DNA of 64,000 bases from Tubiluchus corallicola. Its lineage: Eukaryota; Priapulida; Priapulimorpha; Priapulimorphida; Tubiluchidae. The translations under genes were made by a program, and so were the position numbers. Under the pieces are notes generated by a model. The model was not told where the DNA came from and searched no databases. It saw nothing but the letters and a program-made list of their open reading frames with translations. Positions 1 through 64,000 of this stretch are shown piece by piece (position 1 is the first letter of the stretch; every line of letters begins with the position of its first letter). The stretch covers positions 714,001 to 778,000 of the forward strand of contig JAQGDQ010000018.1 in NCBI GenBank assembly GCA_030141605.1. The letters are read 5' to 3'.

Positions 1-3000
1 TTTCCAACAACTTTGTTAAGAAAGGCAGGTATATGGTGCCAAAATGGGAATCTTTTCGCCGGTTGTTTTTTTGTAAAACTTGACCAAACACATGTACGAA
101 AAACGTTCATGAAGCACTTCATTGAGGTCTTAGAGTGAGTGGTTAGTGCTTCTTTTTTTTGTCTCCACCAGGACAAACAACTACAAGTTAGTTCCAGGTT
201 CCATTTCGAGAAATTCTCGCTTGTAAAACTATGTAATGCTGTCTATAACCCTTTTTATTAATATGTATAGCTTTATAAGGTGACTTGGTACGTATATATT
301 TGTTAGTCTGTTACCATTACAAACATTAATGGCAAAAAGGTAGATAAACACTATGTGGAACATACATGCATTATAAATCCATTTAATGGACAAATATTTT
401 CTGAACCTTTGCTAGTCTATATAATACTAATACAGGTACATTTTTGTATGTTTGCTCATTTATCTTTGTGTTAAATTTTTTTAATTGAAAGAATCATACA
501 AAAAAGTTATGATTGCTTGGCTTTGGCAGAGATCTGCTTCCTACTTAGCGCATTCTAATTTTATTCAATCAAAATAATAAATGTGCCATTTTCCCTTGAG
601 CTATTTTTAACCTGTGACATTTTTCCTGTGCCATTTTTTCCTGTGCCATTTTTACCGCGACTATCATCAGGTTGCTCTTTAATAAAAAAAATGTGAATAT
701 CTTGGTTTTTCGCGCTCTTACAGTGTTCGCACTAATGGACTTTCTGCCTAGTGTGAACGAAGTTAAAGATGTAGTGTTAGACCCAAATAGTCAATTAGAT
801 CTCGGCGAAATTTATAAAAAATTTCTGTCAAAGTCATTTATTTCAAGTTTAAATAATTGTTGCTTCGCCTCTTCAGCTTAGTCTCATGTTTGGGGTTTGC
901 TACTTTTCCGCCCATTGTTTATTGATTAATTTTACACACTTATAGTTGTTAACACCCTCGAGCGCCCAGATATTAATTATATTATCGACCCAAATCTTGG
1001 CGTAACCATGTTTCTTTACCATTTTCACGCTTACACCTATCTGTGTTATTCTGCACATGGGAGGGCGAGAAAACACCAGTATTTAAGGTGTGTGATAAAT
1101 CTTACATTTACAGTAATTATACGTTAATCAAGCTCGGTCCAGCTGTGTACTAGAGGACCTGCCTTTCTGTCAGTTAGTCGAGTACATAGATTATCATGTT
1201 GAATACGTCGACGCCCCTGCCTTGAATGTAAATAAAGATACTAACATTTGGGTGTGTTGAAAACACGAGCCACTTTAGACAATGAGAGAACTTTGTTCCT
1301 ACATTCACCAGGGCAATATAAGTGTACTGCCTAGCTTTTATTCAGCTGTGTCAGAATCCTCGTGCCAAAAACTATTGAGAGACACGATTCTCATTGATTT
1401 TACAGGCCAGTCACCTGCTATTAAACTTGTTACATTGTTTCATGCATTGTAAAATCTAATCGTAAAGTCGTTAACACTGGGCGTGTTTTTCATTCTGGCA
1501 CGCATACATGGCCACAATTTGATATTTTTGGTTTTGCGATGCGTCAAACGTTTCTGTAATTACTTTCCAACATTGAAAAAGTTATTGAAATCTTGTTTTT
1601 GTATAATCCAGGAAGACGTTGAACTTTTACAGGCTTTAACACATTATTTAACTGAAATTTCCCATGTAAAAAAGGTCTTTCTTTTACCTGTCACTTTTTC
1701 GTTTAACATGAAACAAATCGCTATATTAATGTACATTTCGAATTAGTTCGTTGTATGCTTTTTATTTATATTACACGTGTATTTATAATATTAGCTTTTA
1801 AATAAAGAACTTTAAATTTTAAATTGTTTAACATGGCCAAAGCGCCTAGTCTATCTTTAATCACATATCGATTACTTGCGCAGCCTTGTGGTGAAAAAAT
1901 TATTAACAAAACTTATGAACACGTCAACAGTCATTGCACATGTACCTTGACTTTCTAATTGGTACTAGTATTATGTCTCTGCTGCGTTGGCACGCAAAGG
2001 CTCAAGGCATTGCAGCCTCGACTATTGCCATTACGAAAGGTTTGAGCTAAATTGGCTACTGCTGTCTTGGCACTCGAAGACTATGCTTTAGATTCAGGGT
2101 GGGGGCTCCTGTTAGCATTAGTCTCAGTTAGAACTGATTCGATCTCATTTGACAGATGGTCAGAACCTGGCATGTGAATTTTTCCTCCTCATTCTCAGTC
2201 AGTTTACCGCGCAGGTACATGCTCATTTAGTATCTCTGTGGCAACTTTCTCTTTCCGAATAACGAGAAATGATTATGGTAAGGAAATTGCAAAAGTATTT
2301 TAAAGGAGCCCTGTTTTATGTGTTTCTCTGAGTCTGAAACTATTTCGAGCCTTTTAGACGTTTTGGTGAAAAAAAATTAAGTAATTGTTAAGTTACGAAG
2401 TCAACTGTTTTAAATTTGTTTACTTTTTGGAAGCAATTAGTTATGTGTTTTTATCAAATACATAATTTTCCTAATTACCTAATTATCCAATTAAATGCGT
2501 TTTTTGCCTTTGCTATTGAAAATTGACAGTTATTAAGAAACTATTTTCCACAACTTATTACTTTTTGTATCTTGGTTTTCTCTTGCCTTTGATGTGGAAA
2601 ATTTTAATAACAATTTATAAATCACAAAAATAAGACATAGATTATTTCTATTTACAAGTTATTGTATTTAATTTTTAACAGTAATCTTGTAAAATTGTGG
2701 AAATTTGTTGAACATATAATACACCCGTTATTCTCAGCATCATTTTAATTTTTCTTCAACAGAGACAAAAGCTTTCAAACGATTTTCAAAAGAACCACTT
2801 GACACTTTTTGGTAAGAAATATTTTTCCGCCATTTCAAAGCATTTTCAGTAAATTTGGCGAAAATCTGACTAGTGTTGGAAACCGGCAAGCAGGCATTGT
2901 TTGAATAAAAATAGGCACTTTCGATCCAAAAATGTGTAGGAAAGGCATGCATTATGCCAATTTTTTTATATGAATAATTTTAAATAGCATTCTACTGATT

Positions 3001-3983
3001 ATGGTACTTCTGAATCTGTTGTGATATTATATTTATACTTAACCGATAGTAGACTGCTTAATCTAATACTTTATAGGTTGCGCAACCAAAGTATCAAACT
3101 TGTGTTGGTCGTTAGAGAATCAGTTTATGCTATTTCTGCTTCACTGATTTGGTAAAGAAATATGTTGAATTTCTTCTGACCATAATGATAAAAACGACAT
3201 CAATGTTTAAAAACTGTGTTAATGTACGCGTGTATGTCGAGTATTCATCAACACATCAAACTTAGAATGTATTTACTTGTATAAATTGGAAAGTAAATAA
3301 ATGTTGATCATTGCAGAATTAGTCATGAGTGATGAGTAAACATGTTCAAATACAGTTGCGATTGCTTGTCCCAATAATAACCACTTTTGTTGTGGCAGAT
3401 CCTTCTTTATAAATCTTTTTTTTTTGTGCTTCGGTCATACTGATAACTTTTATTTTTAGTTACCAAGTCAGTGATATTAATAATTATATTATTTTATGTA
3501 AGCATTATAGTCCCTTAAGAGCTGAGACCTACCGTACTCTGCTCATATAATTATAATCCAATGTTTATATAACAAACAAATTTGCTCAGTTTAGATATGC
3601 CCAGACGTGTTTATCTTGCGCCCAGGCTTTTAATATTGCACCTCTACTTTGCCCTTAGTTATGGTTTTTTGTCTGACACGCTGTGTGCAGTCTTCTGGGT
3701 TACACATCTTCTACCGAAAAAACTTGGAAAATTTATTTGATCTTCGTTGGAGGCACAAAATTATGTAGGGATTTTAAAATTAGTTCTCTTATTCTTTGTG
3801 CATTCTGTGTGAGTTGCTTTCCTAAGTGCACTATCGTTTTTGTGATTGCAGGTATGGGTTAATGGTTTGATGAAGAAAAGAATATGTGCTTAATAACTGG
3901 TGAACGTAGCTGGATAACATGCATACTGGCTGGACCACCAGCACTTGCAGTATTGGAGTAACATAGATTCTCCAGATTGACGA
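1..3983. other. Upstream region of KRIT1, no gene recognised
   Basis: No recognisable coding exon was found. It holds one copy of an interspersed repeat (531-660). There is also an unrecognised open frame at about 705-881 that starts after a possible acceptor (CTCTTACAG) and has ordinary amino-acid composition. A plausible splice acceptor ending at 3851 (TGATTGCAG) lies 130 bp before the KRIT1 ATG and could open the exon carrying the start codon, which would place promoter and 5'UTR exons further left. No promoter motif could be assigned. Confidence 0.4.
531..660 (+). repeat. Interspersed repeat family B, copy 1
   Basis: The stretch begins GATCTGCTTCCTACTTAGCG and ends in repeats of TTTTCCTGTGCCATTTTT. 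A second, diverged copy lies in opposite orientation at 9776-9870. The internal motif CCTGTGCCATTTTT is itself repeated, which is typical of a short non-autonomous element. The superfamily is not identified. Confidence 0.55.
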
Positions 3984-6900
3984 ATGGCAATGGATGTGTA
4001 TATAGCGGTACTTAGGCCTGGTAGAAGTATTATTGGCTCTACCTTGGAGTTCAAGCCAAGACATTTTGACTTGCTCCTTGTGGATCATAAGATTAACGAT
4101 AAGACAAAACATACTCGGCAGCTACCCAAGTTTGTGTGCTATGAAGAGGACATTTCAACTGCGGCTTTGAACTACCTCTGTAAATTCACGGGAATTAATG
4201 GCAATGGCCTTAAAGGTAAGTTGTTCAATTCACCTGTTACGACATTCCTGGTTTCAGACTTCCTAAATTTAAAAAAGTATTGCTGTAGTAAATGTAGTTT
4301 ACTTTATCTGTCAGAAATCATTTTAAGAATGTTAATATCAATTAATGCTCAACCTGATAAAATTTTGAAGCTATTTTTCTTGCAACTGGAATTGTCCCTC
4401 ATTCAAGTCGGATTTCATAATATTGCTTGCTTCAAACCTATAAATCTTCAAAGAAATATCAGGGATCTTCTAGTGTCTCGTATACATCTCCACGCAATGA
4501 ATCATTCTGCTTTATATCACTGTTGGGATAAATGCAAGAAACTATGGTTTTCGAGTGAGATTCACAAAGAATTTCTTCTGTGCCCAAAAAGCAGAAGTTC
4601 CAGGGTTCCAGTCCAAGTGGAAATGCAAAATTTTTTCAGACTTGCTAATTTCGTAAATTTCTTTTTTCTCTGTCATTGAATTCCGTACATTATCTGGACA
4701 GGAGCATTTGTTGGTGATCTCGACCATCATTTAGTTAAGCTAAATTAAAAGTGAAATCAGCACTTGGCTTCCTAATGTGTTTCGGAAAAAACAACGTGAT
4801 TGAATTCTTGTTTAGGCGACAACCAATTACTAGACTAAATTATTGGTTTTTGAAACCATGTGTAAATGGTTCATCAAGCTGAAGGAATGTATATGTGTTT
4901 TTAGCCCCAAATTTACACATTTTTGTTGGGTGAAAGCAACTAAGAGCTATCCACATGAAATGTAAAAAAATCGACAATGCATTTCTTGCCTTTCGTTTAA
5001 GAAAAAGGAAGCGATTTTTGTGCTAGCAGCCAGTCTCTGATAGTATTCTCCAGTTGCTATAAATGTTTTAGTTTGAGGCAGGATTTTGGATTACGTTATG
5101 AATACTTTTTTAATTTGCCCAAGAAAATTTTTAATTTTGTCATTCTACGCGACTAGAAATAATTGTGCAGGTTAACCAATCGTTTATAAGTTGAAATTTT
5201 GAGCTCAAATTTTTTTCATTGTCTGTCTGTGTCAATTCCTGAGGCGCTTACAAATATGCATTTTTCTACAAGATCTGACAAGGAATTTTCAAAACTTTGT
5301 GGACTTTCAGATGGTTTGGGTGTGCCGGCGTGCCTTCTTCCTGTGTATAAGCTTAGATAATAATCACAGAGTATACATTTAAGCGAAACACCCTAGATTT
5401 CCTTTCACTCTTATCATGCTTTTAACTGGGCCTCCTATAGATTTGTAGTTTTGCAAAACGTGGCGCATTTCCGTTTTCGATTACGCCAGCTGGTAGAGGT
5501 TCAAGGAGCGAGAAGGAGGGAACGAAGAAAGAGAAAGGAGCAAGAAAGGGAAAGACGCGAGGGGAAGCAGGCGGGAATTAATGGTTGCCTTAATCAGTTG
5601 ATTGAGTTGACCCAGGTATTCAGTGGTTTTACGCCCTCAAGCTTGGCATTTCATCAGTACTCATATTACTATCCTAAGGCGTTCTGCGGTTGCTAATGAC
5701 AGTTGAGACACTGATCTCTTAATGATCATTTAATTTGCACGTGTCATGAGTATTGTGTAGACACACCCTGGTGTTGATTTGCGAAAACCACCCTAGATTA
5801 CTGGAAAGGAGAATTTAAATTTACAATTTAATTTCACTTACGTCTGCGTGTGAATCGTGTCCAGGTAGTTTGTTACAAAGTGGGCAACTACAGAATTATC
5901 GATTCCGTTTGTCTGTCCATCTGTCCGCATTTTTCTCGACCGGCCCTGTTTAGAGTATTGCCCCAGTGAAGTGTATGGGCAAGATAGAATTATCTATTCC
6001 GTCTGTTTGTCGCCACGTTTTCTCGGCCAGGGAGTAATGTAGCAAGTTCATATCTCGCAGAGAGTTGGGGCATTGGAGCCTATTAATTCATGGATTAGTC
6101 GATGTAGATTTGAATTTTTACAGTTCTGCCCATAACAATTATACGGTGTAATAAAAATATGCTTATCGCAGTAATAGGTTTACGCGTGCCGCGACTATAA
6201 AATATATAGAATTTTCGGTTCCGTCTGTCGCCACTGGTGACTAATTTTTTTAACGATCTTCATGTAACTAGAGAACTCTCAGGGACGTTGCTCCAACGAG
6301 ACCGACGTACTTTTATTTAGAGTTTTAAACCTATGCGCATTGTAACTCGGACGAGTTTAAAGTTTTCCCATTAAAAATTAATCTTCCGCTTGCGTCTGCA
6401 TCGAATTCTAACCTCAACTAACCGGATGCTCTATATAACGGCAGCTGCTTTTTCACGATTACTTTTAATATTACTTTGTGTCAATGCAGAAAATACATCT
6501 TTGCTGCAGTCTATAAAGTGAATCCAAGTAAATCAGTCACAGTGAAAAGGCATAAGAAAAAAGACTAACCCTAAACCTAACCCTAGCCAAAATTAATTGT
6601 GACTTTTTCCTTTTTCTTAGCCGAAATTGTTACTTTTTTCAGTGAGTTTTTCCTGTGACTTTATTACCATTCGCCTATAAAGAAGACTATCTCATCTGGG
6701 CAACTTTGTCCCCTCTACCGAGACTCTCTAGTTGCTGTTGCAGTGTATTTTGAATGTTGTAATTGGATGTAGTTTAACTTTTGGGTAACTTGCGCTACTA
6801 ATTGTATATTATCGATCTGTTTCCTAGTAGCAGAGGATTATTGTTGAAGGCCTCAACGTACACGTGTGTTTCATTACTCTTATATATTTGACTGGTGTAA

Positions 6901-9900
6901 ATTAGTGATAATATCGGATACGGATCTCAGCTGGTGTTTGGGTGCGGTCCTGTATAATTTTGATCCGCATTGCTGAGATGATTCCTTCACGTATACATGT
7001 ACTCCAGGTCTATGTCCAGTTTGCGTGCGAGGTCATATCTTTAGCTTACTCTAGTATGAAGATCATCAAGAGTTAGCTTGGCAAGACTTGAATGCACCAC
7101 CGATCAATTCAGTTTTTGTTGTTGAGTTGTTTTATCCAATTTTACACTATTTTAAAATTGTAGAAGCCTGTATATACGGCCTTTATTGTATTTTGAATGT
7201 TCTCTTGAATTTGCTCGCCTTATGTACCCTTAATTAGCTTTAAAGCTTTTTGATTGGAAATTTAGAAATATAACTAAACAAGTGTGCATTAAAGTAAATG
7301 TTCAAACACTGCTCGATCCTTGGTTGGTTTAAGTAATTACAGTCATTACCTGTAGAACCCACGTATCTGTCATCTGTTATGGCTATAATAGGTTTTAGGA
7401 GGCCTTCGTGGAAAATTTTGTAGTTTCTAGTTAATTTATGGATCGTTTCACCTGTCTGTGACACTGTCACAATAGAAACGCTGTTGAAATAAATACGCTG
7501 AGCAATAATCATTAATTTTCAATTGAGAAAATTGCCGTTTAGCGCGTAAACTGCTTGTGGCTAAACTACACACAACAAGTGCACAGATCTTATCAGTACG
7601 TTTTACGTCTGTGTTGATTACCCCTACATTTGTGTTCTTGAGCATTAATAAATGGCGAAAGCCAAAACTGTAAACAAACGTTAGTTATATATAAGTGAAT
7701 TAAAAAAAATGTTTCAAGTAAATTTAAGTAGCCTTCTGTTTACACTAAGCAGAGAAAATTTTCAACAGTTCCACTATTAATGTTCATGCATGACTTTGAC
7801 TGATGTTCCTTTGTCCGTGGTGCGTTTTTGGCCGACTGCCCTGTGACTCTATTTTAAAGTCCTGTGACTTGTGGTCCTTCGTCTGGTAGTCTGGTAAATT
7901 TTGTTTCCGGCGTATGTGAAACGTCTTTTAATTATTGTCACCAGAACATAAAAATGACCGTAATCACTTTATCAATTTTACTAAGTCTTATTAAATCTTA
8001 TTATTAATGGTAATAATTAGCGTTATTATTAAAATGAAATTAATTCGCGACCGTGATTGCACGGCGACAATGTAGTAACTGTGTCATTTTAATGTTGCCT
8101 GCTCATTGCTCAAATTGTTTATTAGTATTGTGTAAAATACTATCCAAAATAAAATATTTATTCATTTCAAAAATCAAAATGTTGATTAGTACAAATACAA
8201 GAATATTAAAAACGTAATCTAATGGAAAGAAAAAACTAGTTGTCTTGAATGTTTAATTAAAACGTCGTACAAATCTATGTTATGTCACTATGGCAAACTG
8301 CATTGGGCATTAAACTTTTTTGTGGCGTTTGTAAAAAGTTTAAAGAAGAAATTGTTCTCTACTATCTCTTGAATGAGATGAAGGTTGAGTTTCACATATA
8401 TATTTATGTATGGGCCTTGGCAGGAGTCTGCTCAATATTGTTGCCAGCGAAAAAAAAATGTTACCAGAAAATTGTTGATCAAATAATAATTGATTGAATA
8501 AATAATATAGTTGTTGTTTTTTTTCGTGTTGTTGGTTTTTCATCATCAAAATACTTTCGCTAAAAATATTTCCAGAACCGCCCAAGATTTCTTCCAGCTG
8601 CTGCAGTTGTGTCGGTGTGCTTACAAGTTGATAACACTTCACATTTAGACTGAAAATTTATCGTTTGGTGCGGCTAGGCTGATTTTATCTTCATTCACAA
8701 CTTTTACGAAAATATTTACCTATCAGTTTTGAAGGAATAGCCGAGGGCGAGTTGTAAGTTGAAATGCTATTAAAGTGGACTGTAAATTTGTTTCCATTTA
8801 TCTGTCGAGAAGAAATTTTTTACTGATGTTACCTGCTAGTTTATAAATCTATGCATCATATATACAATCTATTATACAGCATGCAAATAATACGCATCGA
8901 AGTGCTTACATTTTTATTTGACTGAAAGATAGTTGCAGACAGACAAGCGCCCAGCCCTTTAGTGAACCTTTGAGTGACTAAAAGTAATCAGCAGAGGACG
9001 TTTATGCGCCATAGCAGTTTTATAGCAGCATAACGTAGCTCTCAAGAATAAAGCCAACAAGGGGGTAATGTGCCATATATAAGTACTGTGATCTGCAGTG
9101 CCCGAGATTTTAGACTCTAAAGTCAGCCTATGCTTGTCACTCTATATGAAAGCGGTAATGTCAATATTTCGTGATTTTTCTCTTGTACAAGACGTTTTGC
9201 ATTCCATCACGAGGGCTTTTCGTATAATGAACTCTTCTTTTATAGTATAATAGTTTTAGATATAATAGGATTATATATTGCAAATGCGAAATTGATATCA
9301 CGACTACTATTATTACCGTGCGTAGAGCAATGGCCGTAGATTCTCTTGGGATGAGTTAAATTATTTTATTTACTAGTTGAATAAACTTTGTGTGTTTGAG
9401 AGCGATATTTCAACTGGTTTAAATAGCGCGTAAGTGCACATAGTTAATGATATATTGCTTCTGTTTTTGATGAAAGTAAACAGTCGTAGATATGTCAAAC
9501 CAACTAATGAAAAAATCCTTCATTAAGTTTTCCTTATAGGTGTAATAAGAGTGATTTAGAAATTATATTAAGAGCCAATACTTTATAGGCAGTTCGACAA
9601 ATGCTTCTTAAAACACAATAATAAAATGTATCACTGTAAACATGTACAAATTCCAATTTACAAGCTCTCTATTTTAAACTCTGCTTAAAAAACAAGCAGG
9701 TCTACCAAATGGTAGCTTTGGAGTTTGTTTCGAAAATACATAAACGAAATGTAAGTAAAATAGCACAGGAACATTAGCGCAGTAAAAATGGCACAGGAAA
9801 AAATGGCTTGTTATTTTCATGCAGATAATTTCTATAATAAAAATAGAATGCGCTCAGTAGGAAGCAGATCGTGAATGAACTTATGATAGAATTTTTATTG

Positions 9901-12900
9901 CTGGTTTTTCTCGGCTTTTCTATTGAATGGTGGCAGCAGAATCGAGAATGTTTTATGTATATATGTATCAACAATTTTGTACTTGAAGGCCCTGTAACTG
10001 ATGTAGGCTTTATGTTTTAAAGGCACCACTTTTGGAAATCCTGCCTGCTGGCAATCATAAAATTCGTTTAGCTTTTTACGTTCATGCGTATTTTCTTTAA
10101 TCGTCACTATCCTCGCCTATTCATCAGGTAATTTAAAATGTAAGTACATTCAAACTCTTCAAGAACAGAATATGGAGCTGGATACTCTGAGCATTCAGTG
10201 TTTGTCGTTACTTTTACTTGGTGTGTTTGATGGATCCTGATCAAGTTTCATGTGAACATGAGCATTTTTGCATTTTCTCCACAATGAGCTAGTTTTTCGA
10301 GTAAATTTAATCTGGAAAACTTTCCCTTTTCCGTCCCGGTGGGATTGCAAGTAACATGACTGCGTTACAACTGGGATGATAGTATTACAAAAAGCAGTTT
10401 GCATCTGGTTAGTATTACGCATTCACATAGACTGGAAATCATTTTATAGAACAATACCGACATCGTAAAAGTAATTGGTAGTTCTGTGATCTTTTACCTC
10501 GGACTGCGCAGGTGGTGTACCAACGACAGACTTTGTTTCCCGTCATTTTTATGCATATGGCAAGTTTATTTTTTTAACCATTTTAACAATACCTCCCTTG
10601 GTAAACTACGCATTATACTAACTTCGCACAGCTGCTGCTGCAACTAGTGTGTTGTTGGGTCTGTTGACAATACTGGGTGTAACGTCGCAACAGGCCGGTA
10701 GTTTTTCGAAATCTTATCGCTCGGCTTTTGTTTCCTGGTGGGTGTAACGACAAGTCTACAGCTAAACAAAAATTCCCGCAGCAAATTTGTTTCTTTCTGC
10801 TTCTAAAGTCCTGTCGGGATTACGGCAGTTAAGTGGATTAGGGCTTATAACTCTCTTGTAAACGCAAGGCATGTGTGCCTAGCTAGAAATGTGAATGGAC
10901 TGCGCGCCGGCTCTTCCGAAAGTTTGCCTCAGAGATTGGCATGCTCCACACCCATGTTATTTATATTGGCAGATAATATGTCTGTAAGTTGAGAAAGTGT
11001 GGTTTGCAAATAATTAAAAGCTTAGAAAAGCTTGAAATTAAAAATAAAATCGAGCAGTGCTATGCAAACGGGCTTTGAACCTAGGAGGCTCAAGTCGCCT
11101 GCAGATGTTTTGTTTTATTAATCATGATTTGGTAAGCTGGTGATAATTTGCTTGCACCTTATGCCACGTTAAACGAATCCTCGCCATTTTGTTGTCAATC
11201 GGTATTATTTAACTTAAAAAATTGGCCACTCCCTTTAAGTAACGGCCTAACACATTAAAAGTGGAAAATCCCTACATGATAAAGGGATATTATTTCGAAT
11301 TAGCCGAGTACCGCAGAGAAAGCTTGATTTTTGCAGAGTAGGACATCGCGAGTTGCTTATGTATTACGCACAAACGCCAGTCCGACAAAGAGTTTTCATT
11401 TGGATCTAAATTTTCGTAAAATCAGAAAACTGACTAAACATCTAAACACCGTTACGTGAAGAAAGTTAAGTCAACACGTAAATGTTATTTCGCACCAGCA
11501 TAGGAAACCAGTGCATATTGTATAGTATTGGAGATTTGAAGTTACATGCGCAAATTTTCTTTAAACGACCAGGTTTACTTAATATATCGAACCTGTATTC
11601 AGGAGACCGAGGCAGCCCCTTAACGCCTCATATTATAATAATCAGTGTGTGAATTAATAAAAGTATGGCTCAGTTTCTGTGCATCAGCAGTTCATTGAAC
11701 TAGCAAATGTGCTGTGGCTATTAAATACAGGGAATGTAAAAATTAAAATCGGCCTGTCTGTCAAAGTACTAATAAAGTCACGCGAAGCTCCACTCTCGCG
11801 TTGTCCTGTTCGTTTGTCGTATATTGTGTTCAACTTATAGTAATAAAATTTGTGGGAGTGACTGAATTCATTATTTGAATGATCCATCTTACTATTTTAT
11901 TTATGCGGCTGTCTTAGAACTATCTTGCATTGTTTTTATTAATCATCATGGACACTATCTTACGAAAACCGACCTTGCGGAAACATCGAAAATGTGACTG
12001 TAGGCAAATTGAACTTTCGCTTATATTTTTCGCATTCTAAAAGAAATTTATCTGCGGCAGATCACATGGTGTGATCCAGTGGATCATGGAGTTTCACTGG
12101 ATGAAGGCAGGCAAATTTTACTTCATCTTATTGCCGTCACCAGGTTAGGAATTAACACGGGCTGGTAAGATAATACACCGTTTAGGCAAACAGTGTTAGG
12201 GTTGTTGACCAAGCTTTGTGGTCTAGCTAAAAACTCTACACTCGGGCTTTTAACACAGGAAAACATTTATTGACAGAGACGATAACGCTAAGTATGGTTG
12301 TGCAAAAATACAGGACTGGGTGGAACCATAGTTTTTGTCTCTAATACAAATATTTAGCCGTCAGTTTAAACGTAGTTTAGCTAGGATATGCCAACACGTG
12401 TGATGTGCTTGTTGGTGGATATTTTTACCATTAACAAGAGTGCTTTAACACAGAGGATTAAGTTAATACTAAGCTTATTCTTGTGCAGTTTTTTTTTATT
12501 AATGGTTAAGCTTTCAAGCTTTGGCTAAGCCGCTCTGTGGCGCTAGTAATCATAGTTTTCAATACATCTCTTTGTCTTTTACAATCTGCTTCGTTTTTTT
12601 CTCCTTCAGCCTGTCTAATAAGGTTGTTTAGAGCAGCTGAAATTGTACTAATGGCTCTTTTAGCAGATTTCTGAATGTGGCAAATTGCTAGTGTTACATT
12701 GCTTCGGTTCTTTTAGTTTAAACGCATGAACTTACTGATGCTACATTGCAGATTAAGAATAGTAATTTATTTGTTGTGTTTAATGGACACCTCGTAGTCT
12801 GCAAATTTTAGTGTGATGCACAGCCATACATGTAAATTTCAGTCTGTGAACTTCAGAGTAACTGCACACTAGGTGTTGTGACGCCCTTGAGGCCTTCAAG

Positions 12901-15900
12901 GAATTTTCTGAATGAAGCCTGTGTTCATTTCCTCTCTGCTGATGTTAAGTTAAAAAAATTACTTTGTACTTTTTGCGTGTTGCATGCGGCTTGTTTATTT
13001 AAGCAGAACAACTTTGCTTCTTAAGATGGAAAATTTTTACTCATGCCCCAATCCACACCATGTCTGGTAATGTTTGGCTGTTGTTAGTGGCGTGACGCGC
13101 TGACGTTACATGAGAGCTTTTCTGGGATTTTCTAGGTGTTGTTACGCTAAACACCCCGTCTGGGAGAGTAGAAACCAACCTTGGTTGGTTACGTTGCGTT
13201 TAAGTGAGTGTAAATGTAGACATGTGGCTTCACAAACCACGTGACGTAAACACGTGGGCGTAAACTGCCGACGTCACTCGAGGATTCCATTGAGATATCA
13301 GGCTGCGAATTGACGTCGGTTCCGAAAACCCCAAACAACTATTTATTACCACATAGTCGCACATGGCATATGGTAGCACAAATCTTATAGCTGAAAAATG
13401 TACTTGCAACATAACAATACTTACGACAGTTTATTCAAAAAGAAAAGTTTCATTATGCATAAGTACGTTCTGCCTTTTCAAATTTGACAATCACTATTCA
13501 AATGCAGCACAATCATATTGAAAATTTTTGGGCTTTCTTATCTGACGGGCCATTGTGTTCTCGGGAGATTTGGTCATTATATTTTTTAATTAGTCATCTT
13601 CGCAAAAGATTAGCGTACCTAAAATTTTCAATGTTTTTAATTTAGAAGAAAAGTTTCTTGCACTGCGTTACGTGATTAGTGTGGTATCGATTACACCTGT
13701 GTGCTTACGAAAACGTTTCTTCTGCAGTTGTTTAGAGAGCATATTTACTACAGGCATGGTTTATGCTATTCAGCCCTAAAGCGTGGGTTTGTCTCAAAAT
13801 TTTTTGGCTATATTACAGATAACCTTTATGTATTGACACGGGCGGGCAAAAGGCGTTATTATCACTAAACAAGAGAAGTCCTGAGGCTATATTTTTGCCA
13901 GAAAGTATTTCGCTTCTATTATGTGAACTTTACAAATTTAAATAGAGATTTGCTAAGCGGCTTAATATTCTTGACTTTACAGTTTCATTAATGACACTGA
14001 GTTCAGTGGGTTGCCTTCCAGAAAATATGATTCACGAGTTGTGAGGTCTCTATGGATTCAACTTACAAGTTTTAGCAATGAATCCACTTCTAGTCGGGAA
14101 AATTTGATTTTTTGAATTATGTAATTAGTCTAGTAATAGTTTTGTGGTTTGTGACGCAACAGTAAAAGTATTTCCATTCCATCCACACACTTTAATTTAT
14201 TATTATTTTTATTTTATTTTATTATTTTTCTGTTTTTGTGAATAAATTGATTTTGCAATTTTGAATTTATTGCGAAGTACATATAATGACAAGCTCGATG
14301 CAGTATAATATCAGTATTGCCTTAAGTTGAGTATCTTAAGTTAACTGCCTGTTTTCTAACTAACTTTACTTTTAAAATGGTTGTTGGTGGACTCACTCAT
14401 GGTCATTACTTTTGCCTTTGGTGTCAGACTTTCTGGAACATTACTAGTGTCAACATATAGCTTGCAAAAATTAGGCCCATTTTACTTTGTTGTTTTGTTA
14501 TTAGTGCTTTGACAAATTATACAAATTACTTTGCAGGAAAGCGTGCAGTGTTGCTGCCAGCTCCTGATGAACAAGATACGTCTGGTCACCATTCAGCTTT
14601 GGTTCTTATTCCGGTTAGTGAAAAAGGTGAGCTTTTTGCATTAATACAAAATAATCACCAGGAAGCATGGGGGCCTTGTGGTTATAGTGCTGCCTTATAA
14701 GCCAAAGGCCCCCAGTTCAAATCCAGGCTGTGTTCCAACTTTTCGCATTTCCTGTAACCTGTCTTTGCAGTTTGGTATCTAAATTTAACCAATGGTTCTT
14801 TTGTGCCATCACACAAATTATCCTAGCTTTTAGCTTGAACTTTACAACTACAGATAAATGTGATTTATACAGATTATTAGTGCTTGTGTGTACTTGATCA
14901 GTACATGTTTTTAAGTACAGTGAATATTTTTATTTGCAGACAAAGTTTCATCGAATGTTGATGAACCAGGTGCAAGGGCAAAGTTTCACCCCTTGGAACA
15001 AGCTTTGGAGGCTCTTCATCTTGACACAGGACCCCTTAGTAAATTGTCAAGGACCATGATTGGACGCTTAGAGTTGTATGATTGTAAAATTGTATATATT
15101 TATATTGCTTGGTACATGTTGTTGTAAACACATTTTGTTTTAGAGTCAAGTGAACATTTCTGTTTAGACTTTTTAAACTTGTTGTGCATGATTACATGTG
15201 GCTAAAGTTTTGCTCAAACTATCTTGCAATACTAGTACTAGTACTACTGCTGTATGGAAATTTTGCCATTGTTGGTGTCAATACTTAAGTTATTTGCATA
15301 TCTCTTTAGGATGCTCCGCAGTAAATGTCGAGAACCATGTGCAATAGAAGCGTTATTCCGTTCACACACTAGTTGCCGGATACGAACAGTGATAGAAAAT
15401 CCGGCATTCTCTCTGGATCGAACGTGGATGGCAACTTCCGGCAATGAGGCGTTTGCCAATATGATGGCCATAGAAAAATGTGATATTGTGATAATGAATC
15501 CACTCTTTGGTTCTGGACTTCCGTTACCTTATTCTACCGGGGTTAGTTTTCAAATTTTGATACTTCGAAGACCTTTGTTTTACTAATGGTATTGAATGTT
15601 GCATATGATATCATCAGAACTATTCTCAAATGTTTTTGTACATTCTGTATTGTGTCAGCTACAGTCCAGCAATCAACAGCATAGTTTACTTATTATATAG
15701 TTGTACCAGAACCGGTAAATTACTTCATTATCAAAAATGGTACTTCAAAACGATATTTTAAACACAACGAGATAACGTATTGATGTACCTACACAGAATA
15801 TATATTTTCCCTTAGTGAGATAATTAGCCATTAGCCAAAAACAGTATGGCAGATAAAACATGTCCAGAGCAGCACCCATCCATTGACTAACCTGCCTAGC

Positions 15901-18900
15901 ATGGCATCCAACCAAGCACTATAGCCACTGAGTTATTCATCTTGCCTCCTAAACTGTAACTTATTTCAACTTTGCATAAACTGAATTATCTAATATATTG
16001 AAAAATTTCACTATAATGTACAGTATCAACAATCAACTTGAGCTAGAATTTTACTTAATGGATTTATAACTCACCACTAACAATGGTGAACCTACATTTA
16101 CATTACTTTACATACTTTACATTTTAACTAACTATTTCATACTGCTGAATAATCGCTTGATTATTTGCATTGGTCATCCATCAGGCAACCACCATATCAT
16201 TCCATTGTTCTGTTGGTGTGAATGGCAAGTAGTACTTATTGAAACTGGAACCTGTTTTGTTTTTCTTGCAGATGGAAGGATATGAAGGAAGCAAAGCGTG
16301 GAAACCTCGTCATAGAAAACACAAATCTACATCATCAGCTTGTAGCAGGTTAGATTTGATAATCATTTACAATCAACTAATTGGGGCACTAGGGAAAGAG
16401 TAGCAAGCTCTGCAACTGACACCAAGCATACTTGCCTATCGCTATCCTTTGTGACATTAGCATGCTCACGGTAAAGTGGAAAATCAACTTATGTTGAATA
16501 ACAACACTCTTTAGTAAACAACATGACAGCTAATATGTTTAATCAGATAAACTAATTGTGTTTTTTATCAAAAATTTGCTGAGCAATGGTTATTTTCACA
16601 CAAACTTAAAAACTTCAAGTAGCCAAAAAATGGCTTAATAATTTAAACAGATGTAATTTAAACTACAGGACATTTCTTAAAGATCGGTTACGTCTTGGCA
16701 TGTGTAAATATTCATTTACTTTGAGAGTAATGAACGAATTGAATAATTTGCTTGATATGGTAATTACTGCACCAAGCCTAGTAAAGTTTAAAACTTTAAA
16801 TCTTTGTGGAAAAATATGGGATTTTTATGAATGTGGTCGTTGAACCTATACACGACAGTGGCAACACTTAGCTTTCCAAGGTGTGTGGATATCATGCCCA
16901 CTGATTGGATAATCAGCAGAGCTTGAGTGAACACGAATGACGTTCTGCTTGACGTTAATTACACTTCTATTAAAAAAATTGAATATTATTGGTACACGAT
17001 ATACCATACACTAATGAACTTTAATGAGTATACTAACATAGAGAACGAAGTGCGAGTTATTAAAGGAAACGATTGTGTAGACATTAGTTCAAAATTAACT
17101 ATAAAGAACAAAATGCGAGTTATTAAAGGAAAATCGGATGATTGTGTAGACATTAGTTCAAAATTAACTATAAAGAACAAAGTGCGAGTTATTAAAGGAA
17201 AATCGGGCGATTGTGTAGACATTAGTTCAAAATTACGTATGTTCTAAAATATTGAAAACTACAATAGACTTTTTTTAACTTAAAGCTTAGGTTAATTAAT
17301 AATTACCTCAGATAGTTAAATTTTCAAAGCTACGCGCAGCTCTGCGAATCCACTCAGACTGGGAATGGAGCCATTTTTTCACATTCACGTAGCTGACAAA
17401 TAAACGCTGTACCGTGATAAGCAGGTCATGAACTACAGGGTCCGTCTGTGACGTAGAGCTGATTTTCGTTACATCACATCAGTGTCTTGTAGCAATATCT
17501 TTGCTTACGCAAGCATGCTTGACGTGCAGGGAAGATGCCTACCACTGCGCAAACTGTGGCTAGCTTGTGATGTAAGCGATAGCTGTGTTCGGTTGCAGAT
17601 AAGTAACTTTCCAAGGTAAATTATTTGAGTATAGGAAACAATTGCTAACTTTTATAGGAAAGAAAATGTATATTTTGGACTGTAAATTAAAATGAGATTG
17701 AGTCTAATTAATCGTCCGGTTTCCTTTAAGGATGACAAAGTAACAAAACAAATTAGGGTTTGCTGAGATATCACAAAAGCACTAAAAATGTTTCTGTGGT
17801 TTGACAGTAAACTGACTAAAGTAATTAATTTCCTCACCCGCAACTTGTGCTCATTGTTATTATTCAAGTACAGCTAATATTGTTTTATAAGTGCTCATAT
17901 TTTGCTTGTGGAAAGTAAAAGATTTATAAGAAGGACTTGTATAATTTGTGAATACTACTCTAACATAATATAAAATAAAATGTATAATATTATATATGAT
18001 TATAAGAAAATGTTAACATGTATTATCATTCAGAGATTACCATTAGTGATATTATTGTTTTTTTAGTGATTCATCTAGCAGTTGGAATGAAGAATTTCCA
18101 TTACACAAATGTGCTTGTGAAGGAAATGTCCAGAAAATTAAACATCTGCTGAAAGAGGGACACAGTGCTTCATTAATGGACAGTGATACTTGGGCCCCAA
18201 TTCATTATGCTGCTATGTAAGCCATTGTTACTCATAAACGTTATACATCGCTTCCTATCACTTATGTTCTTTCATACATTTTAAATTAAGCACTACATAT
18301 TGTTTATTATGTTCTTTATTTCATTTTTCAGGTACGGTCAGTTGGGTGCAATACAAGCTCTGTTAAATATTGGAAATTGCCCTGCTAATATTGAAAATGG
18401 CATCGGGTGGACGCCACTTCATTTTGCTGCACATTATGGACATTCCTATGTTGTTGAGTTGTTGTTGAATCACCCGTCTGTAAATATAGTAAGTTAGTTC
18501 TTTCTACAGAGTTACTACTGTGGTATTTGTAATTATAAATTAAATGCATGAAGCATAAAAATTGCTGTTAACAATTGGATGCTTTTCTTATTTGAAATCA
18601 GTAAAATGGTTAACTTTTCAGAATGCAAAAGATAAAGATGGTAAAACACCTTTGGACTTGTGTGTAAATATTCCAAAAACAGACTGGCAGTCTTGTGCAA
18701 AACTGTTGCAGAGAGCAGTGAACCAAACGGTAAAAGCAATTGACTTTTTTTATTTAGTACCATAATATTTGTTTGCAGTTAAACGTGTAGTTAAGTTTTG
18801 GTTCCATTAATGTCCTTCAGATACTTTATTTATCATTTTTTAGCCACTAAAAATTCGATCTGGTTGTGGGAATTACCTTTTAACTAAAAGGTATACAGAA

Positions 18901-21317
18901 TTTGCTAATGTTCATTTCATTTCAAGTGTTTTTTCATTTAAATAGCCAAAGAAAATTCAAGTCATGTTGGTTGATGGTACAAACTTGATGTTGAACTTAC
19001 AAGATGGAATGCATACAACTGTACAACAGCTTCATCGTCAGATGATGAAAGAACTCCATCTAACAGAAGCTTGTACCAATATTTTTGCGTTTTGGGTGTG
19101 CTCTCATCATCTAGGTATGTGCTTCCAGAATTTTTTTCTGTTATAAATTGTGGATGTGTAACTTAATCTTTTCTTTGTGTAACATCTGACACCGCACATA
19201 TCACATGTCAAGTTTATCCTATGTTTAATTATAACAGCCTATTTTCTGTTAGAGGTTTTCACACTTACAGGTACTGATTTTATTGATTGTCATTTTGTAC
19301 AAGACATCAAACACTCAGAAATAGTAGATACTTTTTTGCTTAATCCAAGCGCATTAGTTATTTTGCAATGACAGGACGGGAACTTTCATTTTTGGGTAGA
19401 TAACTGAACTGATTAGACTGCTTGCTCTGAGATGAGCTTAGAGCTCTTGCTGCTCAGTTATTCAAGGATATGTCCTGTTTCTACTTTTTAGCTTCATATG
19501 GTGACAAATTCATACCATTCACGTAATTCCAAGAGCCAGAAGCTAGCAGACAAGTCTATCAAAGAGCAGACCTTGGATAAAAAATTCTTTTTAATTATTT
19601 TTAAATTTCATATATTCAAACTACAAGCTTGTAAAATAGGGACCTCTTTTTAGAGGTGAGTCAGATAAAGATTGAATTCCTTTATTGGTTCACAGGTACG
19701 AATTGTCTGTTGGTTTGTTTGCAGTTGGCTTTTGTTCGCATTTAATTAACTTGTATGTATTTGAAATGTTATTATTTTTAGAACTACAGTTAAAAATGGA
19801 GCACAAGCCATGGTATCATTTAGAGTTGTGGCAGAACCAAGTGGTAAATCAGCTCACTGAACTTACTGACACGTCTAGAGAAGAACCAAAACTTTACTTG
19901 CGACGAGATGTTCGTCTTAGTGTAGAAGAGGAAAAGAAGGTACAAGAGAATTAGCTGAAGATTTATTTTGACTACTAGTTTTAAACATTATGAAAACAAA
20001 AGGATTATTGCAAAAAAACGATTTATATTTGAATAGCTAAAGTGTTTTTATTTTCCAGGTTGTAAGCGCCTGCCCTCCAGCTGTTAGCTTACTTTTTCAT
20101 GAAGCCCATGATAATTATATCAAGTCAAATTATCCTTGCTCTGATCAGGAAGCAGCCATTCTTGCTGCCATATTTATGCAATACCTGCATGGAGATTATG
20201 AGGGAAGAAAGACAAAAGCTTACCTGGCAAAGTAAAATAATTTTTATTTACAATTTACACTTAATTCAAAAATTGTAAAGGCACGATTCTGGATAGATGT
20301 ATTTTGTGAAATAACGACAGTTTAACTGGTCATTTAAAAAAAGGAAATGATGGTTTAATTTATGCAATTAACTTTTTTTAAACAGGGAAGAAAATATAGA
20401 AAAATTGATACCAAGAGCAAAACTTCGGGCAAGCAAAGGAACAAATTGGCCGTCAAAAATTATCACTGAATATAAGCAGCTTAGCACTAAACATAAAGAC
20501 AAAAACCAGCTGAGTCTTCAGTATATGTTTCTCAAATTTTGCTGGCATTTGGACGTTTATGGTTCTGCATTCTTTCATGGACTTGCATTTACAAGTCGAG
20601 TAAGTGGGATTACTTGTTAGAAAATTATTTTTTCAGTTTAAGAAATAACCATTTTAGTTAAATTACTGATAACTGTTTTAGTTAAATTACTGCTAAAAGT
20701 TAGCATTGCTGTTCTTTGGTTTGGTATTTTTATTTAACAGTTTTTGTATTGCACATTGCTTGAATGTAATGTATCTTTTTTAACTTTATTGAACTGTTGT
20801 TTTACATTTGCTGTCATTTGTTTTATTAATTTCATTTACTACATTTACGCATTAATGTATCATCATAGGGTGCTCTTGAAGTACAAATAGCTGTCAATTA
20901 CAATGGCATTCATTTGATAAATTATCACACAAAGTCTCGATTTGAAAGTTACGCTTACAAGAATGTTCATTGGAGCCATTCAATCGAACCTCCATTTGTG
21001 GAAATCAAAATAAAGGGTTCCACTTCGAGGCCACTTCGAATTCGAACCAAACAGGTAGGGTTCACTCCATTTGTTTTTAATTGTTTGTAAAGCAAATATT
21101 GAAATTGTTTCGTGTTTTTTTATGTGTTAAATGCTTACTATTCTTACAGGATTCACTTGTGTGTATTGATATCATATTGTTTATATGATTATCGCTCATA
21201 GTAAAAGTTACTTTTAATGTGTTGCAGACGCCATATATCACAATAAAAGTTATTTTTAATGTCTTGCAGGCACATCTTATATCACAGCTAATGACAAAAC
21301 TGGACCAGTCACAGTAG
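3984..21317 (+). CDS. KRIT1: KRIT1 / CCM1: Nudix-like, NPxF motifs, ankyrin repeats and FERM scaffold
   Basis: Scaffold of the cerebral cavernous malformation complex; in animals it binds RAP1, ICAP1 and CCM2 at cell junctions. Coding exons: 3984-4215, 14537-14626, 14940-15075, 15310-15541, 16272-16348, 18067-18216, 18332-18488, 18622-18729, 18946-19114, 19782-19939, 20059-20231, 20386-20599, 20869-21054, 21270-21317. All have GT-AG introns and the phases agree, giving 709 aa (human 736). The N-terminal Nudix-like domain covers about residues 1-170 (VYIAVLRP; LKGKRAVLL). NPAF is at 183-186 and NPLF at 216-219. Ankyrin repeats run about 265-390 (FPLHKCACEGN; TPLHFAAHYGH), and the FERM domain about 396-709 (LYLRRDVRL; RTKQAHLISQL). 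The ATG is preceded by an in-frame TGA at 3978. Odd points: the human third NPxF motif is missing, and the last exon has a duplicated acceptor. Identity is firm; exact exon ends are by eye. Confidence 0.95.
5451..5696 (+). other. Unassigned Arg/Glu-rich open frame, exon-like
   Basis: The frame is open for 81 codons and includes a strongly charged stretch (ARRRERRKRKEQERERREGK) followed by NQLIELTQ. Possible splice sites are an acceptor ending at about 5490 (CGATTACGCCAG) and a donor after GACCCAG at about 5613 (GTATTC). It does not fit the KRIT1 reading frame between exons 1 and 2 and matches nothing I recognise. The bias could simply reflect a purine-rich simple repeat. It is a candidate alternative or foreign exon only. 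Confidence 0.15.
5890..6245 (+). repeat. Three degenerate direct repeats
   Basis: Versions of AGAATTATCGATTCCGTTTG followed by a TCTGTC-rich tail recur at about 5892, 5978 and 6209, and each continues into a TTTCTCG or CCACTGG tail. They look like decayed copies of a dispersed repeat. No open frame is shared among them. Confidence 0.4.
6526..6668 (+). repeat. Short MITE-like element with telomere-like core
   Basis: The left end (AGTAAATCAGTCACAGTG) is an imperfect inverted repeat of the right end GTGACTTTATTACC. The centre carries AACCCTAAACCTAACCCTAG. A related copy in opposite orientation lies at 48591-48681. Both copies share the AAGAAAAAAG-flanked CCCTAGCC core and a GTGACTTTATTACC end, so this looks like a non-autonomous DNA element and not a telomere relic. 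Confidence 0.45.
9776..9870 (-). repeat. Interspersed repeat family B, copy 2
   Basis: Read on the minus strand it gives GATCTGCTTCCTACTGAGCG, then CCATTTTTTCCTGTGCCATT and TTTACTGCGC. This matches the copy at 531-660 with small indels. Confidence 0.5.
13090..13318. promoter_or_regulatory. Cluster of CRE-like and E-box motifs in KRIT1 intron 1
   Basis: Within about 230 bp there are four CRE-like cores: TGACGTTA (about 13100), TGACGTAA (13242), GACGTCA (13270) and TGACGTCG (13311). There are also two CACGTG E-boxes arranged as CCACGTG(7 nt)CACGTGG at 13237-13257. CpG-containing palindromes are rare in the AT-rich surroundings. It could be an intronic enhancer or alternative promoter. This rests on motif content only and a decayed repeat is possible. 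Confidence 0.25.
14669..14745 (+). repeat. tRNA-derived SINE-like fragment
   Basis: It carries an A-box-like TGGTTATAGTGCTGCC and a B-box AGTTCAAATCC. The A-box-like part is enclosed by a perfect 9 bp inverted repeat GGGGGCCTT / AAGGCCCCC (14669-14677 and 14705-14713). It lies just inside KRIT1 intron 2. The shared GTGG(T/C)TATAGTGCT motif links it to the minus-strand piece at 15861-15950. Confidence 0.45.
15861..15950 (-). repeat. tRNA-derived SINE-like fragment
   Basis: On the minus strand it reads AACTCAGTGGCTATAGTGCT followed by TGGTTGGATGCC, an A-box-like tRNA D-arm, and then a weak B-box-like GGTTAGTCAAT. It lies in KRIT1 intron 4. It is probably the same SINE group as 14669-14745. Confidence 0.35.
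17044..17235 (+). repeat. Three-copy minisatellite, period 63-69 bp, open in frame
   Basis: The units start at 17044 (63 bp), 17107 (69 bp) and 17176 (60 bp), all containing GCGAGTTATTAAAGGAAA and GATTGTGTAGACATTAGTTC. Unit lengths are multiples of three, so the plus-strand frame 16927-17247 stays open and repeats VRVIKG / DCVDISSKL. It sits inside KRIT1 intron 5 with no sign of splicing to neighbouring exons. Confidence 0.7.
21180..21285 (+). promoter_or_regulatory. Duplicated 3' splice site before the last KRIT1 exon
   Basis: A 42 bp tandem duplication spans the acceptor. The two copies read AGTAAAAGTTACTTTTAATG...TTGCAG and AATAAAAGTTATTTTTAATG...TTGCAG, each followed by a CATATATCAC or CTTATATCAC exon start. 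The first AG is at 21226-21227 and the second at 21268-21269. The 42 nt between them are open and in frame (TPYITIKVIFNVLQ). The downstream acceptor gives the conserved RTKQ/AHLISQL junction. Confidence 0.7.
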
Positions 21318-22095
21318 CTGATTATTTGCACAAAAATTTTCCTTTGGGACAGTTAAACTTGGACTACCTGAATGCAACTTTAACTGAACATTGTAACCCA
21401 GCCATGTGCAATTTTCAAAAGAAACATAAAACCGTGAAGAAGTTTTCACAGTTATTACACAGTTATGTAAATGCAGTGTTTTTTGCCGTGCTTTAGAAAT
21501 TTCACCTACTGGGAAAAAGTATCTTTTCTGGTTCTACTGCTCACTATGGCTAAATGCATGTCATAAGACTTGTTTTATTATATATTTAAATATATACTTC
21601 TAATACACAACAATATTAAGTATTTAGGGGCCTAAGGTAGAGCATTCCTTTTTAATTTTTTGTGTTCTCATCTGAGTTAGTATTGAATTTAGCAGTGCCT
21701 GTAATGGTCTGTAACTCTATTTATTTGTAAAGTAATGTTTTGCATATAATGAATGTGTACCAGTTAAGACTTGTATGTTTAATTAGGCAAAGTTAATTCG
21801 TGCTATGTTAACTAATGTGAGTTAACTATATGCTTGTGATGATATTTGCCAACCTTGTGACTGGCTTTGTGGCCTGTAATTGTAATACAGACGATATCTG
21901 TCAAAGATAGACACGTATATTTTGACAGCTATGGTGAGCTAAAATTAGCTGCATTTTACAAAAGCAGCTATAGCCTAGCTAGTGCTAAAATAGTTGTTAT
22001 TAGGTGTAATATTATTATGCCACACTGCATAGGTACAAAATAATTGACAGCATGAGACAGCTCACATGTATTAGTTGAGTCATACTTATACTACT

Positions 22096-22360
22096 CAGTG
22101 GCGAAGCTAGGGGGTGCAGGGGCGGAACTTTTCAGAGGGCACTGCTTTGGGCAAGTCCACCGAAAAAGTTTATTCTGTTGGAACAGTAGAAAGACAAATG
22201 CCTGATATAATTCATTTGCCCATGAAAACCTTTTCTTATGGCGCTTATTGCTGAAAGTTTCTGAGAAGGGAAAATGGTGATATATCATTGATATTCTGCT
22301 TTTAAAGTTTCTGCGCAATACATGTTTTATGTTAACTGACGCACTGCAAAACACATTCCT
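22096..22360 (+). mobile_element. Truncated hAT-like element (left end only)
   Basis: It starts CAGTGGCGAAGCTAGGGGGT, a sequence typical of the left terminal inverted repeat of hAT-type non-autonomous elements. No matching inverted right end was seen downstream, so it looks truncated or too diverged. The right boundary given is arbitrary. Confidence 0.35.
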
Positions 22361-23420
22361 ATAATCTTTGCTCTGTTAAAATTTGTAGAAGCTGCAAAGT
22401 AATATAGCTTTTGCCTTTTGGAACGTGCAGGGTGAATTTATTTCTTCCTTAGCAAACAAATTTTTTACTAGCTTTTTTAATGCTTTACTATGTTCTGAAG
22501 TTCTAGTAAAATCACTAAAATGTACCAGTTTCTTTTTTTATTTCGCAAATTAACGTACTTTGTTAATAACATTAACATAGTTTCATAGTACTGTCCGTAG
22601 CATTTTTACATTTTCCCGTGCATCGATTTCATTTCCTGTTTTAAATATATTTCATTATTAACGTATGATGCGTGTGTTGTTATAAGTTGCTTAGCTGTTT
22701 AAAATAACTTGTTGCCATACAGTTTGATTTTATTCTGTCATTCGTTTACTAAACTTATTCAAAATAAAAAGAAAATGCGGATACATGTTAGGTGAGTCAT
22801 TTAGGATATTTGTTGACAATTCACAGCATGAATTGAATCTGTTTGAAAATGTACAATGCTGCACTATATCCTTAAAATAGTTGCTGAAATGCAATCATTG
22901 CTAGAGATGACAGTATTAATTCAAGTAAAAGGTAGACTAATTTTTTATACTAGTACTCTAAATTATCAATGTACTCACAATTTATCACCGCAGCTTAGTT
23001 TTTAAACATCTAAAATTTTAGAGATGTTTCTACTCTAAGTGTTGCAGTTGTCGTTGGGGGGTGAAACTCTTGCGCTGTCTCAAGCTCTAACTGTGCCAAC
23101 GATACTACTGTATATCATTTTGCTTTTTTGCAAAGCGTTTTAGGACATTTCTTCTTGCTGTCACAACAATATACAAATTGCTTCTTACTTGGTATTTTTG
23201 AGTAGATAATTTGAGAGTCTTTAATTTTAAACTTTACTACTGTTGCTGTGTTGAGCTATTTGCATGTGAGTGAAGCACATGTCTTGGGTCACTTGACCTG
23301 ATATTACTTTTTTTATAAAACAACAGTAGCAGTTTGTCTCACTTTGTGTTTATTCATACAATACGCAGTTGTCATGTTATAAATACTTTAGTCTTAGTGT
23401 TATGGTGCACTGATTATTAA

Positions 23421-23491
23421 GCCTTGTGTACCATTCTCATAAAATTTATGGGACGGGTGGCTAATGTTGGGTTCAAATCCCAAACAAGGCA
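23421..23491 (+). repeat. tRNA-like sequence (pseudogene or SINE head)
   Basis: GCCTTGT (23421-23427) pairs perfectly with ACAAGGC (23484-23490) as a 7 bp acceptor stem. TTGGG / CCCAA (23467-23471 and 23479-23483) encloses TTCAAAT as a correct T-arm. The middle 39 nt do not form a convincing D-arm plus anticodon arm and contain the palindrome CATAAA-TTTATG instead. The A-box is therefore lost. It is best read as a tRNA pseudogene or a SINE piece. Confidence 0.4.
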
Positions 23492-24629
23492 TATTTTTGA
23501 CAGTGTTTAAGAGTCTGTAGTTCGTATCAGCTCTTTTAGGATGTAGAACATTGACAGAAGACGATCGCAATACCTTTGCTGCTTTTAGATATAAATACAT
23601 GCGTCTTCAAAAGTTATTATAATTGTACGTTTCCTTTTTCACAAATTGATTTTTATGGTTGGAACTGTAATACTGTATAACATTGAAGACAGCTTAGAAA
23701 TACTGTATGTACATTGTAATAATTGATCACTTTTATGTATTTTTAGTTGTTTCTTGGCAACTATGATTATATATTTATGCGCTTGAATGCTTTGTAGAAT
23801 AATGTAAAGTAACTATAACTGATTTATGTCAGAGCATTGTATAATTGTACTATAGCTAATCATTGTTAATAAATACTATTTTTGTTACAAAAATTAGTTA
23901 TTGTAGTAAATGTTTTCAATTCTGTGTGAGCAATTCTCTACAAAAACGGAAATTTCAGTGCTTCCTTGCTCCAGTTTTATCATAGACTTATGCTAGATTT
24001 AGCAAAGAATAGTGGTTTAATTCACAAAGTGAAAGTACGGCATTTGGCTTAAAGACTAATTACCGTGTCAAAAATTTATTTTTATTGCCACTAAAGAAAT
24101 TTCCTTTTTATGAAACAGTATGCATTACCTTGACTACTAATGTCACTATTTACTTGTCAAAATAACTGTACAAGAGTTTACATGTACCCGTTAACTATGT
24201 TTTCTCAGTTTTCTACATGATCTGATAATACTCCAAGATTGCTGATTATGCTACCCCTGCAGACTGCTTCAGATAAAGGACACACACACGCACAAATATA
24301 TAAATGAATACAAAATGATGATGATTATGGTGATAATAACTATAATTTGGATTTTTTTTATTAATTTGAATTTTTTTATTTTGATTATATTTTAATTTTA
24401 TGCGTACTAAATTTAAAATGAACATGAGCTCACTCAGCCTCACTGTGACTTCATGCCTGTGATGTTTCTATCAGTTCACAAACAAGAGTAGATTATAAGC
24501 TCAGTTTGACATCGTGAATGTGACTATTGTATGACCTCATGCATATGAGCAAAATATGTCATCTTCATGTTCTCATGCTTGTGACCATATCTTATCAGTT
24601 ATTACATCAAAGCTTCATCGTAAGTCTCG

Positions 24630-24830
24630 TGAAAGAAAGAGAGGGAGATTTAAACTCTGCAAATGATTTTTCTAGTAAGTTGTTCTCATAAAATTAAACA
24701 AATTATATGTATATCAGGTAACATTATACTGCATTTAAACTAACATTACTAGATAAAACAGCAAAGTGCTTTACATTTGCAAAACACGTTGAATAAAAAT
24801 TTATAGAGATACTGGCTCACACTAATTTAA
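24630..24830 (-). repeat. Interspersed repeat family C, copy 1
   Basis: It is nearly the reverse complement of 35445-35650. The shared blocks include GGCTCACACTAATTTAA, AGTGCTTTACATTTGCAAAA-like sequence and AAACTCTGCAAATGATTTTTC, ending in a purine-rich GAAAGAAAGAGAGGGAG tail. The CT/GA tail suggests a SINE-like element with a simple-repeat 3' end. The family is not identified. Confidence 0.6.
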
Positions 24831-25979
24831 TTAGGACGGAATAATTTAAATTACTAGCAGAGGACGGAGTTTGTGGCTTTATGCCTATGAGATTTTTATT
24901 TCGTAAAAATCGTAATTTTTCTGAAAGGGTCAGGCCACCCCAATACTTTCTTGTTCCTCAAAAATGACAAGAAAATGCTGGAAAGGGAGGGTTTTTTGCA
25001 TCTGCTTTTTCCCAGTGCCCACGTTGCAAAGATAAACACTTAAAAGAACAACGTTAATGACATGGCAATTAAAATGACATGCATCAATAATTAAAACTGA
25101 CAATTCAACCTAGCGTTGTGGCATTGTTGTACGTGTACAGGGAACTTGTGTGATTGTATGAAATCACTTACCAAACCATAAAGTGGTGTGACAAGCCTAC
25201 TATAATTGCATAAGTGCAGCAGTTGCAGCAGCTATAGAAATATCAGCATTAACGGCAATAGCAACATCACCGTGATAGTTATACTAGTATCATATTACCA
25301 ACGCAACTCAACAACAATAACTACGGCAAACAGTGGCAGTAGAAGTAGCAGTGCTACAGTCACACAGTGCAATTATTACCATCACCTCTTAATTAGCACA
25401 AATTCCTTCACTGAGCACCAACACTAACAGCAAACAATGCCAATGATCCTTTCTCTCCTGCAACAACAAAACTAATTCCATGACTCGCAGAATAAATTTT
25501 AAAATTAAATGTTGTGGCAGCCTGTGCTCTGCAGAGTGCAGACAGGTAATCTGCTCATATAGACTCTGCAGTAGGTGCCCGCCTTTGACAGGTGGAGAGT
25601 CGAGCATTGCACCCGATGCATATTGTCAGTTGTCAATGAATAATCAGATAGTAAAGTAAAGTGTAATGAGATGAGAATGTGTGATGTGATGTTTTCTGTG
25701 ATGAGAATTAAAATTGCGCACCATATTTTTAGGACTGGATAAGAATTTTTCCAAGTTAGGAACAGTGACACAGTGTTCGCTCCCTCACCTATCGTCTTCC
25801 AGGCCCACCCGCGATGAGTGAGCGGTTATAACGGTTTAGTATATAAATAGCATTTAAATCGAATTTCATATTTTGTGTAAGATTTCTCCTTTTTACGCAT
25901 GAGAGGGCTGACGCGCTTTTTTATTATTAAATTCATTCCGATTATACTAGAACGGAAAAAATTCCTCGGAATTCAATAT

Positions 25980-26260
25980 CCGAATTTTAAGAATGCTAGG
26001 ACATCTTCTAAGATTACCAAGTGAAGTACCAGTAAGAATGACCTTAAAGGAAGCTTTAAAACCGTGCAGAAACCACCTGGCAAACCAAAACAACTTGGAT
26101 AGCTAAGACAATTAAAGATGTTCAACAACTTCAACCAAATCTATCATTAACAGTAGAACTTACGCTGTTAGCTCTAGATAAGAGTGGGTTTGGGTTGAAT
26201 ACTCTAGTAAATGATAATGCCTTGTTGTCTACAATAGATGGAATGAGACCTTGAAGAAGA
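25980..26260 (+). mobile_element. Degenerate LINE reverse-transcriptase 3' end, copy a
   Basis: A broken frame reads MLGHLLRLPSEVPVRMTLKE and then ALKP, matching the RRLRWIGHLMRLPETTPV-type C-terminal tail seen in copy b. Stop codons and frameshifts make it non-functional. Confidence 0.5.
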
Positions 26261-26399
26261 ATGTCATATTGATTTCACTGTTATACATGAAGTTACCAGT
26301 TACATATGCATTGAAAAGTCACAGCCTTGTTTTGAGGGATAGGTTCTTGCTGGTTAGAATTGACGTATTCTGGATAAAATAGTGAGATGAGCGCTTGAC

Positions 26400-26835
26400 T
26401 GCAGTGCAGGAAGCAGAAATAGCTGTGTCTCACAGAGGTCTACTCAGAAAAATCTTAAAAATAAGTTTTAAAACGGCTGTGTACCATTTCAAATGAACAT
26501 CTGTATAATAAAACCAAAGAAGAACATTGGAGTGCTAAAATCAGAATCAGAAGGCTAAGATGGATAGGACATTTAATGAGATTGCCAGAAACAACACCAG
26601 TAAATCACAGTATTCGGCAGTAAGGTTAGCATTAAACTAGGCACTGAAACCTACAAAACGGCCTCCAGGGAAACCAACTTGGATATCAAGAATTAATAAA
26701 CATTTACAACAGCTGAGACCAAACCTAACAATAGCATCATAGGAGTTGAAAATTGTAGCTGCAGGCAAGAAACAGATGGGTGCTTTAATAAAGGATAAAG
26801 GCTCTGTGTCTACAATAGATGTCTAGAGCAACAGA
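26400..26835 (+). mobile_element. Degenerate LINE reverse-transcriptase 3' end, copy b
   Basis: Frames read RGLLRKILKI, RIRRLRWIGHLMRLPETTPV, ALKPTKRPPGKPTWISRINK and LQQLRPNLTIAS in order, interrupted by frameshifts. This is the C-terminal tail typical of non-LTR retrotransposon polyproteins. The copy is 5'-truncated. Confidence 0.65.
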
Positions 26836-26859
26836 AGAAGGAGAATAATCTCATATTAA

Positions 26860-27780
26860 ATAAAGATAAAACAGAAGTGTATCATATAAAATGGAATGGA
26901 GATTGTGCATGGCAAAAATGTAAATACTTAACCAGTCTTCTACCAACAGAAGAAGATATGTGAAGAAGAAAAGTATTAGCATTAGCAGTGTATTTCAAAT
27001 TAACAAAAAATTTTGAAAGTAAAAGGATCAGTCTAGAAACGAAATAAAAAAATTTTGCTGCACTTGTGGAAACTGGATTTCTTTACAACTTGAATCAAAG
27101 CACATCACAAATCAGAAATTGATGTACAGTGTTCCCTCGCTACTTCGTGGTTCATTTAGCGTGGGCTCGCTGTTTCACGGGTTTTTGCGGTACACCGTCT
27201 AAAGTATTTTTGCACATGCGTAGTATGTATTGTACAGTAATGTATAGATTTGATGAATTTTGCATAAAAAATCACAAAATGTATAAAAATATATTAAAAA
27301 TATTAATTCTAACGTTAAAAGAATATTATAAATCATAAAAAATTACCATTTACAGTAAATAGTGTATTTATTCGGCAGATGAATACACACCTAAAACGAA
27401 ATGTAGTACTTGCACCTGCTTGAGATGCTACTTGCTGATGTGAGATTGTACGCAACACATAAAGACTAAAACACCAAATAACTACTAAAATAAGTATAGC
27501 ATCCCTACTTCGCGGAAATTCACTTATCACGGGTGGGCCTGGAACGGAACACCCGCGATAAGTGGGGGAACACTGTATTTCAAAAAAGAAACTATAGCAA
27601 CTTCTAGGAATAAAATCACCAAAGAAGTTATCAAACCATTATCTGTATAATAAAGTTAAGCCAGAGGAATTGACGGTTAAAATCAAAGAGAGAAGACTAA
27701 GATGGATAGGAATACTGAATTCAACGATATACTGAATTTTACCATGCTTGAAGGATTAAGATCTGTTCTACCGAATCAGT
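26860..27780 (+). mobile_element. Degenerate LINE copy c, interrupted by a MITE
   Basis: The left part (26860-27126) reads FKLTKNFESKRISLETK and FAALVETGFLYNLNQSTS and ends at EIDV. The right part (27576-27780) continues FQKRNY, LYNKVKPEELTVKIKERRLR and WIG. The element at 27127-27575 splits the codon run. Removing it with one TA gives EIDVFQKR, the motif expected at this place in the polyprotein tail. Confidence 0.7.
27127..27575. mobile_element. Mariner/pogo-like MITE (449 bp)
   Basis: The left end CAGTGTTCCCTCGCTACTTC and the inverted right end CAGTGTTCCCCCACTTATCG are terminal inverted repeats. The element is flanked by TA on both sides (27125-27126 and 27576-27577), the Tc1/mariner-superfamily target duplication. 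No transposase frame is present. It is inserted in LINE copy c. Confidence 0.8.
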
Positions 27781-29689
27781 GTGAGATGAATGGTATTCCA
27801 AATTACACAGAACCAAATTAAGCAGATTCTACTGTATATTGCACATTTTTCTAGCCAACCTATAATGCAGTTGCTCAGGTTCCAAAATGTTATTGCTCAT
27901 GTATGGGTTCACAACCGTACCACATTGAAGAAGCATATTGTAATTTTGGCCTTAATATGAAGGCTTGTAGGCAGTCTTTGATAGCTCTTTTGGACAATGT
28001 TTAAGATTTCTGCTAAAAATTCCCAATGCGTTCGTGGCTTTCATTGGGATTTCATGAACATGTGAACTCCAGTTTAAATCTTTCGAGTTTGCAAACCTAA
28101 ATTTTGAACCAACTAACTGTCAAGAATGTATTGGTGATTTTGATTTTATGATGTCACACTTTGTTAATGCTAAAATACATTAACCAGTCCTGCTTCCACT
28201 TATGTTGTGTATTATTTGAGTCTTCGTAAAATAAAGCAGTCATTGTAAGATTTGACGGGATGATATTAATACAGTTGTCGGGTAAAAGTCTTGCTAAAAA
28301 TGATGAGACTGGCAGTAAGATCATTTATGAATATCAAAAATAATGGCGGTTCCAACCCTCACACAGTTGCAGAAATTACATCAACAGCTATACTCCATTC
28401 AGTATAGTACTCTGCATCTTTCCAAGAATGTAACAACCTCTGATTTTATAGTGTGAGAAGCAACAATATCCAACGCCTTTGCTAAATCGGACTCCAACAT
28501 ACTGACCTGCTCTTGCCTATCCACGAATGTGATGTATCATGATAAGTATTGAATATTGAACAGCTGTGTTTCACAGGACCGCTTCTGGAATCATGCTGTA
28601 TGTCTGCTAGACAAGGTGTCTGCCAAGATGATCTGCAATATGATAATTTATAATGTGTTTGACAACCCTGCTGGCAGTGCATGTTATGAAACTGTCCTGA
28701 AATTTGAAGAACGGTAGCTAGCTGATTTTTTTTATATTATGAGGATTATTAAAGCTAGAGAACAATTCCAGAATCTAATGATTTTTGAAAAAATTAGCTA
28801 ATTGTGTGCGACATGCGCTAAATACAAGTCCAACAGTCTTTTAGCTGTAATTTGTGATTTTTTTATTGTCCAAAATGGCCTATCATCGCCATATTCCAAA
28901 ATCACTATCACATCATGACAGACTTGACTGGCTGACTGACATATGTACGATTCGACTTTGTTTGAAGCAAATAAAAACAGTTTCTGGTAATCCAATGTCA
29001 AAAAATTAATTAATTGGTGTAATGAAAATGAATAATAATATGACGAAATATGAAGAAATCAAACTTGCATCTTTGCTGCATCTTACTAACTTGCTAAAGA
29101 GAACTCGACTGACTTCTTTCCTATCCTGTCTCCAAAATGAGGCCAATGGCCTATTTCCTGTCCTAACTCACATGTCGATCAATGGCCTAATTTTACTTGT
29201 ATCCAAAACACCAATATATGAGCTGACTGTATAGACATTTATTTTAATAGCCTTGCAGAAACGTTATTGTGATCCGAAGCTTTATTAATATTTAAGTTAC
29301 TCATTAGCTTTTCAAGGCCAGGCATACTAATTTTACTCATTTTAATACTTGTTATAAGATTTGCCCATTCGGTTTTGACATGTTGCTGGCTTCCAATTGC
29401 CACATCTTCAAGTGCTTTAGCTTCTCACATTCCAACAGGTTCTGTAGTGTGTTTTTCCTTACAACATATAGGGCAGTTCAGATGTTTTGTTACTGCTTGT
29501 ATAATTTCCTTTAACCTGAATTATAATACTGGCATTTAGTCTTATGCATGAAACCTCTCACATATGTCTCATTGCAACTATATACATGCCGTTGCTAATA
29601 AAATTTTGGCAGCTTAGAGGCTTAGAGTTAATCAATTTTCACCAGTAAGAAACTGTTCCTTCAAACACGTGTGCTACTGTTCACGTGTA

Positions 29690-29975
29690 ACTGGCATTTT
29701 CATGTATAATAGTGAAATGTGAGGCTTAACTGCAACATAAGAAGCAGGAATAGATGTATTTTATTTCACAGATGTTTGCTCAAAAAATTCTAAAAATAAA
29801 ATGGCTGTGTATCATTTCGAGTGAACAGCTGCAAAGTATGAGCAGAACCAAAGAGGAATAGGAGCACTGAAATTAAGATCAGAAGACTAAGGTTTGAGGT
29901 TGCCTGAAACAACACCCATAAAAATTTTAAACAGGCAACCAAAAGTAATGTGGATATCAAGAATTAACATAAAAA
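29690..29975 (+). mobile_element. Degenerate LINE reverse-transcriptase 3' end, copy d
   Basis: Frames read KMAVYHFE, LPETTPIKILNRQPKVMWIS and RINIK, parallel to copy b but more decayed and with internal deletions. It ends about 115 bp before the SSAT-like start codon. Confidence 0.5.
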
Positions 29976-30091
29976 TTTAGAAATTTTGATTTATGTACAT
30001 ATTTAACCCTAATGCGCTCTTTTTTTTGATGACTTTCAGATTTGACAAATCATTGAAAAAAATCATTTGAGGTCAAATTGTGTTTACAGTC

Positions 30092-33000
30092 ATGGGTATA
30101 GAGAAGAATTACCTTATCCGGAGAGCAGTTCCTGATGATTGTGATTCAGTAACACTTCTCATACATGTAATTACAATATTTATTTATTTCAGCAAAACAT
30201 TATTTTTAATGTTCCACACTTGTATGCTAAATTAGTGAATCGTTGTTTCACTTAAATGTAGCATGTATAGCATTTTATGTTTTTAAATTTAAACTTATCT
30301 GATGTTACTTCATTGTCTTTGCTTAATGAATCCCTTTTAGCAATGATTTGTTTGAAGAATGCTAAAATTTTGTGATCCATTTTTTCACTTAACAATTTTC
30401 ATTTTAACGACAATTTTGTGACCTACAAAGCTTTTTTGCTTTGTGGCAATCTTTTAATGAAGCTATTAGTAGTGTGAATTATATGCTGTACTCGTGTTTT
30501 TGCTTCACTGTGACCAGCTACTGAGACTCTGATACATGTATATGCTGCATAATATTCACGCCAAGGTTGGTATGTAATACCGTAATATTGTTTTTTATTT
30601 CAGGATTTAGCTCGGTATGAAAAATGCCCTGAACAGTGCAAGGTAACAAAAGAAAGTAAGTTTTATTGCAGATAACAGAACAAACCGTCAGGCAGGTCAG
30701 GCTATTCAGTCTGTGCATGCTACCTGTAAAGTCTTTGCTGATGTAATGTGTTAATCACTGAATACAGAAATATTAGCGAATCTGCTATAGACCCACAAAA
30801 CTGCTAAAGGCCTTTTTAACATGAGGTACTTTATAAGCATATTTGGCCAATTTACAGGATTGTTATAGATGAACAAAGCATGTATTAATAATTGTTGTGT
30901 GTAAATATTGTATGGTGTATGGCTTTGGAGAGGGTGTAAAGTACATTTAGAAGGAGTTTAAGTACTTTGCAACAGTAGAACATAAGAATAAAGCAAAAAT
31001 AATTATTTAAATTTAGTGAAATGTATTTTAGATTTTATATAACCTCAGTAGACTACACTTTTGCACATTTGATGTTAAATTGCATGTGCATGTGCATGTA
31101 CATGTTCACTAAAGTCAATGATATGCAAAAAAACCTGTCACTTTTGTTTGCACAAATTTCTTTGCTCAATGATATGATTGCGCTACTGATGCTGGTGATT
31201 TCAAGTTGCTGTATTATAAAACCAGCAGAGTGCCCACCATTGATTCACTCATAACTTAAAACTGGTATGCTGCATGCCCAACAACTTTTTTGTTGTGCAG
31301 GAATAAGGGGCTAAATTTTACTGTAAATTAACTTGCATACAGCAGGCGAAGTAAGCATATGCAATAAAAGCTTGTAATATCTATTATACCAAATAACTGA
31401 ATGATAAAAGTTTCTTCTTTGCATTAGCAGTGTGTATGATATAAACCATGTTCGCTATAACGGTGTTATACTGTATATTACTAGAGCATTAGTGTTAAGG
31501 CAAGGCCAGGTTAGTAATCCTGGAATCTTGAACATATCTTTCACAAGATCAGTAACAAATGCCCACTCTTTCAAATTCAGTCATAGGCGGCATTGCACTG
31601 TCTCACTTGTTCAGTGATTGCAGATTGTATGTTGTTTGTTAAAGGACAGAATTTTTCTAATTGTGATGCCAGTGCACAAAGATTCTGTAATTATAGCCCT
31701 ATTTTCTAGTCTGAGGCTGTGTGTGAAATCACGGTTCTGTAATAGCCCCAGCCATTTTATACAGTCCAAGCTTGATATCTGTGGTGTTATGCACATCACA
31801 GAATAGAACCCCAGCTATACATAGGGTGTTTCGTCTCTTTCTGGTCACTGTTCTGTTGCATGACTGACTTTGACTACTGTAATGGTCTTACAGTACAAAT
31901 TTCTTACAGACATGACAAAGAAACTGGAATGCCTATTTCGCGATCCAAAATATCTTTACAAATCAACTATTCGAGCTTGCATGAAGTAGTGAAGCCATTC
32001 TTTGTTGGTGCTTTAGCCTACTGTCTTACATACTTGGCAGATTGCAGTAATTATTGCAATTTCTTAATCAGCAAAGACCTGTTGCTACATTAGCTCAAGT
32101 TCTCGACTTAATTTAAGTTCAGATTCCTTCTAGCCTTAATGAACTTTACTCAAGTTCAAGTTCACAACCGGAATTAGCTGTTTTGGTAAAGCAAGCTTCA
32201 GGTTGGTAGTAGCGCTCTAAATGCTGCTACTAATATACATGAGCTATTTAACCAACATTCTGAAATTTGCCTAGAACGAATTTGGCTTATGATATCAATA
32301 CTTTTGCAAATTAGCCCAAATTAGATATCATTAATTAATTATAACTGTGATTGCCAGATTTTTTTTGCAAACCATTGCAGTTTATTTTACTGCAAGAAGA
32401 TACTGAAATCTCAGCTTGTCCACAATTTTTAGTACCTCCTTTCTCCAACTCATTACCCACACTGTGTAATAATAAAAATTAAAATAATTCTAGCAATCAC
32501 AGTCATAATTAATTAATGAATTTGGCTTATTTTTGCCATTTTTCGCACTTGGATTTGGCTTTCATCATCAGCAACTTTGCCTGGAGATCTTGCATATTGA
32601 GTAATGCGTAAATAATGCTGTAATCTCTTGTGATTCAACTAACTGAAATTATTTGTGTGTTTTTTTACATTTTTCTCATTTCTAATTCAGTTCGCCTTTT
32701 CAGTAAATTCCTTCACGTTCAATTTCAAGTTACCTTTTTAATAATTGTTAAGTTATCAAGTTTACTTACAAACGAGTTTGTCCCATCACTGCAAAGTAAT
32801 AATAAGAACTGTATGTTTCTGAACCTATATTTTAAATTTTCTTTTTGGCTTACCTTGAGTGGTACTGGCCTTTTTCATTCATTTCTAATGCAATTTTTAT
32901 TTTCTATAAGTGAGATTTGTAATTGCACATCTTGGTCTAAAATAATATTACTAAATTGAAATAAGCTGTTGAATTCTTTCCAGGATTATTAGACGATTGC

Positions 33001-36000
33001 TTTGGTTCTGGAAATTTTATCGTATGCTTAGTTGCAGAAGCATCAGAAGATGGTAGGCATAATTTTTAAATCATATCATAGGGGTCAGTCTGCTGTTGTG
33101 TAAATAATATATCTGTCTTTTACATTTTATTGGATGATTAAGACCAGACAGATGACTAGATGCAGATGTCGTCAAAAGAGATATTATTAAAACTACATGC
33201 ATGTACATAAAAACATATTATTATCCAATCACATTGTGTCAGCCAGGATTTTGTGATTGTTTTATGCCGTTTTAATTTATTCACTAAGATGTTCTGTTTA
33301 CATAGATGGCACAAGAAAAATAGTTGGCTTTTGCATCTACTTCTTTGCTTATTCTGCATGGGAAGGTCGACTATTATATGTGGAAGATGTTTTTGTTTCT
33401 CCTGATTATAGGCGTCAAGGAATTGCAAGGACATTTTTCTGTAGCATTGCTAAGGTATGAACTGCAGAAGATAGTAAAGTCTAATGCAATAAAGAACACA
33501 TAACATATCTTCTTCAACCAAATTCTTCCTTACCTATAATTTTATCAAATGTAGAGGTCAACATTAAGAGAACTTTTTATATATAAATGTCCTGCTTTTT
33601 AATCCACGGCTTTACTATCACGTAAGCATACAATTTATTATTATTATCTTTGTTTATTGCCCAAATTTGTTACAATATACACCAATGTGCTTTCTTGTTA
33701 ACCTGGAATTCTGGTTCAAATTAAACAGCTGTATTTTTGGTTAACTCTTGCAGCTGTCAGAAAATCTATAGTGATTTAAGCGAGAGATGAAAAATTAATG
33801 AATCAGTAGATGGACTACACAATTTTTATTGTGCTTGGCTCGGTGTTTTCCTTAAGGCAGTTGTATTTATTTTCTGGAGTTTATAAACTGACTTATAAAC
33901 TTATCTGCCATGCATTCAAGAAATTCTTCTTTAGTAATGATTTATCTCTTAAGAGCAGGGCCGGATTTACCATTAAGGCAAACTAGACAGTTGCTTAGGG
34001 TGCCAAATTGTGGGAGTAATTCTTTAATTTTTAAGTTTAGTCTAAGTAACAACAATGTATGTGTGATTCTTTAAGTGTACAGCATTAATTAAATGAAATG
34101 AACTAGTTGCATTATTTTCCGGTAAATATATACCAGTCATGGGTACTAGCAAGTGTCGTCCAGCAGCAATATTTTTTATTGTATGCATAGAGCAGCAGTG
34201 CTAGCAAGTGTCTTCCAGCAGTAGGAGCGTTATATATATAAATATTACTCCTTATAGTAATGACCCTTCCATTAATAAATATAATTCTTACAACAGCATT
34301 AATCTAACTGTGGTAGATAAACCTGTAAGAGTCAAAGTCTTCAGAAAATCTACACAGAAAACGAAAAGCAAAAAAGGCTGGCAAATGACAACATGAACAG
34401 CAAAAAGATTCGCCAAAGAGGTATTTGCAGCCAAACTAGAGTTACGATTGTGAAGGTGATAAAGCTAGTGAAATGGATGTATACGTGAAAAAGAAGAGTC
34501 AGGGTTTCAAAAAAATTTTATGAAAAGCTGAGGGAAAATCTAGATGAGAATAGCTGAAATTGCAGAAATTTGATTGCTCCTGAAAATCCAGGATCTACCA
34601 ATGGGGTCAGAAATGCAATTTGAAATGAAATAACACAAGTAGTAGATCATGAATCTACACATAAATAGTAAACTATAGTGCAAGTTTTAGTCTAACTCAG
34701 GTACCGTTATACTTTATAATGTTATACAAGAAAATTCAATTTTGTGGGTATGGTGGGACCATGGGGGAAGGGGTTTACCATTGTTGAGGGACACAAAAAA
34801 TACTTTTGCCAGGCATCAAACTACCTGGAGCCGGCCCTGGTTAAGAGTGCCAAATGCCTTCATTAATGTCCTTTGATTTTAGCAGTGCTAGTGTATGCAC
34901 TTTTATTTTTTTACTCAGCAACAATTACAGGCTACCTTGTATGTTTATTCAAGTACGTTGTGGATTTATGATTTAATTTCGGCTAGACTAGGTAAGCCAC
35001 ACTTTTTCAAATAGTGAGGACTAAACAAGCCTTCAAAGTCTTAATGGCTTATTCTGTATTTTATAAAATCTTTGCAATGTTTTCAGGATGCATTAAAAAA
35101 TGGGTGTTGTAGAATCGAATTTGCTGTTCTACATTGGAACTTTCCAGCCATAAATTTTTATCGTACGCTGGAGGCAAATGATTGGACAGAAAAAGAAGGA
35201 TGGAATTTGTGGCAAATTAATGCAGATGGACTAACCACCTTAGCTTCTACTGCTCAAACCAACAGTGCATTTAATATCCAGTATGTAATCAGGGAAGCTA
35301 TTCCTGCTGACTGTGTTGTGGTTTCAGAACTTATTCAGGTACATAATTTAATCACTAACCTGCACCAGTTACTACATTATGAATAGTAATCTGTTGAGTC
35401 CAAACATTCATTTGATATTAAAACTAATTCCGCAGAAAAATATTTAAATTAGTGTGAGCCAGTATCTCTATAAATTTTAATTCAATGTGTTTTGCAAATG
35501 TAAAGCATTTTATCTAGTAATGTTAGTTTAAATGCAGTGTAATGTTACGTGATCTACATGTAATTTCGTTTGATGTTATGAGAAGAACTTGCTAGAAATA
35601 CAAAGTTGAAAAATCATTTGCAGAGTTTAAATCTCTCTCTTTCTCTCTATCTCCCCCTCTCTGTCTCTCTCTCCCCCGTCTCTCTCTCTCAACTTATTAC
35701 TAATTTTGTATTTCAGAACTTTTTGATTTAGTGGTGTATAGGCATTGATTTAAAAGGTATCACTTTCATAAGTGGACAGAGTAGTTCTGAAACTGCCAGA
35801 GGGTACAAACCTGATAATCAATATTTAGCTTTTGTTGGTGTTTATCAATCAGTGTTCTCGTATTGTGAATTAGTAGGTTAGTTGCGGCTATATTACTTTG
35901 AAAATTTGAAAATTACTTTGACATATAACTTTGAGGCCACGATCAGGACTTCCATGGGAGCCACTTCAATAAATGCTGTTAAGGATACCTTCTTTAAATT

Positions 36001-38496
36001 CTTTTTGTTAATACTATATAGGGCCATTTTCAAGGGCTAATACGGTTTTGAGGGACTACAAATTGATTGAAAATGTAGGCAGTTGTTGTTGCTGTACTAG
36101 CCTTTATTAGCAATCATGAATCTTCTCAGTTTTTGGCATTCTCGAATTGTGTTGGATTCAAGTAAAACTGTGTTTTTCTTTCTGGGATATCAATTAGTGG
36201 TCAATTTGGTATTTATTACTTCAGGGTAAAAGTGCTGGAATGATACTTTATTTCTGGTGGTGGCCCTGTAAAACCGTGTTACTTTTATGGAAATTTGAGG
36301 TGTGTTTATTTAATGCCAATGAATATCTTTCTGTAATATCGTTGCTCAATGTGTCTGAAAGTGAGGTAATAAATTTAGAAACAAACTGAACCAAGGTCGA
36401 GCAAATTATTTACTTGACTTTTGCATAACATCTTTTAGGAACAGGCAGCTCATCATAAACTTTCGAATCTCTGCAATATTTCAGAAAAAAGTAAGTACCT
36501 AAACTTCTTGAATTCAGCGTTTGTCTTAGTCACCGCTGGTTATTTTGTACATTAATTGCTGTCTTATTTGTTAGTTAATGACAATTGTTTTTTGTGATAG
36601 AATTGTCTGTAATAATGCCGTGTGTTAGATAATTTATGTAAGAATGTTACATGTAATGTTGTAATGTTGAAACACTATTCAATTTATTTATTTAATACAA
36701 TTTTTTCCAGGAATACTGAATGATTTTTTTGGTCCAGAAAAATGTGCCACGTGTTTAGTAGCTGAAACATTTGAGAAAGGTAGGCAGTTTGAAATCAATT
36801 GTTTGCACTTTTAGATGGCTGTAATGTTGTAGACTCAGATGGAAAGCTTTTACAAATATCCCAATGATTAAAAATTGGCATCCCAGGGATATAGCTCAGA
36901 GGCAATTATGAGAAATGAGGGGAAGTAGTTCCATGGGGGTGGAGTGGGTAAGGTACTGTTGTGAAGGGCCTAAAGTTTGATAGGAAAATTTCTCAAAAAT
37001 TCGAAATGGTGGACCTAAAATTGCATTTTTATTAACATTTTCCTTCGCAATGCAGCTATTGATATGCTTAACATGATAAAACTTCGTTACCTACTGTTTT
37101 TTAAATACAATGTGTCTACATAATACTCCGTCCATCACATGCCTGGGAAAACATTCTACAACTGCCAAGTTGTTTTACTGACAGTAACTCTTATGATTTT
37201 TTTTATTAGAATGCAGAACAGTTTTGTAATCTTTGCTAATGAAGAGAGGGAAACAGCTAAGCTTTTTCTCATTAAAATTTTGAGAAAAAAGTGTTTCATG
37301 TAAAAATATATGCCTTCTGTGAGAAGAAGTGTCTGCAGACTAAGTCTGTCAGTCTGTAAAGATTTTCCGATGTGGTTGTAGACTGCATTTTTTCATCAAA
37401 TCTCCAGAAATCATGAGATTAAAAAAAGCAATGCTAAAAATAAAATGCCCTAGCATGTCAAACTGGGAAAAACTAATTTATTACATAAGCTTCGTTCTTT
37501 ATTACATAAACTTCGGGAGTACAAAGTTACAATTTGGGTATTTCACTTTTGTGCTAAGCTGAGAAGATCTGTGATAAACTGTTAGGTGACAACAAGCCTA
37601 ACAGTCTCTGAAAAAGCAGTTTTTGACACCCAACACTTAACAAATATTTGTTTTTACAATATGCTTTAATAAGATAAAAACTTACAGTACAGTATTATCA
37701 CAATGTTGTAGCAAAGTATCTGCAAACATAATTCTTCACGAAATCAGAATGTACCAAATTGTTGCTTTAAACTCATTACAGATGGCAAATCAAAACTAGT
37801 TGGTCACTGCATTTATCTTTACGCCTATTCGACATGGGAAGGCCGTTTTATATATGTCGAGGATATTTTCGTGAGGCCTGATCACAGGCTGCTTGGCATT
37901 GGAAGAGCTTTTTTCTCCTATATGGCAAAGGTATTGTATTTAATGTGCAGTGCACGTATTTTCATGTAGTGCTGCTTTATATGCTGATTCAACTTTTAAG
38001 GATGTGATAGTTGGGTTAAACATAAATAATCTTGATTACAATCGAAGGCATGAAGTAGTTTCTTTCCTAATGCAAAATATTTTTTATTTCGCGTTTTAAG
38101 ATTAGATTTTTAATTTAGTTTTCGTGTGCTTACCCTGCACTGTCATTTTCACAGAATAAACATAAATAGATCATTGCAACGAATTGTTGTTCAGGAAGAA
38201 GTTTTTGTACCAAGTTTCTAAATTTGTTGTTGTTTACTTAAGTTTGTTAGATAGCAGTTTTTCATCTTTCATCTTTATTTTCTTACTAATTTCTTGCATT
38301 GTTTTAGGTGGCAGTAGACAACCAATGCTGCAGAATGCATTTTATCGCCTTAAAATGGAACAAACTGGCTGCAGAGTTTTATAACAAAGTAGGTGCTTAC
38401 AGTTTAACAGAAAGCAAAGGGTGGCATGTGTGGAACATTGATGCAAGTAATATGGAATGCTTAGCAAATACCTGTAGTTTGGATTTAACTGTATAA
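30092..38496 (+). CDS. Fused tandem SSAT-like GNAT acetyltransferase (two domains)
   Basis: Member of the spermidine/spermine (or thialysine) N-acetyltransferase family, which moves acetyl from acetyl-CoA to an amine. Exons: 30092-30166, 30604-30655, 32984-33052, 33306-33454, 35087-35338, 36439-36490, 36711-36779, 37782-37930, 38308-38496; 351 aa against about 171 for one SSAT. Repeat 1 is about residues 1-169 and repeat 2 about 176-351. Both halves carry the substrate-binding YVED(V/I)FV, an acetyl-CoA P-loop (RRQGIA in half 1, RLLGIG in half 2), a tryptophan-asparagine pair and the FY expected at the catalytic tyrosine. Exon 5 encodes the end of half 1 and the start of half 2, so this is one gene. 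Intron phases 0-1-1-0 occur at matching places in both halves. The ATG follows a possible acceptor (GTTTACAG), so a 5'UTR intron is likely. Whether the substrate is spermidine, thialysine or another amine cannot be told. Confidence 0.9.
33956..34839. mobile_element. hAT-like non-autonomous element in SSAT-like intron 4
   Basis: The ends are CAGGGCCGG (33956) and CCGGCCCTG (34831-34839). They are flanked by an 8 bp near-duplication CTTAAGAG (33948-33955) / GTTAAGAG (34840-34847), the hAT hallmark. The interior has no transposase that I recognise. Inside it, CTAGCAAGTGTC(G/T)TCCAGCAG occurs twice about 53 bp apart (near 34147 and 34200). The element is 884 bp long. Confidence 0.75.
35445..35650 (+). 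repeat. Interspersed repeat family C, copy 2
   Basis: This is the inverted copy of 24630-24830, running from AAATTAGTGTGAGCCAGTAT through GCAAATGTAAAGCATTTTAT to GAAAAATCATTTGCAGAGTT. It passes into the CT-rich microsatellite at 35631-35690. It lies in the intron after SSAT-like exon 5. Confidence 0.6.
35631..35690 (+). repeat. CT-rich microsatellite
   Basis: An imperfect (CT)n tract with CCCCC interruptions follows directly on family C copy 2. It probably grew from the tail of that element. Confidence 0.8.
36893..36910 (+). repeat. tRNA D-arm-like fragment
   Basis: GGGATATAGCTCAGAGG resembles a tRNA 5' end with an A-box (TAGCTCAGAGG). No anticodon arm or B-box follows. It is likely a decayed SINE head inside the intron after exon 7. 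Confidence 0.3.
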
Positions 38497-38573
38497 AGTA
38501 ATGTGGCAAGGACTTAAAGGTTAACTAATCTTCATTTAATATACTTTATATCTCAACACGCATTATAATAACT

Positions 38574-38579
38574 AATAAA
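38574..38579 (+). terminator. Candidate polyadenylation signal, SSAT-like gene
   Basis: AATAAA lies 77 nt after the stop codon, at a normal distance for a short 3'UTR. No other canonical signal is nearer. Confidence 0.5.
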
Positions 38580-38879
38580 AGCCTTAAAGATATATTGTGA
38601 TCTAGTTTATAAGCTGAAATCTCAATGAGTGGATTTTGGTTTTGCAGAAGTCACATCTTCTCCTGCTACAAGTTAACGTTACTTTGTTGCTCAAATAATA
38701 CATTGGCATAGTTGAGTACAAAATGTGTGACTTTGGTAAAATTTAAATCAGTTTATTTTTAATAAATGTTTTCCTTATTAATATGCAAGTAATAGTAGGT
38801 ATTATAATTTAAACAGTTTGCCATCTGTGTGTTTTATTTTTGGAAAAGTTCTATTGTTTTAATTGTTTAATAATTAACG

Positions 38880-39138
38880 AGTAAACTCTCTTTTCATGGT
38901 ATTAGAGGATGCCTACAACTGGTTGGCTTCAAAGTTATTTATCTAATCATTTACACTCTGTTATTTGTAACAATGTTTTTTTTAATTCCCAAACAAATTA
39001 CTCATGGCGTTAAGGTTCAGTTCTCAGACCCCGTAATGTTTTGTTACATATCAATGACATTGTTATGTTCAAAACAATATGAATATTATTCAGTATACTG
39101 ATGATACAACTATATTCTAGGATGTTAATACATTTAAC
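38880..39138 (+). mobile_element. LINE reverse-transcriptase remnant, left part
   Basis: Broken frames read HGV, GSVLRPVMF, HINDIV and DDTTIF, the PQGS-vLgP, INDI and Y-DD boxes of a non-LTR reverse transcriptase in correct order. Stops and shifts show it is dead. This is a different LINE from the 26-30 kb cluster. Confidence 0.6.
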
Positions 39139-39555
39139 ATATATATATATATATAAAACTGAGGAGGCCACAGCTCCGTCGACGGCACCATTCTCGACGA
39201 TCCATACGTCAAACAAAAGGTCTCCACCCAAAGGTTTGCACCTGGGTTTTTTTTTCGAATCGGGTCTACAGGGAGGAAGGGGGGGTGAAAAACCTTCAAA
39301 AACTGCCCTTTTTGACCGTTTTTTGCAAAACTTATACCTCTTGTTTCTAGAGAATGGGAACGTGTCGGGGGCGGGTGTGGTTTAATGTAGTCTGGTAGGG
39401 TTTGCTTTGATAATGTGGTGGGCTGGTAGGGTGTGGGTGGTGTCCTATGGTGTGAGTGTTGTTGTGTTGTGGTACGATGTGGTGTGGGTGGTATATTTTG
39501 AGTGACATGGTGGGCGGTTGTGTGGTGTGGTGTGGGTTGTTGTGAGTTTATGCGC
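39139..39555. repeat. G/T-rich block with (AT)n inside the LINE remnant
   Basis: An (AT)8 tract (39139-39155) is followed by about 200 bp of GC-rich unique sequence, then about 190 bp (39360-39550) of irregular GGTGTGGTGTGGG-type repeats. The composition differs sharply from the surroundings and it interrupts the RT frame. It may be an insertion plus minisatellite growth. Confidence 0.55.
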
Positions 39556-40240
39556 AAAATTCTTGTGTGGAGTTTTGCTAGTAAGCTATTACTTAACCCC
39601 AACAAAATCAAGTGTATCTGATTTCGATTTAGAAATAAACCTCTTCCAACAAATTTGCAATTTATAATCGATGATACTTACACTGAACATATTTTCCAAA
39701 TAAAGTTTCTTGGGGTGATAATTAATGAAAGTCTGAGCTGGAATATTCACAATAAAATGATTAGCAAAAAATTGCAAAAAAAACATTGGAATAATTTCCC
39801 ATATTTTACCAAATCTTTCTGCTACCTTGTTAGTTACACTATATAACAAACTAATACTTCTTTATTTGTTACCTTTTCGGTTTACCTTACCTCAATAGCA
39901 TAATGAATCTTAAAAGACTGCAAAGAAAATTCATCCGAATTGTATATAACCTTCCTAGGCATGCAGAAGTTATTAACTCCGAGTTTCTTAACTGTAAAAT
40001 TTTAAAATTCGATTTTATAATTTAGCGTATAGTAAGGTTTCAATTTTTATGTCTGAACTCGTTTCCAACTTCTTCCCACTTTTTAATAACCCTGTAAAAA
40101 TAAACAATAAAGTATACTAAATTTTTAATCATTATACATAAAGCAATCGATTTCTAATGCTGGACGTAGAACATAGAATTTAATATCCAACAGCCTAAAA
40201 TATACTAATTCGATGTAGGGCTTTCAAGAAAATTGAAGAA
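39556..40240 (+). mobile_element. LINE reverse-transcriptase remnant, right part
   Basis: It continues the RT: SFASKLLLNPNKIKC, then FLGVIINESLSWNIHNKMIS, then LKRLQRKFIRIVYNLPRHAE and KILKFD. These are the thumb and C-terminal motifs of a LINE polyprotein. Several stops and frameshifts are present. Confidence 0.65.
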
Positions 40241-41633
40241 ATATATTTTTAGTGAATACTCACATTTCGACAATGTGTGCATGATAAAATGACTGGTTAC
40301 ATTCCATGTGAGTGCACGAGTAAATGTTTGTGTATGAGGTTTTGCATGTGTTATTTGTGTGCACATGTATATAGACAGTGTGTACATTAGAGAATTGACT
40401 ACATTGTAAGTGATCGCATGAACAAGTATATGTCTATGCAAACAGTATGTACAGTGTAATATAACATAATAAATAACATAAATTTTTTTTCTTTTTCTTT
40501 ATAAATCATCCCTAACTCTTGAATTTGATTATAGTGTTATAACAAGTTTTGTTTCTTCTAAAAGGTAATAAAAGGTTTATTTACTTCACTTTCTTCATTG
40601 AGAAAAATAACATTCAGTCACTTACTTTTTACAATTCAAACTTCGAACATACTGAATGCAATTCGTATGCACACGATTTTATTATGGATAATTACATTAA
40701 CTGACTTGAGAAGTACAATGCATTACTGTATCATTAAAATACTACAGAGTTACACAAAATATTAAAGAAAAGTAACAACTCAATATTATATTGCGAAAGT
40801 AAACTTGGTTTCTGTCAAAATTATGTAAATTAAAGGTGAAATTTTGCCTTAGACTATTATTTTACTGTAAACATGATTACATGAAATCAGAATGGCTTTC
40901 CACTAAGCAATTCATTTTTTCAACAATGGCAAACTTACTACTCTTCACTCAACAGCAAATGTTTTATTTTAAAATTTTGTATTCACCTGCTTGTTTTGAT
41001 GCTGTTGAATGAATGTTGCTTATATAAATGTATCCCAGTGAGGACATGTAGACAGTGTAAAAGATAGAATATCTTAAAATAAATTAAGATTTAAGATTAT
41101 CTTAGTGTTGGAGAAACAGCATTAGACATCACCTCATTACTCCTAGTTCATTTCAGTCGGTAGTAAAAACAATTCACGAAGTGCATAAAAATTAAAGCAA
41201 GCACAAATAATCATAGAAAGATTTCTAGTAAAATGAAAAGTAGAGAACTACTCACAATGGATAACCATTACTTAAAATCACGGCACTCAACTTGCATGTT
41301 CTTCAAACTAAAAGCTTGAATATCGACGCACAAAATTTAAAACAAAGAACGTGGTCAGGAAGAAACGGAAATCTTGTGTTTCCCTTCAAACAATATTACT
41401 AACGATTTTTACATCCAAAACACATTTCCTGTGGAAGACATAGCTTCACCACAAGATAATGTGCTTAATTTTGCTGGAATGTATTAATGTAGTAAAGCAA
41501 AACATTGCTTGCTGTAATCAAAGTAAATTTTTACAGTGGGTAAAATATGTCACGGAACCATTAACAGTCTGTCCCCAACTAGGCGGCAATATGTAAACAA
41601 TTTAGAATAAATTAATGACATTTAAAATTTGTG

Positions 41634-44600
41634 TCAACTATGTGCAAGGAACTTGCGCTTTTTCCCTGTATTCATGTATGGCTTGAGTTTCCATTCTAAA
41701 TCTGCAGCATCACCCTGCTCTATTGTGCCAAGCTTGATCTCATACACTGCAATGCAATAAAAATGTTAAATGATACATGTTCTTAACAATTTTTATTTTC
41801 CGTAAGCTTAAAACATTGTTTCCATGGCTATACGCTAATTATGCATGAATCCATTTAAAGGAAATTTATACTCACATTTCATTTCAAATCTTGGCCCTAC
41901 TTCTGTTAATTCAATGTTCACATGGTCAGCCTTCTTATATATGTGATGCCTAAAAAGCAAACGCACATTTCTCAGTTTATTAAATTGAACACACGCTGTG
42001 CTTGCCCAACAAGATTACAAATTGTATAATAGCTGTTGCATATTTGTAAAATTCAAAATTTAGCTCATTTCCTGCAGACTTGCCACGCAAGCATAGATTA
42101 TTATTTGGTTCACTTCTGTATCACTGCAGATGTGTGTAAGCAAATGCAAAAAAATTTAACCACATGCAAAATTTATAAATATAGCAATGACGGATCAGTG
42201 TAGTACTAGTAAGTCAATGCTCTTGCAAATTGTCATGAAATTGCCAAGAAATAACTATGAGTGTACAAATGACAACGACTGTAATGGAACTTTGGCATTG
42301 TCAGACTGCAAAAGTGTTTATTATAACATTTAAAAATGCTGTTTCAAATTAACACTTGCATCTAAAAATTTTGACATTAGTAATGACATAAAGTCATACA
42401 GGTCATACTTTGCTTCAAAGAGGCATTATTTTCATAACATTGTGGATTACCAAAAAACGTCCCCTAACAGGCAAAATAACTATCGGCAAAATTCCAAATT
42501 CTACTTCAAGAACTTAACTAGAAAACTATAGAGCTGATTAAGCTTTTCTACGTGCTTTTGCTTGAATAATAGTCTCGTACTGTTCAGCTTACAGGTAAAG
42601 TATAGCATAAGTACGTGCATACGTAAAATAAGTGTGTATTGATTTTGATTATAACACCTACAATTTAATTTTGATTTAAGCGTTTTTGTGTGTTTTTCCT
42701 TATAATAAGTTAATGCTTTACTTAAAAAATTATTGAAAAAAATTGATTTTACCGAAATGAGATATAATCATCTTGATTTGCAAAAGTCATTACTCTCCTA
42801 CTGTCATCCTTAGGAACAGGAAATAGATACTTCAATATGTTACACACCTGTAACAAAAAATTAATTACATTAATAAAACTGTAAAAGTATAAAAGTACAT
42901 ACAATAAGTTTTACCCCGCTAATGCTGTAGTACTGCTCATAGGTTACAACAATACATAGGTAACATACGTAACTACAATGTTATATAACAAGAAAAAAGA
43001 AGACAAAACACATATAGACAAGCAAGGAAAAGGTTTGCTATATTGAGACATAAGTAACAAATTATCAAGACCTGAGGCACATGCTAAAACAGAGTTACCA
43101 ATAACTATAAGCAAAGCAAGATGTTAAAATTCTTACTCTTCGTCCCAGTCTAGTGGTAAACTTGTCAAAAATCAAATGAGGATAAGCTTCTGACATTGTA
43201 CCTGCTTCAGGTATGTCATGCCTCATAACAACATTAGACAGAGTGAAGGTGGCTGTTGGACCATATGGCAAATGAGAGATCTGAATAGCATCTGAAAAAA
43301 GCATGTATATGTACTACATCCAATGTGAAAGTTGTGGGTTTGGCTTCGAATATTTCAAATAAGGAACAAAATAAAAGTAAAGCCATGTTTAATTCACAAC
43401 ATTCTAAGAAGACAGACAAAATGTTTAGACAGTATAACTTCGAGCATGTCTACAACAAGGTTCCGGGCAAATTAAAACGAATATGCACACACTCATACAT
43501 ATAGAATAAGTACTGACACTGGAAAAAAATCAAAAAATAAAATAAAGAAAATTAAAATTAGAGGTAAACGAAAATTTGGCAAAAAAGAGACATAATCTGA
43601 AGCTAGATACATTTAAGTAGTAACTGCACATTAGAACAACAATTGCAAAAAATAAATAAAAGTGCAGCAAAACATTAGGTTCTAAGGTCTATTGTTCTTG
43701 AAGTTATCAATATTCAACATACAGAAATCAGCAACTCAGTTCTATTGCCAACAAGATGAAATCTCATATCTCACAACGATGCTTTGAATGAAAACAGCTG
43801 TATAAAAATTCTGTGACAAAAATATTTATTATTTACCTGGTTCTCCTCGATGTTCATGTAACAGAATTAAATCTGTTACTCCATTTGCTCTGCAAGCATC
43901 GACAAGTGCTTTTATGTCATGGTGACCTCGATTTAATCGCTGAGAATTTGGAAATAATAACTTCACTTCCTGGAAAGCAAGACTGGCAGGCAGTGAATAC
44001 AGATACGAATGCTTAGTCAAACCATTCTCAAAATCTGTTTCACAGAGTTTTTTATGCAGATATTAGTGGTAGGCAATAACAAATTGGAGTAACTGTTGGG
44101 CAAAAGTTATAAAAGTTCATCAAGTGTATTTAGTGTAGCAAAAAGTCTGCAAAAGAAAATTTAGCAAAGCACGGAAAAAGTAAATGTTTTGTTCAAAGTT
44201 CAGAAAATACATTGGTTTTAGTGATGCAGACAAAGCCAAATACCTAGTCCAACAAAAAATACAAACTTTGCAGGAACAGGACTCAAAATCAAAACTGAAT
44301 GAATTAAGAAAGCTTAGAAACTACCGTATTTTCCCGTGTATAAGAGACCCTTGTGTATAAGAGACCCCTTCAATTTTTAGGCAAAAATTCTGGAAAAAAG
44401 TTTTTTCAGACGGACATTTCTAGAGGGTAAAGTACAACTTTTTTCAACTCAGTGCGGTACTGAAAACAAAATAAAACCAGTTAATGTGTTGTAGAAAAAG
44501 AGTACTGGTATATATTAAAGTGCGTACCTGCAAACCTGTAACAGGAAAAGAGAAAACGAGGAGATAATGCCTGTGTCACGATGCTTGTATTGCTTACAAC

Positions 44601-46703
44601 CGCTTCATAGTCGAACGCGACACGCAAAACAGTTGTAGAGCACTTATTTCTTTAAAATCATTTGTGTCACAATTTATGCATCTTATTGAAAAGACTTACT
44701 CCCATGTATAAGAGACCCCCTATTTTTAAAGTGAAAATTCTGAGCAAAAAAGGGTCTCTTATACACGGGAAAATACGGTATATCAAATCAATTTGATAAT
44801 TAAGGATCGACAATATAATTGATTTTTAATGTTATGAATAGATAGCAAATTATTTTCAATATTAACCAGTACTTATCACTAGTAGTACCCATAAGAAGAA
44901 TTTGCAAACTGCAAAATCATCAAAATCTACATGACACCGCTACCTTTGCAAACTGCTTAAGACGAGAACTGGGATCTCTGGATGTCGTAATTGTAATTTT
45001 TGGATCCTCCACTCCAGCCCACCTGTATTCGTCATCCATGTGAGTTGTAACACCTGGATTAAAAATTTCAAACTTAAACCAATGTTATAATATTTTTCAA
45101 ATTGTATGTTCAACTATTACTAATACTCTTTTTTGTAAAACTAAACTGTATGCAAATTCAGCACGATTTAAGCATGTTTCAAGAATTTGCAATACAAATC
45201 CGTACAAGTAAATGCAAGTGAAAGAAGTCTTTTATACCAAATTACAAAAACTTGGGGTTTAGATAGTTTATGGCAAAAGGCAGGCAAATGCCAAAACACT
45301 GAATGCAACATTCACTTCAAGTAAAGTGCATCAGCATTTCCCAAATAAAAAACTATTTTTTTATTTCACACACAATAAAAATTAGTTTTACTAAACCTAA
45401 TTTGTTTATGTATTACTAGTTTTTATCTGAGGCAAGCAATACAAAATTTTAAGGCAAGCTTTTCTCATCTTTTGTATGAAAAGAATAACTGGATATTATG
45501 CTAATTTTAAACCTTCAGAAGACATAATTATACAGTAAGGTGCACCAACCTTCTCCCCCTTCATCATCGAAGTCAAGATTTTTCTGTAAATCTAAAGCAT
45601 CCTTTCTAAGATCAGTTGAAATCATAGCATTTTCTGCAAAAAAATATTCACTTCTGTTACTGCCTCTGAAATAGATGGAAAATTGCTGAAAGTGGAACAT
45701 AAAAATGCACAGGCAAAGCCAATATTCCAATATTTGAAATATTAGTGCTACTTTAATAACAGTGCAAAATTAATTGCATTGAAAGCAAAAATAATAGTAC
45801 AATAGAGAAGACCATGATTGAAGTCTAGATTTTCAAAGAAAAATATTGTGTGGATACACGTGTCACAGAAAATAGAGTAAAGCTTAAACGTGATTCAGTT
45901 CAGCTTTGAACAGAATTTCTGATCTATCAATGATCATGCCTGATTGCCTGTGCTAAAGGATCACTAAACTATCAGATAAAATATTTCAAACTGGGGAAAA
46001 CTGTTCACAAGAGGATCTTTCCAACATTAGCATTTCTGCAAATTATAGCCATCTATAAAATCTATTATAAAGCAAATTAGAAAACCAAAAAGAATCTTCA
46101 AATTACAATAACTACCTTCAACAGCTCGCTTTAATCGTTGCTTCTTCTCAGCAATAGTTTTCTCTCTATCCTCAATTGATTTTCTATACAAGTACTCCCT
46201 ACGTATCCGTGCTTGACGGCGCAGCTGTAACAGGCACAAAAGTCCTGTTTTAAATTCCATTTTTCAAACTATATTCAAATCAGTTTTATAAATTTCATTC
46301 TATTCTTTACATTCAGAAAGATGTTGGAGCAGGTGAATGCATACAATAATTTTTTGGAAAATGTGCCTAATAACTGTTTTTCATTTTAAGATTTTAACCC
46401 TAAAATTTTGCCGCATTTTGCAGTAATAACAACATGTTGCTCTATATAGTTAGTGCAACAAGTGCCATTCACTATTTTGGATAACTTTAATGCACTATAA
46501 AAATCGTCTTCGCACAGGTCAACCGGTGAGAAAGAAATCTGCATAACGATATTTCGTTCAGGATGCATTAAATTTGAAAAGATTCGATTTGATTAAATTT
46601 GTACTTTTGTTGTCTAACTTCACAAAATAAAGGTAAGAAAAACTATAACACTGTATATCGTGATATCGAAAATTCTTTTCAAAGAATGCATTGCACTTAC
46701 CAT
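41634..46703 (-). CDS. IMP4: IMP4, U3 snoRNP protein (Brix domain), complete
   Basis: Component of the MPP10-IMP3-IMP4 module of the small-subunit processome, acting in the nucleolus in early 18S rRNA maturation. Exons on the minus strand: 46703-46701, 46224-46116, 45633-45550, 45053-44944, 43969-43837, 43291-43137, 42847-42753, 41949-41876, 41746-41634. They sum to 291 aa, the length of human IMP4. An N-terminal charged helix ([11 protein letters not shown]) is followed by FDDEGGEG and [13 protein letters not shown]. The Brix domain carries [41 protein letters not shown] and FVPVGPRFE-like segments (here [10 protein letters not shown]). It ends [10 protein letters not shown]. Exon 1 contributes only the ATG (ATG/GTAAGT). 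All junctions are GT-AG with consistent phase. The 3' neighbour SSAT-like gene is convergent and PAN2 lies upstream on the same strand, 3.8 kb away. Identification is very firm. Confidence 0.96.
44324..44778. mobile_element. MITE with perfect 27 bp terminal inverted repeats
   Basis: The left end CCGTATTTTCCCGTGTATAA (27 bp in all, to GAGACCC) is exactly the reverse complement of the right end at 44752-44778. TA flanks both sides (44322-44323 and 44779-44780), consistent with a Tc1/mariner-type target duplication. The block TGTATAAGAGACCC recurs next to the left TIR (about 44353) and again near 44705, so the subterminal region repeats the TIR core. No transposase is encoded. It is 455 bp long and sits in IMP4 intron 4. 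The perfect TIRs suggest recent movement. Confidence 0.85.
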
Positions 46704-48590
46704 ACTTTATATGTAATAAATAACCAATGAAATTAATGGATTTTCACCAAAACAAGATATAGACGCAATTTAGCAACTCTAATAGTCTTTCGGCTTTTCA
46801 ATCAGCATAATCTAGAAATAAACACACACAAAAAATAAAACATAAAAACATGTTCTAGACTCTAGATAAACATTAGCAATAAGTCTTGAGATAATAATAA
46901 AAGCTGCAATGTGTTCTATACAAAAACTATGCAACACCTAGTTAGTATAGAAAATAAAATTATGAGCTACAATTAGTGAACATGAAATTTTTTGCAAACA
47001 AACTGTCAATAAGTCGAACATAAATGCTCATATCCATAGTCAAAGATGATGGAAGCACAAAAGCTCCATAGTAACACTAATTTTGCACCCAATTTTTGAG
47101 TGACCTTAGATATGTTCAATGTCTTGGTTAACGTCAAAAATGGGCACTTTATTGCTTTCGCACTCCTGGTCACTCAAGATTGATTGACGGGAAAGGTCAG
47201 CATTTTTCGGTCGCACAGCTGCCCCAAAAGTCGAGTTGAAATTGATGGAAAAGGCAAATAGACAGCCGACACGAAAAGGTCGACCAAACCCAAAATAGAT
47301 GGATGACAGGAAAAAAAACCGAAGCCATTTTTTATGCTTGGGTACCACCGAACCGAAGCTTAACCAAATAATCAGCCATGTTACCAAATTCAGAATAAAA
47401 TATCAAGTTAAATTGAAAAACGAGACCAAAGCCGAACCGAATTTTTTACCAAAACTGAATCAAATATTCTTGTAATTCTAAGCGAAAAGAATTATAACTC
47501 TATAACCATTATCATTTTATGTTAGTGGTGATTGGTGAGCTGTGTAAAATTGTTGTGATTACTAAATCTGTGTTTTTACTTAGTAGTTATGTAGTAAAGC
47601 AGTACATGTTTCAGAAGCAGCCCTAATTCTTTCAAAAGCTGTTCAAGCTATTTTGTACAATCAATAAAAGCAATATTCCAATAGTAAAATTGGTTATTAG
47701 CTCCAGTTCTTGTTGATTTATTTCATCAGGCATCACATTCTTTGAGTATTCATATAGAAACAGAAAGCAAAATGTCGGCTGTTGTGCCGTTTTCACTGTA
47801 GACTATCAGCTTTTTTGGGATAAATTTTTGCAAACATCATAGGGACATATTCAGTTTGCCAATTATTAAAAAAATAAGTTCGGCATTTTAAAAGGTCACT
47901 GAACTTTTTAGTTATTACAATCAAAGTTTACTGGAACGTATTTTCACACGATGCAATATTCAGAGAAAAAAATTCAGCAATCAAATACTCAGTGCTTTCT
48001 TAGCCAACTGTTCACAAGCTACTACAACCCATAGTCCCATGCAGCTTGGCCTCAGTGGCCTGAAGTAATACAGGAGTTTAATGTTAGAAGAACAAATTTC
48101 TTTAGAAGAGGTAGACGATTAGAAGACATTAGAGGATTATTTCCACCCTGTTAAAAAGGTTTTGAGACATAATGATGTAACTGAGAGCAAGAAAGCGTTT
48201 TATTCCTTTACTGAAAGCTTTAAGCCTTTAATCATCAGGCTTTATCGGCTCTTAAAGTCCAGTGCGACAATAGATTACCAAATTAATTTGACATTGGGGA
48301 GGCAAAATTCTAAAGTAAAAAAATCTGCTTCAGACACGTAAACACAGCAATAATCCAGCAAAAAACTAGACACTGCTATACAACTGCATGCATGCAAGGC
48401 ATGACGTAGACGCGTGGTGCCATCTAAAGAAGTAACTTTCAAATAATTTAATTTCTGATCTATGTTGTGATGCCATCGTCACTCGTCATGCCGAGTACAC
48501 AATAGCACCATAGATAATAATATCACTATATTACGCTACGCTTGGATATTACATTATTTGATAATAATTATGCCACAATTATGATCATGC

Positions 48591-48681
48591 GACAAAAAGT
48601 CACGTTTTGTTCAATATCTTACGGCTAGGGTTAAGGTTATTCTTTTTTTCTTGTGACCTTGTTACATGTGACTTTATTACC
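48591..48681 (-). repeat. Short MITE-like element, second copy
   Basis: Read on the minus strand it begins GGTAATAAAGTCAC and contains AACCTTAACCCTAGCC between an AAGAAAAAAAG block and GTGACTTTTT. This is the same order as the copy at 6526-6668, in inverted orientation. Confidence 0.45.
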
Positions 48682-50289
48682 TGGATTTTAATAATTAACT
48701 CATTTAAAGGGGTCACCTGAAAAGTTGGCAACGAGCCTAACTGCTGTTAGCAAAAGATTTTCAGAAAGGGATTACTATTATCATAGGAACACAGTTACTG
48801 TATTTGTACAATAAAAAAAATTTACATGTGCTATACTGAGGACAGTTAATAGGAACACTTATTTTAAATTGAAGTGTCGGTCTTTACAACTCATTTATTA
48901 CTCATAGTCCAAAGTAATTTTCAAAAAAAAACTGATACTTTAAAGAAGAGTTTACTGCAACAGTGAATAAGAGCGATGTGGTGAATAGGAATAAAACCTA
49001 GTAAAAGTTCCGACTGCATTCCATAATAAGTCATGTACAGACAGTATAGTTCATTATAATTTATAAAGCAAGTTGACCAATCTATTAGTCTCTCTACCAA
49101 TCTGGTAGTCACTCCTGCCATGGCAACTGTAGCGAGAGTGATGGCATACCAAGTACTAAGATTGTCTAACAATGCAGAAAAACACTGTTGGTCTAAATTT
49201 TTATTACCTGACTTAATGACTTATCAGAGCGGCATATGTTGTAATTTTGTAGCTGGGCAGTTGTGTGATTTTAATTATTTTCAGTAATACCTAGGAATTT
49301 TTTCCAGTTTTGAGTCACTCTCCATTTTTTTGTGGATTTTTGAACAGTTTTAGACTTAGAAACAACGGGGTGAATAACAGATGCCACACACTTATAAATG
49401 ACTCCTTAATGAAAAGCAATACAACACTATGTAGAACACAATTAGTAAATAAAAAAAAACAAACAAATAAAAAAACTACAACCCCTTTTAAAATTTAGAG
49501 GGAGTTCTAATTTTTAAGATTTGACATCATTTGAAGAGAATTGTGAATGTTGATATTTGATGTCTAGTATTTTTTGTAAACATAGAACAGTAACAATAGC
49601 TGTGAATAAAACACAGTAATTTTTAAAACCTACGTTGTTACACTTTTCACTCCATGTAATGCCTAAACGGACAAAGAGCCAAAAGTAAGGTTGTCCCTAT
49701 TCATTTCTAAATACAACGTTAATAGGAAAACAGGTTTCTAATTAAAAAAACATTGAATTTTTTGTCAAAAGAACAATACCGCCAAACATAGAATGTGTAT
49801 ACAACCATTAGATATAATTACCAAACATTATTTAGAATGAAAACTAAAAAGAAAGTTACGCAGGCTTGCACGTAAAACTGTTCCTATTTTTGCTGTTTTG
49901 CGGTACCTAGTTTCTATTTATTGTGAGCTAAAGACAGGAAATTACTTAAATGGATATTGACAGTTGGGATTAGATAAACAGTTACTGTCATAGAACATAG
50001 ACATTGCCATTATTCCATGCAAAGTCACTCATCCAGAAAAAATTATGGGTTATAGAACTACATTCCTTCCATACATCTGTTTCTGTCTTATGTAATTCTA
50101 CATGGATATTGAGCCACTGACAAAAGAAATTGCAATTAAAAATTGCTGAAAAATAAGAACATGAGGACATACTACATTAAGCATGATAAAAATATTTTGC
50201 TGCAGAAAACAGAGGAAGTCCAACTATTAAAGTGTAGTTTAATAAAAAAAATATTAAAAAGTACAAAAATTACAATACAACACTGAGAA

Positions 50290-50295
50290 TTTATT
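50290..50295 (-). terminator. Candidate polyadenylation signal for PAN2
   Basis: TTTATT on the plus strand reads AATAAA on the minus strand, 232 nt downstream of the PAN2 stop codon. Confidence 0.45.
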
Positions 50296-50526
50296 TATTT
50301 CAATATGTAACATTTCAGTTACTGAGATTACATTACACAAACTTCACTTGTTGCACAGTGATTACCTGCTATACAGAAGTAAACAGAAATGGCTTCATAA
50401 TAAAATACAATATAATACATATATTTACTGCAACTCTGGCAGTATATTAAAACCCACACATTATTCAAATAATTGCACACACGATGTCAGTTCTGAAATT
50501 GTAGTCACATAATTTGTTCATTAAAG

Positions 50527-53500
50527 TTATACCATCTTCAGTTGAAGACCATTATCATCTTGAGGTATCACCCATTTTAGTGACCTCCCCTTTTCATACA
50601 TTTCCTTTATTTGGGAATCTAGATACTCTTCTCCCACCCGTCTTAGCTCCTCATACTTTTGGTAAAGTCTCAGTGCGGTTCTTGCATCTTCTATTGAATC
50701 GTGTGTCTCACTTTGAATATTGGTAGCTGCAAACAAAATATTATTTCGATAAAATAGTAGAATGGGCAACTTGCTTGTTGTAGTAATAAATTTATGTAGC
50801 AGTATTCATAAAAAAAACAATGCTAGAGCTTTTACAGAAACAAACCTAAGAAATGCCAAGCTAAGAATCGCAACGAGATCATACGCTGCTTCGGAAGCTG
50901 AAAGAGCTGCACTGTGTCAATCACTTGTTCTGGAGGTACCTGCATAAATTTATATACCGATTCACTATAATATTCATTACAACTATAAAAATGTTACAAG
51001 AAGTACTACTAATGCTACGTTTTTTGGGTTAATTGAACAATCACTGTACCAAACCTTGGGATAGCAAAATAAAATAATAATTTGTTTGCCAACCTTCTTG
51101 ATTCCTAAACTCAAGCAAAACGTTGAACTCAGGCAAAAGCAATAAGTTTTGTGTTTTAGCTTAAAAAAATTCTTGTAATCTCATAATTAAGAGATGATTT
51201 CATGCTTAACACTTTCACTGCCGATGGTGTGTAAAAGCTGTGCACCCAGGGGTTTTATTACTTTTACGCATTATTGTTTATTTGTGAATTTACATATAGT
51301 TTCATAACCCCAAAAAGGGTTATATAGGCATACATTACCTAAAAAAAAGACAGAGATAAATTTTTTCAATTAGTTTTCAAAAAATTCAAGATGGCTACTA
51401 TGATGAGTTTTGTGATGACTCCTCTAGAATTTCTAATACAGAACATACAGTACTAATGCTGCATAAACAATGAAATAAAATTTATGTTGTTATAAGAAAA
51501 GATATGGCTAGTTGTAGTCTATTCAAAATGGCAGCCAAGCAAGATGGCTGCCAAACTATTTTAATATGTTATATTTTTTAATAACAGTTACAATAACTGC
51601 CCATGAAACAGAATTTAGATCAATAGATGCACCTTCAATGCAAAATCATAATCATAATTTCATGCAAGCAAAAACTTTTTTGCTAAAACAGACCCTAAAT
51701 AGGCTTAACAAGAAATTTGAATTTCGTAGGCTTAAAACAAAAGTATATAATTTGTTCTGACAAAAATTTATCACTAACAAAATATGTGCAAAGACCTATA
51801 TGAAGTCCAGAAAATCACGTAGATCTGTGTACATAATAATGCTTTTACAGGTCATAAGCTTACTGAGAAAGCTTAATATATAGGCCCATGGGTTTCAAAA
51901 AGCGAAAGTATGTGCATTTGCAGCAAAACCCCCAATACTAAACCAATTTTTTTATTTTTATTGCTGAAAATTCTCCTAAAATCTCTAGATAGTGTAAAAT
52001 CAGCAATATTTTATTTTACACAGAACTTACAGTTAAACCAATACATGTGCATAACATATTTGCTATGTCACCAAGAAAATAAAATCAAGTTTAAGTAACT
52101 TAAATCATTCATGTTCCTGGAGCTATGCTAAGTCATGCCATATCTGCTGACACTTACCAGCGCAAATATAGAATATCAGAGTTTGTATAGACCATTCAAT
52201 AGTAATCACGTCAAGTAGGCATATGCCAATACAAATAATGGACTTAATAGTACGTCATGGAGATGGTGAAGGTGTTAAGTCGGCTAAGATTACCTAGCTC
52301 TAAAATGCTTTCTAGTTGTAGTTTCATTTATAATAAAGCCTATACAAAGGATTTTAAATAAATTATTGATAACTGAAATGCAGCTGTAAAAACATATGAC
52401 TTAGCTTTAAGTTTAAAAACAATGAAAAACATCTTACCACAATGTTTATAACTCTGAAATCCTTTTTGAGACCATGGCCAACAAATATAACACCACTGTC
52501 CACCAAATATCGCAGCTTTATATATGACGTTTTTAGGGTTGTCAAATGTTTATTGGAATGTGATGTGCTAAGGTCACCTGCAGGAAAAGTCAAGTCTTAT
52601 CATTTAGATAGAACAAAATGAAGAATCAGATTTAAGCAAATTTCATTTTTTTACTTATATTCTTTGTATAGTTGTGAGTTTACCAACAGATAAATAGTCC
52701 ACAAAAATTTTGTGTATTTTATATTTGGGGATTGTTTCACATGGAAAGTTATTCTAGAGACACGAGTAACGTGGTACAAACTTCTGCTATGTTATAAAGT
52801 TATAATTTTATGCTGAAGCAGCTCAATCTTGGCTCACAAATGTCTATAAAAATGGAATCTCAGAGAATAGCATTCCGCATAATCTCTGGATTGCTGCCAT
52901 GTGTGGCATGACCTAACAAGCAAACTAGTCACGTTACGACCTAGTCAAGATGTTCTAAATGTTCACTTGAGAATAAGCAATGACACACGTGCTAGATGAT
53001 ACACAATGAAATGATAATTTTGTAAGCCTATTTTATTACCTTTCTAGGGACAGGTAATGCAACTGATTATTTCCAAAATTTGAAAACAGACATGTTGAGG
53101 GCTCTGGCACACATAATTTCATAAATTGGGCTACAAGCCTTCCTGGAGCTAATGCTCAGAAATCTGGTTACACAAGTTCTTGATCAACTGCTGTGATCTT
53201 TGATGCAAAAAATCATAAAGCTAGTTTATGTGAGCAGATCTAATAGTGTTACAGTCAATTTCAATCAATGTTTCAAGCATATTCTAAGGGTGTACAGGGG
53301 TTTCATCGCTTGGCTGAGACACCAGTTTGGAATATTGAATTCTATATTGAATAAAACGATATTACGTTATTAATTATATAAACATTGTCCAACATAAAAA
53401 AAGCCAGTAAATAACAGCACAACAAGTCTCAGTGTGTTCCTCATCATATCACATTTACTCTTTACCTATGTTTGGGGCCTTGGAGCAAATAACAGTAAAT

Positions 53501-56500
53501 TTAATAAACAATAACAAATGGTTCTTCAAAATGAACAGAGCATTTGATAGAAAACCATGCAAAGGTGTAGCCTATATTTCACCATCCATATGTTCATCTT
53601 TCTTATAGTTCAATAGTCAACTGTTCTGTACCATTTCTAAGAGGAAGAGGAAAAACGTTGTAGTATCTGTTACATGAGAAATGAATATCGGTGATACATA
53701 AATATTATTGTGGTTTGTTGTAACAGAGTACTTGACTAATTGACGTAGAGTTGTAACTGAGCTCGAGAGTCAAATGTGAATATACCCAGTGAACATACAT
53801 TTCAGGGTAACTTCCTAAAAGCGATGAACAGAGATGAGATCACCACCTCCCAACAGAATCGATGAGTAGAGATGAGATCACCACCTCCCAACAAAATCGA
53901 TGAGTAGAGATGAGATAAGTGGCTACAACAGGACCAGAGATGATATCACCTCCACGGCTAATAAGACTGACATGTAATTACTATTATTTCATCACCACTA
54001 ATTTAACTGTACATAGTTTACCCCGAGAAATTTCAATCCTAGTAACTTGTTGATAAAATCAACATCAACTTAAGTTTGTGGGTACTGACAATTTGCTTAC
54101 CTGGCTGGATGCCAGAAAATTTAGTTAAATAATCAACAACTTGATCTTGCGTGGATATGTAATCATCAATAAATGGGTCTCCTTCATTTGGACCTTGTCT
54201 AGAAAAAGTAATAAATCATAAATTGAACTGAAAAAAAATTTGTGTCAATATTGATTAATACAAGAGTAATAATTACGTGAACGTTAATTCATACTGACTG
54301 AATAAGGCCAAAGAAGACGTTAAAATGTGCATCCATGATTTGAATCAAACTTTGCAAGCTTCAAGGCTGTGCATTTTTACAAACTCATAGACTTTGACAA
54401 CTCCTGCAGGCTACAAAGCAATGCGTTTTGGTTAGTCGCTGCACGTGGAAAATTGGTCTTTTAGGCAATATTTAATGTTATTTATTACAATACTAACCCT
54501 CGAACACAGGTGATTCTAGCAACTGACATTTGTGATGGCTTGATAGTAGCTCGAGTGCCATCACTTCTTAATTCAGCTTCTTCCTAAAAGTGAAAACAAA
54601 AAAGGGTTTCATGCCATGTACAAAGGAATAGCGCATTGAAAAACAATCTGACATTTTGTATTCAGTTTGGCTATATTATTTCTTCCATTGTTTATCAACA
54701 TAAAATCAATTGACTTTACTGATCATGAGTCTCAATAAGATTTAAAGGATGGTTCACCTGATTCACAGTGACAAACTCAGCATCAAGTCCAACGAGATCT
54801 CCAGCCTGCGGCATTTCATTTTGTTGAAGAGGAACAAAGGTTACACGCTGAGGGCGGCGGGTAATTAGAGACGCTTCTTCAAGTAAGTATGATGATGTAA
54901 TTGGATTAGACATGTGACTCGGAAATCTCTTGTTGATGTCTTTGCGTGTGAAATACAGTATGCATGGTACTTTCCAGTCAAGGTTGAATAAACACACTTC
55001 ATCCTAAAAAACTATCAGCTTGAAATACATGTTGCAAAAACTTTAATTGTGGTTGTCTACATGAAACTAAGTGCAAAGAAAGTTCAAAGCTACTTATCAG
55101 AGACCATAAATAGTTATATGACAAAGCATTCAAATCACTGAAAACATCAGTTGAAAGAAAATTCATCCATACAGGAGACACGAAATAAAAGTTTTTATAA
55201 CTAACTGACTAATATACATAGTTCTTCGATGACTATTTATTAACACATTTATAAAAAACATATAAAATATATTTTCTAACAATAGTACAAATGAATGGTT
55301 AATCATCAATCACTCCTGTAAATAAACAATGTTATTACTCTTCCTTTCGTGTTGTTTCAACTATGGATTTAGAGACTCCAAATGCTTTTTGGTTAAAAGA
55401 TAAAACTTGTGCTAAACATTATTTGTTTAAAAACAGTTATAAACCTTGTCGATAGGAGTGACGCAAAAGTCATTGAATAGATACCACCGAGATTTCATCT
55501 GTCCTGTCTTCCGTTGATGGTAAGTTGATCCGACTTTTGCGCAGCTAACGAGATGAGATCCATTAGTTTTTGATTCATGGATTTCACACACAACTCCTCG
55601 TAGTTCATAATATCCCATAGTGGCACTAGAATCGCTAGGAATTCTGTCCTTTAAAAGGTTTAAAAAACACAAAATTACGCAAAGTCCCATTTTTATATCA
55701 CACAAATTACATACTGAATCAAGTCTAACCAGAAAACCCCTAATAATACCGAACTTAGAAAAAATAAAATTGTCCACATTAGTACAACATTAGAAAATGT
55801 ATTCTTTAAATATTTTTAATTTCTTACATCATCAATATGCAGCTCCTGAACGAGAAGATTGCGTTCAGGATCCAAATTCAAGCAGAGACCAACAGGAACC
55901 CAGGGTGCTATAGCATCATCACCCTGATAAAACTGCTCCACCACCTCCTCACTGAAAAAAGGCAATTTGCAAAACTTAAAAGTTCTATTCAATAATGACA
56001 TAACTCAGACATAGCACTTGCCAACTACAGTATAGTTTATTAAAGCTAACTTTCGAAAAATGTCATCTCCAAGCAACCACTCCTACTATTCACCTAGATT
56101 GGCATTGACAGTCTATAACCAAAAGCACTTTTTAATATAGTCATAGAAAATAATCAGTCACACTCACTATATTCTACAAACCATACCTACCCATTGTCTT
56201 TATCTCTGGTAGGGTGGCTAAAACGACAATCTTTCCTATTGCATGAATTACCATAACGACATGGTTTGGGTTGGCTAGGGACATGAGGTGGTGGAACTTG
56301 CTGTTTCTGTTTTTCGTCTTCCGTCTGGTTTCGCCTGACTTCAGCAATTAACTAAGAGCACACACCAATCAAGGTTATTCAATTATATTACATTCAAGCA
56401 CAGGTAAAGCGAAACAAAAAAAATGTTAAGCACAAAAAGAAAAAAATTGCCGATAATTTTTTTGGCTAATGTCAGCAATTGCTGTTTACAATCAATAATA

Positions 56501-59500
56501 AAAGTCTTGATGAGAACTAATATATGATAACTGTAGAATTCACAGTCATAACTGAAAAAAATGCAAGTCTTCTGTAAAACTATGATACTTTCAATGATCG
56601 CTCCGGTTATTTCTGTTGAAATTAAGATTTCTAAGAAATAGATCAATTAACATTAAATTTTAATTGTGCTGTTGTGCTTGATTGACAGTTAGGTTAGGAA
56701 CATGGTTAATTCAGTTGAGTTGTGTAAATTAAGGGTCAAAATCACAGGTTCTAGATCATGTAATGTTTCCCATTTTCAGCGTGCTATGAGAAACACCAAA
56801 TAGCAAATCTAGAAATGCAATGCAAGTTACTTCTTATATTATCTTCTGCTTTTGCACATTTAAAAAATCTATTCAACTTATCAAACTGCCAATGCAAATA
56901 TAATACTATTACAAATAATTAGTATACCTCTTGTTGAATTTTCCAAAATTCAAAATCCTTTTGTGTTTCTATCTGACAATTGATTGCTAAGGCATCTGGC
57001 AAGCACTTAACTTTTTTACTTTGAACCTAGAATTACACTAATTATTAGAAAATAACAGTTTCTTGTATTAGGCAATACACAAATCATTGACGACAAAATA
57101 TTGTTAGCATTACTTTACAAAGTAGGTTGGACAAACAGTTGGGTGAAGGAAAAGTTAACTTACAGTAGGTTGATACTTCTGACAGTTTTCACACCATGCT
57201 TGAGTTGTCTGTTCTAAACACATACTACTGCGCAGAACTTCAGCAAAGGTGATTGTCATTGGTTTTGTTAAACCTAAAATATTCACAATTTATAAACTTG
57301 TTCATACGACAACTGTCAAATTCTTTAACCCACTGCTATCATAAAATAAAATAAACAGCAACCCAAAATCATAAAATAATAGCAACACAAAGTTTGAATC
57401 ATGCAAAATAGTGTCCTAAACGAATCTAAACACAAACATTACTACAATATATTGTTAATGAGTTAACAGTTAATTGTTAATGTAAGAAGCTAAACAAGAT
57501 CTAACTGAGCATATAATCCTCATTAACTGTTGAAACCTACCTTGTAATTGGCAATCTGGATACAACAATGTAAACAACAATGTTGCAGAATTACGTGAAA
57601 CCTCGTGTTCGCAACGACATTTTACTGTACTAATCAGCCTAGTCGTGAACAAATCGCTAATGATGGATTTGCCAGAGTTGACAAATGTACTATAATGTAC
57701 AAAAAAAAAACAGATGTGATGAATCTTGTTGTATGAAGACAAATAAACTAACTGAGCTTGACGTTTGAAGTTATAAACATGGACTCGTAAATATTTTTCA
57801 AAATACTTACCTCTTTCTGTGTATCACTTGTAAAAGACACTTCTGAATAAGTCAAGCTAGTATTTTTCCACAGTCTCAAAATCAATACTCATCATTTAGA
57901 AATTTATATAATTTTTGAAACAATAGTAAAATGCCACTTGTGAATTGCCCGTGTGGCTGCTATAGTGAAGGCAAAATAGTTAAATCTGCTGAATCCTTTA
58001 TAAAGCCAAATTACAGTCTAAATTTAGAAAAGAAAAAGTGTCATAAATTTGAATGTAGTTATGCTGTGCACGATTAATACAATCCAAGTCATTGAAATCC
58101 ATGGAAACCAATAAAATGGTTCTACTCTTGGTGTAGTCTGAATCATTAAACTTAATATACACTGAAACACACAACCTAATTTTAATTCGTTATTTCGATA
58201 TAACAGTTCTCTTACCTATGTGCCATTTCTGGAGGTATAGCTGACTCTTTCTCTTGTGCAGCAGTTTCCTATAGAAAGAAATATAAAAAAACAAAAGACA
58301 AATATAAGATAAAAAAAGAGAAAGAAATATAAATAAGATGGGTACACAATATTAAATCTGTTTGGGAATGTTTGTGTGTTTCGACACCTTTGACCATTGC
58401 CAGTATATGCGTCCCCAGAAAGTATTCACTTATAGGCTTGTTCTAAATCAAAATGTGCAAGCTCAATGTACAGACAATGTATTAGTCTTCTCTGGCTGTT
58501 TCCTGAAAGAAGACTCAAGGTACTGCGTGTGGTAGCAATGCCTGTGGGAGGCAAATCTTAATAAGTCCTGCAGACTAGGCCACCATTTTATTCCACAACG
58601 AACCTCAACTCTCAGAGATCAGAACTAATTATCCTAATGATTGATTAATTAACTAACTTTTATACTACTGTATCAAATACTTTGTCAATTAAATACTAGC
58701 AGCCAAAAATTGAGGTTAAGCATGAGGCATTCTCATACTCAATAATGCCATTTCCTCTGAATGCAGCATTTTTAAAATCACCCTAGCCCTCTTACTCCTC
58801 TTTCTAAAGCACTATCCACCTCCTTTCTACACTGAGGGTGTAACACTTGAACAGTTTTTGTACGTTATGTTCCAGCAAAATTCTGAAACAATCAAATGCG
58901 TGCGATCAGAAAAACGTAGACTGTGGCAAGCCATGAGACTCACAAGAAATCTAAGTCAGTTTAAAAATACCAGTGTTTAAAAACTTTTCAGCCATTACTG
59001 GCTCATCCCAGCACATTTTCCAGCCTCTTAAATGAAGGAATATGCAACGTGCGAAATACACGCAAAATGGTGGGTTTTGCTTCTGTTCCTCCCAGTGGAT
59101 TCCAACTTGAAGCATTAATGAGACACTAGATCTATTTGAAGTATAAAACCTTGAAAATGTTGAAACTGTTAGCAACATAGCTTGGTAAATACATTAAATT
59201 GTTACATAAGTATAGCTTCATAGCAGTAGAATTCATATATGTTAGCTGTGCTTTTTAAATACTGTCATTCACAGCTCTGTATAACCCATAAGTCAAGTTG
59301 TAAGACCTTGAATGCACACTTTATATTAGGATCTGGTTATCAGAGAAATCTTGTTTGTAGAAACAATAGATGATTTAAAAAACAGCAAGTGCAATGTTAA
59401 GAAAACAGCAAAGTTTCAGAATTCAAACAAAATCAAATCTTATAGGTGTTCTTAATTTCAAGGGAAAGATGGTATAGTTGTCAAAGTGAGTGCTGTGACT

Positions 59501-62500
59501 CTCAATACCGTCTCTTATTCTACTGGCAATAAGCTTTCCGCCACACAAGGTTTCTAATTAGTTCTGCCCGACTTCCGTCACTTTGCCGAAATAAATGATT
59601 AAACGATTGTGCTGAATTTGCGCGGATCTTAATTCAATTCTACCGACAGCCTGCGAAAACGCTTAATCAACATAAACGACTTGCTGCACATAGCAATCAG
59701 ATTAAAACATCATTTTCCTAAAATTTTCCATTTTTCAAATTACTCGTATTAAAATATTTGAAATTTGTGGTGTAACTAAATAGCTTCCACTACTGGTTAC
59801 ATTTTTATTTCTCAAAGTCAAATTACGTATAAACAACATGATGCATCTTTGTTAGTACAGGCAGTATGTCACTTAAGTGATCTAGTTTTTTACTTAATGA
59901 GCAACAGAGGCTGCATCAATAAGAAAATATTCCTAAATGAAAAAGCTATACATTAGTGTTGGTATCTTTGTAAGTTGGCGAACACACCACCAGCAGAGCA
60001 GAATGACAGCACATATCAGCTTTTATACTGATGGGCCCAAACAAAGATCATTGCTCAAAGTAGGAGGTTGCAGTTAAAAAATAAGGCCCACAAAATGTGA
60101 ACCTTTGTGACTACTTTACTAATGACAGAAAATAGGGAGTTACAAACCACTGTCCTACACCCAAGGAATGTCTGGGTAAAAATATGAACTATATATATTT
60201 CAAAATATTCTGAACTAGAAACTGTCTAAAATTAGAAACTGACAAAAATGATCATGAGATCACCTTCCATGAAAAAAAAAACTGGAAAGATGCTTAGTAG
60301 ACATCTGTCAGTAAGCAAATATTTATAAGGGTATGAAAATAAAGAAATAGCTATTGCCAGGCAGTTTTTACACAATTATAGGTTAAAGTTTCAAAAACAA
60401 TTCTAAGCTGTGAATAGCAACACATCAAGTAATCAAAAATAGATTAGAGTAGATTAGATAACTTAGGTTAGATTAAATTAGAAGAAATTTGGTCAGATTA
60501 AAGTTTCAAAAATAATTTTAACCCGTGAACAATACATCAATAATCAAAAGTAGATTAGTGTAGATTAAACACCTTAAATTAGATTAACTTAGACTAGATT
60601 ATATCAGGTCAGGCTAGGGTAGAGTACGCTAGGTTAAATTAGATTAAGTTAAATTAGATTAGATTAGTTTAGTTCAGTTTAGATTAAATAAAAGTTTAAA
60701 TTTTTTTGACGGCTTTTTACAGAAAACCAGTTGCGATCCTTCTTTGAATGTATGCATATACATGCATTCCATTTCACATGTTATCATTAACCATGCCATT
60801 ATATACCATTTGGTAATTAAATGTAATGATAAGTTAGTGTAGAATAATGCACTTTTCGTATCAACCTTTCAGAAGATTATAACTTGCACACTCTTGGATG
60901 AATGGTCACTGAATACTGATGCTCGCGTTGATTACAAGTCAATTGTCATAATTACAGCAGCAATGTAACCTAATCATCCACTATACATTAAGATGTGATG
61001 TCTCGTAATTTGGTCATTATAAGAGCCAAGTCATACCAGAATTAGTATTCTACTGCTACTGCATCGTAAATGAGACCTTGAACCTTGAACTCGTAGCTCT
61101 CTAACTTTATATCGCACATTAGGTAAAGATGTCCCTTTTTTGTAAATCCAACAGTTTTTAAATCAAGATTTATTTGTATGTAACCCACTATTCACAAGAA
61201 ATGTATTATACGCTTTAGACGATTTGTGTTTTTACAAATCACGAGCAAATGTAAGATTATTCTCCGAATGATAAATTCTCTGAATGATAAAAAATGAATG
61301 AGTTGGTTATAATTTATGTGAATCTTTGCATGTGATTTATGAGGTACGAAAAAATGGGAAGTACGATTTTCTGCCACAAATGCTGAGAGCATAATTATTA
61401 AACATTAATTTAAAAATCATTAGCAATTATAATTACAAGGCTTTTAACAGCTTTAGCATCCATTATCATTAATAATAACATTGCATATTGCTAATGTTTA
61501 TACCGAAAAAGAACCCAAAATGCATCCAAAAATATCAATTTTTCCAGTTTTTTTTTAATAAGAACATATAACACTTCCACAAAAAACATCTTATAACCTG
61601 TGTTTTATAACAATTAATAAATCCTCACGCTACATTATGTTCTTGTTTGCACGATTCAAGACAAAAACACTCAAAACAGACATAAGACATTTGGTTATAC
61701 GCACTTAAGCTACTAATAACAGTGTCTTCAAACTATACTTGTCAATAATGACAAAGTCACTTTTTTACAAAAGTGATCACTTGAACTTCAATGCCCACTT
61801 TGAAAGAACGAGTGAAATATTGTGACAACTGCCGTATGCACACTAGTGTGCCTGTGACAGGTTTGTTATTAAAGACTTCAATCAAGGAAAATGGAGAGGA
61901 ACGTAATTTCTGAGTGAAATGAAGCGACCAAACCAGGAAGCAGTCAAGGCATTCATAAAGCGTTTAGCACAAAATGCTGTCGTTAGTCTGTAGAATATAA
62001 TGCACTTGATGTTACAATTCGTCTTGCATTCTACACAGATTACTTTCAAAAACAATTACCCACACAAACCAGCATTTCTGTCAGTACTACATACAAATTA
62101 GGAATAAGAACTGTGGTGTTCCTGCAAAAAATAATCAATAATTGGCCTGATTATCTGCAATCACCTCCTGTGTATTGATTGGTAAATACTTGACCAGCAA
62201 TTGCATTATTGAAAAATAATAAGCTTTTGCACGCCACTTGCAATATTTTCAGAATATCATAAACTTTTTTGCCATATTAGAATCACCTACAAAACAAAGC
62301 TTATAATCACAAATTTTTATTAGTGATCACATCTGAATGGCATCATATCTTAATTTCAAGAAAATATTTTGAAAAAGAAGGGACCTTCATAGAAGGTCAA
62401 TTAAGCAAAGCATCTCACATTTTTAATTAATACTTACATTATGTATTTGTTGCAAAATAAACCGATTCCAGTTCTGGATCAAACGAGCATAATTAACCTT

Positions 62501-62921
62501 ACTCGTATCCACGTTGTCACTCAGAATCAGACCAAGGCCTGATGCTTCTGGAACTGTCCTAAAGGCGCGGAGGAAATTTGTAGCCTAAATCAAACAAGAA
62601 ATGTACATTGCAAAAAGTTTACATCAAAAATTTCATTGTAAACTATAACACAATGACCATAATGATACAGAATCTATCGAACCACTAAAATGTACTATAA
62701 TATATTAGTATAGTATTGTTACTGTAAAAAGACAGCCAGCATGAATTTACCACTGACAAAATTTTTTATAAATAAAGAATATTAAATACCTGGCACGTTT
62801 CTCCTGGTTTGCTTGTATCTAACATATGCATCAGAAAACCAATTTCACAGGCTATGCAGAATTCTTTCTGGCATAAGTGACTCCTCAAGGAATTAGCTAA
62901 TGACTCAATGAAGTTGAGGAG
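50527..62921 (-). CDS. PAN2: PAN2 poly(A)-specific deadenylase catalytic subunit (3' part, 15 exons)
   Basis: Catalytic subunit of the PAN2-PAN3 deadenylase that starts trimming of mRNA poly(A) tails in the cytoplasm. Visible exons: 62921-62790, 62584-62438, 58268-58216, 57689-57541, 57273-57164, 57026-56928, 56351-56191, 55951-55828, 55648-55445, 55003-54758, 54583-54498, 54198-54101, 52577-52438, 50939-50846, 50726-50527; 680 aa, in phase. The ubiquitin-hydrolase-like domain is seen from [16 protein letters not shown] onward ([35 protein letters not shown]). The DEDDh exonuclease is complete: GLDAEF (visible residues 467 and 469), [11 protein letters not shown], and HDSIED with the catalytic histidine and last aspartate. 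The WD40 part and start codon lie beyond 64000. Odd: a CCCH finger at 56214-56261 in a region where I know none in vertebrate PAN2. The equivalent of the human CEMENCSLC cysteine run reads [10 protein letters not shown], so part of that cluster is lost. Confidence 0.95.
53823..53953 (+). repeat. 38 bp tandem repeat, about 2.4 copies plus a decayed copy
   Basis: Units start at 53823, 53861 and 53899 with GATGA(AC/GT)AGAGATGAGAT and CACCTCCCAACA(G/A)AATC. A shorter relic, AGAGATGATATCACCTCC, follows at about 53936. It lies in a PAN2 intron. Confidence 0.75.
56214..56261 (-). other. CCCH zinc-finger module encoded within PAN2
   Basis: The codons read [16 protein letters not shown], a C-x5-C-x4-C-x3-H finger. 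This spacing is that of the Nab2/ZC3H14 group, which binds poly(A) RNA. It lies in exon 56351-56191 after a Pro/Gln linker ([13 protein letters not shown]), between the FWKIQQE helix and [17 protein letters not shown] of the ubiquitin-hydrolase-like domain. Splice phases on both sides keep the PAN2 frame. Confidence 0.8.
58269..62437 (-). other. Large PAN2 intron
   Basis: This 4.2 kb intron between the exon ending ILQQIHN and the exon beginning ETAAQEKES contains the AGATTA-rich repeat at 60382-60690. A strained tRNA-like patch near 59467-59520 was not supported. No other exon or gene was recognised. Confidence 0.6.
60382..60690. repeat. About 113 bp tandem duplication rich in TAGATTA
   Basis: Two units start at about 60382 and 60495, each with TTAAAGTTTCAAAAA(C/T)AATT and a TAGATTAG(A/T)GTAGATTA tract. 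After about 60607 the sequence decays into irregular TTAGATTA, GTTAGATT and TTTAGTTCAG motifs. Confidence 0.65.
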
Positions 62922-64000
62922 CTAAGTGAGAGAATAAATCACAAATAATGGACAGTAACATCATTACTGTCCCACAAAATAACAATCATTAAACTGACAG
63001 CAAAATCCAAACGTTTAGCAGGCATGCTAATTGAGAAATCAATGTGCCACACACCCGCATGCACACGTACACCCACGTATGCATGCACGCACACACAAAC
63101 TCATAGAAATCCAGTTCAAGATAGAATTAAAATCAATAATTAAATTATAGTTCTTTTTGCAATGCAGCCAGCTCAGCAATTTGCAAGTTACCATTGTTGC
63201 AGACATAGGCAAATTAAAACGTGTTTACTTAGCTCATTCAAAATTAGCACACACTTGTAATCTACAACAGCTTTAATGAAGTAACAGTGCATTGTTGCGC
63301 ATGGTTGAATTGGTTTGTGTTGTAGAGATGATTTTTATAAAAAGCTATGTTTATGTACAATGAAGGTAAGAGATCAGTGGTCATGGCATGTGTAGGACTA
63401 TGAATGATAAGCAGCATAGACTTGGTTATCAAATGAATGGGTGACTGCGAGGAATACCCTCTAACCACTTGTATCTGCCACTCTGGTTCCAACCATTTCT
63501 CTTGAAGGGAAGAAGTACACACACACACAAGTATAGATAAGACACCTGCGATGGTTTAACGTCTCATCTTAGAGGGTTATCTTTGATAATGAGATTAGGT
63601 TCTACAACCATTCAACGCAGTAGCAAATACAGCATTGAAGCCAGCTTGCTGCATATGGGAACTGTACAAAAAATCAATTAGTGAAACTACGAATACACAG
63701 GAGGTAATTCCAGTACTGAAAAGCTTGGAAATAACATTTTAATTCTATTTCATACTGTTACTACACTTCCTGGATTTGAGATTTATCAATTCAGGCAATA
63801 CAAATTGTTAACAAATGTAATAGAGAATATCTCCAAAAAAATGTACTGGCACCTAACTGTTGCAAAAATAAAGATTATAAGGAGAAAAGAAAATCGATGA
63901 TATGGCAGCAAAACCAATTTCTGCCAGCAACAGTAGAGCATTTTATGTGATAAACTGCAACAAAAGCACTAATGGCATCTAACCAACAAAATTTGAAAGA
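62922..64000 (-). other. PAN2 upstream intron at the window edge
   Basis: An acceptor ending at 62922 (TCTCTCACTTAG on the minus strand) precedes the first visible PAN2 exon. The preceding exon, expected to carry the NxYCN region of the ubiquitin-hydrolase-like domain, was not found up to 64000. Imperfect CA/TG repeats occur at 63050-63105 and 63518-63532. Confidence 0.5.

Follow-up and report, generated by a model that had tools for sequence, protein, structure and literature searches.

PAN2 alone is a poor RNA binder, and PAN3 and PABP are held to deliver the poly(A) tail to it. The yeast Pan3 CCCH zinc finger binds A15 at 60–100 µM, and its removal lowers A-selectivity and makes deadenylation slightly slower (PMC4158885). 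On a PABP-coated tail the Pan3 finger makes a modest difference, and the poly(A) RNP is still recognised by the core complex when the finger is absent (PMC6547884). The premise of the original prediction, that the known complex bears its CCCH finger on PAN3, agrees with this work (PMC4158885). In the crystal structure of Chaetomium Nab2 bound to RNA, two adenosines are contacted by fingers that have a basic residue after Cys1 and aromatic residues two positions after Cys1 and Cys3 (PMC3874189). CCCH fingers are known on PAN3, on TOE1, and in Nab2/ZC3H14; at the locus described here, it is an insert in the pseudoprotease domain of PAN2 itself that carries a Nab2-type finger.

PAN2 gene model

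We assembled a PAN2 model of 15 exons on the minus strand by splice sites and reading frame; all but one of the exons listed below lie in the window (the whole 64,000-nt stretch of DNA that was analysed).

64391-64231 (extended coordinates), minus strand: PAN2 exon just beyond the window, locus L002
62921-62790, 62584-62438 and 57689-57541, minus strand: UCH-like exons upstream of the finger, from the gene model
57273-57164, minus strand: exon with the second Cys pair, UCH zinc-binding finger region
57026-56928, minus strand: exon before the finger exon, UCH-like domain, WKIQQE region, joining in phase 0
56351-56191, minus strand: finger exon, exon 7 of the model, with helix start, Pro/Gln-rich linker, and CCCH finger
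56261-56211, minus strand: Nab2-type CCCH finger, C-x5-C-x4-C-x3-H, by spacing, residues, and phmmer match
55951-55828, minus strand: exon 8, after the finger exon, where the UCH-like domain picks up again at PWVPVGL
55648-55445, minus strand: exon with the end of the UCH-like domain, by gene model, similarity, and Pfam
55003-54758, minus strand: exon in which the exonuclease domain starts, with the first D and E of DEDD in GLDAEFV
54583-54498, 54198-54101, 52577-52438, 50939-50846 and 50726-stop (50527), minus strand: other exonuclease exons, with KKDFR and THDSIED

Each modelled exon has AG before it and GT after it; from 57689 to the stop codon, the finger exon included, the reading frame is unbroken. 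The exons flanking the 4.7-kb interval 57690-62437 (minus strand) are mismatched in phase (0 to 2), so that a small exon corresponding to human PAN2 QDMQELEIPQAYRGAGG should lie there; none was identified between 62438 and 57689 when the gene model was built. The upstream exons, which would carry the WD40 domain and the PAN3-binding linker, lie beyond the window and adjoin an assembly gap.

The gene is a true PAN2 orthologue. Its 715-residue product matches human PAN2 (PDB 9qtu_C) with an E-value of 1.5e-234 and a score of 783.8 bits, and comprises a UCH-like pseudoprotease domain (UCH_1, PF13423, E 5e-90) followed by a DEDD exonuclease domain (RNase_T, PF00929, E 5e-20), an arrangement similar to known PAN2. 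The DEDDh catalytic residues are intact, with GLDAEFV, KKDFR, and THDSIED aligning with human PAN2. Every match to the exonuclease part in the 343.5-Mb genome falls at one locus, indicating that a single PAN2 was found in the genome, and a search of bacterial and archaeal genome contigs and of viral contigs for stray animal PAN2 returned none.

Several other loci were annotated along the way. At 35045-35383 and 37712-37966 (plus strand), the end of a SAT1-like diamine acetyltransferase domain and, immediately after it, the apparent start of another (a weak match) share one open frame, with a GNAT core further downstream; this is probably a tandem two-domain SSAT gene. Exons at 14461-15583 (plus strand) look like the NUDIX-like domain of KRIT1/CCM1, with a sub-threshold Pfam match (NUDIX_5, E 0.001), and 43098-44062 and 46030-46263 (minus strand) are IMP4-like ribosome-biogenesis exons, with a Brix match at 43098-43313 and the rest assigned by eye. 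Elsewhere in the genome, a charged open frame at locus L025 (C1209:2315467-2315535, plus strand) encodes the CCCH finger FCKYYKEEKRCPFGAKCKFFH, whose zf-CCCH score is above the cut-off.

Splicing of the finger exon

The finger exon is internal and 161 nt long (53 residues plus 2 nt), is flanked by ctcttag on the acceptor side and gtaggt on the donor side, and is entered in phase 0 from 57026-56928 and left in phase 2 towards 55951-55828. The continuous frame and the GT..AG introns confirm the original prediction that the PAN2 exon with the CCCH finger joins its neighbours in frame, and the Pro/Gln-rich linker said to precede the finger can be read in the translation of exon 56351-56191.

Plain skipping of the finger exon would give WKIQQE and then an immediate TGA, ahead of the nuclease domain. 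The only in-frame skip that we found makes use of a tandem acceptor at the start of exon 8 (cagTGAG/GAG, 55947-55951, minus strand), in which a cryptic site lies 4 nt inside the exon; as this cryptic acceptor could restore the frame, a minor finger-less PAN2 isoform is conceivable. With a plain skip truncating the protein and the sole in-frame skip being cryptic, the gene appears, as judged from its splice sites and phases, to be built for inclusion of the finger.

Insertion point in the UCH-like domain

The finger-containing segment is inserted between ..KDFEFW and PWVPVGL, with high similarity to human and Chaetomium PAN2 on both sides of the insert, both of these proteins likewise having, over the part covered by the model, a UCH-like domain and then a DEDD exonuclease. 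Human PAN2 residues 760-852 in 9qtu_C, AEVAFKMAVKKHGGEISKNKEFALADWKELGSPEGVLVCPSIEELKNVWLPFSI..., contain no CCCH motif at the place of the finger, confirming the claim that human PAN2 has a non-finger loop here. The human insert is unrelated and about 50 residues long, that of the present PAN2 is about 70 residues long and includes the finger, and Chaetomium PAN2 (PDB 4czw) reads KLWSTPGWLPEEIG and has nearly no insert (about 4 residues, WSTPGWLP). Since the human insert is unrelated and the Chaetomium insert almost absent, the finger occupies a site in the UCH-like fold where inserts vary in length.

Inserts are common between conserved boxes 4 and 5 of ubiquitin-specific proteases. The insertion point of the PAN2 finger is, we infer, the kind of place found between boxes 4 and 5. 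A variable loop of this UCH-like pseudoprotease scaffold accommodates what is likely to be an RNA-binding module.

Class of the finger

The PAN2 finger has the spacing C-x5-C-x4-C-x3-H, which falls within the Nab2-type pattern C-x5-C-x4-6-C-x3-H, and its best match among all PDB sequences is to the yeast Nab2 fingers (phmmer, E 1.8e-5). The Pfam model zf-CCCH_2 (RNA-binding, Nab2-type) matches it with an E-value of 0.0018 and 19.2 bits. This is below the curated cut-off of 25.8 bits, which applies to a single model of 19 residues, and hence we name the finger Nab2-type by its spacing and residues and not by Pfam membership. Run genome-wide, zf-CCCH_2 gave no match anywhere, the model being too short, and the yeast Nab2 fingers as a genome-wide query gave only noise.

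The genome's own ZC3H14/Nab2 orthologue, which was located with the human ZC3H14 fingers as query, lies on contig C977 and has five fingers. The last of these, CRYGSKCTRPDCIYTHP, is identical to the PAN2 finger at 10 of 17 residues, has the top BLOSUM62 score against it among the fingers compared, and scores 27.4 bits with zf-CCCH_2. Spacing, the phmmer match to Nab2, and this identity to ZC3H14 agree with one another and sustain the predicted Nab2/ZC3H14 type. PAN2 itself is not a member of the Nab2/ZC3H14 family, as it has one finger and no tandem array of 5–7, and as the true ZC3H14 orthologue is the gene on C977; nor is the finger PAN3-type, its x5-x4-x3 spacing departing from C-x8-C-x5-6-C-x3-H. 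We also reject recent copying of the ZC3H14 finger into PAN2, given that only 29 of 51 nucleotides are identical and that the exon layout differs; any shared origin of the two fingers is, on the same nucleotide count, not recent.

The finger fits the two-adenosine code at all three positions, with Arg, Tyr, and Phe in C-R-Y...C-R-F. Although this speaks for poly(A) binding, these residues are frequent in other CCCH fingers too and are no proof of poly(A) specificity. An AlphaFold model of the finger exon alone is uninformative, with a pLDDT of 60 and a pTM of 0.21.

Discussion

We consider it probable that the single Nab2/ZC3H14-type finger in the UCH-like domain of PAN2 provides the nuclease with an additional, weakly binding site for poly(A) on its own polypeptide chain. 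Tethered to the UCH-like domain through a flexible Pro/Gln-rich linker, the finger would stack one or two tail adenosines, using Arg after Cys1, Tyr two residues after Cys1, and Phe two residues after Cys3, and would thus place an added weak, A-selective contact on the catalytic subunit. Such a contact would add avidity and A-selectivity to the contacts of the PAN3 finger, the PAN3 core, and PABP, and may help to keep tails in place or to load them anew, perhaps those that are short or carry little PABP. That the finger binds zinc and poly(A) and affects deadenylation is in each case predicted from the sequence. Analogy with the yeast Pan3 finger makes a weak A-selective contact acting by avidity the likeliest role.

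The original prediction proposed that the finger could provide PAN2 with its own grip on the tail or with an RNA-guided choice of target. The former is plausible by the two-adenosine code (PMC3874189), but a strong stand-alone grip is unsupported; because lone fingers are weak, as the 60–100 µM affinity of the Pan3 finger illustrates (PMC4158885), a grip of its own can mean just an added avidity contact. RNA-guided target choice was considered and dropped, as no feature supporting it was seen.

As regards origin, the chances are about even that the finger is an old feature of animal PAN2, present in many invertebrates, replaced or lost in vertebrates, and ordinary although undiscussed in the literature, the alternative being a gain specific to this lineage; the reading of an old feature can be held together with the avidity contact, which concerns function. 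Human PAN2 also has an insert at the same point, so that insertion at this site could be ancient among animals, and the finger lies near the ZC3H14 consensus, as long constraint would give, while its 29/51 nucleotide identity to the ZC3H14 finger makes a recent copy unlikely. Set against this, a search of openly available papers found no mention of a PAN2 zinc finger. If the finger is widespread in invertebrates, the yeast- and vertebrate-based models of PAN2 would miss a component.

CCCH fingers can also mediate protein contacts, as is generally known, and it is possible, if rather unlikely, that the PAN2 finger does not bind RNA but serves the stability of the UCH fold or the binding of a protein, for example PAN3, PABP, or some decay factor. 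The UCH-like domain that hosts the finger contacts the Pan3 knob in yeast (PMC6547884), which would suit a protein-binding role; however, the adenosine-contacting Arg, Tyr, and Phe are kept, and the nearest matches to the finger are binders of poly(A) RNA.

That PAN3 in this animal has lost its N-terminal finger and that PAN2 has taken over the role strikes us as improbable. A genome-wide search for a PAN3-type finger with the human PAN3 finger as query gave a best E-value of 0.055, in an unrelated context, and none turned up in the 28 kb that precede the first located PAN3 exon (C1333), as a loss would lead one to expect. The PAN3 gene is, however, split over two contigs, C1333 and C534 (L033-L036 and L022-L024), its introns are long, and a short finger can be missed; with the N-terminal PAN3 exons not located, the missing finger does not show a loss. 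The wider proposal, that an animal lineage moved its poly(A) finger from PAN3 to PAN2 and so gained a nuclease that is tail-specific in its own right and relies less on PAN3 or PABP, is very improbable.

We simulated the window 300 times with a first-order Markov model. The bare spacing C-x5-C-x4-6-C-x3-H occurred in one frame or another of 30% of the simulations, and the spacing together with the three adenosine-contact residues in 0 of 300; the real window has exactly one bare-spacing match and one full-code match, at the same site and in the correct frame of a coding exon. The notion that we are dealing with a functionless motif, produced by chance or wrongly spliced, to which the commonness of the bare spacing and the conceivable in-frame skip through the cryptic acceptor lend something, is scarcely credible in view of the correct frame, the GT..AG sites, the stop met upon plain skipping, the match to Nab2, and the absence of the full residue code from the simulations.

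A PAN2 with its own Nab2-type finger offers a natural test of how far the nuclease subunit can recognise the tail unaided.

Comparison with known systems

Apart from human and Chaetomium PAN2, the locus resembles three described systems and differs from each. The N-terminal CCCH finger of PAN3 binds poly(A) on behalf of the PAN2 nuclease (PMC4158885), a role for which the PAN2 finger is a candidate; the PAN3 finger, however, is on the partner subunit, at the N terminus, with the yeast spacing C-x8-C-x6-C-x3-H and in two copies per complex. With Nab2/ZC3H14 it shares the C-x5-C-x4-C-x3-H spacing, the basic residue after Cys1, the aromatic residues at the adenosine-stacking positions, and the nearest sequence matches, but Nab2/ZC3H14 proteins have 5–7 tandem fingers and no nuclease, whereas here one finger lies inside a nuclease subunit. 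The DEDD deadenylase TOE1 (Caf1z) illustrates that a C3H finger can be part of such an enzyme itself (PMC13316410). In TOE1 the finger is separate and C-terminal, with the spacing C-x8-C-x5-C-x3-H (C300, C309, C315, H319; PMC13316410), and the enzyme is a nuclear snRNA-processing enzyme without a UCH-like domain, the domain into which the PAN2 finger is built.
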